A stretch of DNA of 64,000 nucleotides. Source: Flammeovirga pectinis. GTDB taxonomy: Bacteria > Bacteroidota > Bacteroidia > Cytophagales > Flammeovirgaceae. Positions 1 to 64,000 of the stretch are shown here, in pieces. The translations under genes were made by a program, and so were the position numbers. The number at the start of each line of letters is the position of its first letter. Position 1 is the first letter of the stretch. A model generated the notes under the pieces. That model ran no database searches. It saw nothing but the letters and a program-made list of their open reading frames with translations, and had not been told where the DNA came from. The DNA is taken from the NCBI RefSeq assembly GCF_003970675.1, contig NZ_CP034562.1, positions 2,232,001 to 2,296,000 of the forward strand, written 5' to 3'.

Positions 1-430
1 TCATAAGGTGAACAATCTTTGTAAAAGCAATTTCTTTTGCTTCTTGTTCTACTTGTTCTAATGCACTTTGAACCATTAAATCAAGGTTTTTCCCAAAGTG
101 TTTAAAACGAATATGAGTTTGATTATACTCCACCTTACGAGGTTTTTTAAACATCATATTTTCAGTAGGTGAAGGATAAGGAGAATCAATTTCTAATTCA
201 AAATCCGACATTACTTGAAGGTGATCCCAAATTCTTTGCTGACTATCATCTAGTTGCTTTTGAATTGGATGTAATTGCTTCATCAATGCTATTAAAGTAT
301 AAGCATATTGAGTTCGTAAAGCCTTATCATCTAAAGATGAAATAAACTTTACAAGTTGTTCAATATTTCTACCATACTCTTTTAGAATGATATCTGTTCT
401 TCCTGTATTGTACGTATATTCGTCGCGCAT
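1..430 (-). CDS. DUF4290 domain protein (3' end outside window)
   Basis: The reverse strand reads from an ATG at 430 to the window edge without a stop, giving about 143 residues that begin MRDEYTYNTGR. The segment EYGRNIEQLVKF and the stretch IWDHLQVMSDFELEIDSPYP are hallmarks of DUF4290, a Bacteroidota-specific family of unknown function. The protein is mostly helical and charged, with no signal peptide. It lies 61 bp downstream of glmS on the same strand, with a hairpin between them. Function is unknown. The family call rests on recognising the conserved motifs; the C-terminus is not visible. Confidence 0.82.
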   Translation of the reverse strand, partial: MRDEYTYNTGRTDIILKEYGRNIEQLVKFISSLDDKALRTQYAYTLIALMKQLHPIQKQLDDSQQRIWDHLQVMSDFELEIDSPYPSPTENMMFKKPRKVEYNQTHIRFKHFGKNLDLMVQSALEQVEQEAKEIAFTKIVHLM

Positions 431-447
431 ATTAAAAATCAAAACAC

Positions 448-480
448 AGTAGTTATTAATTGTAGAAATTAATAACTACT
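448..480 (-). terminator. AT-rich perfect hairpin after glmS
   Basis: Two perfectly complementary 14-nt arms (448-461 and 467-480) flank a 5-nt loop. Read on the minus strand, a T-rich stretch follows about 8 nt later. It sits 12 nt beyond the glmS stop codon, so it is probably a weak intrinsic terminator or a 3'-end stabilising hairpin. The stem contains few G/C pairs. Confidence 0.5.
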
Positions 481-491
481 GATATATATTA

Positions 492-2330
492 TTATTCTAC
501 TGTAACTGATTTAGCCAAGTTCCTTGGTTGATCTACATTACAACCTCTCATCACAGCAATGTGGTAAGAAAGTAATTGTAACGGCACACAAGAAATCATA
601 GGCATTAATACTTCATGAGTATCAGGAACTTCAATTACATGGTCAACCATGTTTGGAATTAAAGCATCTCCTTCTGTTACGATAGCTATAACTCGTCCAC
701 TACGAGCCTTTACTTCTTGAAGGTTAGAAACCACTTTATCATAAGAACTGTCTCTAGTTGCAATTACAACTACAGGCATTTCTTCATCAATTAAAGCAAT
801 AGGACCATGTTTCATTTCTGCAGCTGGGTAACCTTCTGCATGAATATATGATATCTCTTTTAGTTTCAGTGCACCTTCTAGTGCAACAGGGAAATTAAAT
901 CCTCTACCTAAATATAAGAAGTTTTTAGCATCTTTATACAATGCTGACATTTCTTTTATTTTAGCATCTGTCTTTAAAACAGCTTCAATCTTAGCCGGGA
1001 TATTTTCAAATTCAACTAAAAGGTCATGTAACTGAGCTTCTGTTAAAGATCCTTTTTCTTTTGCTAACATTAATGCCATTGTTGTCAAAACAGTCAACTG
1101 AGCAGTAAATGCTTTTGTACTTGCAACACCAATCTCTGGTCCAGCATGCGTATAAGCTCCCTCATGAGAGTTTCTTGCAATCGAAGACCCAACTACATTA
1201 CAAACACCAATAACAGTTGCTCCTTTAGATTCTGCTAAAGACATAGCTGCTAATGTATCTGCTGTTTCACCAGATTGAGAAATTGCAATCATAACATCGC
1301 CTTTTCCAATAATTGGATTTCTATATCTAAATTCAGAAGCGTACTCCACCTCTACAGGTATACGTACTAATTCTTCGATGATATATTCTGCAACTAAGCC
1401 AGCGTGCCATGAAGTACCACAAGCAACAATGATAATACGGTTAGCATTTAATAAATCCTCAAAATGATTATAAATACCACCAAGTTTAACATGGTTGTCT
1501 TTTGCAATTACTCGTCCTCGAAGACAGTCTGCAACAGATTTTGGTTGTTCCATGATCTCCTTCATCATGAAGTGATCATAACCACCTTTCTCAATTGCTT
1601 CTAATTCTAATTCTAATGTTTGAAGATATGGAGTTTGTACTTCATTCTTAACATCAGTAATTATCATCTCACCATCTTTTAAAAGAACTACCTCCTCATC
1701 TTTGATATACACAACATCTTTTGTGTATTCAATAATTGGAGTAGCATCAGATGCTAAGAAAAATTCGTTCTCCCCAACGCCAATAACTAGTGGACTACCT
1801 TTACGGGCAGCAACTAATTGACCTGGGTTATCCTTACTAGTGATAACAATAGCATACGCACCAATTACTTCATTTAATGCTAAACGTACTGCTTCATCTA
1901 AAGGACAATTATTATCTTTCTGAACTTGTTCAATAAAGTGAATAAATACTTCCGTATCCGTATCACTATGAAAAACATGTCCTCTTTCAATTAATGTTTC
2001 TTTTAAAGCTCCATAATTTTCAATAATTCCATTATGAACCATTGCTAATTTTGAATCAGAAGAGTAATGAGGATGTGCATTTGCATCGTTTGGAGCACCA
2101 TGAGTGGCCCAGCGAGTATGCCCTATTCCAGTAGATCCTTTAGTGTCTTGACCTTTTAATTGCTTTTTTAAATCAGCAACTTTGCCTTTACACTTAAAGA
2201 CCTTAACGTCTCTTTCTTCTACTAATGATACACCGGCACTATCGTAACCGCGATATTCTAAGCGCTCTAAGCCTTTGATAAGAATGTCAAGTGCTTGTCT
2301 ATGGCCTACATAACCGACAATTCCGCACAT
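492..2330 (-). CDS. glmS: Glutamine-fructose-6-phosphate aminotransferase (isomerizing)
   Basis: Makes glucosamine-6-phosphate from fructose-6-phosphate and glutamine, the entry step of UDP-GlcNAc synthesis for peptidoglycan and lipopolysaccharide; cytosolic. The 612-residue length is normal. The N-terminus MCGIVGYVG supplies the catalytic Cys2 of the class II glutamine amidotransferase domain, with GHTRWATHG near residue 75. Two SIS sugar-isomerase domains follow (CGTSWHAG and SQSGETADT in the first; GRGFNFPVALEGALKLKE in the second). The C-terminus DQPRNLAKSVTVE is the family signature. It follows the DUF4270 gene by 29 bp on the same strand. A TACATTTG promoter-like octamer lies at 2367-2374, but no well-spaced -33 element was found. 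Confidence 0.98.
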   Translation of the reverse strand: MCGIVGYVGHRQALDILIKGLERLEYRGYDSAGVSLVEERDVKVFKCKGKVADLKKQLKGQDTKGSTGIGHTRWATHGAPNDANAHPHYSSDSKLAMVHNGIIENYGALKETLIERGHVFHSDTDTEVFIHFIEQVQKDNNCPLDEAVRLALNEVIGAYAIVITSKDNPGQLVAARKGSPLVIGVGENEFFLASDATPIIEYTKDVVYIKDEEVVLLKDGEMIITDVKNEVQTPYLQTLELELEAIEKGGYDHFMMKEIMEQPKSVADCLRGRVIAKDNHVKLGGIYNHFEDLLNANRIIIVACGTSWHAGLVAEYIIEELVRIPVEVEYASEFRYRNPIIGKGDVMIAISQSGETADTLAAMSLAESKGATVIGVCNVVGSSIARNSHEGAYTHAGPEIGVASTKAFTAQLTVLTTMALMLAKEKGSLTEAQLHDLLVEFENIPAKIEAVLKTDAKIKEMSALYKDAKNFLYLGRGFNFPVALEGALKLKEISYIHAEGYPAAEMKHGPIALIDEEMPVVVIATRDSSYDKVVSNLQEVKARSGRVIAIVTEGDALIPNMVDHVIEVPDTHEVLMPMISCVPLQLLSYHIAVMRGCNVDQPRNLAKSVTVE

Positions 2331-2359
2331 AAGTTTATTTGTTTGTGATGAATAATAAT

Positions 2360-3787
2360 TTAATTACAAATGTAAGTTGGGTCGTTGAAAACTGCATAGT
2401 AAACAATCAGCTTAAGTTTCATAGCTTGACCATTTAACGGATGATTTAACGGATTCTTATCATCTGCGAAAATCAGTTTTCTAATTGATGTTGATTGTTG
2501 ATTGGGTAAAATAACTAAGCCATCATCACTAAGAGGTAAACCTTCAATTTCTCTAAATGTCCTTTCTTGTAAGTATTCAGCGAGTTTTGCCCAACCGTAT
2601 ACTTGAGTAGAAGAACTATAAGCGACCTGATAATCTCCTGATGATGGATATTGAGCTTGTAATAATTTATATTGTTTAGAATCTGGAGATACTGTTTGTA
2701 AAGTACCGTCAGAGTTCATGAAACCAAAATACAAACCACTTGGAGGTGGTGTATTTGTTGCTGGATATATTTTAAATTCAGGATCATCAACGCCTACAGC
2801 TGAGATTGCCAATTGTGCTTGATTAATGTGAACTTCTCTCACTGAATCTGAAGTCCCTGTTTTTCTAAATAAATTCACTAAAGAAGGGAATTTAATTCTT
2901 GCAACCATACCTGTTCCTTCGAATACAAAACCATAATTACTTGAATTTTCAGAATTAACAACATCACCAACTTTAATATTTTGCGTTAAAGTACCAGGAG
3001 TATAATCAATTTGATTAAACCTTTCTTTAAACCCAAAGTAGTATGTTGTACGAATAGTATCTTCATTTGTGTCTCCAAAATAGTGCATATGCAAATTCAT
3101 TACTGTTCCGTAATTCTCTAAGCTATACTTTCCTGCCCATGAAGCAGTCTGACTATCTTTAACACGAATTGCTAATCCTTTTATCTTACTTGCAAAATCA
3201 TCTTGATCAGCATATTCTGCTCCGTCAATAATCTTTTGCCCAAATGTATTTGATAAAATAATATTTACAGTATCTGTTTCAATATCTGAAACTTTAAATG
3301 TTCTTGATCCTAAAACTTCTGTAAAATACTTCACAGAGTCTGTTGAATAATATCCTGCAGAATCACCTTTTATAGTTTCGCTAAGCTCATATACTTCTAA
3401 TGTGATTGTTTGAGAAGTATCACCATAAATAGAAGTTTTGTCTAACGCTAACGAAAGTGATAATGAATCTAGTTCTCTATCGTTAAAATTTAATGCTTCT
3501 TCAGATCCGATACTTAATTGCGTATAAGTTGAAGTCTTTGTTTGACCAATCTCTGCACCATTATCTACATAACCTGCTAAAAAGAAAGATCCATTCTTTG
3601 TATATAAAGAATCCATATAATGTGTTTCCACATCTATCTCAAAAGTATCTGCATAACACATTTGAGTTTGATCATCTATTAGATCACCACCAATAACGAT
3701 AGTCTGTAAGTCTGTTCGCTCACATGCAAAACAAAAAATTATTGCAAAAAATAAAATCGCTCTGGTAAAAACTGTTTTTATATTCAT
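2360..3787 (-). CDS. DUF4270 family secreted (lipo)protein
   Basis: A Bacteroidota-specific exported protein of unknown function, about 475 residues. I place the start at the ATG at 3787 (MNIKTVFTRA) rather than an in-frame ATG five codons upstream, because it gives a compact signal peptide: basic residues, a hydrophobic run to about residue 21, then Cys22. Cys22 could be lipidated, although the lipobox is imperfect. The segments VIGGDLIDDQ, a central SDVETDTVNI-like strand region and YYFGFKERFN fit DUF4270. The gene precedes glmS, and the glycogen-synthase half and panC lie beyond it. This neighbourhood recurs in Bacteroidota, but no functional link is established. Confidence 0.85.
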   Translation of the reverse strand: MNIKTVFTRAILFFAIIFCFACERTDLQTIVIGGDLIDDQTQMCYADTFEIDVETHYMDSLYTKNGSFFLAGYVDNGAEIGQTKTSTYTQLSIGSEEALNFNDRELDSLSLSLALDKTSIYGDTSQTITLEVYELSETIKGDSAGYYSTDSVKYFTEVLGSRTFKVSDIETDTVNIILSNTFGQKIIDGAEYADQDDFASKIKGLAIRVKDSQTASWAGKYSLENYGTVMNLHMHYFGDTNEDTIRTTYYFGFKERFNQIDYTPGTLTQNIKVGDVVNSENSSNYGFVFEGTGMVARIKFPSLVNLFRKTGTSDSVREVHINQAQLAISAVGVDDPEFKIYPATNTPPPSGLYFGFMNSDGTLQTVSPDSKQYKLLQAQYPSSGDYQVAYSSSTQVYGWAKLAEYLQERTFREIEGLPLSDDGLVILPNQQSTSIRKLIFADDKNPLNHPLNGQAMKLKLIVYYAVFNDPTYICN

Positions 3788-3920
3788 CTCGGAAAATATC
3801 ATTTAAAAAGGCTTACTTATAACCTTTCATTGGAATGACAATGGATTCGGTAAAATGGTTGAAAGCAAAGTATAAATACGGTTCGACAAAAATTGCGAAT
3901 TATATAGAAGTACACAAACA

Positions 3921-3958
3921 AAAAAGGCTATCGATCGTATTTCGACAGCCTTTTTTTT
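3921..3958 (-). terminator. Intrinsic terminator of the glycogen-synthase gene
   Basis: A hairpin with arms AGGCT-A-TCGA and TCGA-C-AGCCT (one mismatch) is flanked by an A run and a T run, so it can work in either direction. The gene it serves ends at 3983 on the minus strand. Confidence 0.8.
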
Positions 3959-3982
3959 ATAAAAATACTTAAAAAGCAAAGA

Positions 3983-4798
3983 TTACTCCGCTAATCCAGT
4001 ATATATATCATAATATGACTCTGCATACTCATCTCCTTCTTGAATATCATCCGCAACTTTTTCGCCATATCCAGATAAAACTTCAACAACAGAATCACCA
4101 ATTGATTGAGATCCTTTTGTTACTTTATCTGCATATTCTGAACCAATCTTAATAAAACTGTTGTAATCTGCTGATGAAAGATCTTGAAGCATTGAATCAT
4201 CGATATCAAGCATCTTCACTTTCTTTGTCAATTCATCATGATCGAATTTATGATCAAACTGCGTGTCATAAACTGTAAATACAGTTTTAGCATTTTTGAA
4301 CATAGGATCATTTTTGTATGAAGTCTTTAAATATAAAGGAATAAAACTAGTGAACCAGTCGTTACAATGAACAACATCTGGAGCCCAGCCCAATTTCTTT
4401 ACCGTTTCGATTACTCCTTTACAGAAAAATACTGCTCTATCATCATTATCTTCGAAAAACTCGTCGCTTTTCTTATCTCTGAAAACAGATTTTCTATGGA
4501 AATAATCTTCGTTATCAATAAAGTATACTTGCAATTTAGCACTCTGAATAGAAGCCACTTTTATTGTTAGTGGTTTCTCATCTTCACCTACGGCAATATT
4601 CATCCCCGAAAGTCTTACTACCTCATGCAACCTGTTCTTACGCTCATTGATTAAACCAAATCTTGGAACCATAATTCTGATTTCCATACCTCTTTCTTGC
4701 ATAGACTGCGGAAGCTTCCTAACATAATCTGCAACTTCAGAAGTTTTTAAAAATGGATTTATCTCACTTGAAACGTAGAGAATTTTTAATTTCGACAT
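3983..4798 (-). CDS. Half-length glycogen/starch synthase (GT5 N-terminal domain only)
   Basis: The 271-residue protein begins MSKLKILYVSSEINPF and carries the SSEINPFLKTSEVADYV region, a degenerate form of the ADP-glucose-binding KTGGL motif of GT5 synthases. DVVHCNDWFTSFIPLYL matches the conserved HxxDW region. Full-length glycogen synthases are about 480 residues; the entire C-terminal GT-B half, with its catalytic Glu and nucleotide site, is absent here. The stop is followed directly by a terminator, so this is a stable gene form rather than a recent break. Bacteroidota commonly carry such a short protein beside panC, often annotated glycogen synthase. Real glycogen-synthase activity is doubtful. 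Confidence 0.8.
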   Translation of the reverse strand: MSKLKILYVSSEINPFLKTSEVADYVRKLPQSMQERGMEIRIMVPRFGLINERKNRLHEVVRLSGMNIAVGEDEKPLTIKVASIQSAKLQVYFIDNEDYFHRKSVFRDKKSDEFFEDNDDRAVFFCKGVIETVKKLGWAPDVVHCNDWFTSFIPLYLKTSYKNDPMFKNAKTVFTVYDTQFDHKFDHDELTKKVKMLDIDDSMLQDLSSADYNSFIKIGSEYADKVTKGSQSIGDSVVEVLSGYGEKVADDIQEGDEYAESYYDIYTGLAE

Positions 4799-4826
4799 AT
4801 TCTACCGTATTTACACCTTTTCTACG

Positions 4827-4857
4827 CAAAAGTACGGAAGAACTTACTTAAATTCAA
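4827..4857 (-). promoter_or_regulatory. Bacteroidota-type promoter for the glycogen-synthase half gene
   Basis: On the minus strand a TTG (4855-4857) is followed after exactly 20 nt by TACTTTTG (4827-4834). This matches the -33/-7 pattern (TTG, N19-21, TAnnTTTG). The start codon at 4798 lies about 29 nt downstream. The intergenic region is shared with divergent panC. Confidence 0.75.
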
Positions 4858-4928
4858 CTTTAAGTAGCAAACTAACCTAAATTTACATATTTACTTAATA
4901 ATTTATTTTTTAAAAAACAACCCCTATA

Positions 4929-5786
4929 ATGGACGTTTTTAACACAGTTAGTACTTTGAAAAAATTTGTCAATAATTGCAAATTTTCAAAAAAAACGATC
5001 GGTTTTGTTCCGACAATGGGTGCTTTACATGATGGACACTTAAATTTAGTCCGTCAATCGAACAAAGAAAACGACATCACAATTTGCAGTATTTTTGTTA
5101 ATCCTACACAGTTTAATAATGCCATTGATCTAAAACATTACCCTGTTAAACATGAAGAAGATTTTGAATTATTAAGAAGTGCTGGATGCCATGTTGTCTT
5201 TCTTCCATCTGTAGAAGAAATGTATCCAAAAGGAGTAAAACAAAATGATATTTGTGGTTTCAATTTTGGAGAAATTGAGAATCAATTAGAAGGAGCTTTT
5301 AGACCTGGTCATTTTAATGGCGTTGGCATAGTTGTAAGTAAATTATTTCATATGGTCAATCCAATGAAAGCTTATTTCGGGTTAAAAGATTTACAACAGT
5401 TTTTAATTATCAGAAAAATGACTCTAGACCTTTCTTTTGGGATTGATATAATTGGCGTCCCAACGGTTAGAGAGAAAGATGGTTTAGCAATGTCTTCTAG
5501 AAACTTAAGATTAACACAAGAGGAGAGAAACATTGCACCTTTTATTTATAGAACTATTTCTGAGATGAAAGAACAGATTTCTGTATTTAAAACACCTAAA
5601 GAAGTCTTAGAATGGGGCATTTCAAATTTTCATAAAAATCCCTCTTTTCATTTAGAATACCTTGATATAGTGAATACTTCTGACCTAAAACCAGTCGAAG
5701 AGAACAGTACGCCTACTTCTTATGCAATTGTAATTGCGGCTCATTTAGGCAAAGTAAGGTTGATTGATAATTTATTGATTGAATAA
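4929..5786 (+). CDS. panC: Pantothenate synthetase
   Basis: Condenses pantoate with beta-alanine using ATP to make pantothenate, the last step before coenzyme A synthesis; cytosolic. The 285-residue length is normal. The nucleotidyltransferase motif PTMGALHDGHLNLVR (HxGH) lies near residues 28-42, FVNPTQF follows, LEGAFRPGHFNGVG binds pantoate, and DGLAMSSRN is the KMSKS-equivalent loop. It is transcribed divergently from the glycogen-synthase half gene across 130 bp. It is followed by a bidirectional terminator shared with the subtilase gene. No panB or panD neighbour is present. Confidence 0.97.
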   Translation: MDVFNTVSTLKKFVNNCKFSKKTIGFVPTMGALHDGHLNLVRQSNKENDITICSIFVNPTQFNNAIDLKHYPVKHEEDFELLRSAGCHVVFLPSVEEMYPKGVKQNDICGFNFGEIENQLEGAFRPGHFNGVGIVVSKLFHMVNPMKAYFGLKDLQQFLIIRKMTLDLSFGIDIIGVPTVREKDGLAMSSRNLRLTQEERNIAPFIYRTISEMKEQISVFKTPKEVLEWGISNFHKNPSFHLEYLDIVNTSDLKPVEENSTPTSYAIVIAAHLGKVRLIDNLLIE

Positions 5787-5802
5787 ATTTAATCCATAAA
5801 TA

Positions 5803-5832
5803 AAGCCCATCACTTTTCAGCAATGGGCTTTA
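5803..5832. terminator. Bidirectional terminator between panC and the subtilase
   Basis: Perfect 9-bp arms AAAGCCCAT and ATGGGCTTT (5803-5811 and 5824-5832) enclose a 12-nt loop. The hairpin sits between two convergent stop codons, at 5786 and 5851. Confidence 0.8.
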
Positions 5833-5850
5833 TATATCTTTCGAAGATAA

Positions 5851-7485
5851 TTACTTAGAAATTTTCTCAGCATATTTACATGCTTCGTATAAATTAATAA
5901 CACCTCCTGTTATTGATAGAGTACCAAACTTTACAGTTTCTGGTTCTTCACCTTCTTCTAAACTTTCATAGCCTGGTTTAAACACCTCTTTACTTTTTAA
6001 AGGTGTAACTGTTTTCATTAAGATTTTCTTAACTGTTGCTCCAGATAAATTAGGATAATATGACATTAACACAGCTGCACAACCTGCAACAACTGGAGAA
6101 GCCATACTTGTTCCATTTAATGCTTGATATTCAGACCCTGGCACTGTTGAATAGATATTATAACCAGGGGCAAATAAATCAACATTTTTCTTTGCATAGT
6201 TAGAAAAAGTAGCTGGTAATGTTTCATCAATATGCCATGTTGATGCACCTACTTCAATCCAATTACGCGCTGAACCTCCTTTTAGATACTTGTCTTTAGG
6301 GAAATTCCTTTCAACATCAGTATTCTTATTATCGTTACCTGCAGCATGAATTAATAAAACTCCCTTAGAGTCTGCATATTTCACCGCAGCATCTACATCA
6401 GATTTATAAGGAGAAAATGGCTTACCAAAACTCATATTAATCACTCTAGCACCATTATCTACAGCATAGCGAATGGCATTAGCAACATCTTTATCTCTTT
6501 CATCTCCATTAGGTACAGCTCTAATTACCATAATTTCAACGTTATCAGCTACACCTTCGATACCTAAGTTATTTCCTCTAGCGGCACCAATAATACCTGC
6601 AACATGAGTACCGTGTAAAGCATCAGGACCTGTTACTCCATTATTACCATATATTTTTTGCTTCTTGTTATCGATATCATCTCCAACAATCTCTCTTGTA
6701 TTTAAATCTGGATTGTAATTATATTCTACTTGGTCTTTAAAGTAATCAACTCCTTCTTGGATACGATCTGCTGAAACACCTCTACTCAGCATGCCTGCAA
6801 CCATACCTGACATTCTTGTAAGCGTTTCATCCTCTGTTTTTAAGGTTTCTAAAGCTCCTAATAATTCTTCTTCTGATTCTAAATCAAAATAAGCCATAAA
6901 TAAAGCTTTACCTCTATTAAATTGGTGAAGTAAGAAATCATATCTTTCAAGATTTTCTTGTGCTTCTGCAAATCCTGTTTCAAAAGATTCTTTTACCTCA
7001 AGCCAAAGCTTGTATTCTTTTTTATCAGATTTTGCTATATCAGATTCATCTTTACCCGCATATTTTTTACTTAATGTTCCATACATACGTGCAACTTCAA
7101 GGTTTTCTTCATTGACAAAAGTCCCACCTTCGCCTCCAATGAAATTCCAACCGTTTACATCGTCGATATAGCCATTTTTATCATCATCGACTCCATTCCC
7201 TGCAATTTCTTTAGGATTCACCCAGATTACAGATTTCAAATCTTCATGATCGATATCTATTCCACTGTCAATAACAGCTACGACTACTTTTTTGCTTTTT
7301 TTACCTTTTAAGACTTCTTTGTAAGCCTGCTCTGTTCCAACTCCATAAACATTATCCTGAGAATAGCTTAGATTGAACCAATTTTCTAGTGCTCCTTTTA
7401 AAGGATCTTCTTGTGCATTTGCACTTAATGATACTTGGCTGACGAGAGCGCCTGCAAGTAAAATTGTTTTTAATGTATTTGTCAT
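5851..7485 (-). CDS. S8 family (subtilisin-like) secreted serine protease
   Basis: About 544 residues from the ATG at 7485. That start gives a clean signal peptide ending SANAQ at about residue 25 and avoids overlapping the upstream gene, which an in-frame ATG at 7524 would do. The catalytic triad is complete: Asp73 in VIDSGIDIDH, His in HGTHVAGIIGA, and Ser in NGTSMASPVVAG. Between Asp and His there is an unusually long insertion of roughly 200 residues, largely helical and charged. No type IX secretion C-terminal domain is seen, so it is probably periplasmic or exported by another route. The substrate is unknown. Confidence 0.93.
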   Translation of the reverse strand: MTNTLKTILLAGALVSQVSLSANAQEDPLKGALENWFNLSYSQDNVYGVGTEQAYKEVLKGKKSKKVVVAVIDSGIDIDHEDLKSVIWVNPKEIAGNGVDDDKNGYIDDVNGWNFIGGEGGTFVNEENLEVARMYGTLSKKYAGKDESDIAKSDKKEYKLWLEVKESFETGFAEAQENLERYDFLLHQFNRGKALFMAYFDLESEEELLGALETLKTEDETLTRMSGMVAGMLSRGVSADRIQEGVDYFKDQVEYNYNPDLNTREIVGDDIDNKKQKIYGNNGVTGPDALHGTHVAGIIGAARGNNLGIEGVADNVEIMVIRAVPNGDERDKDVANAIRYAVDNGARVINMSFGKPFSPYKSDVDAAVKYADSKGVLLIHAAGNDNKNTDVERNFPKDKYLKGGSARNWIEVGASTWHIDETLPATFSNYAKKNVDLFAPGYNIYSTVPGSEYQALNGTSMASPVVAGCAAVLMSYYPNLSGATVKKILMKTVTPLKSKEVFKPGYESLEEGEEPETVKFGTLSITGGVINLYEACKYAEKISK

Positions 7486-7505
7486 GATAGTATGTGTTTT
7501 GCCAA

Positions 7506-7832
7506 CTATTTTTTGGTTGGCCATAATTTTATGAGAGATTCTCGGATAATAAGAACAACAATAACCTCTATTAAGAATGACCCTAATTGCCCTAAATCAA
7601 AGCCAAAAATTGACATAATGTTTGGCAATGTAACAAAAAGAGCCGCGAAAATAAAACCAAAACCTAAATCGATAAACATCTTTTGTCTATCTGAAAAGTT
7701 TGGTTGTTTTTTACATTCAGGGCATTTAGATTTTTCTAATCGAAATCCATATAAAAAAAGATGTTGCCATTTGAATGTATTACAAACAGCAACTTCTTTT
7801 TTAATAGATTGTCTTTTTTTATTTTTAGACAT
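7506..7832 (-). CDS. Small membrane protein with partial zinc-ribbon N-terminus
   Basis: The 108-residue protein has a basic N-terminus, then a segment of the form C-x-T-F-x-W...KCPECKK (residues about 17-41). This resembles CXXC-20-CXXC putative zinc-finger proteins, except that the first CXXC has only one Cys. Two hydrophobic helices follow (about 55-72 and 80-98), and the C-terminus is LWPTKK. It sits 20 bp downstream of hemL and 20 bp upstream of the subtilase on the same strand, so it may be co-transcribed. Function is unknown; the zinc-ribbon assignment is inference from spacing. Confidence 0.68.
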   Translation of the reverse strand: MSKNKKRQSIKKEVAVCNTFKWQHLFLYGFRLEKSKCPECKKQPNFSDRQKMFIDLGFGFIFAALFVTLPNIMSIFGFDLGQLGSFLIEVIVVLIIRESLIKLWPTKK

Positions 7833-7852
7833 ACTCTATTACTTAATTTATA

Positions 7853-9145
7853 TTAAGCTTCAATAGAATCTAGTGATGCATTAACGGCAGCAATGATTTC
7901 GTCTAAATTTTCATCAGTTAATGCCTGAGACATAAACCAACTTTCATATTGTGACGGAGGAAGGTACACACCATTGTCTAACATAGCATGGAAAAACTTA
8001 CCAAACTTTTCAGTGTTAGTAGTTTGTGCATCTGCAAAATTGTTAACTTCTTTATCTGTAAAGAAAAGGCATACCATTGATCCAAGTAGCGTTACCTTGT
8101 ACGGTAAATTCTTTCTATCTAATGCTGCTTGAATTCCAGTTACTAACTTTTTCCCTTTTGCTGCTAAATCTGTATAAACAGAAGGATTATCATTTAAATG
8201 ATGAAGCATAGCTAAACCTGCCGCCATTGCTACTGGATTTCCAGACAATGTACCCGCCTGATAAACTGGTCCTGCAGGAGCAACATAGTCCATTAATTCA
8301 GCTTTTCCACCATAAGCACCCACAGGCATTCCGCCACCTATAATTTTACCCAAAGTGGTCATATCTGGGATAACATCAAATACTTCTTGTGCCCCACCTT
8401 TCGCAAGACGGAAACCTGTCATTACTTCATCAAATATCAAAATGATACCTTCACGAGTACAAATTTCTCTAAGCTTTTTTAAATAATCATTTGTCGGCAG
8501 AACTAATCCCATATTACCAGGAACAGGCTCTATAATTAATGCTGCTATTTCATCTTTATTTTCAGAAATTAATTGCTCAATTTTATCAACATCGTTATAA
8601 GGTGCCAATAATGTATCTTTTGCAGTACCTTCTGTAACGCCAGGGCTATTTGGAACACCCATAGTAACTGCTCCACTACCTGCTGCAATTAAAAATGCGT
8701 CGCCATGACCATGGTAACAGCCTTCTATTTTAATAAATTTATCCTTACCAGTAAATCCTCTAGCTACACGGATAGCAGACATTGTTGCTTCCGTACCAGA
8801 ATTCACCATTCTAACTTTTTCGATTGAAGGAACCATACTACAGATAAGTTCTGCAATATCAATTTCTTTTGAAGTTGGTGCTCCAAATGATAACGAATTA
8901 TTTACAGCACCTTGTACGGCCTCTAATATTGCTGGATGTGCATGACCAAGAATCATTGGTCCCCAAGAATTGATTAATTCTAAGTAACTCTTATTATCTT
9001 CGTCTGTGATATAAGCGCCTTTTGCACTTTTTATAAATAATGGTGTTCCTCCTACAGATTTAAATGCTCTAACAGGAGAGTTTACTCCACCAGGAATTGT
9101 ATTTTGAGCTTTGCTGAACAAATCAGCACTTCGTTTGTTATTCAC
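7853..9145 (-). CDS. hemL: Glutamate-1-semialdehyde 2,1-aminomutase
   Basis: PLP enzyme that isomerises glutamate-1-semialdehyde to 5-aminolevulinate in the C5 haem pathway; cytosolic. The 430-residue length is standard. PGGVNSPVRAFKSVGG near the N-terminus is diagnostic of GSAM. VNSGTEATMSAIRVARG binds phosphate, IFDEVMTGFRLAKGG contains the PLP-interacting Asp, and TTLGKIIGGGMPVGAYGG carries the Schiff-base Lys near residue 268. It has its own promoter at 9175-9204. No other haem genes are adjacent. The downstream small membrane protein may be in the same transcript. Confidence 0.98.
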   Translation of the reverse strand: MNNKRSADLFSKAQNTIPGGVNSPVRAFKSVGGTPLFIKSAKGAYITDEDNKSYLELINSWGPMILGHAHPAILEAVQGAVNNSLSFGAPTSKEIDIAELICSMVPSIEKVRMVNSGTEATMSAIRVARGFTGKDKFIKIEGCYHGHGDAFLIAAGSGAVTMGVPNSPGVTEGTAKDTLLAPYNDVDKIEQLISENKDEIAALIIEPVPGNMGLVLPTNDYLKKLREICTREGIILIFDEVMTGFRLAKGGAQEVFDVIPDMTTLGKIIGGGMPVGAYGGKAELMDYVAPAGPVYQAGTLSGNPVAMAAGLAMLHHLNDNPSVYTDLAAKGKKLVTGIQAALDRKNLPYKVTLLGSMVCLFFTDKEVNNFADAQTTNTEKFGKFFHAMLDNGVYLPPSQYESWFMSQALTDENLDEIIAAVNASLDSIEA

Positions 9146-9174
9146 GATATCAATATTAATGTTTTCGATGATTA

Positions 9175-9204
9175 CAAAGTTAACAGATCAATTTAAATAC
9201 TCAA
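9175..9204 (-). promoter_or_regulatory. hemL promoter (-33 TTG / -7 TAACTTTG)
   Basis: On the minus strand a TTG (9202-9204) is followed after 19 nt by TAACTTTG (9175-9182), a full match to the Bacteroidota TAnnTTTG -7 consensus. The start codon at 9145 is about 30 nt downstream. It lies on the hemL side of the terminator-like hairpin at 9248-9279, so hemL need not depend on the upstream leader. Confidence 0.75.
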
Positions 9205-9247
9205 TTTATAGATGAATACTGTTTGTTTATGACTGTTATTAAAGCAT

Positions 9248-9279
9248 AAAAAAAGAAACCCCCGAAAATCAGAGGTTCC
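9248..9279 (-). terminator. Minus-strand terminator upstream of hemL with no gene in front
   Basis: Read on the minus strand, GGAACCTC pairs with GGGGTTTC (G-U pairs allowed) around an 8-nt loop. Seven T residues follow immediately, the classical intrinsic terminator shape. The nearest gene on its 5' side is on the opposite strand. What it ends is therefore a leader or a stand-alone small RNA. Confidence 0.72.
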
Positions 9280-9294
9280 TTCCACTTTAATAAA

Positions 9295-9336
9295 CTAAAC
9301 TAACAAACAAACTTCAAGAATGAAATTAACATACAT
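9295..9336 (-). CDS. Candidate 13-residue leader peptide before the hairpin
   Basis: A minus-strand ATG at 9336 opens a 13-codon frame (MYVNFILEVCLLV) ending in TAG at 9295, 16 nt before the terminator stem at 9279. The arrangement of short frame, then GC-containing hairpin, then T run resembles transcription-attenuation leaders. The peptide is hydrophobic and not enriched for one amino acid. It may be chance; no ribosome-binding evidence exists. Confidence 0.28.
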   Translation of the reverse strand: MYVNFILEVCLLV

Positions 9337-9357
9337 TAATTAAAATACCTAACCTTC

Positions 9358-9996
9358 ATGGAGAATTTTTCAAAAAAAATAGAAATATCTTATATCAACT
9401 TTATTTCTTCACATAATAGGAGACCAAACCAGCTTTCTGAGTTTATAGATGAAGAGCTAATAAATGAAGAATCAATCACTTATAATTCTGAAAAAGAGCT
9501 AAATTCACTCGAAACTTCTATATGGATTAACAGTATAGAAAGCGCTTTTCATAATGCTTCTTCTGATCCTAACTACTTAGAATATGGAGCTAGAGAAAAA
9601 ACGCTCTCTTTCTTCTATAATTTGATTGAAGTACTAAAATCTCAAAAAGAATTCTTTGTTTATTCTTCAAACATTCACTCTCCTTTTGAGTTAAAAATGG
9701 TAGATGATAGATCAACAGCCATTAAAAATGTTTTTCTTTCCCATTTCAATACCATAATTACCGAAGCTATTGAAACTGGAGAGATTGAGTCGAGAATGTT
9801 TATTTCTGATTATTATGGCAACTTAATATTTGCACAAGCTGTATTAGTAATAAAGTATTGGGCTAATGATACATCAGAAGAAGCAGAAAATACAGACGAA
9901 ATCATCGAGAAAAGTGTAAATTTAATAATGGACCTTATGGCTCCAAACTTTGCTGATTCTGCCCTATCTTTAGTCAAGTTTTTATTTCAAAAATAA
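9358..9996 (+). CDS. TetR-like protein with TetR C-terminal-type domain
   Basis: The 212-residue protein resembles the TetR/AcrR relatives that Bacteroidota keep beside AarF/UbiB kinases. The C-terminal two thirds (HNASSDPNYLEYGAREKTLSFFYNLIEVLKSQ onward) fits the all-helical TetR ligand/dimer domain. The N-terminal 50 residues (ISYINFISSHNRRPNQLSEF) occupy the position of the helix-turn-helix, but it is weak: the usual T-V-x-x-I-A recognition pattern is missing. DNA binding is therefore uncertain. Its stop is 4 bp before the start of the AarF gene, so the two are surely co-transcribed and probably work together. Confidence 0.65.
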   Translation: MENFSKKIEISYINFISSHNRRPNQLSEFIDEELINEESITYNSEKELNSLETSIWINSIESAFHNASSDPNYLEYGAREKTLSFFYNLIEVLKSQKEFFVYSSNIHSPFELKMVDDRSTAIKNVFLSHFNTIITEAIETGEIESRMFISDYYGNLIFAQAVLVIKYWANDTSEEAENTDEIIEKSVNLIMDLMAPNFADSALSLVKFLFQK

Positions 9997-10000
9997 CCCA

Positions 10001-11323
10001 ATGGAAAACGTCAATAAAAAAATTCAAAAAAGCATACCTTCTAGCCGTGTACAACGTGTTTCTAGGTTTGTGAAAGTTGGTGCTAAAGTATCAACAAATT
10101 ATATAAAACATTATGCTAAAACTGTTGTTGATGCTGATTACAAAGGAAAAGAAGAGCTTCACAAAGAGAATGCAGCAGATGTTTATGATGCATTAAGTGA
10201 ACTTAAAGGTAGTGCACTTAAAGTTGCTCAGATGATGAGTATGGATAAAAACATGTTACCTCAAGCTTATACAGAGAAGTTTCAGATGTCACAATATTCA
10301 GCACCTCCCTTATCATTGCCACTAGTTAACAAAACGTTTATGAAGGCCTTTGGGAAAGCTCCTTATCAAATTTTTGATGAGTTTTCTAAAGAAGCTGTAA
10401 ACGCTGCAAGTATTGGTCAAGTACATCTTGCGGTGAAAGATGGTAAAAAATATGCTGTTAAAGTACAGTACCCTGGTGTTGCAGAAAGTGTTAGTTCTGA
10501 CCTTAAAATGGTTAAACCAATTGCCGTGCGTATGATGGGGTTGAATGAGCAAGATGTTGAACATTATATGGAAGAAGTTGAAAATATGCTACTTTCAGAA
10601 ACGGATTATAACTTGGAGCTGAAGCGCTCACAAGAAATCACGAGTGCCTGTAAAGACATCAAAAACGTGATTTTCCCTAATTATTATCCTGATTTATCTT
10701 CTAAGAAAATTCTTACAATGGACTGGTTAGATGGAATGCATTTACCAGAATTTTTAGAAACGCAACCTTCGCAAGAAATAAGAAATAAAGTTGGGCAAGC
10801 TCTTTGGGATTTTTATGATCATCAAATTCACACTTTAAAAGAAGTTCACGCAGATCCACACCCAGGGAATTTTATTATTAATAAAGAAGGTTTGTTGGGT
10901 ATTATTGATTTTGGTTGCGTAAAAGAGATCCCATCACCTTTCTATGAGAATTATTTTGATTTAATGGTACCAGAAAATCTTAATAATAACGAGAAAAGAA
11001 AAAATGTCTTTTCTAAGATGAAGTTCATTTATGATACTGATACAGAAGAAGATCAAAATAAACTTGATGCTTTATTTAGTTCAATGATCGAAATTTTGTC
11101 AAGACCTTTTCATAGTACTCCATTTGATTTTAGTCAAGAAAGCTACTTTAATGAAATAACAGCAATAGCAGATAATCAAGATAACCAAAATTTGATGAAA
11201 TCATCAAAAAAACCAAGAGGGCAAAGAGATGGTTTGTACTTAAATAGAACATACTTTGGTTTGTACTCGATCTTACATCAATTAGAAGCTAATATTGATA
11301 CAAAATCGGTCTATTTTTCTTAA
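10001..11323 (+). CDS. AarF/ABC1/UbiB-family atypical protein kinase
   Basis: A 440-residue member of the UbiB/COQ8 family of atypical kinase/ATPases linked to quinone synthesis and lipid homeostasis. GSALKVAQMMSMDKNMLP occupies the KxGQ motif, but the glycine is alanine (KVAQ). NAASIGQVHLAV is the Ala-rich nucleotide loop. YAVKVQYPG supplies the phosphate-binding Lys, EVHADPHPGNFIIN the catalytic loop, and GIIDFGCVKEI the metal-binding Asp. There is no transmembrane tail. It is in one operon with the TetR-like gene. Its last codons form a hairpin shared with the convergent hybrid-kinase gene. The substrate is unknown. Confidence 0.9.
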   Translation: MENVNKKIQKSIPSSRVQRVSRFVKVGAKVSTNYIKHYAKTVVDADYKGKEELHKENAADVYDALSELKGSALKVAQMMSMDKNMLPQAYTEKFQMSQYSAPPLSLPLVNKTFMKAFGKAPYQIFDEFSKEAVNAASIGQVHLAVKDGKKYAVKVQYPGVAESVSSDLKMVKPIAVRMMGLNEQDVEHYMEEVENMLLSETDYNLELKRSQEITSACKDIKNVIFPNYYPDLSSKKILTMDWLDGMHLPEFLETQPSQEIRNKVGQALWDFYDHQIHTLKEVHADPHPGNFIINKEGLLGIIDFGCVKEIPSPFYENYFDLMVPENLNNNEKRKNVFSKMKFIYDTDTEEDQNKLDALFSSMIEILSRPFHSTPFDFSQESYFNEITAIADNQDNQNLMKSSKKPRGQRDGLYLNRTYFGLYSILHQLEANIDTKSVYFS

Positions 11324-11333
11324 AATAGATCGA
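11306..11333. terminator. Hairpin spanning two overlapping stop codons
   Basis: Arms of 12 nt (11306-11317 and 11322-11333, one G-U position) overlap the 3' ends of the aarF-like gene (+) and the hybrid kinase gene (-), whose stop codons share bases. A T run follows on the plus strand. It probably terminates the plus-strand transcript within coding sequence of the opposing gene. Confidence 0.5.
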
Positions 11334-14319
11334 CCTTTTTCTCACTTGCTATAGCTTCAGATAAATGATCAATATACTTTACAAAACCGGTATCATAATC
11401 TTGAAGTAAATTACTTATATTATTTAATCTTTTAAGTTTTGCTTCTGCAGTCATAGTCTGATCTACAGTCACTTTTCTAATTTCATCTATTAAATCAGAA
11501 TGTACATTAGGGTCTAAATAATTTTTAGGTAAGTCTTTATCTTTGATCAAATACTTCGATAAAATATTTAATAATTCAGTCCTATTTATCGGTTTAGTTA
11601 GGTAATCGTTCATACCCACAGCAAATGCTTTGAACCTTTTATCCCAATATGCGTCAGCTGTTAAAGCCACGATAGGCACTTGTGTCTCCTTTAATTCTTG
11701 TCTTATTATTTTTGCAGCAGAAATACCACCCATTATAGGCATATGAATATCCATTAATATCAAATTATATTTTTTTGATTTAATTTTTTGGATTGCGTCT
11801 TCTCCATTTTCTGCAATTTCTATAGATAACTCTAATTGTTTAAATAATGCTTTCATCATAAATTGATTCATTTTATTATCCTCAACAACTAGTACTATAT
11901 CCTCACGCTGAAATTTTAGATTTAAGTTTAAAGTATGTTCCTTGTCAATAGACTTAATCTTTGACTTTTTAACTGGTAGAACAATCGTAAATAAAGTACC
12001 CTCACCTTCTTTGCTTTCAACTGATATAGTTCCGTTCAGCATTTCAGTCATTCTTTTAGAAATAGCTAAACCTAAGCCAGTACCACCAAACTTTCTTGTT
12101 ACAGATTTATCTGCTTGTTCAAAAGAGTCGAAAATTACCTTGAGCTTATCTTTTGGAATACCAATACCATGATCTTCAACAGAGAAGATAAAATTAGTAC
12201 CTACAGACTTCACCTTAACTAAAATATCAGTTTTATCTTTAGTAAACTTAATTGCATTTGTAAGAAGATTCGTTAATATCTGTCTGAATTTAGTCTTATC
12301 TGTTAAAAACACCTCTGGAACACTTTTATCAATTTCTAGATTGATATAAATACCTCTTTCCACTGATGAGAATTCATGTACTTTTACAATCATTCTAATC
12401 AAATTGATAATCTCAACTTTCTCCATAGAAATGGACATTTTCCCTGCATCTATTCTTGAGAAATCTAAAATATTATTGATCAATTCTGACAAATACTCTC
12501 CGTTAAAATAGATGTATTTAAGTTGTTCTATAAATTCTGCAGACTGATTTGTATCTTCAAACTTTTTGTATAAAATATTACTTAGACCAATAATTGCATT
12601 TAATGGAGAACGAATCTCGTGAGATATATTAGCTAAGAATAAACTCTTTGCTGCACTAGATTTTACTGCTTCATTTTTAGCAGACTCAAGTTCTTGTTCA
12701 ATATTTTTTTGTGATGTTAGGTTCCAACATACACCGTTCATTTCATAAACACCAGAGTTTAATCGTGATCTACCAAAAATTTGTAAATACTGAACATTCT
12801 TTGATGGGTGGTTAATTTTAAAAGATAAATCAATATCTGTCACTTTCCCATCACTTATATTTTTAACAACTGCATTTACCTTCTTAATATCTGATGCATC
12901 TACAAATTTTAAAAAATCATGAATTGTATAAGTAATAGAGTCCAAACCGAATATTTCTAAAAATCTAGAATCACATAAGAACTTATCATCTAATAAATAT
13001 GACCATGTTCCTACATCTGCTGCATTTAAGGCTAAATCAAGTTTAACTCTTTGTTGCTGTAATTCTTGTGTTCTTATTTGTACTTTCTGTTCTAAAGAAG
13101 AGTTTAATTGGTAAATCTGTGTCTCGTGCTTCTTATTTCTAGTGATATCAATATTATAAATAGCTAATCCATAAATTTCATTTTTCTCGTTCAGTAAAGG
13201 TGAAAATACAGACTGAAGGTAAATTTCTTGATTCAATTTAAATTCAAGCTCAAACATTTTTCGATTTGTAAAAGCCCTCTCAAAATTCTCTCTAAATTTA
13301 TAGAAGAAATCATGATATTTAGGTCCATTGATCTTATCCCCTACTTTTACAGATATGCCGTACTCACTTTCCATTAATGACGAGAACCTCGTATTAAAAA
13401 ATACTATTCCATAGTTTACATCAACTGAAAAAATATAGCTCTTCGCACTTTCTAATAATACTTTTGCCTGATTATTTACTCGTATTAATTCTTTTTCAGC
13501 TTTGTTTTTTTGGGTAACATCTTCAATAAAAAGAATGTTTTGAGGGTCCTTATCATCGCCTATTACTTCTTCTCTAAGAATAAATATCTTTTTCCCTTTA
13601 TTGTGATAATGAACAATACGTTTTTCTTTTAATGGGTTATCTGTAAGGTTTATAAAAACTTCATCTAAAGACATTCCCAAAAGTTCATGTAACTCTAATC
13701 CCAATAAACTCACAGCAGTATCATTTGAATCAACAATACGCCCATTTAAAATAATTAGTGCACCTAAGTAATTGTAATGAAAAAGCATTTTATACTTTCT
13801 CTCACTTCTTTTAAGATTTTCTTGTGAATTATATTGATCTGTGACATCTCTAACTACTACAGAAACACCTGTAATAATATTGTTTTCAGATTTTATTGGT
13901 GTATATGTAGCTTCAAAATGTGCTCTTTGGTGTTTCTCTTCATTACCATACGAACGAATTATAGAATATACTTCTCCGTTAATTGCTCTTGTGATATCTT
14001 CTTTTGCGATATCTTCATCATTATTTACCTTCATGTATTTGAGAATATTCTTCCCAAGTTCAATCTGACAACCATAAACAGATTTCATGGTATCTACATG
14101 TGCATTGTTAAATGCCAAATAGTTAAAATTAGTATCAACAGAAAAAATAACATCATGAGAGTTTTCCATTAAAAGACTTAGCATCTTAAAATTTCTTACA
14201 CTCTTAACATATGTCTTCTGAGCTTGGTTTTTCAATCGAATAAATTGAATACAAACCACAACAATCAACATTATCAGGATCAATGAAAAACCTAATAATA
14301 ACCAAGAGTTTATATACAC
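11320..14319 (-). CDS. Hybrid sensor histidine kinase / response regulator with multiple PAS domains
   Basis: A 999-residue inner-membrane-anchored kinase. One N-terminal transmembrane helix (about 5-27) is followed by PAS-like domains around 45-165, 175-270, 290-395 and 425-545. A coiled coil (SSLEQKVQIRTQELQQQRVKL) precedes the last PAS. HisKA has the phospho-His in FLANISHEIRSPLNAIIG (about 565). HATPase_c shows the N box (NLLTNAIKFT) and the G boxes (DHGIGIP, GGTGLGLAI). A receiver (about 805-925) carries LILMDIHMPIMGG with the phospho-Asp. The final 70 residues hold no recognisable HPt. It begins 23 bp after nuoN, so it may be transcribed with the nuo genes. No DNA-binding output partner is adjacent. 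Confidence 0.93.
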   Translation of the reverse strand: MYINSWLLLGFSLILIMLIVVVCIQFIRLKNQAQKTYVKSVRNFKMLSLLMENSHDVIFSVDTNFNYLAFNNAHVDTMKSVYGCQIELGKNILKYMKVNNDEDIAKEDITRAINGEVYSIIRSYGNEEKHQRAHFEATYTPIKSENNIITGVSVVVRDVTDQYNSQENLKRSERKYKMLFHYNYLGALIILNGRIVDSNDTAVSLLGLELHELLGMSLDEVFINLTDNPLKEKRIVHYHNKGKKIFILREEVIGDDKDPQNILFIEDVTQKNKAEKELIRVNNQAKVLLESAKSYIFSVDVNYGIVFFNTRFSSLMESEYGISVKVGDKINGPKYHDFFYKFRENFERAFTNRKMFELEFKLNQEIYLQSVFSPLLNEKNEIYGLAIYNIDITRNKKHETQIYQLNSSLEQKVQIRTQELQQQRVKLDLALNAADVGTWSYLLDDKFLCDSRFLEIFGLDSITYTIHDFLKFVDASDIKKVNAVVKNISDGKVTDIDLSFKINHPSKNVQYLQIFGRSRLNSGVYEMNGVCWNLTSQKNIEQELESAKNEAVKSSAAKSLFLANISHEIRSPLNAIIGLSNILYKKFEDTNQSAEFIEQLKYIYFNGEYLSELINNILDFSRIDAGKMSISMEKVEIINLIRMIVKVHEFSSVERGIYINLEIDKSVPEVFLTDKTKFRQILTNLLTNAIKFTKDKTDILVKVKSVGTNFIFSVEDHGIGIPKDKLKVIFDSFEQADKSVTRKFGGTGLGLAISKRMTEMLNGTISVESKEGEGTLFTIVLPVKKSKIKSIDKEHTLNLNLKFQREDIVLVVEDNKMNQFMMKALFKQLELSIEIAENGEDAIQKIKSKKYNLILMDIHMPIMGGISAAKIIRQELKETQVPIVALTADAYWDKRFKAFAVGMNDYLTKPINRTELLNILSKYLIKDKDLPKNYLDPNVHSDLIDEIRKVTVDQTMTAEAKLKRLNNISNLLQDYDTGFVKYIDHLSEAIASEKKVDLF

Positions 14320-14342
14320 GTTTTAAAAATTAAATAGGCTTC

Positions 14343-15803
14343 TTAAATAAGTATAGAAGGCACAATAAATAAAATAAATAATGATGCCCCTAAAATAGAG
14401 ATCATTATTGCAATTGGCAATGACATTTGTAATTCCTTCTTACTATTTCGTTTATACATGTTAAAAGGAATCTTGATATAATAGGCTAAAGCAATTGCTG
14501 TATTAAATAAACCTAATCCCATTGCTATTAGATAAATGTTATCTGAATTCATAATATATAATTCCCAAAGAGAACTAAATATCAATAGTTTTGCTGTAAA
14601 GCCCGCTAGTGGAGGCAAACCTATTAACGACATTACTGATAACACAATTCCAATACCCCAAAAACGTGAACTTGAAGTCCATCCAATACCAATAATCGTA
14701 TCAAGTTTATCAGAATTAAATTGCTTTTCTACTTCACCAATAAATAAGAAGATTGCATAAATACCAATTACATAAGTAACTAAATAATAATACAATGCGT
14801 TAGTTGAGATATCCTGAATGTTAAGTGTTGCTATTAAGATAAAACCTGCTCCAGCAATAGATGCATAAGCCATTAATCTTCTCATACTTTGTTGTAGCAA
14901 ACCTGATAAATTACCAATAAACATAGAAAGTAAAGCGGCAATTAATATAAAGTAATTGATATAAGGGTTTGTTATTATCTCTGATTCAAAAAAGAATCTA
15001 TATAAAAACACAGTTGCTGCAATTTTAGGTAATGTTGAAAAATAAGCAACGGCTTCTATTGGTGCTGCCTGATATACATCTGGCACCCAAATATGCATTG
15101 GAAAAGCACCTAATTTAAATAAAAATCCTATTGTTATTAATACAGAAGCAGATATAAAAAGCACTGAATAAGACTTACCATATAGGGCAATACCTTGAAG
15201 ATCTATTGCAGTTGTTAAACCAAATAAAATAGATGCTCCATATATTGTAATTGCTGTAGCTATAGCACCGTATAAGAAATACCTAATACTCGCCTCAGAA
15301 CTTATTTTGTTATTATTAAATGCGGTCAGTAAATAAGAAGGTAACGATATTAATTCTACAGCTAGGATAGCAATAATGAAATCATTTGCTACAGCAAGAA
15401 AATGAGCTCCTAATAACATCCCTAATGTCAAGACAACCCACTCACTTTGTCCACTCAAATGCTCTTGAGTATCAGATTCTGTTTTCTTATTAAAAAACAA
15501 ATGCAAGTATAGAAGTACAGCACAAAAATCTTCTAAAATTCTTATTTTAATACTCCAATTATCATTATTGACAGTAAATAGCATTAGTTTAGATGTCGTT
15601 GCCTCTGCAAACCAACCTAAATAAATTATATCAGCTACCACACCTATTAATGCAAAAAGGTAGAGGAAGTTTCTATTAAATTTAATTGGTAATAAATCAA
15701 TAATAATTATTCCAATCAACACCCCTACTATTCCTATCTCTGAAACCAAAAATGGAATACTATCAATTATGTCATTTAATTTTGACAACAAATCTATTTC
15801 CAT
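14343..15803 (-). CDS. nuoN: NADH-quinone oxidoreductase subunit N
   Basis: Antiporter-like proton-pumping subunit of the complex I membrane arm, 486 residues, about 14 transmembrane helices. FLFKLGAFPMHIWVPDVYQAAP is the conserved proton-channel loop with the key Lys in a transmembrane helix; SLIGLPPLAGFTAKLLIF matches the C-terminal half of Nqo14/NuoN. It is last in the nuoK-L-M-N order on the minus strand, 11 bp after nuoM. It is followed closely by the hybrid kinase with no terminator visible between them. Confidence 0.96.
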   Translation of the reverse strand: MEIDLLSKLNDIIDSIPFLVSEIGIVGVLIGIIIIDLLPIKFNRNFLYLFALIGVVADIIYLGWFAEATTSKLMLFTVNNDNWSIKIRILEDFCAVLLYLHLFFNKKTESDTQEHLSGQSEWVVLTLGMLLGAHFLAVANDFIIAILAVELISLPSYLLTAFNNNKISSEASIRYFLYGAIATAITIYGASILFGLTTAIDLQGIALYGKSYSVLFISASVLITIGFLFKLGAFPMHIWVPDVYQAAPIEAVAYFSTLPKIAATVFLYRFFFESEIITNPYINYFILIAALLSMFIGNLSGLLQQSMRRLMAYASIAGAGFILIATLNIQDISTNALYYYLVTYVIGIYAIFLFIGEVEKQFNSDKLDTIIGIGWTSSSRFWGIGIVLSVMSLIGLPPLAGFTAKLLIFSSLWELYIMNSDNIYLIAMGLGLFNTAIALAYYIKIPFNMYKRNSKKELQMSLPIAIMISILGASLFILFIVPSILI

Positions 15804-15814
15804 GTTGATCTATA

Positions 15815-17563
15815 TTAAAGGCCCATTAAAGTATTCATGTATTCTGTTCCTACAAAGTTCGTAAACTCTACAAAAACAGTCACCGATCCTTCTATTAAAT
15901 TCAAAAGTAACTTTGGATAGATACCTAATGCAAAAGTTATAATTGCTAACGGTGTTAACATTATTACTTCTCTAATAGTTAAATCCTTTAATTTAGACTC
16001 CATAGATTCATCTTTCAAAAAGAATTTACCTAAGAAGATTCGTTGCATTGCCCATAAGTAATACGCTGCACTCAATACTAGACCAAGTGTGGCTACAATG
16101 GTCATCCAACGTGGGATTAAATTATTAACAGCAGAAGAATTAAATGCTCCTAAAAACACAAATAATTCAGCCATAAAACCAGAGAAACCTGGAAGCCCTA
16201 GAGAGGCAAAAAATGCTATTGTTGCAAGCATCGTATATCTTGGCATTCTAGATGATAATCCACTATAATTATCTATTTCTAAATTACCTGTTCTATAATA
16301 GAGTACACCAGCAATTAAGAATAATGCAGCTGAAATAATCCCGTGAGAAAACATTTGGAAAATTGCACCTGATATTCCTTCTGCTGTTAATGACGCAATA
16401 CCTAACATTACAAAACCCATATGCGAAACAGAGCTATAAGCAATCATTCTCTTAAGATTATGCGTACCTAAAGCTACAAACGCACCATACAATATTGATA
16501 CTACTCCACCAAAAGCAATCCACCATGCAAAATGGTGTGCTCCATCAGGAAATATTGAATAGGCAATTCTAAGCATTCCATAGCCACCAATTTTAAGTAG
16601 AATACCTGCTAAAACTACAGATATTGAAGTTGGTGCTTCTACGTGAGCATCTGGCAACCAAGTATGCAATGGAACAACAGGTAGTTTAATGGCAAAACCA
16701 ATAAATACCATTAAAAAGGCTACATACCGCACATGAGTACCAAATAATTCTGCTCCAGAATCTAATGAAAGAATAGAATTAGGAATGAAATTCTGAGCAT
16801 CCATCATATGTGATAACGTGAATGTTCTCACTAAATTCGATTGATCTATTCCTCCTGATACTAATAAAACGTGAACTTTTTCAATAACATCAAAAGATAC
16901 GTTATCTATGTTTGTAGCAAGACCAAGTTCTACAGCAGTTGCAGCAGGATCTATTACAGAAGCTGCAAGAGCAATCATTATTACTAATATAAAAATTGAA
17001 CCTACTAGTGTATAAATAAAGAATTTGATTGAAGCATATTCACTATTCTTACCACCCCAAATACCAATTAAAAAGTACATTGGAAGTAGCATGAATTCAA
17101 AGAATAAATAAAACAGGAAGAAATCTAGTGCTAAGAAACACCCCATGATTGTACCACTTAGTAATAAATACAAAGCATAAAAACCTCTTCTCTTATTTTT
17201 AATTTCTAATGATGATATCGCTCCAATAACCATCACAATAGCTGCTAAAAGCACCATTGTATTACTTAAGCCATCAATACCTAAAATATAGTCAGCACGA
17301 AGTTTACCGAATGTACCTAAGTTTAGCACAATCCATTCATACTTTTCTATAAATTGATATTTATCTAAGGACAGAATACCATTCATACTCTCAGATAAAC
17401 CCTCGTAACCAGACATTAATACTCCCGCAATTAATAATTGGAGGGAATTAATTCCGATAGTAATCTTTCCAAAAATAGGTTTTAGACTATTTGGTAATAA
17501 TAAGATTACAAAAGTTCCGAAAATCGGAATAAAAACTAATAATGTGAGCAAAAATTGCGTCAT
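15815..17563 (-). CDS. nuoM: NADH-quinone oxidoreductase subunit M
   Basis: Antiporter-like subunit of complex I, inner membrane, 582 residues, longer than the typical 500-510. FAIKLPVVPLHTWLPDAHVEAPTS is the diagnostic NuoM/Nqo13 motif with the channel Lys, and LFYLFFEFMLLPMYFLIGIWGG carries the conserved Glu in helix 5. AYSSVSHMGFVMLG and LPGFSGFMAELFVF also match. The extra length comes from a loop of about 70 residues around 200-270 between membrane segments. It is 31 bp downstream of nuoL and 11 bp upstream of nuoN. Confidence 0.97.
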   Translation of the reverse strand: MTQFLLTLLVFIPIFGTFVILLLPNSLKPIFGKITIGINSLQLLIAGVLMSGYEGLSESMNGILSLDKYQFIEKYEWIVLNLGTFGKLRADYILGIDGLSNTMVLLAAIVMVIGAISSLEIKNKRRGFYALYLLLSGTIMGCFLALDFFLFYLFFEFMLLPMYFLIGIWGGKNSEYASIKFFIYTLVGSIFILVIMIALAASVIDPAATAVELGLATNIDNVSFDVIEKVHVLLVSGGIDQSNLVRTFTLSHMMDAQNFIPNSILSLDSGAELFGTHVRYVAFLMVFIGFAIKLPVVPLHTWLPDAHVEAPTSISVVLAGILLKIGGYGMLRIAYSIFPDGAHHFAWWIAFGGVVSILYGAFVALGTHNLKRMIAYSSVSHMGFVMLGIASLTAEGISGAIFQMFSHGIISAALFLIAGVLYYRTGNLEIDNYSGLSSRMPRYTMLATIAFFASLGLPGFSGFMAELFVFLGAFNSSAVNNLIPRWMTIVATLGLVLSAAYYLWAMQRIFLGKFFLKDESMESKLKDLTIREVIMLTPLAIITFALGIYPKLLLNLIEGSVTVFVEFTNFVGTEYMNTLMGL

Positions 17564-17594
17564 ATCTATATAAAAACTTTTGTTAGTTTATTCT

Positions 17595-19649
17595 TTAAAA
17601 CCATAGTATTGTGAACAATGAAAGCAACAGAAATAATGACCATGCAATCATACTCTGCGTCCTTTCTCCTTGTGGTTTTCGAAATAAATCTCCTAATAAC
17701 CATAAGAATTTTGTAAAATAAAGTACTATTCCATCCACAATATATTTATCAAACCATGCTAAAACGTGTCCTAAGACTACATTGAAGACAGCAAATAATT
17801 TCACAAAAAAATCAATAACTTTATCATCAAAGCCTCTTACAAATTCAGATGTACCTATTGCTACTTTAACAAAGCCTTCATCAGCATGAGGAATACCATC
17901 TAAACTTCTTGCTACAAATAACACCGATAAGACGCTATTTCTATACAAGTTTTGAATATAAAAAAAGTTATAAGATACTTTAAACAAGAACCCTTGTTTA
18001 AAAGATTTTTTAAAATTCAATAATCTCCCTTTAAAATAGATTAAATAGGCTAGTCCTCCACCTAAACAAATCATACTAATAGATAATACTATAGTAATAA
18101 TGTGCACAGAATGGTGATCTAAAGTTGGGATAGAAAGTGAAGTCTGAATCCAACTTTCTGAGGTATTAAATGGTGATAGAACATAGAAAAACCATACAGA
18201 CAGTGAACCTAATAAAAGTATTGGTAAATACATTCTATTACCAACCTCATGAGGCAATACTAAGCACTTCTGACACACTTTATGTTGTGCAATACCTAGC
18301 TCACCAAAAAAGACTTTATATAAAACTCTAATTGAATAAAATGCTGTTAAAGCTGCTGCTCCAAAACCAAGAAAGGCAAGTAATTGCCAATATATACCGT
18401 CATTGGTTGCTTTTAGTAAAACTGATGATAATAAAGCATCTTTTGATAAGAACCCTGATGTAAATGGCAAGCCAATTAACGCTGCCAAAGCGATTGAGAA
18501 GCCTATAAACGTTTTAGGCATATATTTTCTCAAACCACCCATCCATCGTATATCTTGGGGATCAAAACCTTTACAAATATCACAAGAAACTTGATGCATA
18601 CTATGTATTAAAGCTCCTGCTCCTAAGAATAACCCTGCCTTAAAAAATGCATGTGTAGTTAAATGAAAGATTGCTGACTCTGGATCTCCAACGCCTATAG
18701 CAAGCATCATATAACCTAATTGAGAAATTGTTGAATATGCTAATATTCTTTTTATATCATATTGAGAAAGTGCTGAAAATGCACCTATAAATGCAGTTAA
18801 ACCACCTACCCCGGCAATAAACATCAAAACATCTTCAGGCAAAAAGAAGAAACATCTTACCAATAAGTAAATACCTGCTGCAACCATCGTAGCTGCATGG
18901 ATTAAGGCAGACACAGGTGTTGGACCTTGCATTGCATCAGGTAACCAAACAGAGAATGGGATCTGAGCAGACTTACCCATTGCCGCTAAGGTTACTCCAA
19001 TAGCAGCAATCAATATAGTTGTATTTGACAACATTGAGATATCAAACTGCTCTATTATTGCATGAAGACTAAGTGTACCAAATTGTGCATATAAACAAAG
19101 TAGTGCTACCATAAAGCCAGCATCACCTACTCTATTTACAATAAAAGCCTTTTTTGCTGCTTTTACAGCTGCCTCTTTTTCTCTCCAAAAACCAATTAGC
19201 ATATAAGAACAGAAACCCACTAATTCCCAAAAGAGGTAAATTAATACTAGGTTGTCTGACAATAATACACCATACATTGAGAATGTAAAGATATTTAAGA
19301 GTGTAAAATATCTTTTATATTGAGGATCTCCCTGCATATATGCAGAGGAATATACATGCACTAATAAAGAAACAATGCTTACCATACTAAGTAGTAAAGC
19401 ACTTAACTTATCTATTGATAAAATAGCATAGAAATAATTATCTCCTAAGAAAAACCATTCTTTAGAAATAAAGACATTTTGCCCTGACCATACAAGTGCA
19501 AAAATTACGATACTACAAATTGCACTAATACCAATCATTAAAGAAGCAATTTTATCTGCCGCTTGATTAGATTTTCGTAATGATAGTATTAAGGCCCCTA
19601 GTAACGGGGAACAAACTGCAATTGAAATTATGATTTGTAAAAAGTTCAA
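17595..19649 (-). CDS. nuoL: NADH-quinone oxidoreductase subunit L
   Basis: The distal antiporter-like subunit of complex I, 684 residues. WELVGFCSYMLIGFW, GKSAQIPFSVWLPDAMQGPTPVSALIHAATMVAAG and AYSTISQLGYMMLAIG are diagnostic. GLPFTSGFLSKDALL follows. The C-terminal region contains the long lateral helix and ends with an extra membrane segment (SMIAWSLFLLLSLFTILWF). It is 35 bp downstream of nuoK. A CDICKG / CQKC cysteine pair occurs in cytoplasmic loops; its meaning is unclear. Confidence 0.97.
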   Translation of the reverse strand: MNFLQIIISIAVCSPLLGALILSLRKSNQAADKIASLMIGISAICSIVIFALVWSGQNVFISKEWFFLGDNYFYAILSIDKLSALLLSMVSIVSLLVHVYSSAYMQGDPQYKRYFTLLNIFTFSMYGVLLSDNLVLIYLFWELVGFCSYMLIGFWREKEAAVKAAKKAFIVNRVGDAGFMVALLCLYAQFGTLSLHAIIEQFDISMLSNTTILIAAIGVTLAAMGKSAQIPFSVWLPDAMQGPTPVSALIHAATMVAAGIYLLVRCFFFLPEDVLMFIAGVGGLTAFIGAFSALSQYDIKRILAYSTISQLGYMMLAIGVGDPESAIFHLTTHAFFKAGLFLGAGALIHSMHQVSCDICKGFDPQDIRWMGGLRKYMPKTFIGFSIALAALIGLPFTSGFLSKDALLSSVLLKATNDGIYWQLLAFLGFGAAALTAFYSIRVLYKVFFGELGIAQHKVCQKCLVLPHEVGNRMYLPILLLGSLSVWFFYVLSPFNTSESWIQTSLSIPTLDHHSVHIITIVLSISMICLGGGLAYLIYFKGRLLNFKKSFKQGFLFKVSYNFFYIQNLYRNSVLSVLFVARSLDGIPHADEGFVKVAIGTSEFVRGFDDKVIDFFVKLFAVFNVVLGHVLAWFDKYIVDGIVLYFTKFLWLLGDLFRKPQGERTQSMIAWSLFLLLSLFTILWF

Positions 19650-19684
19650 ATAGTTTATTTGTTGACTAGTTCTTGTTTACTTTT

Positions 19685-19993
19685 TTAATCTTCTTTTAGT
19701 GTATTGATTTTATGCAAATCAATTGATCTAAAATATTGAAATAGCTTAATAATTAATGCTAGAGCTACACAAACTTCTGCAGCCGCAATTACTATTACAA
19801 ATACGGCAAAAACATTGCCTTCACCTAGACTTGCGTCTTTCTGAGCGAATGCTACTAAGTTAATATTCGCTGCATTAAGCATCAATTCTACTCCCATAAG
19901 AGCTACAATTGCACTTCGTTTGGTAAGAGCAACAGCAAGTCCTATACTAAATAGAAATGCTGACCCTAACATATAATATGAGAAAGGTATCAT
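19685..19993 (-). CDS. nuoK: NADH-quinone oxidoreductase subunit K
   Basis: The 102-residue subunit has three transmembrane helices. GVELMLNAANINLVAFA is the signature containing the conserved membrane Glu of NuoK/ND4L, and VIVIAAAEVCVALALII carries the second conserved Glu. It begins the nuoK-L-M-N run. The gene immediately upstream is not nuoJ but a short protein of unknown function, so subunits A-J must be encoded elsewhere. Confidence 0.97.
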   Translation of the reverse strand: MIPFSYYMLGSAFLFSIGLAVALTKRSAIVALMGVELMLNAANINLVAFAQKDASLGEGNVFAVFVIVIAAAEVCVALALIIKLFQYFRSIDLHKINTLKED

Positions 19994-20042
19994 AATATTG
20001 ACTTATTTCAGAAAGCAAATATGCTGTTAATATTAAGAGAAT

Positions 20043-20519
20043 TCAAATAAAAGCAGGGATTCGTGCTAATATTTCTTCTTTAGGGAGGTCTTTAATTATA
20101 ATTTTCTCAATTTCCATCCCTTCTTTTAATTGTTCAAGCTTTTTTTGATGATCAATTGCAACAACTCCAATAGGTGCACAAATACCATCATAAGATCTAC
20201 CTGTTTCATTATTCATTATAAACATCAACCTATCCGAAACTTGATAAGTATTTGCTCCTATAAATGACAACACACCCATTCTATGCAAATTTTGACCAAA
20301 ATCAATTCTTGTTAAAGGGCGATCTGAAAAATGTACATAATCTACTTTTGGAGCAAATTTTAAATAATTACCCTCTATAACATATTTTATAGGCCAATTG
20401 TTATAAATATTTGAAGAAACAAGACCTTCAAAGCGCTTGACTGCTATCTCAGACCCTTCTGAAAATAAAAAAACATCTATAATATTATTATTACTAATTG
20501 TAAACTCTGCAATCTTCAT
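20043..20519 (-). CDS. Hypothetical protein, 158 aa
   Basis: Not recognised. A soluble protein without signal peptide or membrane segments, beginning MKIAEFTISNNNIIDVFLFSEG and ending DLPKEEILARIPAFI. Alternating hydrophobic/charged stretches suggest a beta-rich fold followed by a short helical tail. It lies 49 bp upstream of nuoK on the same strand, in the position normally held by nuoJ, and is separated from the OmpR-type regulator by a terminator. It may head the nuo transcript; no functional link can be shown from sequence. Confidence 0.65.
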   Translation of the reverse strand: MKIAEFTISNNNIIDVFLFSEGSEIAVKRFEGLVSSNIYNNWPIKYVIEGNYLKFAPKVDYVHFSDRPLTRIDFGQNLHRMGVLSFIGANTYQVSDRLMFIMNNETGRSYDGICAPIGVVAIDHQKKLEQLKEGMEIEKIIIKDLPKEEILARIPAFI

Positions 20520-20560
20520 TTGTTAGATTTTTCATAAAGCTACTAAGAAAATAAAGACAT

Positions 20561-20594
20561 AAAAAAACCTGACAGTATATTAATACTATCAGGT
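20561..20594 (-). terminator. Terminator after the OmpR-family regulator
   Basis: On the minus strand a stem ACCTGA-x-AGT / ACT-x-TCAGGT (one mismatch) with an AT loop is followed by seven T residues. It lies about 20 nt after the regulator's stop at 20616. Confidence 0.8.
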
Positions 20595-20615
20595 AATTTT
20601 AGTTAAAACTATTTA

Positions 20616-21323
20616 CTAGTCTTGAACTAGGAATTTAAATCCGATACCATGAACATTTAAAATTTCAATAGTAGGATCATCTTTTAAATATTTTCTTAGA
20701 CGAGACATAAACACATCTAAACTACGTCCTTTGTAGTAATCATCATCTCCCCAAACTTCTTGTAAGATATACTCACGTTTGATTAATGAATTACGGTGAC
20801 GGTGTAAGAATCTTAACAATTCAGCTTCACGCGTAGTTAATTTTCTAGTATCATCACCAATATTTAATTTTTGGTAAGGGAAGTCTAATAAGTAATTACC
20901 AATATGAATCTCATGTGGATCATCTTCATTACCTACTTCAACTTTAGGCTCACTTTTTTGTCTCTTTAAAATTACCTCAATACGAAGTAATAATTCTTCA
21001 ACATTTACTGGTTTAGTAACATAATCGTCTGCTCCGATTCTAAATGCTTTGATTTTGTCTTTCGGCAAATTGTTCGAAGACATAAATAAAATCGGAATGT
21101 ATGGATCTTTTGCTCTAATTTCTTCAGCTAATGTATAACCATCCTTGTGAGGCATCATGACATCCATTATGATTAAATCATAATCAGCTTTATCATATTC
21201 CTTAAGTCCTTCTACCCCGTCTTCCGCATGGTTAACAGCGTATCCTCTGATATCAAGATATTTTTTTACAAGAGATGCTATAATTCTGTCGTCCTCTACA
21301 AGAAGAATTTTAACTGCGTCCAT
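20616..21323 (-). CDS. OmpR/PhoB-family response regulator
   Basis: A 235-residue DNA-binding two-component regulator. The receiver domain (1-120) has the acidic pair in LLVEDDR, phospho-acceptor Asp54 in LIIMDVMMPHKDG, and the conserved Lys in YVTKPVNVEELLLRI. The C-terminal winged helix (about 140-233) includes KLTTREAELLRFLHRHRNSLIKREYIL and RSLDVFMSRLRKYLKDDPTIEILNVHGIGFKF. It resembles the RprY-type regulators of Bacteroidota. No partner kinase gene is adjacent, so it is either an orphan or served by a kinase elsewhere. It is monocistronic, judged by the terminator. Confidence 0.94.
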   Translation of the reverse strand: MDAVKILLVEDDRIIASLVKKYLDIRGYAVNHAEDGVEGLKEYDKADYDLIIMDVMMPHKDGYTLAEEIRAKDPYIPILFMSSNNLPKDKIKAFRIGADDYVTKPVNVEELLLRIEVILKRQKSEPKVEVGNEDDPHEIHIGNYLLDFPYQKLNIGDDTRKLTTREAELLRFLHRHRNSLIKREYILQEVWGDDDYYKGRSLDVFMSRLRKYLKDDPTIEILNVHGIGFKFLVQD

Positions 21324-21478
21324 AGTATTTATATATTAATTAAGTTTTCGTTAATGATCTTTTTCGTTGACTTTTATTCTCTAACGCAATAATATTATCC
21401 AGGTTTTATAAAACAAGTTTAAACAAATGTTAATTGCGTAAAAAATGTTATAATACAATTTTTTCTTGATGATATTCA

Positions 21479-22561
21479 TCACTCTTCTTCATTGAAGTAG
21501 ATCATGTAATAATGCTGATTTCTTTCCGTATCGTATCCTTTTTCAATGTTTTGCTCATTTCCCGAAATGGTGATATTTATCTTCTTATCTAATTTGATAA
21601 TACTTTTAAATTCTTTTTTCGATTTACGAACAGCTTCCTTAGATACCTTAAATTCTTCGAATAATGGTATTTCTCTCTTTTCTTGAAAGTCAACCTTATA
21701 TTCTTGGAATGCTTCAATTGCTTCGGACTCCTCAATTACATTATTTTCAAAATCTACTACATTGAAATCTTCTTTATCATTAAAGAATTTCATAGAGCGA
21801 TTTAATAAATCTATCTGTGCTGGTTTTTCAACCGCGTGTTCTTCATTAAAAACTTCTTCCACAAAACCTTTACATAAGTCAAGGTAATTTTTTGTGTGGT
21901 AGAAGTTATCTTCTCTTGGTCTTAATTGTAAGTAAGATTCTTTCCAATATAAAGCTTCTACAGATTTAGTCGGACTGTCTTTCAACATCACCTTAAAACC
22001 CTTATCTTCTTCTGTTTGGAAGATCAAGCAACCTTTATCTAGTTTTTTGACACTTACACCTTCGTTCTGTTCTAGTTCAAAGCTCCCTATGTCAGTCTTT
22101 TCTCCAACTTTTAAGAACATCTCTTTATGTTCTGCTTTAAAAAGGCCAATCGCATCAACAAGATCTCCATCTACAACACAATCTTTTAACATCGCCACAA
22201 AAAATTCACCCCCTTTAATTCTTGGGTGAGTTGATGCTTGATATAAAAGTTTTGACATTTCTCTAGATTGAGTCATGAATTGCTCGAATGGATTTGAGAA
22301 GATCGCTTCTGCAGCTTCAAACATTTCATTATCCCTCAAAGATTCTTTTTCTTCAGGTGTATCGAAATGATACATTGGTCCTGGTTTAAAAGATCTTAAG
22401 AAATAATCCATTACGGATTTATATAAAGGGCTAAAATTTTCAAGTTCTATCTCAAAATCAGCCAATTCTATAGGTTCCTCTTGTGTCTTATTTCCTACTT
22501 TATGAATGACTAACTGAGTCAACTTGGCATTAGACAAGTCGAAGGATTTTATTTTACTCAT
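21479..22561 (-). CDS. NdpA/YejK-type nucleoid-associated protein
   Basis: A 360-residue soluble protein. The N-terminus LTQLVIHKVGNKTQEEPIELADFEIEL and the central HPRIKGGEFFVAMLKDCVVDGDLVDAIGLFKAE match the NA37/NdpA nucleoid-associated family (PF04245) as it appears in Bacteroidota. The C-terminal part holds a charged region and ends YMIYFNEEE. The role is presumed to be DNA binding in the nucleoid; the biochemical function is poorly known. It is a single gene. A perfect 23-bp palindrome lies 26-48 bp upstream of the start, so local regulation is likely. Confidence 0.82.
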   Translation of the reverse strand: MSKIKSFDLSNAKLTQLVIHKVGNKTQEEPIELADFEIELENFSPLYKSVMDYFLRSFKPGPMYHFDTPEEKESLRDNEMFEAAEAIFSNPFEQFMTQSREMSKLLYQASTHPRIKGGEFFVAMLKDCVVDGDLVDAIGLFKAEHKEMFLKVGEKTDIGSFELEQNEGVSVKKLDKGCLIFQTEEDKGFKVMLKDSPTKSVEALYWKESYLQLRPREDNFYHTKNYLDLCKGFVEEVFNEEHAVEKPAQIDLLNRSMKFFNDKEDFNVVDFENNVIEESEAIEAFQEYKVDFQEKREIPLFEEFKVSKEAVRKSKKEFKSIIKLDKKINITISGNEQNIEKGYDTERNQHYYMIYFNEEE

Positions 22562-22586
22562 GCTATTTTTTAAGGGAAGACTCTAC

Positions 22587-22609
22587 TGTTTTTCTACGGT
22601 AGAAAAACA
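22587..22609 (-). promoter_or_regulatory. Perfect 23-bp palindrome in the promoter/5' UTR of the NdpA-like gene
   Basis: The arms TGTTTTTCTAC and GTAGAAAAACA (11 nt each, no mismatch) are separated by one G. The site begins 26 bp upstream of the start codon at 22561. Immediately upstream on the minus strand is TAGACGTTTG, a loose -7-like element, so the palindrome would cover the transcription start. It could be an operator for a dimeric regulator or an RNA hairpin in the leader. Confidence 0.6.
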
Positions 22610-22732
22610 AACGTCTACAATATTAACACTTTGAAACTACAATGTTTGCATGAGAAATCAAAAAAAAACACACACAGATATTAACATTTTATTATGTTAA
22701 TGACTAAAGTCCTGATCTATCCTCTATTAACA

Positions 22733-22776
22733 AAAAAGAGTCTCCTTTTTCTTAGGTGAAAAAAGGAGACTCTTTT
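22733..22776 (-). terminator. Strong terminator after the P450 pair
   Basis: A long stem (AAAAGAGTCTCCTTTTT paired with its complement) encloses an 8-nt loop. T/A runs lie on both sides. It lies 22 nt after the stop codon at 22798. Confidence 0.85.
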
Positions 22777-22797
22777 GATTTATTATCTATTTTTTAT

Positions 22798-24273
22798 TTA
22801 GATCGATACCTTTTCTTTTGTCAAATTAGATATAGAAACTTGTTTTCTCTTCTTTAAATTAACAGCAAGATTCTCAGGGCTCATTGTAAAAGCAAACTTC
22901 TCTTTTATATCTTCTTTAGGTACAGATAAAGTCAGTTCAAACTTTTTAAACAATGTTACAGCAAATAAAATCATCTCCGTTTCTGAAAGAAATTTACCTG
23001 GGCAAAATCTAGGACCACCTCCAAATGGCATGGCTACTTCTGCTTTGTGTTTCCCTGTAAATGGACAGCCACCTGTAGTTTCTTTAGCTGAAAGCCATCT
23101 TTCTGGAATAAATTCTGCTGCATTCTCAAAATTATCATCTGACAATGCTCCTACTCTTAATTGCGTAAGAACAAATGTATCTTTAGGTATCAAAAGATCT
23201 CCTACAACAACATCTTCATTTGCTTGAAAATACAAACTTGGTGAAACTGGTTTTAATCTTAATACTTCTTTCAAGACTGCAGAAAGGTATTTAAATCTAG
23301 CTACTTCCTCAAATGTTGTAATCTGTTCTTTCTCACCTAGAACCTCCTTTATTTCATTGTATACTTTGTTTTGTAATTCATTATCAGAAGCAATAAAATA
23401 TGTTAACCAAGAAAGTGAATTTGCTGTGGTGTCTTCTCCTGCTAACAACATGGTATAAATATTACCAAATATTTCATCCCAAGTAAATGGATTTTCTTTA
23501 TCTTGAGACGCTATTAATGCTTCAATAAAGTTTGATGGATTCTCTTTTAATGACGGGTCTTTCTCTAGGTTATTTTCTGCTTTTTTTATAAACTCTCCAA
23601 TTGTAATTTTCAAAGCATCCATAGATTGATCTAACCCTTTATCTGAAGATGATTTTATATACCTCCATATTGGTAATGGGCTATTTACACGTTCGTTTAC
23701 TTTCGGGAAAATTTTAGCAATATGATCTTGAATTTCATTTTCATGATTTTCAACAGTGTTCATATCGTAACCAAAGGCAAGGTTAGTTGTTACATCTACC
23801 GTAGCACGAGTAAAATCGTTAGATATTTGATACTTCGTAACTTCATCTATCAAATTACTTTCCCAAAAATTATCCAATCGTTCTGCAACTTTCACTATTT
23901 GAGGAAAAAATGATTTTACATTTTTGTTACTCAATGCTTGTTGCGTAACCTTTCTATGCTTTATCCATTCTTCACTTTCTGCAGTAAATACTCCATAAAA
24001 GCCAACCTCTTCAATTATCTCCGCCATTTTAGAAAGTCTCCTAAACTTGGTTGGGCGATTTTTAAGAATATTCGCATTATTTTGAGGGTTGGAAGAAATT
24101 AGAATCTTTTTCCCTAAAAAATTGACAAAAAAGAAGTCACCAAATTCCTTCGCCCATTTTTCATAATATAAATGAATTTGTTCTCTTTCAATTTGAAATA
24201 GGTTTCCAAATAATGGAATTCCTTTAGGACCTTTTATGTCTGTAATAGTTCTTGTATAATCTTGATTTGTCAT
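22798..24273 (-). CDS. Cytochrome P450 (second of tandem pair)
   Basis: A 491-residue haem-thiolate monooxygenase. Motifs in order: proline-rich start KGPKGIPLFGNLFQ, I-helix LLAGEDTTANSLSW, K-helix ExxR in KEVLRLKP, the PERW region FIPERWLSAKE, and haem-binding FGGGPRFCPGKF with axial Cys424. There is no N-terminal membrane anchor, so it is soluble and needs separate ferredoxin/reductase partners, which are not nearby. It follows its paralogue by 44 bp with no terminator between them, so the two form one operon. Both resemble class II-style bacterial P450s acting on long-chain or hydrophobic substrates; the substrate is unknown. Confidence 0.95.
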   Translation of the reverse strand: MTNQDYTRTITDIKGPKGIPLFGNLFQIEREQIHLYYEKWAKEFGDFFFVNFLGKKILISSNPQNNANILKNRPTKFRRLSKMAEIIEEVGFYGVFTAESEEWIKHRKVTQQALSNKNVKSFFPQIVKVAERLDNFWESNLIDEVTKYQISNDFTRATVDVTTNLAFGYDMNTVENHENEIQDHIAKIFPKVNERVNSPLPIWRYIKSSSDKGLDQSMDALKITIGEFIKKAENNLEKDPSLKENPSNFIEALIASQDKENPFTWDEIFGNIYTMLLAGEDTTANSLSWLTYFIASDNELQNKVYNEIKEVLGEKEQITTFEEVARFKYLSAVLKEVLRLKPVSPSLYFQANEDVVVGDLLIPKDTFVLTQLRVGALSDDNFENAAEFIPERWLSAKETTGGCPFTGKHKAEVAMPFGGGPRFCPGKFLSETEMILFAVTLFKKFELTLSVPKEDIKEKFAFTMSPENLAVNLKKRKQVSISNLTKEKVSI

Positions 24274-24317
24274 AATAGTAGTATTAAAAAAATAGTTGAT
24301 ATAAATCGATTACATGA

Positions 24318-25766
24318 TTATTTAAATTTCTTCTCTTTGGGTGTTATCTCTACAAAAAGATTCTTTGGAGACATTGTAAATGCATACTTTTCAATTATCT
24401 CTTTCTCAGGTACAGATAATTTAATATCAAAATTTTTCATCATTGTGATGATAAAAACGAGTATCTCTGTTTCTGCTAATAATTTACCTGGGCAAGTTCT
24501 TGTACCTCCTCCAAAAGCTTTTAATGCTTTTTCGTTGTGTCTGCCTGTAAAAGGACATCCCTCTTCTTTTTGCATCCATCTTTCTGGTAAAAAATCTTGA
24601 GAATTTTCAAAATGATCTTCAGACCTTGCTGATTTACTTAACTGTGTAATAATTAAGCTATTTTTAGGGAATAAAACATCACCTATCACCACATCTTCAT
24701 TTGCTTCCATAAACAAATTTGGACTAGCAGGTTTCATTCTCATAGCTTCTTTAATCACTGCAGATGTATATTTAAACAACTTTAGCTGATCAAATGATTT
24801 AAGTTCAACGTTTCCCGCTAACAAATCACTTATTTCTTTTTGAACTTTAATTTGAACATCCTTTTTTGAAGCTAAGAAGTAGCTCACCCATGAAAGAGTA
24901 TTTGATGTAGAATCTTCTCCTGCTAACAGCATTGTATATAAGTTCCCAAAAATCTCCTCCCAAGTATATGGATTTTCTTTATCTTGAGAAGCCAACATTG
25001 CTTCTAGAAAGTTAGAAGGGTTTTCTAAAAGTTCAGGGTTATCTTCAATTTTTTGATTTGTATTCGAAATAAAGTCACCAAAGAAAGACTTGATATGTGC
25101 TAAAGCTTGATCAAATTCTTTATCAGATGTTGTTTTAATATATTTCCAAAAAGGTAAAGGTGAATTAATACGCTCATTTATTTTAGGAAAAATCTTTGCA
25201 ATCTGCTCTTGAGTAGGATCCGTTTTATTATTGATCGTGTTCATGTCATACCCAAAAGCAAGCAGTGTGGTAATATCAACAGTTATTCTCATAAAATCAT
25301 GCATTATTTCATGATTCTTATTCTGAGAAGAAGCTATTAATGTATTCCAATATTCTTCTAACCTATTGGCTACAAGAACAATTTTCGGGAAAAATGATTT
25401 TACATTCTTACTATCAAGTGCTTTTTGTGTGACTTGTCTTTGTTTTTTCCAAACATCTCCTTCAGCAGAAAAAACACCATCAATGCCTACATTTTCTATC
25501 ACTTCGGCCATTTTAGAAAATCTTCTAAACTTAGTTGGTCGATGTTTTAATATGAAATCGTTATTTATTGGGCTTGTAGATACAACTACCTTTCTTCCTA
25601 AAAAATTTAGTGCATATAATTCTCCAAATTCATCGGCCCAATCTTCATATTGATTATGAATCTTTATTTTATCTAACTGAAATAAATTACCTACTAAGGG
25701 TAACCCTTTTGGTCCTTTTAAATCGTTTATTGTTTGTTTATAATGAACGTCCTTTGTTAGTTCCAT
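24318..25766 (-). CDS. Cytochrome P450 (first of tandem pair)
   Basis: A 482-residue P450, paralogous to the downstream gene over its full length. Motifs: KGPKGLPLVGNLFQ, I-helix LLAGEDSTSNTLSW, ExxR in KEAMRMKP, FLPERW, and FGGGTRTCPGKL with axial Cys425. The CPFTG motif before the haem loop and the INERINSPLPFWKYIKT segment are shared with the paralogue, pointing to tandem duplication followed by divergence. It begins after a terminator that ends the hut transcript, so the pair has its own promoter. No redox partner gene is adjacent. Confidence 0.95.
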   Translation of the reverse strand: MELTKDVHYKQTINDLKGPKGLPLVGNLFQLDKIKIHNQYEDWADEFGELYALNFLGRKVVVSTSPINNDFILKHRPTKFRRFSKMAEVIENVGIDGVFSAEGDVWKKQRQVTQKALDSKNVKSFFPKIVLVANRLEEYWNTLIASSQNKNHEIMHDFMRITVDITTLLAFGYDMNTINNKTDPTQEQIAKIFPKINERINSPLPFWKYIKTTSDKEFDQALAHIKSFFGDFISNTNQKIEDNPELLENPSNFLEAMLASQDKENPYTWEEIFGNLYTMLLAGEDSTSNTLSWVSYFLASKKDVQIKVQKEISDLLAGNVELKSFDQLKLFKYTSAVIKEAMRMKPASPNLFMEANEDVVIGDVLFPKNSLIITQLSKSARSEDHFENSQDFLPERWMQKEEGCPFTGRHNEKALKAFGGGTRTCPGKLLAETEILVFIITMMKNFDIKLSVPEKEIIEKYAFTMSPKNLFVEITPKEKKFK

Positions 25767-25833
25767 GAAGAGGGATATGAGATTAAGATAATTTCTGATT
25801 AAAAACGTAAATTATCACAAATGAAAAGAAATA

Positions 25834-25872
25834 AAAAGAGCTAGACCTATATTTAAATTGATCTAGCTCTTT
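25834..25872 (-). terminator. Terminator of the hut operon
   Basis: The 11-nt arms AAAGAGCTAGA and TCTAGCTCTTT (25834-25844 and 25862-25872) are perfect complements. It lies 22 nt beyond the hutI stop and before the first P450 gene on the same strand. Confidence 0.82.
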
Positions 25873-25893
25873 ATTTAATTCTATTTATAAAAT

Positions 25894-27117
25894 TCACTCT
25901 CCTTTCTTCCAAACTTTTGATGGAAGTAACATACCTTGATTATATAAAATCTCTCTATAATCAGCACAAGGATACATCTGCATATCTGCCAACATTCCTT
26001 TTTGTAATCTACCTCTATCTGTTAAGCCTAAAGCTTTAGCAGATCTAAAAGTCATTCCTGCAAACACTTCTGCTGTAGATAATTTCTCCATTGCTCCTAA
26101 TAAAGCACCTTGCGTTAACATGTCTCCCATTGGCGCAGAGCCTGGGTTCCAATCCGATGCAATGGCCAAACAAGCTCCTGCATCAAGTAATTTTCTACAA
26201 GGTGGGTATTGCATTCCTAAACCAAGAGAAGCACCCGGTAAAACAGTTGCTACGGTATCAGATGCGGCAAGTAGTTTCACCTCTTCATCACCACTTGCTT
26301 CTAAATGTTCTGCTGATAATGCTCCTACTTCTACTGCTACTTTACTTCCTCCAGTAGAAAACTGATCTGCATGAACTGTAATCTCGAAACCTAATTCTTT
26401 TGCTTTTTGTAGATAATACAAAGACTCTTCTTGATTAAAAGCCGTTTCTTCTGTAAAGATATCTACACGGTTGCTTAGCCCTTCTTCTTTAATTTTAGGC
26501 AATAGATTTTCTAAAGCTCTGTCAAGATACTCTTTTGATGTACCCTCAAAATCTTTAGGTTTCATATGTGCTGCCAAACAAGTTGATACTAAATCTGCTT
26601 TTGTAAACGTATCAGCATTTTTAATTGCACGAAGCATTTTCAATTCATTATCAATATCTAAAGCATAACCACTTTTTACTTCAATTGTAGTTACTCCTCT
26701 AGAAAAATGACGATCTGCTCTTTGTTGTGTTACACCAATTAAATCCTCTTCAGATGCCTCTCTAGTTTTACGCATAGAATCTTGAATTCCTCCTCCTGCT
26801 TTTGCAATTTCTAGATAAGGTTTCCCTGCCACTCTCATAGCATAATCACGAGCTCTATTACCTCCCCAACAAATATGTGTATGACAATCCACAAAGCCCG
26901 GTAATAGAACAGCGTCACCTTCAATTCCTTCTATTTCTGAATATTGATGAATAAGTAATGAAGCAAAATCTCCTATTTCTACAATCTTACCATTTTCGTC
27001 AATAACAATTCCTGCATTTTCTATTATCTCTAACGCCTCATCCTCTATTGCTCCTTTCATTGGCAAATTTGCTAATGAGACAACTTGAGTAAATGGGCCA
27101 ATTAATTTATGCTTCAT
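25894..27117 (-). CDS. hutI: Imidazolonepropionase
   Basis: Hydrolyses imidazolone-5-propionate to N-formimino-L-glutamate, the third step of histidine degradation; cytosolic metal-dependent amidohydrolase. About 407 residues from the ATG at 27117 (MKHKLIGPFTQVVSL). A further in-frame ATG at 27144 is rejected because it would lie inside the terminator hairpin at 27127-27159. Metal-binding GFVDCHTHICWGGNR, FSRGVTTIEVKSGYALD, HADQF and ASDWNPGSAPMGDM are family motifs. It is last in the hut operon, 55 bp after hutU. Confidence 0.97.
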   Translation of the reverse strand: MKHKLIGPFTQVVSLANLPMKGAIEDEALEIIENAGIVIDENGKIVEIGDFASLLIHQYSEIEGIEGDAVLLPGFVDCHTHICWGGNRARDYAMRVAGKPYLEIAKAGGGIQDSMRKTREASEEDLIGVTQQRADRHFSRGVTTIEVKSGYALDIDNELKMLRAIKNADTFTKADLVSTCLAAHMKPKDFEGTSKEYLDRALENLLPKIKEEGLSNRVDIFTEETAFNQEESLYYLQKAKELGFEITVHADQFSTGGSKVAVEVGALSAEHLEASGDEEVKLLAASDTVATVLPGASLGLGMQYPPCRKLLDAGACLAIASDWNPGSAPMGDMLTQGALLGAMEKLSTAEVFAGMTFRSAKALGLTDRGRLQKGMLADMQMYPCADYREILYNQGMLLPSKVWKKGE

Positions 27118-27126
27118 AATAGGTAT

Positions 27127-27159
27127 AAAAAAAGGACGCAACACTAATGCTACGTCCTT
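27127..27159 (-). terminator. Terminator/attenuator between hutU and hutI
   Basis: The 7-bp stem AAGGACG/CGTCCTT has a 14-nt loop and is followed on the minus strand by a run of seven T residues. It would end most hutH-hutU transcripts before hutI, lowering hutI expression unless read through. Confidence 0.7.
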
Positions 27160-27172
27160 AGTAATGTTTTAT

Positions 27173-28870
27173 TTATTTGATGATTAGATCATGATCTTCT
27201 CCAACTTTAGTCGCAATATCATAACCTGCATCATGGTGACGGAAAATACCCATTGCTGGATCATTATGTAATACTCTTTTGATACAATTTTCAGCTCTTT
27301 CTGTACCATCAGCCAAAACTACCATACCTGCATGCTGAGAGAAACCAATACCAACTCCTCCTCCATGATGGAAAGAAATCCATGTTGCTCCACCAGTAGC
27401 ATTTGACATTAAGTTTAATAATGGCCAATCAGAAACTGCATCAGAACCGTCTAACATAGATTCCGTTTCTCGGTTTGGAGAAGCTACAGAACCACAATCT
27501 AGGTGATCTCTACCAATTACAATTGGCGCTTTTAACTTTCCTTCTTTTACAAGGTTATTAAAAATCACACCTGCTTTTTCTCTTTCGCCCATTCCTAACC
27601 AACAAATTCTTGATGGCAAACCTTGAAATGCTACTTTTTCATCTGCTTCTTCTAACCACTTAATTAAATGATCATTTTCTGGAAAAGCCTCTTTTAAAGC
27701 TTCATCTGTCACTTTAATATCTTGAGGATCTCCAGACAATGCTGCCCATCTAAAAGGACCTTTCCCCTCACAGAATAATGGACGAATATATGCCGGTGTA
27801 AAACCAGGGAAGTTATAAGCATTCTCACAACCACCTTGTTTAGCAAACTCTCTAATATTGTTACCGTAATCGAAAGTAACTGCACCTTTTGCCTCTAAAT
27901 CTAACATAAACTGCACGTGTCTAGCCATCGATTTTAAAGACTTCTCTTTGTATAAAACAGCATCAGAAGCTCTTAAAGCAGCAGCTTCTTCTAATGTCAT
28001 TCCATTTGGAATATAACCATAAACAGGGTCATGAGCAGAGGTTTGGTCAGTTAATACATCTGGTGTAATACCATCTTTAATCATACGTTCTAAAACGTCT
28101 CCTGCATCTCCTACAAGTCCAACAGATAAAGCTTCTCCATTCTCTTTTGCTTCCATAACCCACTCGATTGCTTCTTCATACGAGTGCGTCATTTTATCAA
28201 TATATTTAGTATCGATACGCTTTTGAATACGTGCTGGGTCAACATCAATTCCTAACATTGCTGCACCACACATAGTAGCAGCTAAAGGTTGTGCACCACC
28301 CATACCGCCCATACCAGCAGTAACTAATAATTTTCCTTTTAGATCTCCATCAAAATGTTGGCGAGCACAAGATGCAAACGTCTCATAAGTCCCTTGAAGA
28401 ATACCTTGCGTACCAATATAAATCCAAGAACCTGCAGTCATCTGACCGTACATCATTAAACCTCTTTCTTTTAATTCTTGAAAGTGCTCCCAAGTAGCCC
28501 AAGCAGGGACTAAATTTGAATTGGCAATCATTACTCTAGGAGCCTCAGGATGTGTTCTAACTACTCCTACAGGCTTTCCAGATTGTACCAATAAAGAATG
28601 ATTTTCATCTAATTCTAATAAAATCTTGATGATTTTTTCTAATGATTCTCTATCTCTTGCTGCTTGTCCTGTTCCTCCATAAACAACTAAATTTGATGGA
28701 TCTTCGGCTACTTCATCACATAGATTATTCAAGAACATTCTAAGTGGTGCTTCCGTTTGCCAAGATTTAGCATTTAACTCATTCCCTGTTGGTGGAATAT
28801 AATGAGGATGCTTTGCATATTTTTCTAAAAACGCTTCAAATTTTTGTTGTGCAGTTGTATTCGCTTCCAT
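27173..28870 (-). CDS. hutU: Urocanate hydratase
   Basis: Adds water to urocanate to give imidazolonepropionate, using tightly bound NAD+; cytosolic. The 565-residue length is normal. [41 protein letters not shown] (NAD-binding region) and [23 protein letters not shown] (with the active-site Cys region) identify the family, as does [21 protein letters not shown]. It is preceded by hutH with 53 bp between them. A 13-nt element, also found before hutH, lies at 28883-28895. Confidence 0.98.
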
Positions 28871-28882
28871 GATAATATATAT

Positions 28883-28895
28883 GTATGTGGTATGT
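28883..28895 (-). repeat. 13-nt element upstream of hutU (copy 2 of 2)
   Basis: The plus-strand sequence GTATGTGGTATGT is identical to that at 30510-30522 upstream of hutH. In both places it lies just upstream of the start codon (12 and 17 nt away). It may be a shared translation or processing signal. Confidence 0.45.
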
Positions 28896-28923
28896 TTTTA
28901 TTTATTTAATTGATGAGTACTGA

Positions 28924-30492
28924 TTAGTACTCGAATTCAGCTTTGAATTCACCATTTAAATCCAATTGCTCTTTTTCAGCAACTTCATTAGCAATTTTCA
29001 CTAAAGCACCACTTGATACAATATCATGCATTGCTTTAATATCATAAGCTAAAACTCTATCTTCATCAGCATGAGAAACACGCTCTCTAACATAAGCATG
29101 AGTTGCTTCTATAATTGGAGACGACTTTAATGGTCTTCTAAAATCTAAAGCTTGAGCAGCATACAGTAATTCAACTGCCTGAATCTGCTCCAAATTCTTA
29201 ATAATTTGCAATGTTTTACGACCAGAAATTGACCCCATAGAAACATGGTCTTCTTGTCCCAATGAAGTAGGTACAGAATCTGCAGAAGCAGGGAAACAAA
29301 GTGTTTTATTTTCGGTAACTAATGCCGCAGATGTATATTGAGGGATCATAAACCCAGAATTTAAACCAACATTTGCCATTAATAATTTAGGTAAACCAAA
29401 TCGACCTTCAATCATCATGTAGTTTCTTCTATCTGCAATATTGCCTAGTTCAGCAGCAGCAACACCAGCATAATCTAAAGGAATAGCCAAAGGTTGACCA
29501 TGGAAGTTACCTCCAGAAATAGCATTATCAGCATTTAAAATAATTGGATTATCAGTTACAGAATTTAATTCTATTTCTACCAATTCTTTAAGGTGCAACC
29601 ATGCATTTCTTGATGCTCCATGTACTTGTGGCATACAGCGTAAAGAATAAGGATCTTGAACACGATCACAATCCACATGAGAAGCCAAAATTTCTGAACC
29701 GGCTAACATATTACGTAATCTAGACGCCACTAATAGAGAACCTTTGTAAGGTCTTATAGCATGTAATTCTGGCTCAAACGGTCTTGAAGAACCCATTAAA
29801 CCTTCTAATGACATTGCTCCAATTACATCGGCAGTATCTAAAGCATTTGCTAATTTCTCAACAACTTTTACAGCATGAGCTAAGATGAATTGAGTACCAT
29901 TAATTAGTGCCAAGCCTTCTTTTGGTCCTAATTGTAAAGATTTCATTCCTAATCTACTTAATACATCAGATGCAATTGCTTTAGAGCCATCTTCTGTATA
30001 CACTTCACCCAACCCGATTAAAGGTAAAAATAAGTGCGAAAGTGGTGCTAAATCTCCTGATGCTCCAACTGAACCTTGTTTGGGAACAGTAGGTACAATG
30101 TCTTTATCAACATGCCAAATAATTCTTTCTAACGTTGTAAGTGATATACCCGAAAAGCCCTGAGCAAGTGCATGCACCTTAGTTATCAACATAATTTTTG
30201 ATACTTCTTTAGGTATCACTTCTCCAACACCAACACTATGGCTCTGAAGAATTTTATGTTGTAATGTAGATGTATCCTTTTCAGAAATTTTAGTTGTACA
30301 TAAAGGTCCAAAGCCAGTATTAATTCCATAGACAACATCACCTCTGTCTACAATTTCTTGTACATAAGCTTGGCTTTTAACTACCTTTTCTTTGGCCGTT
30401 TTATTTAAAACTGCTTTTACTTTACCTCTTGCTATATCTAATGCAATATTTACGGTTAGATGATCAATACCGTAATTGAAAATTTTGTTCAT
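28924..30492 (-). CDS. hutH: Histidine ammonia-lyase
   Basis: Deaminates histidine to urocanate, the first step of histidine breakdown; cytosolic tetramer. The 522-residue protein carries the self-cyclising Ala144-Ser145-Gly146 (MIO cofactor) in GSVGASGDLAPLSHL. The active-site loop GINTGFGPLCTT and the SDNPI-like region SVTDNPIILNADNAISGGNFHGQPLA are also present. It is first of the catabolic genes, 32 bp after the MarR-type regulator, and almost certainly co-transcribed with it. Confidence 0.98.
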   Translation of the reverse strand: MNKIFNYGIDHLTVNIALDIARGKVKAVLNKTAKEKVVKSQAYVQEIVDRGDVVYGINTGFGPLCTTKISEKDTSTLQHKILQSHSVGVGEVIPKEVSKIMLITKVHALAQGFSGISLTTLERIIWHVDKDIVPTVPKQGSVGASGDLAPLSHLFLPLIGLGEVYTEDGSKAIASDVLSRLGMKSLQLGPKEGLALINGTQFILAHAVKVVEKLANALDTADVIGAMSLEGLMGSSRPFEPELHAIRPYKGSLLVASRLRNMLAGSEILASHVDCDRVQDPYSLRCMPQVHGASRNAWLHLKELVEIELNSVTDNPIILNADNAISGGNFHGQPLAIPLDYAGVAAAELGNIADRRNYMMIEGRFGLPKLLMANVGLNSGFMIPQYTSAALVTENKTLCFPASADSVPTSLGQEDHVSMGSISGRKTLQIIKNLEQIQAVELLYAAQALDFRRPLKSSPIIEATHAYVRERVSHADEDRVLAYDIKAMHDIVSSGALVKIANEVAEKEQLDLNGEFKAEFEY

Positions 30493-30509
30493 GCTAGTAT
30501 TTATGATTA

Positions 30510-30522
30510 GTATGTGGTATGT
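30510..30522 (-). repeat. 13-nt element upstream of hutH (copy 1 of 2)
   Basis: Identical to 28883-28895. It sits between the regulator's stop codon (30525) and the hutH start (30492). Confidence 0.45.
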
Positions 30523-30524
30523 GT

Positions 30525-30992
30525 TTATATCTTATCTAAAACACGTTCTGAAAGTGTTTTTTCTTGTAATGATTTTTCTAATGAAGTGAGCTCACTCAAT
30601 AAGTCCGTTTCTTCTGTTATTTCTAACATTGACTGTTGAATGGCCTTCCAAATTGGCTTTGAACTTTCAACGAGTTTCTCCCCTTCTTTAGTCAAAAGCA
30701 TCAACTTTATTCTACCATCTGATTCATCCTTTTGAACCTCTAATAAACCCTTCTTAATTAATGCTGTAGTCAACTGACTAACTGCAGAATGGCTTACAGT
30801 AACAGTATCTGAAATTTCCCTTAAGGACATTCGTTTATTTTTATCTAATAAATAGAAAATTGGGAACCAAGATGGATCAAAATCTATTTGTTGAGAAGCA
30901 TAAACTTTAGATACTTCTGCTAAGAATTTCTCTCCAAGTCTTTTTAATCTACTTCCTAAAACTAATGTTCCTGCTGATTGATAAAAGTCCAT
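30525..30992 (-). CDS. MarR-family transcriptional regulator of the hut operon
   Basis: About 155 residues from the ATG at 30992 (MDFYQSAGTLVLGSRL). A longer in-frame ATG at 31040 is rejected because it lies upstream of the promoter identified at 31010-31041. The winged helix is clear: MSLREISDTVTVSHSAVSQLTTALIKKGLLEV, then DESDGRIKLMLLTKEG as the wing. N- and C-terminal helices would form the dimer. Its position as first gene before hutH, with repeated palindromes in its own promoter, argues for autoregulation and control of histidine catabolism. The inducer (perhaps urocanate, as for other hut repressors) is inference. Confidence 0.9.
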   Translation of the reverse strand: MDFYQSAGTLVLGSRLKRLGEKFLAEVSKVYASQQIDFDPSWFPIFYLLDKNKRMSLREISDTVTVSHSAVSQLTTALIKKGLLEVQKDESDGRIKLMLLTKEGEKLVESSKPIWKAIQQSMLEITEETDLLSELTSLEKSLQEKTLSERVLDKI

Positions 30993-31009
30993 GTTTATAA
31001 TGTTTAGCT

Positions 31010-31041
31010 CAAAAGTATATAAGTACTTACATAAATACAAA
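31010..31041 (-). promoter_or_regulatory. Promoter of the marR-hutHUI operon
   Basis: On the minus strand TTTG (31038-31041), a 20-nt spacer and TACTTTTG (31010-31017) match the Bacteroidota -33/-7 consensus fully. Transcription would begin a few bases before the regulator's ATG at 30992, giving a very short leader. Confidence 0.82.
31017..31034. promoter_or_regulatory. Operator copy 1, inside the hut promoter spacer
   Basis: The 18-nt sequence ATATAAGTACTTACATAA contains the perfect palindrome TAAGTACTTA (31020-31029). It occupies the spacer between the -33 and -7 elements, the ideal place for a repressor to block RNA polymerase. Confidence 0.68.
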
Positions 31042-31056
31042 TTATTAGTATTTTTT

Positions 31057-31074
31057 ATATAAGTGCTTACATAA
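31057..31074. promoter_or_regulatory. Operator copy 2, 40 bp upstream of copy 1
   Basis: This is the same 18-nt sequence with one change (ATATAAGTGCTTACATAA). It repeats at a 40-bp step, close to four helical turns, so two dimers would bind the same DNA face. It lies between the hut promoter and apaG and might also influence apaG. Confidence 0.65.
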
Positions 31075-31159
31075 TTTTATTCTCTATTCTTTTATTTTCG
31101 TTATTAAAAAGTAGCATTGATATAAAAAAAACCATATATTGTAAACAAACGTTAACCTT

Positions 31160-31549
31160 ATGGAAATAGCAATAACAGATGGAATTAAAGTAACTGTCAA
31201 TACTTTTTTCTTACCAGAATACTCAGTACCAGCTGAGAGACATTACGTATTTAGTTATCAAATACGCATAGAAAATTTAAGTGCTTACACGGTTCAATTA
31301 CTTACTCGTAATTGGGATATCATTGATATTACTGGCACTAACAGAACAGTAAAAAATGGAAATGGTGTAATTGGTAAAAATCCAGTTATTTTACCTGGAG
31401 ATCATTTTGAATACACTTCTGGATGCCATTTTGTATCACCGATAGGAAAAATGAGTGGCTCATACAAAATGCAAAGAGTAAATGATAAAAAAGTTTTTGA
31501 AGTAGAAATTCCTGAATTTACACTTATGCCCAGTTTTAGCAAAAACTAA
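31160..31549 (+). CDS. apaG: ApaG-domain protein
   Basis: The 129-residue protein consists of one ApaG fold (fibronectin-III-like beta sandwich). The match includes FLPEYSVPAERHYVFSYQIRIEN, TVQLLTRNWDIIDITG, VKNGNGVIGKNPVILPGDHFEYTSGC and GKMSGSYKMQ. The GxGVxGxxP glycine-rich loop is intact. The family was tied to magnesium/cobalt phenotypes, but its biochemical role is unsettled. The gene is divergent from the hut regulator across 168 bp and is followed by a two-component pair. Confidence 0.95.
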   Translation: MEIAITDGIKVTVNTFFLPEYSVPAERHYVFSYQIRIENLSAYTVQLLTRNWDIIDITGTNRTVKNGNGVIGKNPVILPGDHFEYTSGCHFVSPIGKMSGSYKMQRVNDKKVFEVEIPEFTLMPSFSKN

Positions 31550-31640
31550 TAGGAACATACATACCAATTTTATTCGACTAGCAAATTAATTAACTTTAGA
31601 GTAGACCTAAATACTTAGAATACTTATTGTACTACTTTAT

Positions 31641-33212
31641 ATGACTCCAAAATCTAAAAAAAGGATAAAGGATCAACCAGCAGCAAAAAATTATAACGAA
31701 ATCATCTTTAATAACATTCTATTCGTTGCAGAAACAGACGCTATTGGTAAGATCACTTATTGTAATGAAATGTTTGCTCAGGAAGCATTACATAATTCAA
31801 TTCATAACTATTATGACTGTACAATCCTAGATCACATTACACCAAAAGCTTTGCTGGGTGATTGTCAGAAATGGATTGGGCAATTAATACATAAGAAAAC
31901 CCATATAGAACACGCTATCCATCTAAGTAAGGTAGATAACAGATATATATGGATTTCTATGCCTACTTTTCAAAATGATTCATCAGATAAAATAGAAAAA
32001 ATAATTAATCTGAAAGAGGAATTATCTAAGCTTCAGATTAAAGAGAAGAAGTTACAAGCCCTTCTACAAGAAATTTCTATAAATGAGTTATTCGATCAAA
32101 AAATAATATCAAAACAAAAAGACCCGTCTCTACTTTCGGAACTCCCTTTAAATAACGCTTATAACACTTCAAATGCACAAGCTATTTTGGCAAATGAAGA
32201 AAGACACCGATTATCTTTTGAGGCTTCTAAAGAAGGTATTTGGGATTGGAACCATGTATCTAGAAAAGTACATTATTCTAGACAGTTCTTTAAAATGTTA
32301 GGTTACGAAACCAAAGAAAACGAAGGTGATATCACAACCCTTATTAATCTTATCTGGGAAGAAGATAGACCTACTGCAATACTTACCTTACAAAGAGATA
32401 TTCATATTAAGGATGGTTTTAACATGATGTTTCGAATGATATCTGCTAACTCCACCCCTGTTTGGGTATTATTAAAAGCTGCTGTTCAAAAAGATATTAA
32501 CGGTAAAGTAACACGGGTAATTGGTAAACATTCTGATATTACTTTTTTTAAGAATCAATCTGATAACATCCAAAAAGCGGTATTAAAAACAGAAGATAAA
32601 GAAAGAGAACGGTTTGCAAAAGAAATTCATGATGGTATGGGGCAAACGTTAACGGCATCACTCTACCAGCTTGATGAGGCTATTAAATTAATCAAAAAGC
32701 TTGATACGGGAGAGAAAGAAATGTTGGTTGGCATAAGAGAGCAACTTAGAGATGCGATCAAAGAAAGTCGAAATATCGCACATAACATCATGCCTACAGC
32801 CATTGAAAAGACCGGTTATTGCGGTTCTATTGAAAAAATAGCAAATTATTACAAGGATATATCAGATAAAGAATTACACTTTTTCCATAAAATTGATCAA
32901 AATAGTCTCTCTCTTTCTAAACAACTTATTCTTTTAAGAGTTTCTCAAGAGTCTATTCATAATGCTTTCAAACATGGTAAAGCAAAGAATGTTTCTATAT
33001 CGATAAACCAAAACCTTGACCTCATCACATTGATGATAGAGGATGACGGAATTGGATTCGATGTTGAAAAAGTGAAAGCTACTCAAAAGAAAGGAATTGG
33101 CTTACATAGTATGCAAGAAAGAGTAGAATCTATTGATGGAAGTCTTTTTATAGAATCGTCTGCCAAGTTTGGAACCTGTATTATTATAGAACTACCTGTG
33201 TTTAAAAATTAA
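31641..33212 (+). CDS. PAS-domain sensor histidine kinase, NarL-partner (HisKA_3) type
   Basis: A 523-residue cytosolic kinase without membrane segments. The first PAS-like region (about 20-125; LFVAETDAIGKITYCNEMF) is followed by a coiled-coil linker and a second PAS (about 185-310; ASKEGIWDWNHVSRKVHYS, with the PAC strand GKVTRVIGKHSDIT). HisKA_3 has its phospho-His in ERERFAKEIHDGMGQTL. The HATPase has RVSQESIHNAFKHGKA, DDGIGFD and GIGLHSMQERV. It is 20 bp upstream of a NarL-type regulator, its evident partner. Being soluble, it should sense an internal signal, possibly a ligand or redox cofactor bound by PAS. Confidence 0.93.
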   Translation: MTPKSKKRIKDQPAAKNYNEIIFNNILFVAETDAIGKITYCNEMFAQEALHNSIHNYYDCTILDHITPKALLGDCQKWIGQLIHKKTHIEHAIHLSKVDNRYIWISMPTFQNDSSDKIEKIINLKEELSKLQIKEKKLQALLQEISINELFDQKIISKQKDPSLLSELPLNNAYNTSNAQAILANEERHRLSFEASKEGIWDWNHVSRKVHYSRQFFKMLGYETKENEGDITTLINLIWEEDRPTAILTLQRDIHIKDGFNMMFRMISANSTPVWVLLKAAVQKDINGKVTRVIGKHSDITFFKNQSDNIQKAVLKTEDKERERFAKEIHDGMGQTLTASLYQLDEAIKLIKKLDTGEKEMLVGIREQLRDAIKESRNIAHNIMPTAIEKTGYCGSIEKIANYYKDISDKELHFFHKIDQNSLSLSKQLILLRVSQESIHNAFKHGKAKNVSISINQNLDLITLMIEDDGIGFDVEKVKATQKKGIGLHSMQERVESIDGSLFIESSAKFGTCIIIELPVFKN

Positions 33213-33232
33213 GATTTATACTTTATAACCTT

Positions 33233-33895
33233 ATGAAAACTAAAATTTTACTCGTTGATGATCATAGTGTGATACGACATGGTATTAGATCTTATTTTAA
33301 AGGATTAGATGACTTTGAAGTAATTGCTGAAGCTGACTGCGGTGAACGTGCTTTTAATGCTTTAAATGCCATGGATGTTGACCTAATTTTTATGGATATA
33401 AGCATGAAAGGTATGGACGGTATAAGTGCAACTGGTAAAATTAAAGAACTTTTTCCTGATATAAAGATTATTGCGTTAAGCATGATGATGGATAGTGAAT
33501 ACATCAAGAATATGATTGATGCAGGAGCCGATGGATATCTATTTAAAGACTGTACAGAAGAAGAAATTCAGAAAGCGGCTAGAGCTGTTGTTGCTGGTGA
33601 TAGTTATTATTGCTCATCCGCAACTAAAAATATTATTAAAGGTTATAAAGATGATCAAGAAAAAATGGCTTCATCTATTGACCCCAATTTTACGCTTACT
33701 GCAAGGGAGAAAGAAGTCTTAAGATTAATAATAGATCAGCAATCAAATAAAGAGATTTCAGAAAAGTTATTTATATCTCTTAGGACTGTAGACGCTCATA
33801 AAAGAAATTTATTGGATAAAACAGGACAAAGAAATGTAGCTGGTTTAGTAATGTATGCTATCAAAAATAAGGTTTTTAAAGACCTAAAGTTATAA
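33233..33895 (+). CDS. NarL/LuxR-family response regulator
   Basis: The 220-residue regulator has its receiver at 1-120 with the acidic pair LLVDDHS and phospho-acceptor Asp55 in LIFMDISMKGMDG. A C-terminal LuxR helix-turn-helix covers about 150-215 (LTAREKEVLRLIIDQQSNKEISEKLFISLRTVDAHKRNLLDK). It is co-transcribed with the kinase upstream. Targets are unknown. The transcript end is probably the hairpin at 34053-34087, unless the intervening small RNA unit is separate. Confidence 0.95.
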   Translation: MKTKILLVDDHSVIRHGIRSYFKGLDDFEVIAEADCGERAFNALNAMDVDLIFMDISMKGMDGISATGKIKELFPDIKIIALSMMMDSEYIKNMIDAGADGYLFKDCTEEEIQKAARAVVAGDSYYCSSATKNIIKGYKDDQEKMASSIDPNFTLTAREKEVLRLIIDQQSNKEISEKLFISLRTVDAHKRNLLDKTGQRNVAGLVMYAIKNKVFKDLKL

Positions 33896-33956
33896 AATAG
33901 GTATTTTACCTATACTGATTAGGTATTTTCACAATAGACTTTTTAGTCAACAAGTG

Positions 33957-34087
33957 TAAATTTGTATCATAGGAAATAAGAAAATTACTTTCCTGTTAAA
34001 CCTAAGAAAAAGTATAATAGATAGCACAATAGTTCATCAGTTACAGAATTAGAAAAAAGTCCAAGCTATTAGAGTGGACTTTTTTTA
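33957..34087 (+). ncRNA. Candidate small noncoding RNA, about 115 nt
   Basis: A perfect -7 octamer TAAATTTG (33957-33964) is followed by a hairpin (AGGAAA-TAA ... TTA-C-TTTCCT, 33971-33994). The unit ends with a clear intrinsic terminator (34053-34087). No ATG or GTG-started frame of note lies between them. The layout (promoter box, 5' hairpin, A-rich middle, terminator) is what a small RNA would show. No good -33 TTG is seen, which weakens the case. It could instead be the 3' UTR of the regulator transcript. Confidence 0.4.
34053..34087 (+). terminator. Intrinsic terminator
   Basis: Stem AAAAAAGTCCA/TGGACTTTTTT with an 11-nt loop, followed by a T run on the plus strand. It ends the two-component transcript or the candidate small RNA. 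Confidence 0.85.
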
Positions 34088-34093
34088 TGCACA

Positions 34094-34131
34094 AAAAAGC
34101 CTTTTAGCAAAAATTTACTAAAAGGCTTTTT
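34094..34131 (-). terminator. Terminator of the sugar transporter gene
   Basis: Stem AAAAAGCCTTTTAG/CTAAAAGGCTTTTT with a 10-nt loop, 21 nt beyond the stop at 34152. It is symmetrical and so can work in both directions. Confidence 0.85.
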
Positions 34132-34151
34132 CTATATATAAAACTAATTTC

Positions 34152-35432
34152 TTAGTCTAAATCATGCTTATATCCGCTAACTGCGTAGAATAATAAGAAT
34201 GCCTCACATAATGCAACAATAATCCAAGTCATGTCCCATCCACCGATAGCATCAGCAGTTACACCTTGAACCCATGGTAAAATTGCACCACCGGCAACAC
34301 CAATCATTAAAGCTCCAGAACCTTTAGAAGTATAAGGACCTAATTTATCAATTGCTAAAGAGAAAATTGCTCCCCACATAATTGAGTGCATTAAACCAAC
34401 ACCTACTAATAACCATAACTGTTGTGTAAACATAGCGGCTAATACTAATACCAATGCTACTGCAGAAGTTACAAGTAATTGAGTGTGACCAGGAATTTTA
34501 GATAAGAATGATCCGCATAAACGACCAACTAACATTGAACCCCAATATAAAGTTGCCATTAAAGCATACGTTTCTTTGTCGATACCAATTTGTTTTGCAT
34601 GCATTACAATGTTTGAACCTACTGCTACTTCAGCACCTACGTAAACAAAAATTGCAACAACACCTAAAGCTAAGTGCTTAAAACTCCAAATTGATTTAGT
34701 TAGAGTTGCTGGATCTATTTCTTCGCCAGAATCACTTGCCATTGGGTTAGGAAGTTCGATGTTCTTTAAAACACCTGCAACTACTGCAACAACAATCATT
34801 AAGATAGATAATGGTAATAAAATTTGAGCTACTTGAGGAGCTGCACCACCAAAAATGATACCTGCTACGAAGAAAGGAGCTACTGTAGTACCAATTGAGT
34901 TAATTGTACCTGCAATACTTAAACGAGTAACAGAACTTGTACCTGGTACTTCACATACTGCAATAAATGGATTAATTACAGTTTGTAATACAGCCATTGA
35001 ACAACCTAAAACATAAGAACCTAATAAGAAAATAAAGAAGGCTTGTGGCACTTCTCCACCCATTAAAGTTACAGATGGTAAACCTGCGAATTGTGCTGAT
35101 AATACCTCAATTCCTAATGCTGCAATTAGCATTATCAAACCTCTAATTAATGTCGTTTTATGACCAGAGTTATCAACCCATTTAGATGCGATATTACCCA
35201 TTGATGGATAACCCATAAAGAATGCAAACGTAATAAACGTAGCAAGAGTGTTTTTAAGATCACCTGATTTACTTAAGAATGCTTCTTGTAAAGGTGCTTG
35301 GAATTGTTGGTTCACTACTGTAAGGAATCCAACAACGAACATCAAACCTACCATTATTAAGAATGGTCCAGTATGATTTTTTTGTTTTGTTTGTGTGTCT
35401 TTCACAACCGAGTTTTCTATAGTTTCATTCAT
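34152..35432 (-). CDS. Sugar MFS transporter (FucP/GluP-type)
   Basis: A 426-residue inner-membrane major facilitator with about 12 transmembrane segments. GPFLIMVGLMFVVGFLTVVNQQFQAPLQ, FFMGYPSMGNIASKWVDNSGHKTTLIRGL and VINPFIAVCEVPGTSS resemble FucP/GluP/NagP sugar:H+ symporters of Bacteroidota. The C-terminal GVAGGAILPWVQGVTADAIGG is typical of the family. The sugar cannot be decided: glucose, galactose, fucose and N-acetylglucosamine are all possible. No sugar-catabolic gene is adjacent. Two palindromes upstream (35438-35453 and 35543-35550) suggest local control. Confidence 0.9.
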   Translation of the reverse strand: MNETIENSVVKDTQTKQKNHTGPFLIMVGLMFVVGFLTVVNQQFQAPLQEAFLSKSGDLKNTLATFITFAFFMGYPSMGNIASKWVDNSGHKTTLIRGLIMLIAALGIEVLSAQFAGLPSVTLMGGEVPQAFFIFLLGSYVLGCSMAVLQTVINPFIAVCEVPGTSSVTRLSIAGTINSIGTTVAPFFVAGIIFGGAAPQVAQILLPLSILMIVVAVVAGVLKNIELPNPMASDSGEEIDPATLTKSIWSFKHLALGVVAIFVYVGAEVAVGSNIVMHAKQIGIDKETYALMATLYWGSMLVGRLCGSFLSKIPGHTQLLVTSAVALVLVLAAMFTQQLWLLVGVGLMHSIMWGAIFSLAIDKLGPYTSKGSGALMIGVAGGAILPWVQGVTADAIGGWDMTWIIVALCEAFLLFYAVSGYKHDLD

Positions 35433-35753
35433 TTTGATAACATCAAGATGTTAAATTGTACAGTGGTAAAATATTAAGTAGACATCAAAAAAAATTGAGA
35501 GGACGAAAAAAACTTCAATTCTAACGGGTCACTTCTAATAAAAACCGGTTGCAATATAACTAAAACCTCATGATAGTAGGAATGACACTTATCAGTTTTG
35601 TATAATAGTTTCATATTAGATTCATATTTTAACAAATAAAAACAATCTTCCATTTTTAGATAATTAACCCCAATTTTTACTAATGATTATTTAATATTTC
35701 AATTTCTAATCAAAAAATGTTTGTATTCAAAGGACTTTATTGCAACTTTAAAT
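35433..35753. promoter_or_regulatory. Divergent intergenic region with two palindromes
   Basis: No gene is seen in these 321 bp between the sugar transporter (-) and the DUF445 protein (+). A perfect 7-bp-arm inverted repeat TAACATC-AA-GATGTTA lies at 35438-35453, next to the transporter start. AACCGGTT, an 8-bp palindrome with the central CG common in LacI-family operators, lies at 35543-35550. No convincing -33/-7 pair was found for either gene. Confidence 0.4.
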
Positions 35754-38700
35754 ATGATCAGTGAATTAATTCTAAAAATATTTTCAGGTGCTGTAGTTGG
35801 CTACGCTACTAATGATTTGGCATTGAGGATGCTATTTGAAAAAGTGCTTGGTATTCCAAGTATCGTAGAACAAACAAAAGAAAGTTTTATACAAAACATA
35901 AGTAAGCTTGTTGAGTCTGAAATTATCCGCCATGATAATATCAGTGCTGAAGTTCAAAAAGATAACTTCAAAGATGCGCTATTAGTTATGCTTACTGATT
36001 TTGTGGAAACCCACCTTAGAGCTGAATTTAAGAAAGATGAAATTATAGCTGACATACCTAATATTGATAAATCTATAGATCGTTTAATTGCAATCATAGA
36101 TGAAAATTTCAAAGAATCGCTCAGAAAAGGGCTCAATGGTTTACTTCAAAACACCGTTGTTTCGGATTTTACATCAAAACAACAAATTGCACATATAAGC
36201 GATAGTATTCTAGAACTAGTTTTATCAACTTTATCAAAAGACCACCTTGTTGAATCTCTAACTAATGACATTTGGCATGAGTTAAAAAGGGAACAAACGC
36301 AAACGGTTATCGCTCCTATCTTATTTGATAGTTTAAGTAATTATTCTGAAGATTTTTTTGATGAATTACATACTTCTTTAAAAGACGGAAAACTTCCATT
36401 AAATCAATTTATCGACAAATTACTTTTTCACTTTGAAAGTGATCATTTGATTGATAATCTTAGTGAGAGCATTTCACAAAAAAGTATTTCTGATTTTATT
36501 GGAGCAGGCGATCATCAAAATATTGCCAAAGAAGTTCACCGTATTTTAAACAAAGAATTTAAAGACCCCTCTGATAATGCTCCAATTAAAAGGCTCATTC
36601 GAATCTTTATAGAGGTAATTGGAAACGAAAAAACAACCATTTTTGAACTCCTTCCTCCTGCTATTGGTGAAAACTTTGAGAAATTCTTACGCAAAAACAT
36701 TCCAATTATTTTGGATGGTGTTGTGGAATGGATTCAGGAAAATAGAGATGAAATAAACGAAGTCGTTAATCAATCTTTTGAAGAACAATCTTCATTTATG
36801 GGCAAATGGGTAATGAATCTATTTGTTGATAGTGTAAGTGAAAGGTTTAAAGTAGTTGATGAAATTATCAATATTGCGAATAATCAAAAGAACGAAGAAA
36901 ACTCAATAGAAATTGCTCAAAAAGGAGCCAATTTTATGGTTGAGTATTTAAAAACCAACAGTATTGGTTCACTTATCAATCGTTTTGATCAAAAGGGATT
37001 AGTAAACACACTTCATGGGTTAATTACTTCTTTAGTAGATGAAAAATTAGTAGGTCAAGGTGCTGACTCAATGTCTGTATTTCTTGAAAAGAAAATAGGT
37101 AACATCTGGTCTAAGACTAGAAGAAAAAATGACCTTAATAAGCTTGTCAAGTTTTTAATTGATGAACAACTCATTGCTGAGTTTTTATACAAAAGGAAGT
37201 CTACTGAAAAAGGGAAGAAAATAGTAAAAGATCGCTTAAATAAAATTAAAGAACAGCCACTTTATTCTTTATTTACGGATCAGACTATTCACCGTTTTGC
37301 AAAAAAAGCACAAATATATTCAGAGAAAACACTTCGAGAGGAAAAAGTAGGTATTTCTGTCGGTGTAGAAAAAGTAGTTTGGGAAGAAGTCTCAAATAAA
37401 CGTTTTTCTAAATTTATTGGGCCAAACTCAATAGAAAAATGGACTCCAAAGATTAAAAAATTCTCCATATCATTTTTAAGGGATGCTTTTAATAAAGGAA
37501 AAAAGCGTCCTATACATGATCTTGTTTCAATTGCAGAAAGAAGTACTTCTTTACCAAGAAAAATGACTGAAGGTATTATCGGTTACATCAACCGGAATAT
37601 CAATAGGTTAATGAAAGGACAGGTAAGTAGAATTGTTGCGGATAATTTACACAACAAGCACAAAGAGTTACCTAATATGGTAAAAGGGTTTATGGGTAGT
37701 AACATGAAACCGATTACTTATTTTGGTGCAATACTTGGTGCAATAGCAGGTGGCCTAACAGCATATATACCACTTGGTGACAATATGTACACAATGGTTG
37801 GAGCTATTGCTGGAGTTTATGGTATTACAGGTTTAGCAACAAACTGGATTGCTATTAAGATGATATTTAGACCCTATAGAGCAATTAAGATTTTTGGAAT
37901 CAAGATGCCTTTTACGCCAAGTGTGATTTCTAAAAACCAATCTAAATTTGCTGACAATATGGGTGACTTTGTTGGCAAGCAATTACTAAATGAAGAATCT
38001 ATTGGTAGTGATTTAACAAGTAAATTAACTTCATTACGAACAAACATATATACTACTTTTGTAGAAAGTGATTATAAAACATTAGACGTTTTATTAGAGA
38101 CTGAGAAGAAAGGCATAAGCAAAAAAATAAGTAAGGTAGCCTCTCATCAACTATTTTCTAATAGATATACATATGCAGAAATAATATCTAAGAAAATTGA
38201 AGAAGAATTATTTACTGAAAATAAGTTTTCTGATTTATCTCTTCAAACTACATTTATTGATTTTGCACATAAAGATATTGTCTACAATGCACTCTCCTCT
38301 TTTTTATCAAGACAAGTAATCAAAATACTTGATAATGATCTCATGCTGAACGACGCCATTCCTGATAAGTTTATTGATCAGATGTTTGATGCCGTTAAAC
38401 AAATTCTTTCTAAACAGATAGACAATACCAATCAGTGGGTACAAGATGATGTACTTTTTATCCATTTAAAAAACATTTTTAGGGATAAATTTATTGAATA
38501 TAGAACTAAATCATTAAATGAAATTCCAATTTTCGAGAAGAATAAGACCAAAATAAAAGAAAGTATCTGGAATGGTTTAATAGAAACTTTAAACGAAGAT
38601 AGCTTCCAACAAAGGTTACTCGAATTTTTTGAAAGTCAGATTGAAGAACTTTCTAATGAAGAGCTTCCAATTAGAGATCTTTTTGGAGGTAAACCATATG

Positions 38701-39884
38701 AAGCTCTTCAAGAAAATAGTATTCAGATCGTTGATCAGTTAATCAATCATGTAATCAAACATTTAAGAGACAATGACGAAAAATTTGCTCAAGAAGTGTA
38801 CGATGCTACGGTAGAAAAACGTAAGATGGCTATGATCTATGAAGGTAATATCAAAAGAACAACTAAAGAATTAACCAATAATAAAATACCTGATTTATTA
38901 AGAAGAGGCCTTCCGGAAATAACTCAAAAAATTCAGAATAAACTCTCTGTCATTGCTAAAAACACTAAGGTTAAGGATTTAGAAGTTGAATTAAAAAAAG
39001 GGCCTTTACAAGAAGGAATTAAAAATTTATTAAATAATAATAGACTTTTAACGAGCATTCAATTTGTACTTAATAGAATTGTTGATGAAATTTTCGACAC
39101 TAAAATTGAGGACATCTTAAACGTTGGAGCAATTAGTAAAGGAGAGATTTACGAACAGTTAAACACTAACTTAACTCCTGAAATTAAGATAGTTAGAGAA
39201 CACATAAAGGAACAACTCTACGAGAAAAACAAAAAGGATTTAATTGTTGATGATCTAAATTTGATGATTAAGGATATCTCTAAGAAGTTAATTCTATCTA
39301 AAAAGATGAAAGACATTTTTAAAAATGCAGATGCTGATGAACTTAAAAATGGTATTGAAAGTACTTTCAAGATAGTCTTAAAATCTAGATCAACTCAAAA
39401 CACTGTAAGTACAATCGCCTCAAACCTTGCAATTTCAATTGAAAATCAAGGTATTACATCAATAATACAAAAAGAACAATTCTTATTTGATTTAGAAAAA
39501 GGAATTGCAAAAACCCTAGAGAATAATAAAAACCAAGAAGTAATTAGAGAAATTACTAAAAATATGTCAATCCAAATGTTGAACAATTTCAATAAATGTT
39601 TAACAAAAGAAACTAAAAATTATTTATTAGATAAAGTTCTTGATGGTTTAATTAAATCAGCATCTCCTCACATTGGAACATTAATAAGAAATATTGATTT
39701 TAAAGACATTGTGGTAACTGAGATAAACCAGATGGACCCTGCCAAAATCGAGGAGCTATTTTATGGTTTTGCAGGTATGTATTTCAAGAGATTAATTATT
39801 TATGGTTTCTTCTTAGGATTACCAATTGGAGCTATGTTAGATTTTGGTCTATTACAATTAGTAACTTTCCTTATAAAGAAGTAA
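35754..39884 (+). CDS. Giant duplicated DUF445-family membrane protein
   Basis: About 1376 residues from the ATG at 35754 (MISELILKIFSGAVVGYATNDLALRMLF). An upstream in-frame TTG at 35721 is less likely. DUF445 proteins are usually near 400 residues. Here the family's N-terminal membrane/amphipathic motif occurs twice: at residues about 8-50, and at about 650-750 (AIAGVYGITGLATNWIAIKMIFRPYR, then GIKMPFTPSVISKNQSKFADNMG). Each copy is followed by about 600 residues of helical, repeat-like sequence. The protein ends in a hydrophobic hairpin (RLIIYGFFLGLPIGAMLDFG). It is probably a membrane-anchored, elongated helical protein. Function is unknown. A 260-residue barrel protein follows 27 bp downstream. 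Confidence 0.85.
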   Translation: MISELILKIFSGAVVGYATNDLALRMLFEKVLGIPSIVEQTKESFIQNISKLVESEIIRHDNISAEVQKDNFKDALLVMLTDFVETHLRAEFKKDEIIADIPNIDKSIDRLIAIIDENFKESLRKGLNGLLQNTVVSDFTSKQQIAHISDSILELVLSTLSKDHLVESLTNDIWHELKREQTQTVIAPILFDSLSNYSEDFFDELHTSLKDGKLPLNQFIDKLLFHFESDHLIDNLSESISQKSISDFIGAGDHQNIAKEVHRILNKEFKDPSDNAPIKRLIRIFIEVIGNEKTTIFELLPPAIGENFEKFLRKNIPIILDGVVEWIQENRDEINEVVNQSFEEQSSFMGKWVMNLFVDSVSERFKVVDEIINIANNQKNEENSIEIAQKGANFMVEYLKTNSIGSLINRFDQKGLVNTLHGLITSLVDEKLVGQGADSMSVFLEKKIGNIWSKTRRKNDLNKLVKFLIDEQLIAEFLYKRKSTEKGKKIVKDRLNKIKEQPLYSLFTDQTIHRFAKKAQIYSEKTLREEKVGISVGVEKVVWEEVSNKRFSKFIGPNSIEKWTPKIKKFSISFLRDAFNKGKKRPIHDLVSIAERSTSLPRKMTEGIIGYINRNINRLMKGQVSRIVADNLHNKHKELPNMVKGFMGSNMKPITYFGAILGAIAGGLTAYIPLGDNMYTMVGAIAGVYGITGLATNWIAIKMIFRPYRAIKIFGIKMPFTPSVISKNQSKFADNMGDFVGKQLLNEESIGSDLTSKLTSLRTNIYTTFVESDYKTLDVLLETEKKGISKKISKVASHQLFSNRYTYAEIISKKIEEELFTENKFSDLSLQTTFIDFAHKDIVYNALSSFLSRQVIKILDNDLMLNDAIPDKFIDQMFDAVKQILSKQIDNTNQWVQDDVLFIHLKNIFRDKFIEYRTKSLNEIPIFEKNKTKIKESIWNGLIETLNEDSFQQRLLEFFESQIEELSNEELPIRDLFGGKPYEALQENSIQIVDQLINHVIKHLRDNDEKFAQEVYDATVEKRKMAMIYEGNIKRTTKELTNNKIPDLLRRGLPEITQKIQNKLSVIAKNTKVKDLEVELKKGPLQEGIKNLLNNNRLLTSIQFVLNRIVDEIFDTKIEDILNVGAISKGEIYEQLNTNLTPEIKIVREHIKEQLYEKNKKDLIVDDLNLMIKDISKKLILSKKMKDIFKNADADELKNGIESTFKIVLKSRSTQNTVSTIASNLAISIENQGITSIIQKEQFLFDLEKGIAKTLENNKNQEVIREITKNMSIQMLNNFNKCLTKETKNYLLDKVLDGLIKSASPHIGTLIRNIDFKDIVVTEINQMDPAKIEELFYGFAGMYFKRLIIYGFFLGLPIGAMLDFGLLQLVTFLIKK

Positions 39885-39911
39885 TTTCATAGTCTAATTA
39901 ATCTCCAATCT

Positions 39912-40694
39912 ATGAAATACTTATTTAGCTTATCATTAGGCTTACTCTTATCACTATCAATTTTTGCTCAAGAATCTAGCTCTGAACTTGAGATGGAATA
40001 CGATTCATCAATCACATTGATGAGAAAAAACATTGTAAGATTTAATATCACTCCTTTTATACTATGGGGTGGTGGAAATTATGTTTTTGGTTACGAAAGA
40101 AGAATCAATGATCATTCTTCAGTCTCTTTAAATGCAGGCTACCTTACCTTCCCTAAGATTGTTAACCTAAACTTAGGGCAATACGGAGTTGCTAATGACC
40201 ATAATAATAACGGCTTCAGTATTGCTGCTGATTATAGACGTTATTTTAAAAAGAGAAACAGAGGTTTTGCTCCTGATGGCCTTTATTGGGGACCTTACAT
40301 TACGTATTATAGATACAATTTATCTAGTAATGTAACCTTAGCAGATTCTACAGGCCAGCAAATAACAGCTTCAAAAGCAAACTTTACAGGTTCTGCAAAC
40401 ATTATTAATGTGGGGGTTGAACTTGGTTATCAATTTATTATTAAGAAGCGCTTAGCAGTAGATTTAATAATGGTTGGCCCAGGTTATGGCTTTTATGGTG
40501 GAAAGCTTAAGTTAGATAGTAATTTAACAATTGACGAAAACGATGAGATTTTAAATGAAATTCGAAATGGACTCGTTAATAAATTCCCTATTCTTGATGG
40601 CTTATTAGAAGGCGAAGAAGTAAATACCAATGGTGATTATGGTACCTGGACTGGTGGTCTACGGTTTGTAATACAGGTAGGTTATTCCTTTTAA
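39912..40694 (+). CDS. Outer-membrane beta-barrel protein, unknown function
   Basis: The 260-residue protein has a signal peptide (MKYLFSLSLGLLLSLSIFAQ, cleavage near residue 20). Amphipathic strands rich in Gly and aromatic residues follow (FILWGGGNYVFGYERR, GLYWGPYITYYRY, NVGVELGYQFIIKKR), and the sequence ends with the barrel-type C-terminus RFVIQVGYSF. It resembles DUF3575-type barrels. It is 27 bp downstream of the DUF445 giant and followed by a terminator, so the two probably form one operon linking an inner-membrane helical protein with an outer-membrane barrel. Confidence 0.75.
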   Translation: MKYLFSLSLGLLLSLSIFAQESSSELEMEYDSSITLMRKNIVRFNITPFILWGGGNYVFGYERRINDHSSVSLNAGYLTFPKIVNLNLGQYGVANDHNNNGFSIAADYRRYFKKRNRGFAPDGLYWGPYITYYRYNLSSNVTLADSTGQQITASKANFTGSANIINVGVELGYQFIIKKRLAVDLIMVGPGYGFYGGKLKLDSNLTIDENDEILNEIRNGLVNKFPILDGLLEGEEVNTNGDYGTWTGGLRFVIQVGYSF

Positions 40695-40715
40695 AGAACA
40701 AATAATTTTATATTC

Positions 40716-40752
40716 AAAAAAGAGACTGGTTTCTAAAATCAGTCTCTTTTTT
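40716..40752 (+). terminator. Terminator after the barrel gene
   Basis: Stem AAAAAGAGACTG/CAGTCTCTTTTT with an 11-nt loop, followed by a T run, about 22 nt after the stop codon. Confidence 0.87.
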
Positions 40753-40776
40753 TTATTACTTGAATTCTAATAACAA

Positions 40777-41827
40777 TTGCAACTTTAGGCTGCATTAATA
40801 TCAATATTATTTATAAGCTCAATAGGACTATAAAATCCATACCTTTTACGAGGTCTATTATTGAGTTTATTTTCAATTTTGGAGATATACTTTAAAAGTA
40901 CATCTTCCATACTCTGACCTTTAGGGAAATATTGTCTTAATAACCCATTTGTATTTTCATTTGTACCTCTTTGCCAGCTAGAGTAAGGATCTGCGAAATA
41001 GGCTACAGTATTACATAATTCTTCTATTTTCTGATGACAAGCAAACTCTTTTCCATTATCAAAAGTAATAGTATACCAAGGAATTGGCGTTCTTTCATAC
41101 ATTGATAACAATGTAGCACCTACATCATTTTCAGATTTACTATTTGCCTTTCCTACTAATAGATACCCACTCTTTCTATCTACTAAAGTTACAAGCACAG
41201 CAGAACGAGCTTTAGTACCAATTACCACGTCAGCTTCCCAATGTCCTATTTCAGAACGATTATCAGCTTCTATTGGTCTAGTACGTATATTTTTCCTGTT
41301 TGTAAGTTTCCCTCTAGTTTCCTTAGAGGCTCTTGGTCTTCGTTTCTTTTTGTGATGTCTTAGATGTTCTTTTAACGAAGGATTCTGACTCATCTGAGAA
41401 TATATAATTTGATATACTGTTTCAACACACGGAAAGGAGCCTCCTTCTAAGCGTTTGCGATTTACAATTTGTTCAGGACTATATTGATTAACCTCTAATG
41501 CAGACAGAATTTCATCTTTATATTCTATTGTAGAACTATGAAAACCAGTTTGTTTACATTTCTTTTTAAGGTATCGTTTATGAGCATACACAGCATCGTA
41601 TCTATCAAGGTGATCACAACGCTTTAATTCTCTACCTACAGTAGATTTGTGAACGTTGATTTTATCAGATATTAAACTATTTGAATATCCTTCTTCTAAA
41701 TACGTTTCTATTTTATACCTTTGTGATAGGGTAAGATCCATCTTTATTGCAATTTTGTTTTTAAACAATTTTGGTCAGACTTTAAAGATAGTCTTACCTT
41801 TTTTATTTGCCTAAAATGGGTTGCAAC
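40777..41827 (-). mobile_element. IS30-family insertion sequence
   Basis: About 1.05 kb carrying one IS30 transposase gene. Candidate terminal inverted repeats are TTGCAAC...TTTAGGC at 40777-40790 and the complementary GCCTAAAA...GTTGCAA at 41809-41827. They match at both ends but differ by a 4-nt insertion in the middle. No clear target duplication was found, so the exact ends are approximate. It lies between the barrel gene's terminator and the terminator of the tRNA array, interrupting nothing recognisable. Confidence 0.75.
40785..41741 (-). CDS. IS30-family transposase
   Basis: About 318 residues from the ATG at 41741 (MDLTLSQRYKIETYLEEGYS); an in-frame ATG nine codons upstream is also possible. 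The N-terminal helix-turn-helix (LISDKINVHKSTVGRELKR) binds the ends. The DDE catalytic core is complete: Asp in IGHWEADVVIG, Asp in ITFDNGKEF, and Glu in WQRGTNENTNGLLRQYFPKG, the last being the IS30 signature. The stop codon falls inside the left inverted repeat. Full length with no frameshift, so it is potentially active. Confidence 0.95.
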   Translation of the reverse strand: MDLTLSQRYKIETYLEEGYSNSLISDKINVHKSTVGRELKRCDHLDRYDAVYAHKRYLKKKCKQTGFHSSTIEYKDEILSALEVNQYSPEQIVNRKRLEGGSFPCVETVYQIIYSQMSQNPSLKEHLRHHKKKRRPRASKETRGKLTNRKNIRTRPIEADNRSEIGHWEADVVIGTKARSAVLVTLVDRKSGYLLVGKANSKSENDVGATLLSMYERTPIPWYTITFDNGKEFACHQKIEELCNTVAYFADPYSSWQRGTNENTNGLLRQYFPKGQSMEDVLLKYISKIENKLNNRPRKRYGFYSPIELINNIDINAA

Positions 41828-41865
41828 TGTTTCTAGAATCTAAGTTATCAATAAATAGTAAGCAT

Positions 41866-41898
41866 AAAAAAAACCGACAACATTACTGTTATCGGTTT
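41866..41898 (-). terminator. Terminator of the tRNA array
   Basis: On the minus strand, AAACCGA-x-AAC/GTT-x-TCGGTTT is followed by eight T residues. It lies 14 nt beyond the last tRNA gene. Confidence 0.85.
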
Positions 41899-41911
41899 AT
41901 CGAATCACAAG

Positions 41912-41985
41912 TGATCCGACCAGGACTCGAACCTGGAACCTGCTGCTTAGAAGGCAGCTGCTCTATCCAGTTGAGCTATCGGACC
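41912..41985 (-). tRNA. tRNA-Arg(TCT), copy 1
   Basis: A 74-nt cloverleaf: acceptor GGTCCGA/TCGGATC, anticodon stem GCTGC/GCAGC with loop CTTCTAA (anticodon TCT), T-loop GGTTCGAGTCC, discriminator A. CCA is not encoded. It is last in the minus-strand array and identical to the other two Arg copies. Confidence 0.96.
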
Positions 41986-42006
41986 ATCCTTAAAGGTTCT
42001 TCTACG

Positions 42007-42081
42007 TCGGGATGGCAGGATTCGAACCTGCGATCCCCTGGTCCCAAACCAGGTACATTAACCGGACTATGCTACATCCCG
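42007..42081 (-). tRNA. tRNA-Pro(TGG), copy 1
   Basis: A 75-nt cloverleaf: acceptor CGGGATG/CATCCCG, anticodon stem CCTGG/CCAGG with loop TTTGGGA (anticodon TGG), T-loop GGTTCGAATCC. CCA is not encoded. Identical to the other two Pro copies. Confidence 0.96.
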
Positions 42082-42113
42082 AAGAACTCCCAAAAAGGAA
42101 GGTTTCTATATTG

Positions 42114-42187
42114 TGATCCGACCAGGACTCGAACCTGGAACCTGCTGCTTAGAAGGCAGCTGCTCTATCCAGTTGAGCTATCGGACC
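42114..42187 (-). tRNA. tRNA-Arg(TCT), copy 2
   Basis: Identical in sequence to the copy at 41912-41985. The repeat unit step is 202 bp, and the spacers are similar but not identical. Confidence 0.96.
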
Positions 42188-42210
42188 ATCCTCTTAAAGG
42201 TTCTTTATCG

Positions 42211-42285
42211 TCGGGATGGCAGGATTCGAACCTGCGATCCCCTGGTCCCAAACCAGGTACATTAACCGGACTATGCTACATCCCG
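42211..42285 (-). tRNA. tRNA-Pro(TGG), copy 2
   Basis: Identical to the copy at 42007-42081. Between this gene and the next Arg copy lies a small CCTCC/GGAGG hairpin (42293-42308), perhaps used in processing. Confidence 0.96.
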
Positions 42286-42322
42286 ATAAGAACCTCCTAT
42301 AAAGGAGGCGTAAACAAAAATG

Positions 42323-42396
42323 TGATCCGACCAGGACTCGAACCTGGAACCTGCTGCTTAGAAGGCAGCTGCTCTATCCAGTTGAGCTATCGGACC
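42323..42396 (-). tRNA. tRNA-Arg(TCT), copy 3
   Basis: Identical to the other two Arg copies. The step from copy 2 is 209 bp. Confidence 0.96.
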
Positions 42397-42418
42397 ATCC
42401 TTTAAAAGTTCTTTAAAG

Positions 42419-42493
42419 TCGGGATGGCAGGATTCGAACCTGCGATCCCCTGGTCCCAAACCAGGTACATTAACCGGACTATGCTACATCCCG
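42419..42493 (-). tRNA. tRNA-Pro(TGG), copy 3
   Basis: Identical to the other Pro copies. It is first in the array on the minus strand, 41 nt downstream of a stable-RNA-like promoter. Confidence 0.96.
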
Positions 42494-42534
42494 ATATTGT
42501 CCTTTCAACAGGAGCATTTTTGTTTAACGCGGTG

Positions 42535-42565
42535 CAAAGGTGTAGGTATTTTGTTTAACACGCAA
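42535..42565 (-). promoter_or_regulatory. Promoter of the tRNA array
   Basis: On the minus strand a TTG (42563-42565), 18 nt, then TACACCTTTG (42535-42544) followed by C resemble Bacteroidota stable-RNA promoters. The -7 box is two bases longer than the usual TAnnTTTG. It lies 41 bp upstream of the first tRNA-Pro gene. Confidence 0.6.
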
Positions 42566-42695
42566 GTATCTTTGTGTTTTTTTTATCCTAACCAATGTAA
42601 ACACATTATTTTTCAGTGAATTATAATTGAAAATAATTTTATTTATTTCTAAAAAGCAGCACTAAATGTATTTCCTAAGCCTCTAGATAATGTTT

Positions 42696-44024
42696 TTATC
42701 TATTTGTATTTATTTTTCTATAGCCAACAATTCTATCTCCCCTATCTCCTGGGCCTCTGTAATAGACAAATATTTCATACATGTTTTTCGTCAGATTAAA
42801 ACTACCTTCCAAAGCAACATCATCTCTTTCCATAGCCGATGTGTTCAAAACTGTGTACATATAATCATATCGTCCTTGTTTAACCAATGCTGAACCTACA
42901 TATGCTTTTTTTGCATTATCATAGACCATTTTATATTCTTCGTTAAGTTGCCATTGAGAAAAAGCACCATAAATGTATACATCACCTACAACTTGCGTTT
43001 CCATTGGTAACGTAAAAAACACTTCCATATAATCACTCTCAATCCAGTAATCTGGTTTTCCAAAAACTCCAATCACATACCCACCATTATAATCTTTTTG
43101 TTGTTGATTAAATGATTTCCCATTTCTCACTAAATCTTTATGTAATCTAACCTTATTGAAGTTTTTCATTCTATCTGTACTAGAAACTTCTGTTCCTCCC
43201 CCATTCAAACTTCCTATTTCAAAAACTCTAAATTCGTTACTACCAAGAAATGCGTTTTCCCCATCATAGTAAGAATAATCTAGAATATGTTCATGCCCTT
43301 TTATAAACCTAGGTAATAACCCTACAGTAGCATTATCCCATCGTCCATTTTGTAAAATATTTACAGAAAAATCTCTTTTAGCATTAACAACTGTCAAGTT
43401 TCCATAATTAACCGTAAAATCAATTTGTTGCATATATCTACGATTACTTCCCTTCATATCAACTACTTTAGGCATCACGGTAGCTTTTCCTTCGTATACA
43501 ATAAACCGTTTCGTTAGTATTAAATCACCTTCGTTCCCTTCTCTATAAACTTTTAATAAATAGTTGCCTGATAGTTTTACTCTTGGTAACGTAAATTTAA
43601 AATGAACATAAGGCACTCTTGTATTCATTGAAAAGTCAAATGTATTTAATTTGAAAGAGTTAAATTCTTTCATAAACTCAATTGATTGTATTTCTGAGGG
43701 AGTCCAGTCTCTATTACAATGCACTAAAGTTGCTTCAAAATAATCTGCATCATCTCCAAAAATATCAAATTCCAATGTTAAGGGGAATTGCCTGTCTAAA
43801 CTAACTACTGGGGTGTTTAATTGAGGAATTGTTCTAGATCCTCCATTTGCATATAGTTGTACTGTTCTAACATTTGGATCATATACATAATCAGAATAGT
43901 GTAGCTCTCTAGAATTATAGTCTTTCTCTGTTATTACTTCCCATTTTGGAGGCTGTCCATAAGATGAGTTAGTAATCAAAATCAATAAATATATAAATTG
44001 AAATCTTATTAAAATATTCTTCAT
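42696..44024 (-). CDS. Type IX secretion system Plug protein (DUF5103)
   Basis: A 442-residue exported protein. A signal peptide (hydrophobic to SSYGQ at about residue 23) is followed by beta-rich sequence with DUF5103 landmarks: VRTVQLYANGGSRTIPQLNTPVV, DADYFEATLVHCNRDWTPSEIQ, NSFKLNTFDFSMNTRVPYVHF and VYIYGAFSQWQLNEEYKMVYD. In the SprA translocon structure the DUF5103 Plug protein closes the periplasmic end of the outer-membrane channel. No other T9SS gene is adjacent, which is usual as T9SS genes are scattered. The organism therefore probably has type IX secretion and may glide. Confidence 0.9.
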   Translation of the reverse strand: MKNILIRFQFIYLLILITNSSYGQPPKWEVITEKDYNSRELHYSDYVYDPNVRTVQLYANGGSRTIPQLNTPVVSLDRQFPLTLEFDIFGDDADYFEATLVHCNRDWTPSEIQSIEFMKEFNSFKLNTFDFSMNTRVPYVHFKFTLPRVKLSGNYLLKVYREGNEGDLILTKRFIVYEGKATVMPKVVDMKGSNRRYMQQIDFTVNYGNLTVVNAKRDFSVNILQNGRWDNATVGLLPRFIKGHEHILDYSYYDGENAFLGSNEFRVFEIGSLNGGGTEVSSTDRMKNFNKVRLHKDLVRNGKSFNQQQKDYNGGYVIGVFGKPDYWIESDYMEVFFTLPMETQVVGDVYIYGAFSQWQLNEEYKMVYDNAKKAYVGSALVKQGRYDYMYTVLNTSAMERDDVALEGSFNLTKNMYEIFVYYRGPGDRGDRIVGYRKINTNR

Positions 44025-44098
44025 GTTAGATAGTTGAAATTTGAAAGTCCTCTAATTTAAGCAAATAAAAATAGGTTACATATATCACTAAAATCTAA

Positions 44099-44453
44099 AT
44101 TCATCTTTTTGATTTCCGAAGGAAAGTATTGGCACTCTTAAAAGAGGTAAATATGTTATTTTTTTCTTCTCAGATTGGTTTAAACTTCAAGACACAGAAA
44201 AGGTTTTTTCTAGACCTTGATCTTTTGATTGCACATAATTCCATCAGAAATCAAGTATTACTATTAGAACATAGTAATACTACAAAAAAAAATCACTCTA
44301 ACATCCTTAAATACTGCAATTGGTGTAGGCTATAGATTTCCTTACAGTAAATGGATTATCAGGTGTAGTTATGGTATACAAAGTGTATTATCAGAAGAAT
44401 ACAGAGGTAGTTTCCGAGGAAGATTTAATATGCAATTAGGGTATAGATTTTAA
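44099..44453 (+). pseudogene. Remnant of an outer-membrane beta-barrel gene
   Basis: After a stop at 44096, one plus-strand frame reads barrel-like sequence (SQIGLNFKTQKRFFLDLDLLIAH). Near a run of nine A residues (around 44284) the barrel-like reading moves to another frame and continues as TAIGVGYRFPYSKW, ending FNMQLGYRF before a TAA at 44451. The final aromatic residue after alternating strands is typical of barrel C-termini. Two frames and no credible start show a decayed 3' fragment of about 115 codons. The parent family cannot be named. Confidence 0.6.
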
Positions 44454-44567
44454 TTACTTAATATTTAATGAATGAATATTCATATTTAGAATCATTCAAA
44501 ATAAGTGTGATAAAGACGCTATTTTTAGACTAAAACTAAATTTACTCATTAATATCAATTAAATTAA

Positions 44568-44625
44568 ATGCTAATCAAGTAGAATAAATATTTGTAAATC
44601 CGCTTTTAATCTACTTTATTAGCAT
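44568..44625. repeat. 16-bp-arm inverted repeat upstream of the Fe-S gene
   Basis: Arm 44568-44583 and arm 44610-44625 are complementary in 15 of 16 positions (ATGCTAAT-x-AAGTAGA), with a 26-nt AT-rich loop. It lies 88 bp before the start at 44714, in a 260-bp stretch with no other recognised content. No T run follows, so it is not an intrinsic terminator. Confidence 0.55.
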
Positions 44626-44713
44626 AAAATACTCTGCAAGCATAACAAATTTGATATATGTGGAGTTAAGTAATAACAGATCAATAAACACACACAGAAA
44701 CTTTTTAAACACT

Positions 44714-46087
44714 ATGATACAGATTGTGCAACAACTATTATTTGTAGCCGCAATCGGTTTAACAGGTTATTTGGTAACCAAGAGAGCTAGATTCATTTAC
44801 AGAAACATTAATCTAGGAAAAGCCCTAGAAATCAAAGGCGATTCCAATAAGAGATTTGCTAATATGTTCCGTCTTGCTTTCGGTCAACAAAAAATGTTTG
44901 ACAGACCGGTTGTTGGATTAATGCACTTTGCAGTTTATGCAGGGTTTTTATTAATTAATATTGAAGTATTAGAAATTGTAATCGATGGTTTAACAGGACA
45001 ACACAGAATTTTTTCTGCCGTTATTCCTTCAGGAGTTTATCATTTTTTAGCAAGCTTTTTTGAAATAATGGCATTGCTAGTTACAGTTTCTTGTTTCATT
45101 TTTCTTATTAGAAGGAATGCTTTACGTTTGCCACGTTTTCATATGGCAGAAATGAAGGGATGGCCATATAGAGATGCAAATATTATTCTTTATGCAGAAA
45201 TCATTTTAATGACTATGCTTTTTTCTATGAATGCTACAGATGCAGTTCTTCAAACGATGGGGAATTCACATTACCCTGTAGTAGGTACATTTGCAGTTAG
45301 CCAGTTCTTAGTTCCAATTTTTAGCGGACTTTCTGAAACAACTTTAGTAGCTATTGAAAGAAGTGCATGGTGGATACACATAGTAGGCATTTTTGCATTT
45401 TCTGTATATATCACTTATTCAAAACATTTACATATTTTCCTTGCCTTCCCGAATACGTATTTTGCTAAAATGGAACCAAAGGGTGAAATGACAAATATGG
45501 AATCCGTTACCAATGAGGTGAAAATTATGTTAGGAATGCCAGTTGAAACAACTGAAGCTGGAGATTCTGACGAGATGCCAACTTTTGGAGCAAAAGATGT
45601 TCAAGATTTGACATGGAGAAATGTAATGAACGCATATTCTTGTACAGAATGTGGTCGTTGTACTTCACAATGCCCTGCCAATATTACAGGCAAAAAACTA
45701 TCTCCTCGTAAAGTAATGATGGACGTTAGAGATAGAGCCGAAGAAATTGGTAAAAATATAGATTCCAATGGCGGTACATTCCAAGACGATGGCAAGAGCC
45801 TTTATGGTGACTTTATCACTAAAGAAGAATTAATGGCATGTACGTCTTGTAATGCTTGTACAGAAGCTTGTCCTATAAACATAGATCCACTTGGAATTAT
45901 TTTAGACATGAGACGTTACGTTGCAATGGAAGAATCTTCTACTCCACAAGAGTGGAATATGGTTTTTAATAACATTGAAAACAATCAAGCACCATGGGCT
46001 TTCTCTGCAAGTGATCGCTTTAAATGGGGTGAAGAACTCAGAACACAAGAGATTAAAAAAACTGAGACAGATAAAGAAAACGCTTAA
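44714..46087 (+). CDS. Membrane-bound (Fe-S) oxidoreductase subunit, HdrE/HdrD-like fusion
   Basis: About 457 residues from the ATG at 44714 (MIQIVQQLLFVAAIG), preferred over an in-frame ATG at 44651 because it places the first membrane helix at the N-terminus. Five or so transmembrane helices (NarI/HdrE-like, with His residues in PVVGLMHFAVYAGF and WWIHIVGIF that could bind haem b) are followed by a cytoplasmic ferredoxin domain. That domain has two 4Fe-4S motifs: CTECGRCTSQCP and CTSCNACTEACP. It is followed 32 bp later by a CCG-domain protein, its likely partner. Together they could move electrons between a soluble donor and the quinone pool; the donor is unknown. Confidence 0.85.
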   Translation: MIQIVQQLLFVAAIGLTGYLVTKRARFIYRNINLGKALEIKGDSNKRFANMFRLAFGQQKMFDRPVVGLMHFAVYAGFLLINIEVLEIVIDGLTGQHRIFSAVIPSGVYHFLASFFEIMALLVTVSCFIFLIRRNALRLPRFHMAEMKGWPYRDANIILYAEIILMTMLFSMNATDAVLQTMGNSHYPVVGTFAVSQFLVPIFSGLSETTLVAIERSAWWIHIVGIFAFSVYITYSKHLHIFLAFPNTYFAKMEPKGEMTNMESVTNEVKIMLGMPVETTEAGDSDEMPTFGAKDVQDLTWRNVMNAYSCTECGRCTSQCPANITGKKLSPRKVMMDVRDRAEEIGKNIDSNGGTFQDDGKSLYGDFITKEELMACTSCNACTEACPINIDPLGIILDMRRYVAMEESSTPQEWNMVFNNIENNQAPWAFSASDRFKWGEELRTQEIKKTETDKENA

Positions 46088-46119
46088 CCTAAAATTTTAC
46101 TAAAGACAACACTTTTAAT

Positions 46120-46920
46120 ATGGCAGATACTAATTTTCTTAAAGTACCAACAATGGCCGAAATGGTAGAACAAGGGAAACATCCCGAAGTTTTATTTTGG
46201 GTAGGCTGTGCTGGTTCATATGATGATAGATATAAAAGAGTAATAACAGCTTTCGTAAAGATTCTAAATGAAGTAAATGTAAATTTTGCAGTTTTAGGAC
46301 CTGAAGAGAGTTGTACAGGTGACCCCGCAAGAAGAGCAGGAAATGAATTTTTGTTTCAAATGCAGGCAATGCAAAATATAGAAGTATTAAATGCTTATGA
46401 AATAAAAAAAATTGTAACAGCCTGCCCTCACTGTTTTAACACCATTAAAAATGAATACCCTGCTCTAGGAGGTAATTACGATGTAATGCATCATTCTCAA
46501 TTTTTACAGAGCCTTATTAATGAGGGACGATTAACTGTAGCTGGTGGAGAAGCATTTAAAGGAAAAAAAGTCACTTTCCACGATTCTTGCTATTTAGGCA
46601 GAGCAAATGATGTTTATGAAGCACCTAGAAGTGTTTTAGAAGCTTTAGATGCTGATTTAGTGGAAATGAAACGTTGCAAAACAAATGGCTTATGCTGTGG
46701 TGCTGGAGGTGCTCAAATGTTTAAGGAACCAGAAAAAGGCAACAAAGATATAAATATTGAGCGTACAGAAGAAGCTATTCAGACAGGAGCAGAAGTTGTT
46801 GCAGTCGGGTGCCCGTTCTGTATGACAATGATTGGTGATGGCATCAAAAACAAAGAAAAAGAGAAAGATGTTCAAGTAATGGATATAGCAGAGCTTGTTG
46901 CAACTTCAAAAGGATTATAA
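46120..46920 (+). CDS. (Fe-S)-binding cysteine-rich (CCG) domain protein
   Basis: The 266-residue soluble protein has two cysteine-rich CCG-type modules as in HdrB/GlpC/LutA. The first includes FWVGCAGSYDDR, GPEESCTGDPARRAGN and TACPHCFNTIKNEYP. The second includes TFHDSCYLGRANDVYEAPR, GLCCGAGGAQMF and VAVGCPFCMTM. Such domains hold a noncubane or 4Fe-4S cluster at the site of disulfide or substrate electron transfer. It is encoded directly after the membrane Fe-S subunit and followed by a terminator, making a two-gene operon. The physiological substrate is unknown. Confidence 0.9.
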   Translation: MADTNFLKVPTMAEMVEQGKHPEVLFWVGCAGSYDDRYKRVITAFVKILNEVNVNFAVLGPEESCTGDPARRAGNEFLFQMQAMQNIEVLNAYEIKKIVTACPHCFNTIKNEYPALGGNYDVMHHSQFLQSLINEGRLTVAGGEAFKGKKVTFHDSCYLGRANDVYEAPRSVLEALDADLVEMKRCKTNGLCCGAGGAQMFKEPEKGNKDINIERTEEAIQTGAEVVAVGCPFCMTMIGDGIKNKEKEKDVQVMDIAELVATSKGL

Positions 46921-46942
46921 TTCTACCAATTCAAATTATTTA

Positions 46943-46971
46943 AGAGGGCACCTAAATGGTGTCCTTTTTTT
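46943..46971 (+). terminator. Terminator of the Fe-S oxidoreductase operon
   Basis: Stem AGGGCACC/GGTGTCCT (one G-U) with a 5-nt loop and a run of seven T residues. Confidence 0.85.
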
Positions 46972-47073
46972 ATGAAAACCCTCTACTGTTGTACATCAAA
47001 AGAAAAAGTTAATCTCCTTCCTACTATTCTTCATTCTAACGTAGTATATTGCAAAAAATTAAAATAATACAAT

Positions 47074-47565
47074 ATGTACAAGTCAATAAATTCACTTTCA
47101 GACGATTCTAAAATTTGGATATATCAATCAAATCGTGCTTTTAGCGACCAAGAAGTTGACCTTATAAAACAAACTCTTCTTCCTTTTATAGAATCTTGGA
47201 ACGCTCATGGTAGTGATTTAAATGCAAGTTTTGATATACAGTTTAATCAATTTATAATTATTACTGTTGATGAAAACGCACATAGTGCATCTGGTTGTTC
47301 AATTGATAAATGCGTAGGAGTTGTTAAGCAAATTGAAGAGCTGCTTAACGTATCTCTTTTTGAAAGAACAAATGTAGCCTATTTAGTAAATGATAAAGTT
47401 TCAACATTTAAACTGTCAGAAGCAAAAGCTATGATTGCTAATGAAACAATCACAAATACTACTAAAATATTTGATAACACTATCCAGTCACTAGGTGATT
47501 ATAAAAAAAGATGGATTATCGAAGCTGATCAATCTTGGTTAAAGAGATTTTTTGTAACAGCCTAA
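47074..47565 (+). CDS. Conserved Bacteroidota protein, often labelled ABC transporter ATPase
   Basis: The 163-residue soluble protein begins MYKSINSLSDDSKIWIYQSNRAFSDQEVD and contains FIESWNAHGSDLNASFDIQFNQFIIITVDE and SGCSIDKCVGVVKQIE. It matches a conserved Bacteroidota family that databases often call ABC transporter ATPase. No Walker A, Walker B or ABC signature is present, so that label should not be trusted. The conserved W-x-x-H-G, F-x-I-x-x-N-x-F and SGCSID residues could form an active site. Function is unknown. It is 15 bp upstream of pepE and probably co-transcribed. Confidence 0.8.
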   Translation: MYKSINSLSDDSKIWIYQSNRAFSDQEVDLIKQTLLPFIESWNAHGSDLNASFDIQFNQFIIITVDENAHSASGCSIDKCVGVVKQIEELLNVSLFERTNVAYLVNDKVSTFKLSEAKAMIANETITNTTKIFDNTIQSLGDYKKRWIIEADQSWLKRFFVTA

Positions 47566-47580
47566 ACCTACCCCATTATC

Positions 47581-48300
47581 ATGAATAACAGAAATTTATT
47601 AATTGTCAGTACCTCTACTGTCCATGGAAATGGCTATTTAGGTTACTGCGAAGATACAATCAAAGAATTCTTTATGGGTGTTGATGAAGTTCTCTTTATC
47701 CCTTATGCTAGACCTGGAGGAATTACTCATAGTGAATATACTGCAATAGCAAAAAAGAAATTCAATGAGTTAGGCTTTAAAATGAGAGGCTTACACGAAT
47801 TTGACAATCCTAAAAATGCTCTTTTATCAGCAAAAGGAGTATTTACAGGCGGAGGAAATACGTTTGTTTTATTAGATCAGTTACAAAAGTTAGATCTAAT
47901 AGAAACAATTCAATCTAGAGTTAAGATTGGTATGAGATATATGGGAACAAGTGCAGGTTCTAACATTACTGGGTTAACAATTAATACCACTAATGACATG
48001 CCTATTGCCCACCCAAAATCACTTAATGCATTAGCGTTAGTTCCTTTTAACTTAAACCCTCATTACTTAGATCCAGATCCAAATTCTAAGCATATGGGAG
48101 AAACGAGAGAAACAAGAATTAAAGAATTCCACACATATAACCCTCAAATTGTTATTGGGTTAAGAGAAGGATCTTGGCTTAGTGTGAAAGAAAATACTAT
48201 TGTTCTTGGAGGAGAACTATCCGCTAGGGTATTTATACAAGGAAAAGAACCTTATGAACTTACTCCTAACGATGATTTCAGTTTCCTATTAAATCGATAA
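47581..48300 (+). CDS. pepE: Dipeptidase E (alpha-aspartyl dipeptidase, S51)
   Basis: Cleaves dipeptides with an N-terminal aspartate; cytosolic, about 240 residues. VLFIPYARPGGITHSEYTA, GVFTGGGNTFVLLDQL and the nucleophile elbow GTSAGSNI (Ser124) match PepE of family S51. NPHYLDPDPNSKHMGETRETRIKEF contains the catalytic His region. It follows the hypothetical gene by 15 bp. A weak hairpin at 48307-48333 follows the stop. Confidence 0.94.
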   Translation: MNNRNLLIVSTSTVHGNGYLGYCEDTIKEFFMGVDEVLFIPYARPGGITHSEYTAIAKKKFNELGFKMRGLHEFDNPKNALLSAKGVFTGGGNTFVLLDQLQKLDLIETIQSRVKIGMRYMGTSAGSNITGLTINTTNDMPIAHPKSLNALALVPFNLNPHYLDPDPNSKHMGETRETRIKEFHTYNPQIVIGLREGSWLSVKENTIVLGGELSARVFIQGKEPYELTPNDDFSFLLNR

Positions 48301-48306
48301 AACAGT

Positions 48307-48333
48307 AAGGTGTGGAAGCAAATTCTACACCTT
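48307..48333 (+). terminator. Weak hairpin after pepE
   Basis: Arms AAGGTGT-G-GA and TC-T-ACACCTT (one mismatch) enclose a 7-nt loop, with only a short T-rich tail. Confidence 0.45.
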
Positions 48334-48411
48334 AATTCTATTCTTTACCTAATAAAACCTTAGATAATTAAATAATTTGTTGAACGATCAACATTTATCA
48401 TCAAAAAATAG

Positions 48412-48419
48412 TAGTTTTG
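48412..48419 (+). promoter_or_regulatory. -7 element upstream of the DnaJ-TPR gene
   Basis: TAGTTTTG matches the TAnnTTTG consensus. No -33 TTG at normal distance is visible. A 16-codon frame ([16 protein letters not shown], 48458-48508) lies between it and the gene start at 48519. Confidence 0.4.
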
Positions 48420-48518
48420 GCGATCTATAATAATCTAATTAATAAGAGGATGTATCAATGCATCCATTTACAAAAGCTACATGGTACTACTTGGTTATCA
48501 TAGGTTAAACTTTTAAGT

Positions 48519-49640
48519 ATGAGCGATTTTTATAACATTTTAGGAGTTAATAAGCAAGCTGACAAGCGTCAGATTAAAAAAGCTTATTTATCCCTAGCAA
48601 AAAAATACCATCCTGATGTAGCAGGAAATGACCCTTTAAATGAAGATAAATTTAAACTAATCAATGAGGCTTACAATACACTATCTGATGATAGTAAGAA
48701 GTTTCATTATGATCAAGGGAGTATATTTTCTTCAACAAACTTTTATAACACTACCCAAACTACACCTAGTCCCCCGCCTCCAAGAGCAGCAAGAGAAGAG
48801 AACCGCAGAAGCGATCGCTTTCAAGCAAAAAGAGAGGAATACAAAGAGAGTGTTCAAGAGGAAAAAAAATCAAATAAGAAAAATAGAAAGAAATACATTC
48901 CGGCAATGGTAGCTGGTTATGTTGCCATTATGATTGGGGTTGTCTCTTTTTTCGTAAATCGCCAGAGCAAACTGGCGGCAGAAGCGTACGCTAATGCCAA
49001 AACAAACCTTGAAGTTTTAAATACAAATAAAGCTTTAAGCGATGCACAATTACTTTCTGAATATGATGCTTTCACTGAAAGTAAAATCATTTTCTCTGCC
49101 TTATTAATTGTGGATAAAAAAGAAAAAACTGGAATTAATGAGCTTTTAGCTTTAAAAAATGAATTAAATAACGATCAAATTTCAACTTTTGATAACGATA
49201 TTAATTATTATTTAGGGCGTGCTTATTTCAATTTAAAAAATAAGACAAAAGCTATAGCTACTTTTGAAAAAGTATTATCTAAGGATAAAAAAAATACTCC
49301 TGTAAATTATTGGCTTGGAAGAACACTTAATGAGTTATCGCATGATTATGATGCAGCAGCCAGGTGCTTTGAGATAAGCATGGGTAATGAAAATTACAAA
49401 ACACAATCTATTTTAAGGTGTGGAATTGCTCTTCAGAATGACAGACAATATAATTTATCTGAAGAATATTTACTTCTAGCAGTAGATGAGCCTACTACTA
49501 AAGCGATTGCTAATTATCATCTTGGATGGCACTATTTTCTTAGCAAGCAGAATAATGGTAAAGCATGTATTTATTGGAAGTTATCCGCTAAGCAAGGTAA
49601 TCCAGAAGCTTTGTATCAGGTAAGAAGAAACTGTAGATAA
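48519..49640 (+). CDS. Membrane-anchored DnaJ-domain protein with TPR/Sel1-like repeats
   Basis: The 373-residue protein has an N-terminal J domain (1-68) with the HPD motif in [10 protein letters not shown], followed by a Pro/Ser and highly charged linker. One transmembrane helix ([20 protein letters not shown], about 129-148) precedes a C-terminal domain (about 200-370) of tetratricopeptide-like repeats ([46 protein letters not shown]). The J domain would face the cytosol to recruit DnaK, and the TPR part the periplasm. Client and role are unknown. It is not next to dnaK or grpE. It is followed by a terminator. Confidence 0.88.
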
Positions 49641-49644
49641 TACT

Positions 49645-49681
49645 AAAAGGGTTATTCATTTCTGCAATGAACAACCCTTTC
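49645..49681. terminator. Terminator between convergent genes
   Basis: Stem AAAGGGTT-x-TTCATT paired with its complement (one bulge) and a short loop, after the DnaJ-TPR stop and before the convergent 86-residue gene. Confidence 0.75.
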
Positions 49682-49700
49682 TTATTGTGGCTTATTTGTA

Positions 49701-49961
49701 CTAATAGACTACATTAACATTTTTATTCTGAATAATATCAGATGTATATTCTATTCCGCTAGAAGTTAAGTTAGCGAAAGTGCCTTTAGGGCTTATTTTA
49801 ATATCACTTAAATAGCCCTCTTCCGAATATCTTTCCACTATAGAATTGATATCATAAGAGGACACAGGAATTCCCAAAAGCCTTGAGATATTTTGAAAAG
49901 ACATGTTTTTATTAAGGCAAAGTCCTACTAATAACTTAATAGATTTCACTTGGTTTGACAT
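49701..49961 (-). CDS. Small putative winged-helix protein
   Basis: The 86-residue protein has a helix-turn-helix-like stretch (SFQNISRLLGIPVSSYDINSIVERYSEEGYL) followed by a short beta-wing-like part (SDIKISPKGTFANLTSSGIEYTSD). The pattern of helix, HTH, then KGTF...LTSSG is what a minimal winged helix shows. No known family was recognised. It lies between a terminator and an IS element, 125 bp from the IS left end. The coding call is supported by a strong start and the fold-like pattern, but is not certain. Confidence 0.55.
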   Translation of the reverse strand: MSNQVKSIKLLVGLCLNKNMSFQNISRLLGIPVSSYDINSIVERYSEEGYLSDIKISPKGTFANLTSSGIEYTSDIIQNKNVNVVY

Positions 49962-50086
49962 AATTTGAACAGATAATTATAATTAGATATACAGCATTAA
50001 CTTCACAAAAATAATCCCTATTCTTGAAACCGATTGATAAGAAAAGTCATTATTTAATTTTATTGTATTTTTTTAAGTTCCTTCTT

Positions 50087-50092
50087 AATAAA
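50087..50092. repeat. Target-site duplication, left copy
   Basis: AATAAA abuts the left inverted repeat of the IS4-type element. The same six bases follow the right inverted repeat at 51410-51415. Confidence 0.75.
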
Positions 50093-51409
50093 CAATACTT
50101 CGGTAATTTTTTCAAAATCCCTATAAAACATAAAAAGCTGTATTTTTGAAGTCCTACCAACAAAAAACAGCTAATTATGGAAAGCAGAGCTTTCATAGGA
50201 CCAATATTATCAAAAATGTCTGACTTAAGAAAAAGTAAAGTCAACTTTTTAACAGAATGTTTTATACTCTTCTTGAGTATCAAGGGGAAAATTAATTTTC
50301 TTCAGTTATCAAGGTATGGTTCATATAGTGAAAAAACTTACCGAAATAATTTCGAATCAGGTTTTTCTTTTTCAGAATTTAATCATCATTTGATCAATGA
50401 ACATTGTGGTGATGAAAAAATAATAGCTTTCGATCCTGTTTACCTCAGTAAAAGTGGTAAGAAAACCTATGGTTTAGGGAAATATTGGTCCGGATGTGCT
50501 GGTAAAGCTCAAAAAGGATTGGATTTATCAGGTATTGGAATTGTTGATGTAGAAAGTCGTAATGCCTTTCATTATGATGCAATCCAAACGCCTTCAATTA
50601 CAGAATTAAAGGAGAAAGGCATGAGTTTAGTTGACCATTATGCATCCACTTTGCTTACACATAAAGAGCAATTATTGACGCATTCTAAGTATGTTGTAGC
50701 TGATGCTTATTTTGCAAAAGAAAAGTTTGTTCGACCATTAGATGAGGCTGGCTTTACTGTACTTAGTCGATTTAGAGGTGATATGAATGCAAGGTATTTA
50801 TTTGAAGGACCAAAAACAGGAAAACGCGGTAGACCTAAAAAATTCAACGGAAAAGTAGACTGGAAAAATATTGATCTCGATATTTTTCAGTTAGAAGATG
50901 ATACAGACTTATATTATTTGTACTCTGCAAAAATTTATAGCGTTGCTTTAAAAAGAGAAGTAATGATTGCACTTGTTCAATTTAAAAATCAAAAGCTCAA
51001 GCAAAAAATATTCTTTTCAACAGATCTAAATCAAGAGGCCTTCCAAATTTTCAATTATTACAGATTACGTTTTCACATAGAATTTCTTTTTCGAGATGCA
51101 AAACAGCATACAAGTCTTACAGGTTGTCAAGGAATAAGTAAAAATAAAATTCATTTTCATACTAATATGGCACTTACTTCTGTCTCAATTGCTAAGGCTT
51201 TTCATTGGATCAATCAAGAAAAAAAGGAAAGAGGACCCTTTTCAATGGCTAACATAAAAACACTCTATTTCAATGAGTTAATACTAAAAAAGATTTTTAG
51301 TGTATTTCGAATTGATGTAGATGTTGAAAAAAATAAACAGCAATTTGAGATGATTCGAAAATTAGGTCAAATTGCTGCTTGAAAAATATATTATTTTACC
51401 GAAGTATTG
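50093..51409 (+). mobile_element. IS4-superfamily insertion sequence, complete
   Basis: A 1317-bp element bounded by perfect 14-bp inverted repeats CAATACTTCGGTAA (50093-50106 and complement at 51396-51409). It is flanked by a 6-bp AATAAA direct repeat. One transposase gene fills it. Intact ends, intact gene and intact target duplication point to a recent insertion. The inserted site is intergenic, upstream of the sigma-54 activator promoter. Confidence 0.9.
50177..51382 (+). CDS. IS4-family transposase
   Basis: The 401-residue DDE transposase (DDE_Tnp_1 fold) shows the first Asp in KIIAFDPVYLSKSGK, the second in YVVADAYFAKEKF, and the YREK motif in YYRLRFHIEFLFRDAKQHT (Y-x2-R-x3-E-x6-K) carrying the catalytic Glu. 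The GKRGRPKKF stretch is a basic DNA-contact segment. Full length without frameshift. An opposite-strand open frame at 50050-50283 overlapping its 5' end is treated as a shadow. Confidence 0.93.
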   Translation: MESRAFIGPILSKMSDLRKSKVNFLTECFILFLSIKGKINFLQLSRYGSYSEKTYRNNFESGFSFSEFNHHLINEHCGDEKIIAFDPVYLSKSGKKTYGLGKYWSGCAGKAQKGLDLSGIGIVDVESRNAFHYDAIQTPSITELKEKGMSLVDHYASTLLTHKEQLLTHSKYVVADAYFAKEKFVRPLDEAGFTVLSRFRGDMNARYLFEGPKTGKRGRPKKFNGKVDWKNIDLDIFQLEDDTDLYYLYSAKIYSVALKREVMIALVQFKNQKLKQKIFFSTDLNQEAFQIFNYYRLRFHIEFLFRDAKQHTSLTGCQGISKNKIHFHTNMALTSVSIAKAFHWINQEKKERGPFSMANIKTLYFNELILKKIFSVFRIDVDVEKNKQQFEMIRKLGQIAA

Positions 51410-51415
51410 AATAAA
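51410..51415. repeat. Target-site duplication, right copy
   Basis: AATAAA directly follows the right inverted repeat and is identical to 50087-50092. Confidence 0.75.
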
Positions 51416-51435
51416 AGAAAATATCAAAAAAAGAC

Positions 51436-51494
51436 TTTGAGTTATTTTTTCGATTTACTTATATTTTTGTAATTTTGTCATGACAAATAGTCAT
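51436..51494 (+). promoter_or_regulatory. Promoter region of the sigma-54 activator operon
   Basis: TTTG (51436-51439) and, 22 nt later, TATTTTTG (51462-51469) form a slightly long -33/-7 pair. A second -7 match TAATTTTG follows at 51470-51477. An inverted repeat ATGAC-AAATA-GTCAT (51480-51494) lies at the expected start of transcription. All of this is downstream of the IS right end, so the native promoter appears to have survived the insertion. Confidence 0.55.
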
Positions 51495-51519
51495 ATGATC
51501 AAATCAGTTCTTTCCCTTT

Positions 51520-52842
51520 ATGGAAAACAGAGAAATTTTATCAATCAAGCAGCGATTTGGAATAATAGGTAATGCTCCTAGTTTAAATCATGCAATACAA
51601 GTAGCTATCCAAGTAGCTGCAACCGACCTTACTGTAATGATAACAGGAGAAAGTGGCTCTGGAAAAGAATCATTTTCTAAAATTATACATCAACTTAGCT
51701 CTCGTAAACACGGAAAATTTATTGCTATTAACTGTGGTGCAATACCAGAAGGCACAATAGATTCCGAATTATTTGGTCATGAAAAAGGATCATTTACAGG
51801 AGCAAATGAAGCAAGAAAAGGCTATTTTGAAGTAACTGACGGAGGTACTATTTTCTTAGATGAAATTGGTGAAATGCCAATTGAAACCCAAGCTCGTTTA
51901 TTAAGAGTTTTAGAAAATAAAGAATTTATAAGAGTTGGTTCCTCTAAGGTTTTAAAAACCGATGTACGTGTTGTTGCTGCAACAAATGTCAATCTTTTAA
52001 AAAATGTACAAAAAGGTAAGTTCAGAGAAGATCTTTATTACCGCTTAAATACTGTACCGATTAATGTACCTCCTTTAAGAGAAAGAGGTAATGATATCGA
52101 ATTATTATTTAGAAAATTTGCTACAGATTTTGCAGAACAATATCATGTAAAACCTTTGGCACTTACTCCAGAGGCAAAACAGATACTCGTAAATTTTGCA
52201 TTCCCAGGTAACATTCGTCAATTAAAAAATCTAGCTGAACAGATGTCTGCTTTAGAACTAGATAGATTAGTAACTGGCGACACAATGAAACGTTACTTAC
52301 CCCAAGTTAACAATCAATTGTTAGTGATGGATAACGACGACAAGTCATTAAACGAAAGAGACTTACTTTATAAAGTTCTTTTTGATATGCGTCAGGATAT
52401 GAACGACCTCAAGAAAATTGTTATTCAATTAGCACAAGGGAAGAAAAATGCAAGCACTGTTTTAGCAGAAAATTCGAAGCTTTTTAGTAGTGTTATGGAT
52501 GATATTCCAACTTCTACAGAAACAGCTATTACTGTACGCCCTTCTCAGCAACCAACAAGTTATAATTTTGATTCACCAGCAGAGCCTTCTATAAATAATG
52601 ACAACCCTGTTATTATCACTAATAAGGACACTGATAATTACGGTAACAACACCTACGATTTAGATAAAGTAGTTGAAGTAAAACCTGAGGAAGAATCTTT
52701 ATCTATTGAGAAGAAAGAGAAAGAATTAATTATTAAGGCTTTACAGAAAAATAATAATAAAAGAAAGTATGCAGCTCAAGATCTTGGTATCTCGGAACGC
52801 ACTTTATATCGAAAAATTAAACAATACGAACTTGATGAATAA
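51520..52842 (+). CDS. Sigma-54-dependent transcriptional activator without sensory domain
   Basis: The 440-residue AAA+ bacterial enhancer-binding protein starts almost directly with the AAA+ domain. Walker A is GESGSGKE (43-50), and the sigma-54 contact loop reads GSFTGA (90-95) instead of the common GAFTGA. Walker B is GGTIFLDEIGE (108-118), and LYYRLNTVPINVPPLRER is the arginine-finger region. A roughly 130-residue linker leads to a Fis-type helix-turn-helix (ALQKNNNKRKYAAQDLGISERTLYRKIKQY). There is no receiver, GAF or PAS domain, so control must be by expression or partners. Its stop overlaps the lptE start. The upstream IS4 element stops 26 bp before its -33 box. Confidence 0.93.
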   Translation: MENREILSIKQRFGIIGNAPSLNHAIQVAIQVAATDLTVMITGESGSGKESFSKIIHQLSSRKHGKFIAINCGAIPEGTIDSELFGHEKGSFTGANEARKGYFEVTDGGTIFLDEIGEMPIETQARLLRVLENKEFIRVGSSKVLKTDVRVVAATNVNLLKNVQKGKFREDLYYRLNTVPINVPPLRERGNDIELLFRKFATDFAEQYHVKPLALTPEAKQILVNFAFPGNIRQLKNLAEQMSALELDRLVTGDTMKRYLPQVNNQLLVMDNDDKSLNERDLLYKVLFDMRQDMNDLKKIVIQLAQGKKNASTVLAENSKLFSSVMDDIPTSTETAITVRPSQQPTSYNFDSPAEPSINNDNPVIITNKDTDNYGNNTYDLDKVVEVKPEEESLSIEKKEKELIIKALQKNNNKRKYAAQDLGISERTLYRKIKQYELDE

Positions 52843-53365
52843 TATTAATAGTTGGGTAACAAAACTTATTGTGTTACCTCTACTTCTACTTTCAGCCTGT
52901 ACAGGAGTACGTTTTACATTTTCGGGTGTTAATATTGACCCTAATATTAAAACATTTTCTGTAGAGCCCTATACAAATGAAGCTTCAGATGGTCCATCAA
53001 CAATGGCTTTTACATTTACAGATGAACTTACGCAGTACATTCTTAGAAATACAAGTTTAACTGCCGCACCTCAAGGTTTAAAAGGTGACATTGAATTTAG
53101 TGGAGCTGTTACTGGCTATAGAGTCACTCCAATTTCTCCTGGCGGAGGTGAACAACAACAAACAGAACAACAGCGTCTTACAATCACAGTAAAAACGAAC
53201 TTTATAAATAATTTTGATGATGAGAAAAGTTTTGACAAAGGTTTTTCATTTTTCTATGATTTCCCAGGTAGTCAAAATGTTCAAGATGTGGAATCTCAAG
53301 CAATTGAAGTTATCTTTGATCAAATAATAACTGACACATTCCAAGAAGCTTTAGCTGATTGGTAA
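52835..53365 (+). CDS. lptE: LptE-family LPS-assembly lipoprotein
   Basis: About 176 residues from the ATG at 52835 (MNNINSWVTKLIVLPLLLLSAC). This gives a proper lipobox LLSAC with Cys22 as the lipidation site; a start further upstream would lie within the sigma-54 activator frame. The start overlaps the activator's stop by 8 nt, implying translational coupling. GVRFTFSGVNIDPNIKTFSVEPYTNEA is the LptE N-terminal region (PF04390 type), and a beta/alpha body ends FDQIITDTFQEALADW. LptE plugs LptD in the outer membrane and helps insert lipopolysaccharide. lptD is not nearby. Confidence 0.88.
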   Translation: MNNINSWVTKLIVLPLLLLSACTGVRFTFSGVNIDPNIKTFSVEPYTNEASDGPSTMAFTFTDELTQYILRNTSLTAAPQGLKGDIEFSGAVTGYRVTPISPGGGEQQQTEQQRLTITVKTNFINNFDDEKSFDKGFSFFYDFPGSQNVQDVESQAIEVIFDQIITDTFQEALADW

Positions 53366-53460
53366 AAGAAAACCATTATATTTGGATATAGAAATTATAA
53401 TTCTTAATTTCTTATCCAAATGTATGACTTATCCCCTATTACTTCGATCTTACTACTAAA

Positions 53461-54699
53461 GTGAATATACACATCAACACTTGGTTACGGAATCCTTCAA
53501 ATGTGTCTGAAAAAGATACTGAAGAGATACAAAAAGCAATTGAAAAATATCCATATTTTTCAGCGCTAAGAGTTTTACTTGCAAAAGCCAACGATGGCGA
53601 GGATGAATACGTAAAAAGTGCTGCTGCTTATGTTTCACATAGACCTTCTTTGCAAACTTTTTTAAACACTACTTTTGATAGTAATGTAAATCTACCTACA
53701 ACATCTGAAATAGATTTTGAAGAAAATGATTTAGAAACTATTGATTTATTGTCTAATGATGTAATTAAAGAAGTTCCAATAGTTGAAGATGAGATTATAG
53801 AAGAAGAAGTGCAGACTGAAGCTCTTGTTGAAGAAACTTCTCATCTTGAAGAGATAAATACGACTATTATAGATAATTCTGATTTAGAAGAGAAAATACT
53901 TCACGATTTAGAAGAAAGCAGTAATAATCCAGTCGAAGAAGAATCTGTAGTTTCTACAAGTATTGCTGATGAAATTCTAGCTGAATTAGCCAAAATTTCT
54001 CAAGGTATCGACTTAGAAGAAGAAACTACAAATACTATAGAAGAGAAAAGCACAGAAAGTGAAAACTTAGAAATAAATCATTCAATTTCTACGCCTTCTA
54101 ACGATAGTAAAAGTGAAAGTGATCTAATGAGCTCTGATGAAATGTTAAATCGTTTCAAAGGCTTTTTAGAGACTAAAAATAAGCCCGAAGAGGATATTTT
54201 AGATGAGCTATCAAAAGAAGAAGATATCGATACCGATATTTTAGCTTTTGGCGACAAGGAAAACCTAGAACTCAATCCTATTGATGGAGAATTCCCAATT
54301 TATAATATTGAATTGGCAGATGAAACCACTAACGAGAGCGATTATATCAAGAGCACTGAAAAAATGGATGATTTAAATATTATCGATTTCAATCAATTTG
54401 CTCCAAATACTTCTCAAACTACCTCCCATCAAAAAGAGATAATTGACAAGTTTATTTCGGACTCTCCAGGCATTCCATCTCAAACAAAAAATAATTCTAA
54501 CGAAGAAAAGAGTACAATTGACCTTTCTGAAAGCTCAACACAGCCTTTTTCTTCTCCGCAAACAGAGAGTTTTGCTAAATTATTGGAAAAACAAGGTAAA
54601 AAAGAGGAGGCGATATCAATTTATCAACATCTTATCTTGAAAAATCCAAATAAAGCTAGTTTCTTTGCAGAACGGATTGAATTCTTGAAACAGAATTGA
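53461..54699 (+). CDS. Acidic protein with C-terminal TPR motif
   Basis: The 412-residue protein uses a GTG start at 53461, the only start between the preceding in-frame stop (53425-53427) and the conserved N-terminus NIHINTWLRNPSNVSEKDTEEIQKAIEKYPYFSALRVLLAKA. The middle 250 residues are very rich in Glu, Asp, Ser and Thr and probably disordered. The C-terminus has one TPR-like pair (SFAKLLEKQGKKEEAISIYQHLILKNPNKASFFAERIEFLKQ). It keeps the usual Bacteroidota place between lptE and secG. A linker or scaffold for envelope biogenesis is plausible but unproven. Confidence 0.8.
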   Translation: MNIHINTWLRNPSNVSEKDTEEIQKAIEKYPYFSALRVLLAKANDGEDEYVKSAAAYVSHRPSLQTFLNTTFDSNVNLPTTSEIDFEENDLETIDLLSNDVIKEVPIVEDEIIEEEVQTEALVEETSHLEEINTTIIDNSDLEEKILHDLEESSNNPVEEESVVSTSIADEILAELAKISQGIDLEEETTNTIEEKSTESENLEINHSISTPSNDSKSESDLMSSDEMLNRFKGFLETKNKPEEDILDELSKEEDIDTDILAFGDKENLELNPIDGEFPIYNIELADETTNESDYIKSTEKMDDLNIIDFNQFAPNTSQTTSHQKEIIDKFISDSPGIPSQTKNNSNEEKSTIDLSESSTQPFSSPQTESFAKLLEKQGKKEEAISIYQHLILKNPNKASFFAERIEFLKQN

Positions 54700-54725
54700 T
54701 TTAACAAGCATAATATTTTAATACG

Positions 54726-55076
54726 ATGATGTACTTTTTTATAATCCTGATTATTATAATCGCTGTTCTACTAATTTTAGTAGTATTGGCTCAGGATTCA
54801 AAAGGTGGTGGTCTTACAGGTGACATGGGCGCTGCAAGTAGTTCAATGATGGGTGCAAGAAGAGCATCTTCATGGATTGAAAACGCGACATGGATCTTGA
54901 TTATTTCATTAGCCGTACTTTCAATTGGAGTAAACGTTTTTATTCCTAATGACAAGGCTGCTAATGTTCAAACTTCTTCGAGTATCGAAAGTGCTCAAGA
55001 AATGCCTGCCCCTACAACTCTACCAGCACAAGAAACTCCAGCAGAAACTGCTCCGGCACCTGCTGATGCTGAATAG
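54726..55076 (+). CDS. secG: Preprotein translocase subunit SecG
   Basis: The 116-residue inner-membrane protein has two transmembrane helices (about 2-21 and 54-73). Between them is the conserved cytoplasmic loop LAQDSKGGGLTGDMGAASSSMMGARRASSW, the SecG signature. It adds a Pro/Ala/Thr-rich C-terminal tail of about 35 residues. It assists SecYE in protein export. It lies 26 bp after the TPR gene and is followed by a strong terminator, closing the sigma-54 activator-lptE-TPR-secG operon. Confidence 0.95.
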   Translation: MMYFFIILIIIIAVLLILVVLAQDSKGGGLTGDMGAASSSMMGARRASSWIENATWILIISLAVLSIGVNVFIPNDKAANVQTSSSIESAQEMPAPTTLPAQETPAETAPAPADAE

Positions 55077-55093
55077 TCAAATTTTATATTTGA

Positions 55094-55131
55094 TAAAAAA
55101 GCCATCTAATTTATAATTAGATGGTTTTTTT
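55094..55131 (+). terminator. Terminator after secG
   Basis: A near-perfect stem AAAAAAGCCATCTAATT with its complement, a 3-nt loop and a T run. Confidence 0.9.
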
Positions 55132-55156
55132 ATGCCTGGTTAAATATATGGGACAA

Positions 55157-55197
55157 TAAAAAAGGTGTTTCAAAAGTTTTACCTTTCAAAACACCTT
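55157..55197 (-). terminator. Terminator after lpd
   Basis: On the minus strand AAGGTGTTTTGAAAGG pairs with the following AAACACCTT arm and is followed by T residues, 24 nt after the lpd stop. Confidence 0.78.
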
Positions 55198-55220
55198 CTT
55201 ATTATTTTATCAAATAGATA

Positions 55221-56615
55221 TTACATATTCAATGCTCTATCATCTGTAGCTGCCAAGCATGCTTCTTTGATAGCTTCAGAATACGTTGGATGTGCGTGAG
55301 ACATTCTAGATATATCTTCAGCAGAAGCTCTAAATTCCATCGCTACAACTCCTTCAGATATCATATCAGCAGCACGTGGCCCAATAATATGCATACCTAA
55401 AATCTCATCTGTTTCTTTATCTGCAAGTACTTTTACTAAGCCATCAATATCCATAGATGCTCTTGCTCTTCCAGATGCTCTAAATGGGAAAGAACCCGCT
55501 TTATATGCTCTCTTAGATTCTTTAAGTTCTTGTTCAGTATAACCAACAGATGCAACTTCTGGCCATGTATAAACAACACCAGGAATCAATTTATAATTGA
55601 TATGTGGTTTTTGTCCATTCATGTGTTCTGCTACATAAACACCTTCTTCTTCTGCCTTATGTGCTAACATTGCTCCTTTAACAACATCACCAATTGCGTA
55701 AACGCCTTCTACAGAAGTTTCTAAATGATCATTTACATCTATACGTCCTCTTTCATCCATTTTACCACCAATAGCTTCAAAATTAAGCTTATCAGTATAT
55801 GGACGACGACCAATTGAAACTAAACAGTAATCCCCTTTAATTTCAATTTCTTTTCCTTTTTTATCCGTTGCTTTTACAACAACTTCTTCGCCTTCAACTT
55901 TAACAGATTCTACTTTAGTTTTTAAGTTAAACTTAAAACCTTCTTTCTTAAGTACTTTCTGCATTTCTTTTCCTAAAGAAACATCCATTGTAGGAATTAA
56001 AGCATCTGCGTATTCTACTACTGTAACTTCAGCGCCTAAACGAGCATATACAGAACCTAATTCTAACCCAATTACACCGCCACCAATTACGATAAGATGT
56101 TTAGGAATTTCTTTAAGTTCTAAAGCTTCAGTAGAAGTAATAACTCTTTTCTTATCAAACTCTATAAAAGGCAACATTACTGGCTTAGAACCTGTAGCAA
56201 TTATTACTTTTTTAGAATTAATAATTTTTGATTCTTTTCCTTCAATTTTGATTGTATTTTTATCTACAAAAGAACCAAAACCTTCAAGAACGTCAATTTT
56301 ATTTTTTTTCATTAAAAAGGCAATACCATCTGTAGTCTGCTTAACTACCTCGCCTTTTCTACCAATCATTTTACCAAAATCAATCTTAGGAGTTTCTACC
56401 TCTAAACCATGATCTGCAAAACGGTGTATTGCTTGATGGTATAATTCCGAAGAATCAAGTAATGCTTTTGAAGGAATACATCCAACATTTAAACATGTAC
56501 CACCTAGTGTTGAATATTTTTCGATTAAGGCTACTTTCATTCCAAGTTGAGAAGCACGAATTGCTGCTATATATCCACCAGGACCTGAACCAATTACTGT
56601 TAAATCGTAAGTCAT
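55221..56615 (-). CDS. lpd: Dihydrolipoyl dehydrogenase (E3)
   Basis: Reoxidises the dihydrolipoyl groups of 2-oxoacid dehydrogenases with NAD+; cytosolic flavoprotein. The 464-residue protein has FAD-binding VIGSGPGGYIAAIRASQLG and the redox-active disulfide in GGTCLNVGCIPSK (Cys41, Cys46). NAD-binding VIGGGVIGLELGSVYARLG, YAIGDVVKGAMLAHKAEEEG and the catalytic His in HAHPTYSEAIKEA complete it. It is third after sucA and sucB on the same strand, but a hairpin in the 106-bp gap may make it partly independent. It can serve pyruvate dehydrogenase and glycine cleavage too. Confidence 0.98.
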   Translation of the reverse strand: MTYDLTVIGSGPGGYIAAIRASQLGMKVALIEKYSTLGGTCLNVGCIPSKALLDSSELYHQAIHRFADHGLEVETPKIDFGKMIGRKGEVVKQTTDGIAFLMKKNKIDVLEGFGSFVDKNTIKIEGKESKIINSKKVIIATGSKPVMLPFIEFDKKRVITSTEALELKEIPKHLIVIGGGVIGLELGSVYARLGAEVTVVEYADALIPTMDVSLGKEMQKVLKKEGFKFNLKTKVESVKVEGEEVVVKATDKKGKEIEIKGDYCLVSIGRRPYTDKLNFEAIGGKMDERGRIDVNDHLETSVEGVYAIGDVVKGAMLAHKAEEEGVYVAEHMNGQKPHINYKLIPGVVYTWPEVASVGYTEQELKESKRAYKAGSFPFRASGRARASMDIDGLVKVLADKETDEILGMHIIGPRAADMISEGVVAMEFRASAEDISRMSHAHPTYSEAIKEACLAATDDRALNM

Positions 56616-56643
56616 AATTATCCTTAAAAAGGGTTTTTTATGG

Positions 56644-56682
56644 AAAAAGGAATGTTGAAAATTTAACCCTCCAACATCCCTT
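56644..56682 (-). terminator. Hairpin between sucB and lpd
   Basis: On the minus strand AGGGATGTTG pairs with CAACATTCCT (one G-U) around a 14-nt loop, followed by TTTT. It is a likely partial terminator after sucB. Confidence 0.6.
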
Positions 56683-56721
56683 TAATTTGTTTGTTTATAT
56701 AAAGAGATTAATTTTAAACGA

Positions 56722-58260
56722 TTAAACGTCTAATAATAATCTGATTGGATCTTCAAGAAGTTCTTTCACTCGTTTCAAGAAACTTACTGATTCACGACCA
56801 TCAATAATACGGTGATCATAAGAAAGAGCAACATACATGATTGGACGAATATGAACCTCACCATTAATAGCTACTGGACGTTCTACGATATTATGCATAC
56901 CTAAGATAGCCGATTGTGGAGCATTAATAATTGGTGTTGACAACATCGATCCAAATACACCACCATTTGTAATAGTAAATGTACCTCCTTCCATTTCTGG
57001 AATAGTCAGTTTGTTATCACGAGCTTTAAGTGCTAATCTTCTCACTTCTTTCTCGATTGCTGCTAAGCTTAAAGATTCAGCATTTCTGATTACAGGAACA
57101 ACTAACCCTTTAGGTGCAGACACAGCAATAGAAATATCAGCATAATCATTATATACTAATTGATTTCCATCAATAAATGCATTTACTGCAGGCCACTCTT
57201 GTAATGCTACAGTTACTGCTTTTGTAAAGAATGACATGAAACCTAATCCAATTTCATGCTTGTCTTTAAACATTTCTTTGTATTTCTTACGAAGGTCCAT
57301 TACTGGCTTCATATCTACCTCGTTAAAGGTAGTTAACATAGCTGTTTCATTCTTCACAGAAACTAAACGACGAGCAACAGTCTTACGTAAAGCCGTCATT
57401 TTCTCTCTTCGTTGAGCTCTTTCACCTGCAACAGGAGCCGGAGCAGAAGGAGCTGCCGTTTCTTTCTTAGCTTTTGATGGTGCAGGAGCTGCTACTTTTT
57501 GTGCTTTTTCTGCATCTTCTTTTGTAATACGCCCATCAACGCCAGTACCTTTTACAGTAGCAACATCAATACCTTTTTCTGCTAATATTTTAGCTGCCGC
57601 TGGAGACGCATGTCCAGTTGCATAAGTTTTGTCTGATGAAGTTGAGGCTGCACTTGTTGCTTCTACTGCAGGAGTAGCAGCAGCTTGAGGCGCACCACCT
57701 TCCATTACTTCAATTTTACAAATTGGAGCACCGATTTCTAAAGTCTCATCTTCTTGAGCAATGATTCTTAAGATACCAGACTCTTCAGCTGTCAATTCAA
57801 ATGTAGCTTTATCAGATTCAATTTCGCAAAGTAGATCATCTAACTCAACAAAATCTCCATCTTCTTTTGCCCAAGATGCAATTGTTACCTCAGTGATAGA
57901 TTCACCTACTGTAGGAACAACCATTTCAAGAACTTGACCAGTTGCTTTTGGACTTTCTGAGGGAGCAGATACCGTTGGTTCTGCTACTGTAGAAGAAGCT
58001 GCTTTCTTAGGAGCTCCCTCACCTTCTTCAATTGTACAAAGCAATGCACCAATTTCTAATACTGCATCTTCTTGTGCTTCTGGAGATATTTTTAATATCC
58101 CGTCACTTTCAGCAACTAACTCGAAAGTAGCTTTGTCAGATTCAAGTTCACAAAGCACATCATCTAATTCAACTGCTTCTCCATCTTCCTTTAACCATCT
58201 TGCGACAGTTACTTCAGTGATAGATTCACCGACAGCTGGAACATTCATTTGTAAGCTCAT
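56722..58260 (-). CDS. sucB: 2-oxoglutarate dehydrogenase E2 (dihydrolipoyl succinyltransferase) with two lipoyl domains
   Basis: The 512-residue core of the 2-oxoglutarate dehydrogenase complex. There are two N-terminal lipoyl domains, each with an ESDKATFEL lipoylation site (Lys43 and Lys151), where most bacterial E2o enzymes have one. They are joined by Ala/Pro/Ser-rich linkers to a peripheral-subunit-binding domain ([23 protein letters not shown]) and a C-terminal acyltransferase with [15 protein letters not shown] containing the catalytic His and Asp. The neighbour sucA supports the 2-oxoglutarate assignment. It lies 37 bp after the GNAT gene. Confidence 0.96.
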
Positions 58261-58297
58261 AGTTTTATATTTTTTGCGATAGTTAATCGCTAGAGTT

Positions 58298-58732
58298 CTA
58301 GACTAATTTCTTTTTGAATTTATAATGAGGGATACCTACTTCTTCAAATAAATCACCTACTTTTTCGTAGTTTAATTTATTATAGAATTTCTCCGCTACT
58401 TCTCTTGCATGTAATGTCATTGTTTCAAATCCATTATCAAATGCAAAAATTTCGCTAAACTGAACCATCAAAGAGCCCAAACCTTTACCTCTCTGATCAT
58501 CCCTCACGGCAACTTGTCTCATTTTAATTTCCTGAGGAGAAATTGGTTTTAATACTAGGCAAGCAACAACCTCATCAGAATCATTCATAGCTACTAAATG
58601 ATAGCTATCAAACTCTTCTGACAATTCTTCTTCTGAAAATTCTAAGCCAAGGGGTTTACGTAAAACATCGCTACGTAAATTAACCGCCAATTTGTGCTCA
58701 GGTGAATTAAAGGTTACTTCTTTGATAATCAT
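58298..58732 (-). CDS. GNAT-family N-acetyltransferase
   Basis: The 144-residue single-domain acetyltransferase has [27 protein letters not shown], which contains the acetyl-CoA pyrophosphate loop R/Q-x-x-G-x-G. [41 protein letters not shown] matches ElaA/YitH-like small GNATs. It sits between sucA (13 bp) and sucB (37 bp) on the same strand, so it is co-transcribed with the 2-oxoglutarate dehydrogenase genes. Its substrate is unknown; acetylation of the complex is a tempting but untested idea. Confidence 0.9.
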
Positions 58733-58745
58733 AACAGTTCTTTTA

Positions 58746-61541
58746 TTATAAGTCCTCTTTATCGAACGCTACAGAAACGATTCTTTCCAATTCAGTTTTA
58801 TGAACCTTAGGGAAACCTGTTGCTGGAGATGCACTTGGTTTACGAGAAACCAACTTCATCTTAATCAACTCTTCTTCGTTTCTAAACGATCTCATGATAA
58901 ACGTCCAATATCCCATGTTAACAGGTTCTTCTTGTACCCATTTCAATGATTTACGGTTCGAATATCTTTTCAAAATTTTATTTACTTTCTTCTCAGGGAA
59001 AGGATGGATTTGTTCTACACGAATGATAGCAACATCATCTCTATTTTCCTTTTCCTTACGTTCTAAAAGATCATAATAGATTTTACCAGTACACATAAGT
59101 ACTTTTTCTACTTTCTTAGGATCTTTTACAAGTACATCATCATATACTTCTTCAAATTTACCTTTAGTGAAATCTGCTTCTGGAGATATACACTTAGGGT
59201 GACGAAGCATAGATTTTGGTGTCATTACAATTAATGGCTTTCTAAAATCCCAAGTTAACTGTCTTCTAATTGCATGGAAGAAGTTAGCTGGAGTTGTAAA
59301 ATTACCCACTACAATATTGTGCTGAGCTGCCAATTGTAAATATCTTTCAGGACGAGCGTTTGAATGCTCAGGTCCTTGACCTTCATAACCGTGTGGAAGT
59401 AACATTACTAACCCGTTACTTCTACCCCATTTACTTTCCCCAGATGTGATAAACTGGTCAATTGTTGTCTGTGCACCATTAGAGAAATCTCCAAATTGAG
59501 CTTCCCATATCGTTAAAGCACTAGGGTTTGCCATAGCATAGCCATATTCAAAACCTAAAACGCCATATTCAGACAATAATGAATTGTAAATGTAAAATGG
59601 TCCTTGAAGTTTACTAATATGTTGTAAACTGTTGTATTTCTCGTTTGTCTCTGCATCATTTAAGACTGCATGTCTATGAGAGAAAGTACCACGTTGAACA
59701 TCTTGTCCTGACAATCGAACAATATTACCATCCAATAACACCGAACCGTAAGCTAATAGTTCTGCTGCAGCCCAATTAAATATCTTCTTATCGAAGAACA
59801 TTTCTTTACGCTCAGTAATTAACTTATCAATTTGCTTAAGAGGTTTAAAACCCTCTGGTACAGTTGTTAAAGCATGCCCTACTGCCTCAATTGTTGTTTT
59901 AGAGATTGAAGAATCTGGAGATTCATCAAAATCTGCTTCCTTACCACGTTTTAATTGTTTCCATTGGATTTCCAATTCTTGTGGTCTATAAGGAAGTGGG
60001 TGTTGTCTAATCTCATTTAAACGATCTTGCAATAAGCGACGGAATTCTTTATCCATTTGCTTAGCAAGTTGAGCATCAAATTCACCTTTTTCTACTAATT
60101 TCTTGAAGAAAATTTCGCGAGGGTTCTGATGTTTCGCAATGATATTATATAACTTTGGCTGAGTGAATTTTGGCTCATCTGCTTCGTTGTGTCCGTGACG
60201 ACGGTAACATACCATATCAACAAAGATATCTCTGTTATAACGTTGTCTAAACTCAACTGCCAATTTCATAGCATAAGCTACTTCTTCTGGGTGATCTCCG
60301 TTTACGTGTAATACTGGCGACTCAATTAACTGAGAAACGTCGGTACAATAAATCGAAGAACGAGCATCATCAAAGTCAGTTGTAAATCCAACTTGGTTAT
60401 TAATTACGAAGTGGATAGTACCACCTACACCGTAACCTTCCAAGTTCGACATTTGTACTGTTTCATAAACAATACCTTGACCAGCAATTGCTGCATCACC
60501 ATGTATTAAGATTGGTAGAATACGTTTTGGATCATTGTCGTAAATTGAATCTACCTTTGCTCTTACAACACCTAAAACTACAGGATCAACTGCTTCTAAG
60601 TGAGAAGGGTTTGGAGATAAATCAAGACGTACTTTCTTACCGTTGTGTGTTTCTATTTGAGATGAGAATCCTAAGTGATATTTTACATCACCATCTCCCA
60701 TTGTTTCATCGGGAACTGCCTGTCCTTCAAATTCATTGAAAACTTCTTCATAAGTTTTACCCATCACGTTCGTCAATACATTTAGACGACCACGGTGTGC
60801 CATACCTATAACTACTTCTTCAACTCCTAATTCAGCACCTGTGAAAATTGCAGTATCTAATGCTACGATAGATGATTCACCACCTTCTAAAGAGAATCTC
60901 TTCTGACCTACAAATTTTGTATGCAAGAAGTTTTCAAATACTACAGCTTCATTCAGTTTACCTAGTATTCTCTTTTTGTCTTCAGGAGAAAAATCATGAG
61001 CAGGGTACTCATTTTCGATTTTATCTTGAATCCATGATAATACTTCAGGTTCACGGATTGACATAAATTCAAAACCGATGTGACCGAAATAAATTTGTTT
61101 TAATCTAGCTAGAATATCTTTTAGCGTTGCAGATCCCATTCCTAAATAAGAACCTGCTGAGAAAGTTGTTGATAGATCTGCGGTAGATAAACCGAAATCT
61201 TCTAATTCTAAACGAGCATGTCTGTCTTTACGTTTACGAACAGGGTTCGTATCAGATAATAAGTGAGCTCTTGATCTAAACGCGTTGATCAATTGTCTTA
61301 CTGCAACTTCTTTTTGTAACATTTCTTCCGAAATACCACCAGTTACAGGCTTGCTTGTTCCGTTTGAGTTTGTTTTAGCATCTAACTCAGGGTTTTCTCC
61401 GAATTTTTCTAATGAAAATTCAAACCCCTCAAAAAATCGTTTCCATGATTCGTCAATTGAATCTGGATCTTGCTTGAATGCCTCGTACATTTGTTCAATG
61501 TAGTCGCCATGAGCGTTTGCGATGTAGGAATATTTGTCCAT
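58746..61541 (-). CDS. sucA: 2-oxoglutarate dehydrogenase E1 component
   Basis: The thiamine-diphosphate enzyme that decarboxylates 2-oxoglutarate in the TCA cycle. About 931 residues from the ATG at 61541 (MDKYSYIANAHGDYIEQMYEAF); an in-frame ATG nine codons upstream is less likely, as the family starts here. GMAHRGRLNVLTNVMGK, LSPNPSHLEAVDPVVLG, HGDAAIAGQGIVYETVQMSNLEGYGVGGTIHFVINNQVGFTT (ThDP/Mg site) and LLPHGYEGQGPEHSNARPERYLQL are diagnostic. It is first in the sucA-GNAT-sucB-lpd set. A -7 box lies at 61583-61590 and an 18-bp palindrome just upstream of it. Confidence 0.98.
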   Translation of the reverse strand: MDKYSYIANAHGDYIEQMYEAFKQDPDSIDESWKRFFEGFEFSLEKFGENPELDAKTNSNGTSKPVTGGISEEMLQKEVAVRQLINAFRSRAHLLSDTNPVRKRKDRHARLELEDFGLSTADLSTTFSAGSYLGMGSATLKDILARLKQIYFGHIGFEFMSIREPEVLSWIQDKIENEYPAHDFSPEDKKRILGKLNEAVVFENFLHTKFVGQKRFSLEGGESSIVALDTAIFTGAELGVEEVVIGMAHRGRLNVLTNVMGKTYEEVFNEFEGQAVPDETMGDGDVKYHLGFSSQIETHNGKKVRLDLSPNPSHLEAVDPVVLGVVRAKVDSIYDNDPKRILPILIHGDAAIAGQGIVYETVQMSNLEGYGVGGTIHFVINNQVGFTTDFDDARSSIYCTDVSQLIESPVLHVNGDHPEEVAYAMKLAVEFRQRYNRDIFVDMVCYRRHGHNEADEPKFTQPKLYNIIAKHQNPREIFFKKLVEKGEFDAQLAKQMDKEFRRLLQDRLNEIRQHPLPYRPQELEIQWKQLKRGKEADFDESPDSSISKTTIEAVGHALTTVPEGFKPLKQIDKLITERKEMFFDKKIFNWAAAELLAYGSVLLDGNIVRLSGQDVQRGTFSHRHAVLNDAETNEKYNSLQHISKLQGPFYIYNSLLSEYGVLGFEYGYAMANPSALTIWEAQFGDFSNGAQTTIDQFITSGESKWGRSNGLVMLLPHGYEGQGPEHSNARPERYLQLAAQHNIVVGNFTTPANFFHAIRRQLTWDFRKPLIVMTPKSMLRHPKCISPEADFTKGKFEEVYDDVLVKDPKKVEKVLMCTGKIYYDLLERKEKENRDDVAIIRVEQIHPFPEKKVNKILKRYSNRKSLKWVQEEPVNMGYWTFIMRSFRNEEELIKMKLVSRKPSASPATGFPKVHKTELERIVSVAFDKEDL

Positions 61542-61876
61542 GTGTTTGTTGAGGTTATATACTTGCACCTAGACAAACTTAACAAAAGTATTTAATATAT
61601 TATATTTGTATACACAAATAAGCAAATACATGAATTATATTTCACTTTTAAGCAACTAGTATAAATGAAATAGCTAATGATTTGAAATTTAATCAAAAAC
61701 AGCCTTGAAACATTAACAAACGCTTAAAAATAGAGATGGAAAGGTTATTTATAGTAAGTAATCTTTACAAGGTGTAGTATTAAATTCTTCAATTTTAATT
61801 TTTTATTTCTATAACTTTTATATATTTATAATGATTAAAAATATATACACCTTAAAAATTCGCTTTTAAATACTGC
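61542..61876. promoter_or_regulatory. Divergent intergenic region: sucA promoter elements and palindrome
   Basis: No gene is seen here. On the minus strand TACTTTTG (61583-61590) is a full -7 match for sucA, about 42 nt before its start. Just upstream, TATTTGT-ATAC-ACAAATA (61603-61620) is a perfect inverted repeat with 7-nt arms that covers the -33 area, and so could be an operator. The remaining about 250 bp toward the channel gene is very AT-rich. No clear plus-strand promoter was found in it. Confidence 0.5.
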
Positions 61877-62980
61877 ATGAAACTATACTTATTGCTACTA
61901 TTCATTTTTTCTCCAATTATATTATTCTCTCAAAATTCTGGTACTGAAAGAAGAACAATTCTAGAAAACCACATTTTAAGAGTTGGTGTGAGAGAGGACC
62001 CTCCCTTTGTTATTAAAGGGATAGATGGAACTTTTTATGGGTTAAGTATAGATTTATGGCACATGGTTGCTGAAGATTTACATTTAGTATATGAGTTTGT
62101 TGAATACGAACATATGCCTGGTTTAATTTTAGGTTTATCTAGAAGACAAATTGATATTTCAGCTAATCCAATGCCTGTAAGTAGTACAAGGATAAGACAA
62201 CTTGATGTCACCTACCCTTTCATGACTACCTCCTTAGGTGTTGTTGTTCTTAAAGACAAACAAGATCAATTGACTATCTTCTTTTCTAACCTATTTTCGG
62301 TTGGTTTCATGAAACTTCTTTTCACTTTAGTTATTATTGTTTGCCTTTTTGGTACTCTAGTATGGTGGGTTGAAAAAAAGTATAATGCGAAAGATTTTAG
62401 GGATGGAATTGAAGGGATAATGGATGGTATATGGTGGTCAACAGTTACAATTACAACGGTTGGTTACGGTGACAAAACACCCAAAACAACGATAGGAAGA
62501 GTTATTTCTATGGTTTGGATGTTTGTAGCCATTAGTTTAATATCTAGCTTTACAGCAACTATTACTTCTACTTTGACATTAAATCAATTAGAAGCTAAAA
62601 TAAAATCTGTTAGCGAATTAAGAAAAATGAAGGGTAACATAGGCGTTACTGCACATTCTGGCGCTGAAAGCTACCTATTAAAACATCAAATAAATCCATC
62701 AACTTTTTCTAACCCTAATGAAGGGCTTTTAGCTTTAGAGAGTGGGAAAATTGTAGCTTTTGTTCATGATAAACCCATAATGCGTTATCTTATTAAAGAA
62801 CGAAATGGAGAAGATTTATTTGAAATATCACAAGCTAATTTCAAACAGAATTATTATTCCTTTTTTATGCCTAGAAATAGTAAACTATATAAGAAAATCA
62901 ACTCAGAAATAGTTGATAACATTGATAAAGATTCTTGGCATAGACTTCTTAAAAAATACAATATGGATGAGATCAATTAA
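61877..62980 (+). CDS. Prokaryotic ionotropic glutamate receptor-like K+ channel (GluR0 type)
   Basis: A 367-residue ligand-gated channel in one chain: signal peptide (1-19), first half of a periplasmic solute-binding domain (about 33-128), TM1 (about 144-165), pore loop with the K+ filter TTVGYGD (193-199), TM2 (about 207-228) running into SSFTATITSTLTLNQLE (the SYTANLAAF-like gate region of animal receptors), then the second ligand-binding half (about 245-350). Arg105 in STRIRQLDVTYPF aligns with the ligand alpha-carboxylate Arg of glutamate receptors, and Asp298 in VAFVHDKPIMRYL with the residue that holds the amino group. An amino-acid agonist is therefore likely. Its last 14 nt overlap yraN. 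Confidence 0.9.
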   Translation: MKLYLLLLFIFSPIILFSQNSGTERRTILENHILRVGVREDPPFVIKGIDGTFYGLSIDLWHMVAEDLHLVYEFVEYEHMPGLILGLSRRQIDISANPMPVSSTRIRQLDVTYPFMTTSLGVVVLKDKQDQLTIFFSNLFSVGFMKLLFTLVIIVCLFGTLVWWVEKKYNAKDFRDGIEGIMDGIWWSTVTITTVGYGDKTPKTTIGRVISMVWMFVAISLISSFTATITSTLTLNQLEAKIKSVSELRKMKGNIGVTAHSGAESYLLKHQINPSTFSNPNEGLLALESGKIVAFVHDKPIMRYLIKERNGEDLFEISQANFKQNYYSFFMPRNSKLYKKINSEIVDNIDKDSWHRLLKKYNMDEIN

Positions 62981-63338
62981 CACAACTGCTCAAAAACGAT
63001 TCGGAACAAATGGAGAAAATATTGCATCAAAATACTTGATTGATAAAGGTTACACCCTTTTAAAAAGAAATTACAAGTACAGCTATAACGAGATTGATAT
63101 TATTTGTAAAAAAGATCGATTTCTAGTTTTTGTTGAAGTAAAAACTAGATCTTCAAATGACTTTGGATTCCCTGAAAATCACGTTTCTAAAAAACAGATC
63201 AATAATATAACAAATGCGGCTATTCATTACATGGAAACTAATAATAACTCAAATTATTTAGTTAGATATGACATCATTAGTATTACCTATACATCAAATA
63301 CAATTGATATAAAACATATTGAAGATGCTTTTTATTAA
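62967..63338 (+). CDS. yraN: YraN-family (UPF0102) endonuclease-like protein
   Basis: About 123 residues from the ATG at 62967 (MRSINTTAQKRFGTNGENIASKYL), which overlaps the channel stop by 14 nt; an in-frame start at 62913 would extend far into the channel gene. GENIASKYLIDKGYTLLKRNYKYSYNEIDIICKKDRFLVFVEVKTR shows the Holliday-junction-resolvase-like fold, with the E...EID...EVK catalytic pattern intact. The precise function is unknown, with a DNA-processing role presumed. Overlap suggests translational coupling to the channel gene, which is probably only a convenience of gene packing. Confidence 0.93.
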   Translation: MRSINTTAQKRFGTNGENIASKYLIDKGYTLLKRNYKYSYNEIDIICKKDRFLVFVEVKTRSSNDFGFPENHVSKKQINNITNAAIHYMETNNNSNYLVRYDIISITYTSNTIDIKHIEDAFY

Positions 63339-63368
63339 TTGTATAAATCACAACGTAAATTTATTCTT

Positions 63369-63809
63369 ATGCTCAAAAAAACCACTTATTTCTGCGTATT
63401 TGTTTTCCTATTTCTTTTATCAAACTACGGGTTATGTCAAGAAAGGAAAGTTAAAATTATTACCGTTGTTGAAACTACCAAAAACAGCACAGGCAGGTCT
63501 AAAATGATTGAAGTAACCTCCATACGAAATTCAGAAGATTTTACCACTACAAGGACAGAAGGTAAAGACACAAAGCAAAAAGACATTAATAGAAGTGATG
63601 CAAAAGTGGATAACTTACAGGAAACAAAGTTATTAAATATAGTTAATGCAGGAGGAGTACAATATAGAAATGTAGCTTCTAACGATGCAATTGTTGCTTC
63701 TAGAGTAGCTGAGTTACTAACTGAAGGATGGGAATTAAAATCTGTTGTTTCTAGTATGGAGAATAAATCTACTTCTTTTCAGATGACACGATATATATTT
63801 ATTCAGTAA
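63369..63809 (+). CDS. Small secreted protein of unknown function
   Basis: About 146 residues from the ATG at 63369 (MLKKTTYFCVFVFLFLLSNYGLCQ), preferred over an in-frame TTG at 63339 because it gives a clean signal peptide with cleavage near GLCQ. The mature part is hydrophilic, with a Thr/Lys-rich region. It ends in a conserved-looking C-terminal module (NAGGVQYRNVASNDAIVASRVAELLTEGWELKSVVSSMEN...SFQMTRYIF), resembling the small DUF4177-like fold in which a Gly-Trp-Glu-Leu turn is typical. That resemblance is inference. It is 30 bp after yraN and followed by a terminator. Confidence 0.65.
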   Translation: MLKKTTYFCVFVFLFLLSNYGLCQERKVKIITVVETTKNSTGRSKMIEVTSIRNSEDFTTTRTEGKDTKQKDINRSDAKVDNLQETKLLNIVNAGGVQYRNVASNDAIVASRVAELLTEGWELKSVVSSMENKSTSFQMTRYIFIQ

Positions 63810-63811
63810 CA

Positions 63812-63852
63812 AAAAAGAGTCCTTTCAACTTAATGGAAGGACTCTCTTTTTA
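63812..63852. terminator. Terminator between the secreted protein and acs
   Basis: Stem AGAGTCCTTTC/GAAGGACTCT with an 8-nt loop plus A and T runs on either side, between convergent stop codons. Confidence 0.85.
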
Positions 63853-63863
63853 TTTAAAATTAT

Positions 63864-64000
63864 TTATGCATTGATAGCATTATCTTTTACAGCACCTTCT
63901 TTTATTGCTTCCACAATAGAAGGGTCTAATAAAGTAGAAATATCTCCGAAATTATCCGTTTGACCTTCTCCTATTTTCCTTAAAATTCTTCTCATAATTT
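63864..64000 (-). CDS. acs: Acetyl-CoA synthetase, C-terminal fragment (5' end outside window)
   Basis: The last 45 or so codons read [32 protein letters not shown] and stop at 63864. This is the conserved C-terminus of acetyl-CoA synthetase (usually [13 protein letters not shown]...LGDTSTLADPSVV), which activates acetate to acetyl-CoA. The codon at the window edge ends in AA, consistent with the conserved, acetylation-regulated Lys that precedes IMRR. The rest of the gene lies outside the window. Confidence 0.9.

Follow-up and report, generated by a model that had tools for sequence, protein, structure and literature searches.

A predicted GluR0-type ligand-gated potassium channel of Flammeovirga with an unusual residue in its binding pocket

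GluR0-type channels are simple cousins of the animal glutamate receptors, in which the domain that binds the ligand and the pore that conducts the ion are found in a single chain. The locus described here raises the question of whether an open reading frame of Flammeovirga pectinis encodes a channel of this type and, if so, which class of solute its binding pocket could hold. The window, i.e., the whole stretch of 64,000 nucleotides that was analyzed, contains at 61877-62980 on the forward strand an intact reading frame that runs from the ATG at 61877 to a stop codon ending at 62980 and encodes 367 amino acids with zero internal stops, as the original prediction of a complete gene had claimed. 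This gene very probably encodes a GluR0-type ligand-gated K+ channel of Flammeovirga (Group 1 in Ger et al. 2010). The sequence, the domain order, the fold match, the conservation and the phylogenetic place support this reading directly, and the tetrameric assembly, the topology, the K+ selectivity, the gating by a ligand and the physiological role are predicted by analogy with GluR0 and the animal receptors.

Parts of the channel protein and their conservation

Three Pfam models match the protein above their curated cut-offs, namely SBP_bac_3 (residues 34-362, E 3.1e-18), Lig_chan (residues 152-260, E 1e-15) and Ion_trans_2 (residues 152-234, E 4.3e-15), and the SBP_bac_3 match, which covers profile positions 1-130, is divided by the pore. 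Lig_chan-Glu_bd reaches 29.9 bits, marginally below its cut-off of 30, and no NCBIfam model matches at its cut-off, many binding-protein models matching weakly and those of the GlnH type below cut-off. Hydropathy places membrane segments at residues 134-167 and 204-231 and shows that the N-terminus is hydrophobic. Taken with the Pfam order and the structure models, it describes a binding domain split into the halves S1 and S2 around two transmembrane helices and a pore loop. S1 is preceded by a signal peptide and a short linker and nothing else, and the chain ends with S2, thus carrying neither the M4 helix nor the N-terminal domain of eukaryotic-type ionotropic glutamate receptors (iGluRs). 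The parts are as follows:

61877..62980, forward strand: predicted GluR0-like ligand-gated K+ channel gene, 367 aa (intact ORF, Pfam, orthologs in the genus)
61877..61930, forward strand: putative N-terminal signal peptide, approximately residues 1-18 (hydropathy; end set by eye)
61973..62257, forward strand: first binding-domain half, S1, spanning residues 33-127 (PDB sequence matches; model pLDDT)
62174..62176, forward strand: Pro100, an unusual residue for this position, which corresponds to GluA2 T480 (51-row alignment)
62189..62191, forward strand: Arg105, the alpha-carboxylate arginine, at the position of GluA2 R485 (aligned to the GluA2 arginine; 51/51 rows)
62300..62374, forward strand: TM1 (M1), residues 142-166 (hydropathy and model helix)
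62408..62473, forward strand: pore helix and K+ filter, residues 178-199, with the filter TTVGYGD at 193-199 (Ion_trans_2)
62489..62590, forward strand: TM2 (M3 of animal receptors), helix 205-238 (model helix)
62543-62581, forward strand: gate motif SSFTATITSTLTL, residues 223-235, in TM2
62594..62962, forward strand: second binding-domain half, S2, spanning residues 240-362 (remainder of the SBP_bac_3 match)
62768-62770, forward strand: Asp298, in S2 (D in 47/51 rows)

The filter TTVGYGD, the motif SSFTATITSTLTL and the residues R105, D110 and D298 all lie where the original prediction had placed them. A G[YF]GD filter is present in 44 of the 51 aligned rows, and the gate region (residues 224-235) is identical to plant GLR3.4 at 7/12 positions and to GluA2 at 5/12. 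This 51-row table leaves out 13 of the 64 aligned rows, either as repeats (L015-L018, L020, L040, L049, L058, L066 and L067) or as incomplete channels (L003, L050 and L051).

The same arrangement, S1-TM1-P-TM2-S2 without an amino-terminal domain, M4 or a C-terminal domain, is described for the K+-selective, glutamate-gated GluR0 of Synechocystis (Slr1257), which likewise possesses a TxVGYG filter (PMC6385376, PMC12332018) and an alpha-carboxylate arginine. The binding-domain and pore fold, the gate motif of TM2 and the carboxylate arginine are also shared with plant GLRs and animal AMPA receptors. Unlike these receptors, the channel has neither an N-terminal domain nor M4, and it carries a K+ filter, which is absent from GLR3.4 and GluA2 in the alignment. 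A K+ filter joined to a glutamate-receptor binding domain is also known from the rotifer AvGluR1, a eukaryotic K+-selective iGluR, which is set apart by its description as having the eukaryotic receptor architecture (PMC12332018).

Orthologs of the channel are found in all nine Flammeovirga genomes (its own included) and in 4/9 others of the family, with one match each at E 1e-20; in the channel's own genome, the other four matches are partial. Eight relatives come from named genomes: five from Flammeovirga at 83-86% identity, a Flavobacteriaceae record at 44% and two from Verrucomicrobiota at 32-33%. Some of the five Flammeovirga proteins have identical counterparts among the genus genomes compared here, which places the window in Flammeovirga. 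In seven of eight pairs dN/dS amounts to 0.009-0.062, with dS high or near saturation, and dS is undefined in the eighth. The channel gene is under strong purifying selection.

Binding pocket, ligand and gating

The arginine at position 105 is invariant (51/51 rows), and the position of Asp298 is occupied by D in 47/51 rows, by E in two, by N in one and by P in one. The position equivalent to GluA2 T480 behaves differently in the genus, a feature absent from the original prediction. Pro is found there in 10/51 rows, which are all nine Flammeovirga and L023, from another genus of the same family; T or S occupies it in 39 rows, A in one and N in one. Outside Flammeovirga, T/S is present in 33 of the 35 rows with a K+ filter and N in one, and GluR0 has Ser in the S1 alignment, unlike the channel. 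Parsimony on the full-length tree requires two changes for this proline. Since it is shared by all nine Flammeovirga rows, glutamate is not assured as the ligand: proline offers neither a backbone NH nor the hydroxyl that a Thr or Ser side chain normally provides there, groups that matter for ligand contact.

By alignment, the pocket further comprises P98 (GluA2 numbering 478), P100 (480), R105 (485), S261 (653), G262 (654) and A263 (655), and D298 (705), Y327 (732) and Y78 (450) were assigned by eye from neighboring rows. In GluA2, the ligand backbone is described as contacted by residues 450, 478, 480, 485, 654 and 705, and the ligand side chain by 653, 655, 704, 708 and 732 (PMC12226733). 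The same source associates Ser653 and a hydrophobic residue at 655 with glycine or D-serine when 732 is Phe; the channel has Tyr at 732, a combination for which the published scheme makes no clear prediction. The carboxylate arginine and the amino-group acid named in the original prediction are indeed present, yet they are insufficient to settle the ligand. The pocket departs from the standard glutamate pocket at Pro100 and Ala263, so that an amino-acid ligand is something that we infer. The spacing between R105 and D110 is also present but does not mark out a receptor, because the binding proteins AncQR and GlnPQ share it. GluR0 S1 aligns with an insertion in this region, unlike the channel, which lacks an insertion after the arginine.

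On the analogy with GluR0 and the animal receptors, four chains would assemble around a K+-selective pore of the inner membrane. The pore would be inverted relative to KcsA, its loop reaching into the membrane from the cytoplasmic side, and the S1 and S2 halves of every chain would lie in the periplasm. There, a small solute, most probably an amino acid or a closely related compound, would be held by Arg105 and Asp298. Its binding would close the clamshell and pull on the TM2-S2 linker, opening the gate at SSFTATITSTLTL, and the resulting K+ flow would change the membrane potential or the turgor. For GluR0 itself, PhoA fusions are described as fitting the inverted topology, partly without statistical significance; moreover, GluR0 restores the growth of the K+-uptake-deficient E. 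coli strain LB2003, and a need for the soluble domains and a role after KCl upshock are described (PMC13099474). The gate motif carries limited weight, because a chimera of GluA1 and a viral K+ channel is reported to be glutamate-gated without SYTANLAAF (PMC6385376). The motif may thus be less important than assumed.

The same channel could also be gated by a non-classical ligand, e.g., a dicarboxylate or another small anion held by Arg105, because a backbone-contact residue is a proline, a possibility that we regard as real but rather unlikely. Pro takes the place of T/S in L023 as well as in the nine Flammeovirga rows, at a position that touches the ligand backbone in iGluRs (PMC12226733), and the 655 position is Ala. 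However, Arg105, Asp298, Pro98 and Tyr327 are all retained, Pro100 may be tolerated via water or small local shifts, and a receptor lacking the backbone-contact acid is reported to bind, e.g., glycine nonetheless (PMC12226733). Moreover, Ala263 is not special, because Ala occupies the 655 position in 9/35 K+-filter rows outside Flammeovirga as well. That the GluR0-type channels of Flammeovirga have shifted from the classical alpha-amino-acid ligands, with Pro at 480 and Gly and Ala at 654 and 655 shaping a pocket for a different solute, is a doubtful proposal at present. If true, Flammeovirga would gate a K+ pore by a chemical signal that is not known for the GluR0-type receptor family. The oddity of the pocket deserves a ligand test.

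A leak channel or constitutively open K+ channel whose periplasmic domain would no longer gate on a ligand is improbable. The pocket is altered by Pro100, and a placozoan receptor without the D705 acid is reported to have constitutive leak currents that are blocked by ligands (PMC12226733), but the Flammeovirga protein retains the equivalent acid (D298) and a conserved gate motif, and strong purifying selection acts on it as a whole. 

Fold and phylogenetic place

Returning to the GluR0-type reading, the S1 half alone finds Slr1257/GluR0 (1iit, E 4.6e-8) as its first match among solved structures, in a near tie with the Nostoc homologue 2pyy (E 5.3e-8), both among the best three sequences. With the whole channel as a single sequence, the top PDB match is plant GLR3.4 (5.7e-17). 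A family profile yields pore-spanning matches to GLR3.4 (1.6e-30) and GluA2 (7.1e-30), its top scores falling ahead of these receptors on the tandem ABC binding protein GlnPQ (1.5e-41), 2pyy (7.7e-36) and AncQR (1.4e-32).

Two AlphaFold models were built from different 11-row alignments. The first has a mean pLDDT of 69.6, and its best 50 PDB matches in Foldseek are ionotropic glutamate receptors throughout (best E 1.1e-15). The second has a mean pLDDT of 79.2 and a pTM of 0.59, its binding-domain blocks lying mostly at 83-93 (residues 31-120 at 85-93) and its weak spots at the filter block 191-200 (pLDDT 59) and the TM2 end 231-240 (pLDDT 46). Such receptors again fill its best 50 matches, with open-state GluA3 at the top (E 2.1e-20), the AMPA LBD-TMD chains among them align over approximately 370 columns, and across these 50 the TM score (query) is a moderate 0.49-0.67. 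The models align with AMPA and kainate LBD-TMD chains through both binding-domain halves and the pore, in agreement with the clam-shell binding domain that the original prediction presupposes. The relative placement of the domains in these models is uncertain. Among predicted viral proteins, the best match of the channel model is BFVD E3T502 of Cafeteria roenbergensis virus (E 1.7e-20, TM 0.69 by query), which matches over the full length and is annotated as a putative ABC-type amino acid transporter; E3T502 may be a receptor-like channel.

In a full-length tree of 49 rows, from which L007 and L009 were left out as near-identical, the channel falls inside a 14-row Bacteroidota clade with support 100/99. 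The binding-domain and pore trees left out L007, L008, L009, L013, L033, L039 and L044, and the rows of all three trees do not include the Synechocystis GluR0 sequence. In the binding-domain tree (50 rows), the channels, including Nostoc 2pyy, are separated with 99/97 from five binding domains, of which three come from the PDB and two are others of this genome, and forcing the channel into the binding-protein group is rejected (p-AU 7.1e-5). Thus, the grouping with plain binding proteins that would have spoken against a receptor is not obtained. In the pore-only tree, the four plain K+ channels of the genome join beside the Flammeovirga rows (90/82) on very long branches, a placement flagged as possibly false, and this tree does not enter into our conclusion.

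A plain amino-acid ABC binding protein or a permease fusion resembling a channel, which the SBP_bac_3 and sub-cut-off GlnH-type matches, the top profile match in the PDB and the annotation of 17/22 plasmid relatives as transporter substrate-binding proteins would favor, is rejected by the binding-domain tree and hardly credible, given the K+ filter, pore helix and two transmembrane helices within the binding domain, the Lig_chan match above cut-off and the lack of any ABC permease in the ORF list for 56000-64000.

The GluR0-type channel can also be compared with Group 1 of Ger et al. 2010, which is described as 12 bacterial channels with a K+ filter, most but not all with a signal peptide (PMC2950845). 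As in that description, S1 and S2 flank two transmembrane helices, a K+-channel filter is present, and an Arg lies in S1 and an Asp in S2; moreover, the channel has a signal peptide like most of the group, judged by hydropathy alone. The Thr/Ser of the T480 position, absent in the channel, is not named as defining Group 1 in the same source. Unlike Group 1 as described, and Group 1 is known here from its description, the channel belongs to a separate 14-row Bacteroidota clade. Terms such as Bacteroidetes, Flavobacter-, Cytophaga- and Chlorobi- are absent from the main text of that article (PMC2950845), and in the open-licence PMC literature no report of an iGluR in Bacteroidota was found, nor, by title, of a Flammeovirga gene of this kind. 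The architecture of a GluR0-like ligand-gated K+ channel claimed in the original prediction is thus supported by domains, fold, filter, gate position and phylogeny, and the channel is a good further member of a known bacterial type, with one unusual pocket residue. Alone, it leaves the picture of receptor origins unchanged. The conserved single-copy set of Flammeovirga, together with relatives whose pocket and filter vary naturally, offers a useful test set for changes in ligand choice and ion selectivity.

Several relatives depart from the usual filter. L061 (approximately 376-1422, reverse strand), from a genome of the same class that is 96% complete and 5% contaminated, has S1, two transmembrane helices and S2 without a recognizable GYG filter; it falls within the 14-row clade, whose other members have a K+ filter, its exact place being weak (72/9). 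As a second case of filter change, L052 (2881-4002) on plasmid pRt932 of Rhizobium tumorigenes has the altered filter TQASTGHRG and groups with K+-filter channels at 86/79 in the full-length tree and at 99/92 in the binding-domain tree. In a separate group of the same class (L062, L063, L064 and L065), T[T/A]G[Y/F]GD replaces TVGYGD and the gate motif contains [ST]M[VI]AG.

Gene neighborhood and distribution

Two neighboring features accompany the channel gene:

61821..61828, forward strand: candidate promoter -7 element TATATTTA (pattern TAnnTTTR, 56 nt before the ATG)
62967..63338, forward strand: yraN (UPF0102, nuclease-like; Pfam UPF0102 6e-26)

The likely start of yraN overlaps the 3' end of the channel gene by 14 nt, and the two genes adjoin in all eight other Flammeovirga genomes and in L022. 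Perhaps yraN is cotranscribed with the channel, though not part of it. Upstream, TATATTTA possibly serves as the -7 element of the channel promoter, judging from its match to TAnnTTTR, a pattern of the Bacteroidota consensus, and it sits in a part of the upstream alignment that is well conserved by eye; a second TAnnTTTR match is located at 61601. Generic scans returned 10 promoter-like sites against 12.1 in shuffles and 0 terminator-like sites against 0.8, and no RNA element was found in 58000-64000 at Rfam gathering scores. A functional link with the divergent upstream gene sucA (2-oxoglutarate dehydrogenase) was dropped, since sucA was found in the upstream flank retrieved for only 4/8 other genomes of the genus (L014, L019, L020 and L021); with 4-kb flanks, those of L007 and L010 contain it and those of L006, L008 and L009 do not. 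Likewise, carriage as phage cargo was rejected, because none of the nine matching records, among 50,697 phage records, covers 80% of the channel and, in addition, yraN stays next to the channel throughout the genus.

At the curated cut-off, Lig_chan is found in 28/296 sampled genomes of the phylum, its own included, in none of 14 control genomes and in 12/145 genomes of a phylum sample centered on Verrucomicrobiota. At 1e-5, it is found in 33 genomes of the phylum, those of the same class being its own and only two more, and 20 of the 33 matches were taken up as loci for comparison. In the same class, a Flammeovirga-centered profile at E 1e-30 detects the type in at least 8/295 genomes, its own included, a lower bound because at most six candidates were scored per genome. 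GluR0-type channels are thus known in bacteria and not rare in the wider phylum; therefore, the original emphasis on a Bacteroidota genome, correct as to the host, adds little. Some of the accessions given by Ger et al. 2010 presumably belong to green sulfur bacteria.

Full-length relatives also occur on plasmids of other phyla: of 52 matching plasmid records, 22 span at least 80% of the channel, 17 of them bearing the annotation "transporter substrate-binding domain-containing protein" and five having none. PHROGs match the channel in pore or binding-domain pieces only. Four records of viral-contig collections (L046, L047, L048 and L049; 40-264 kb), whose contigs are putatively viral, carry GluR0-like proteins with TVGYGD.

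Finally, SBP_bac_3 at E 0.001 has four matches in the channel's own genome, all in longer or composite proteins (L068, L069, L071 and the channel) and none a stand-alone binding protein. They are a symporter fusion, an MltF-like lytic enzyme (by eye), the channel and a sensor-kinase-like protein (by eye). In the fusion, L068 (1429-3621, reverse strand), a single frame of 730 aa encodes a sodium:dicarboxylate symporter (SDF) with an SBP_bac_3 domain at its C-terminus.
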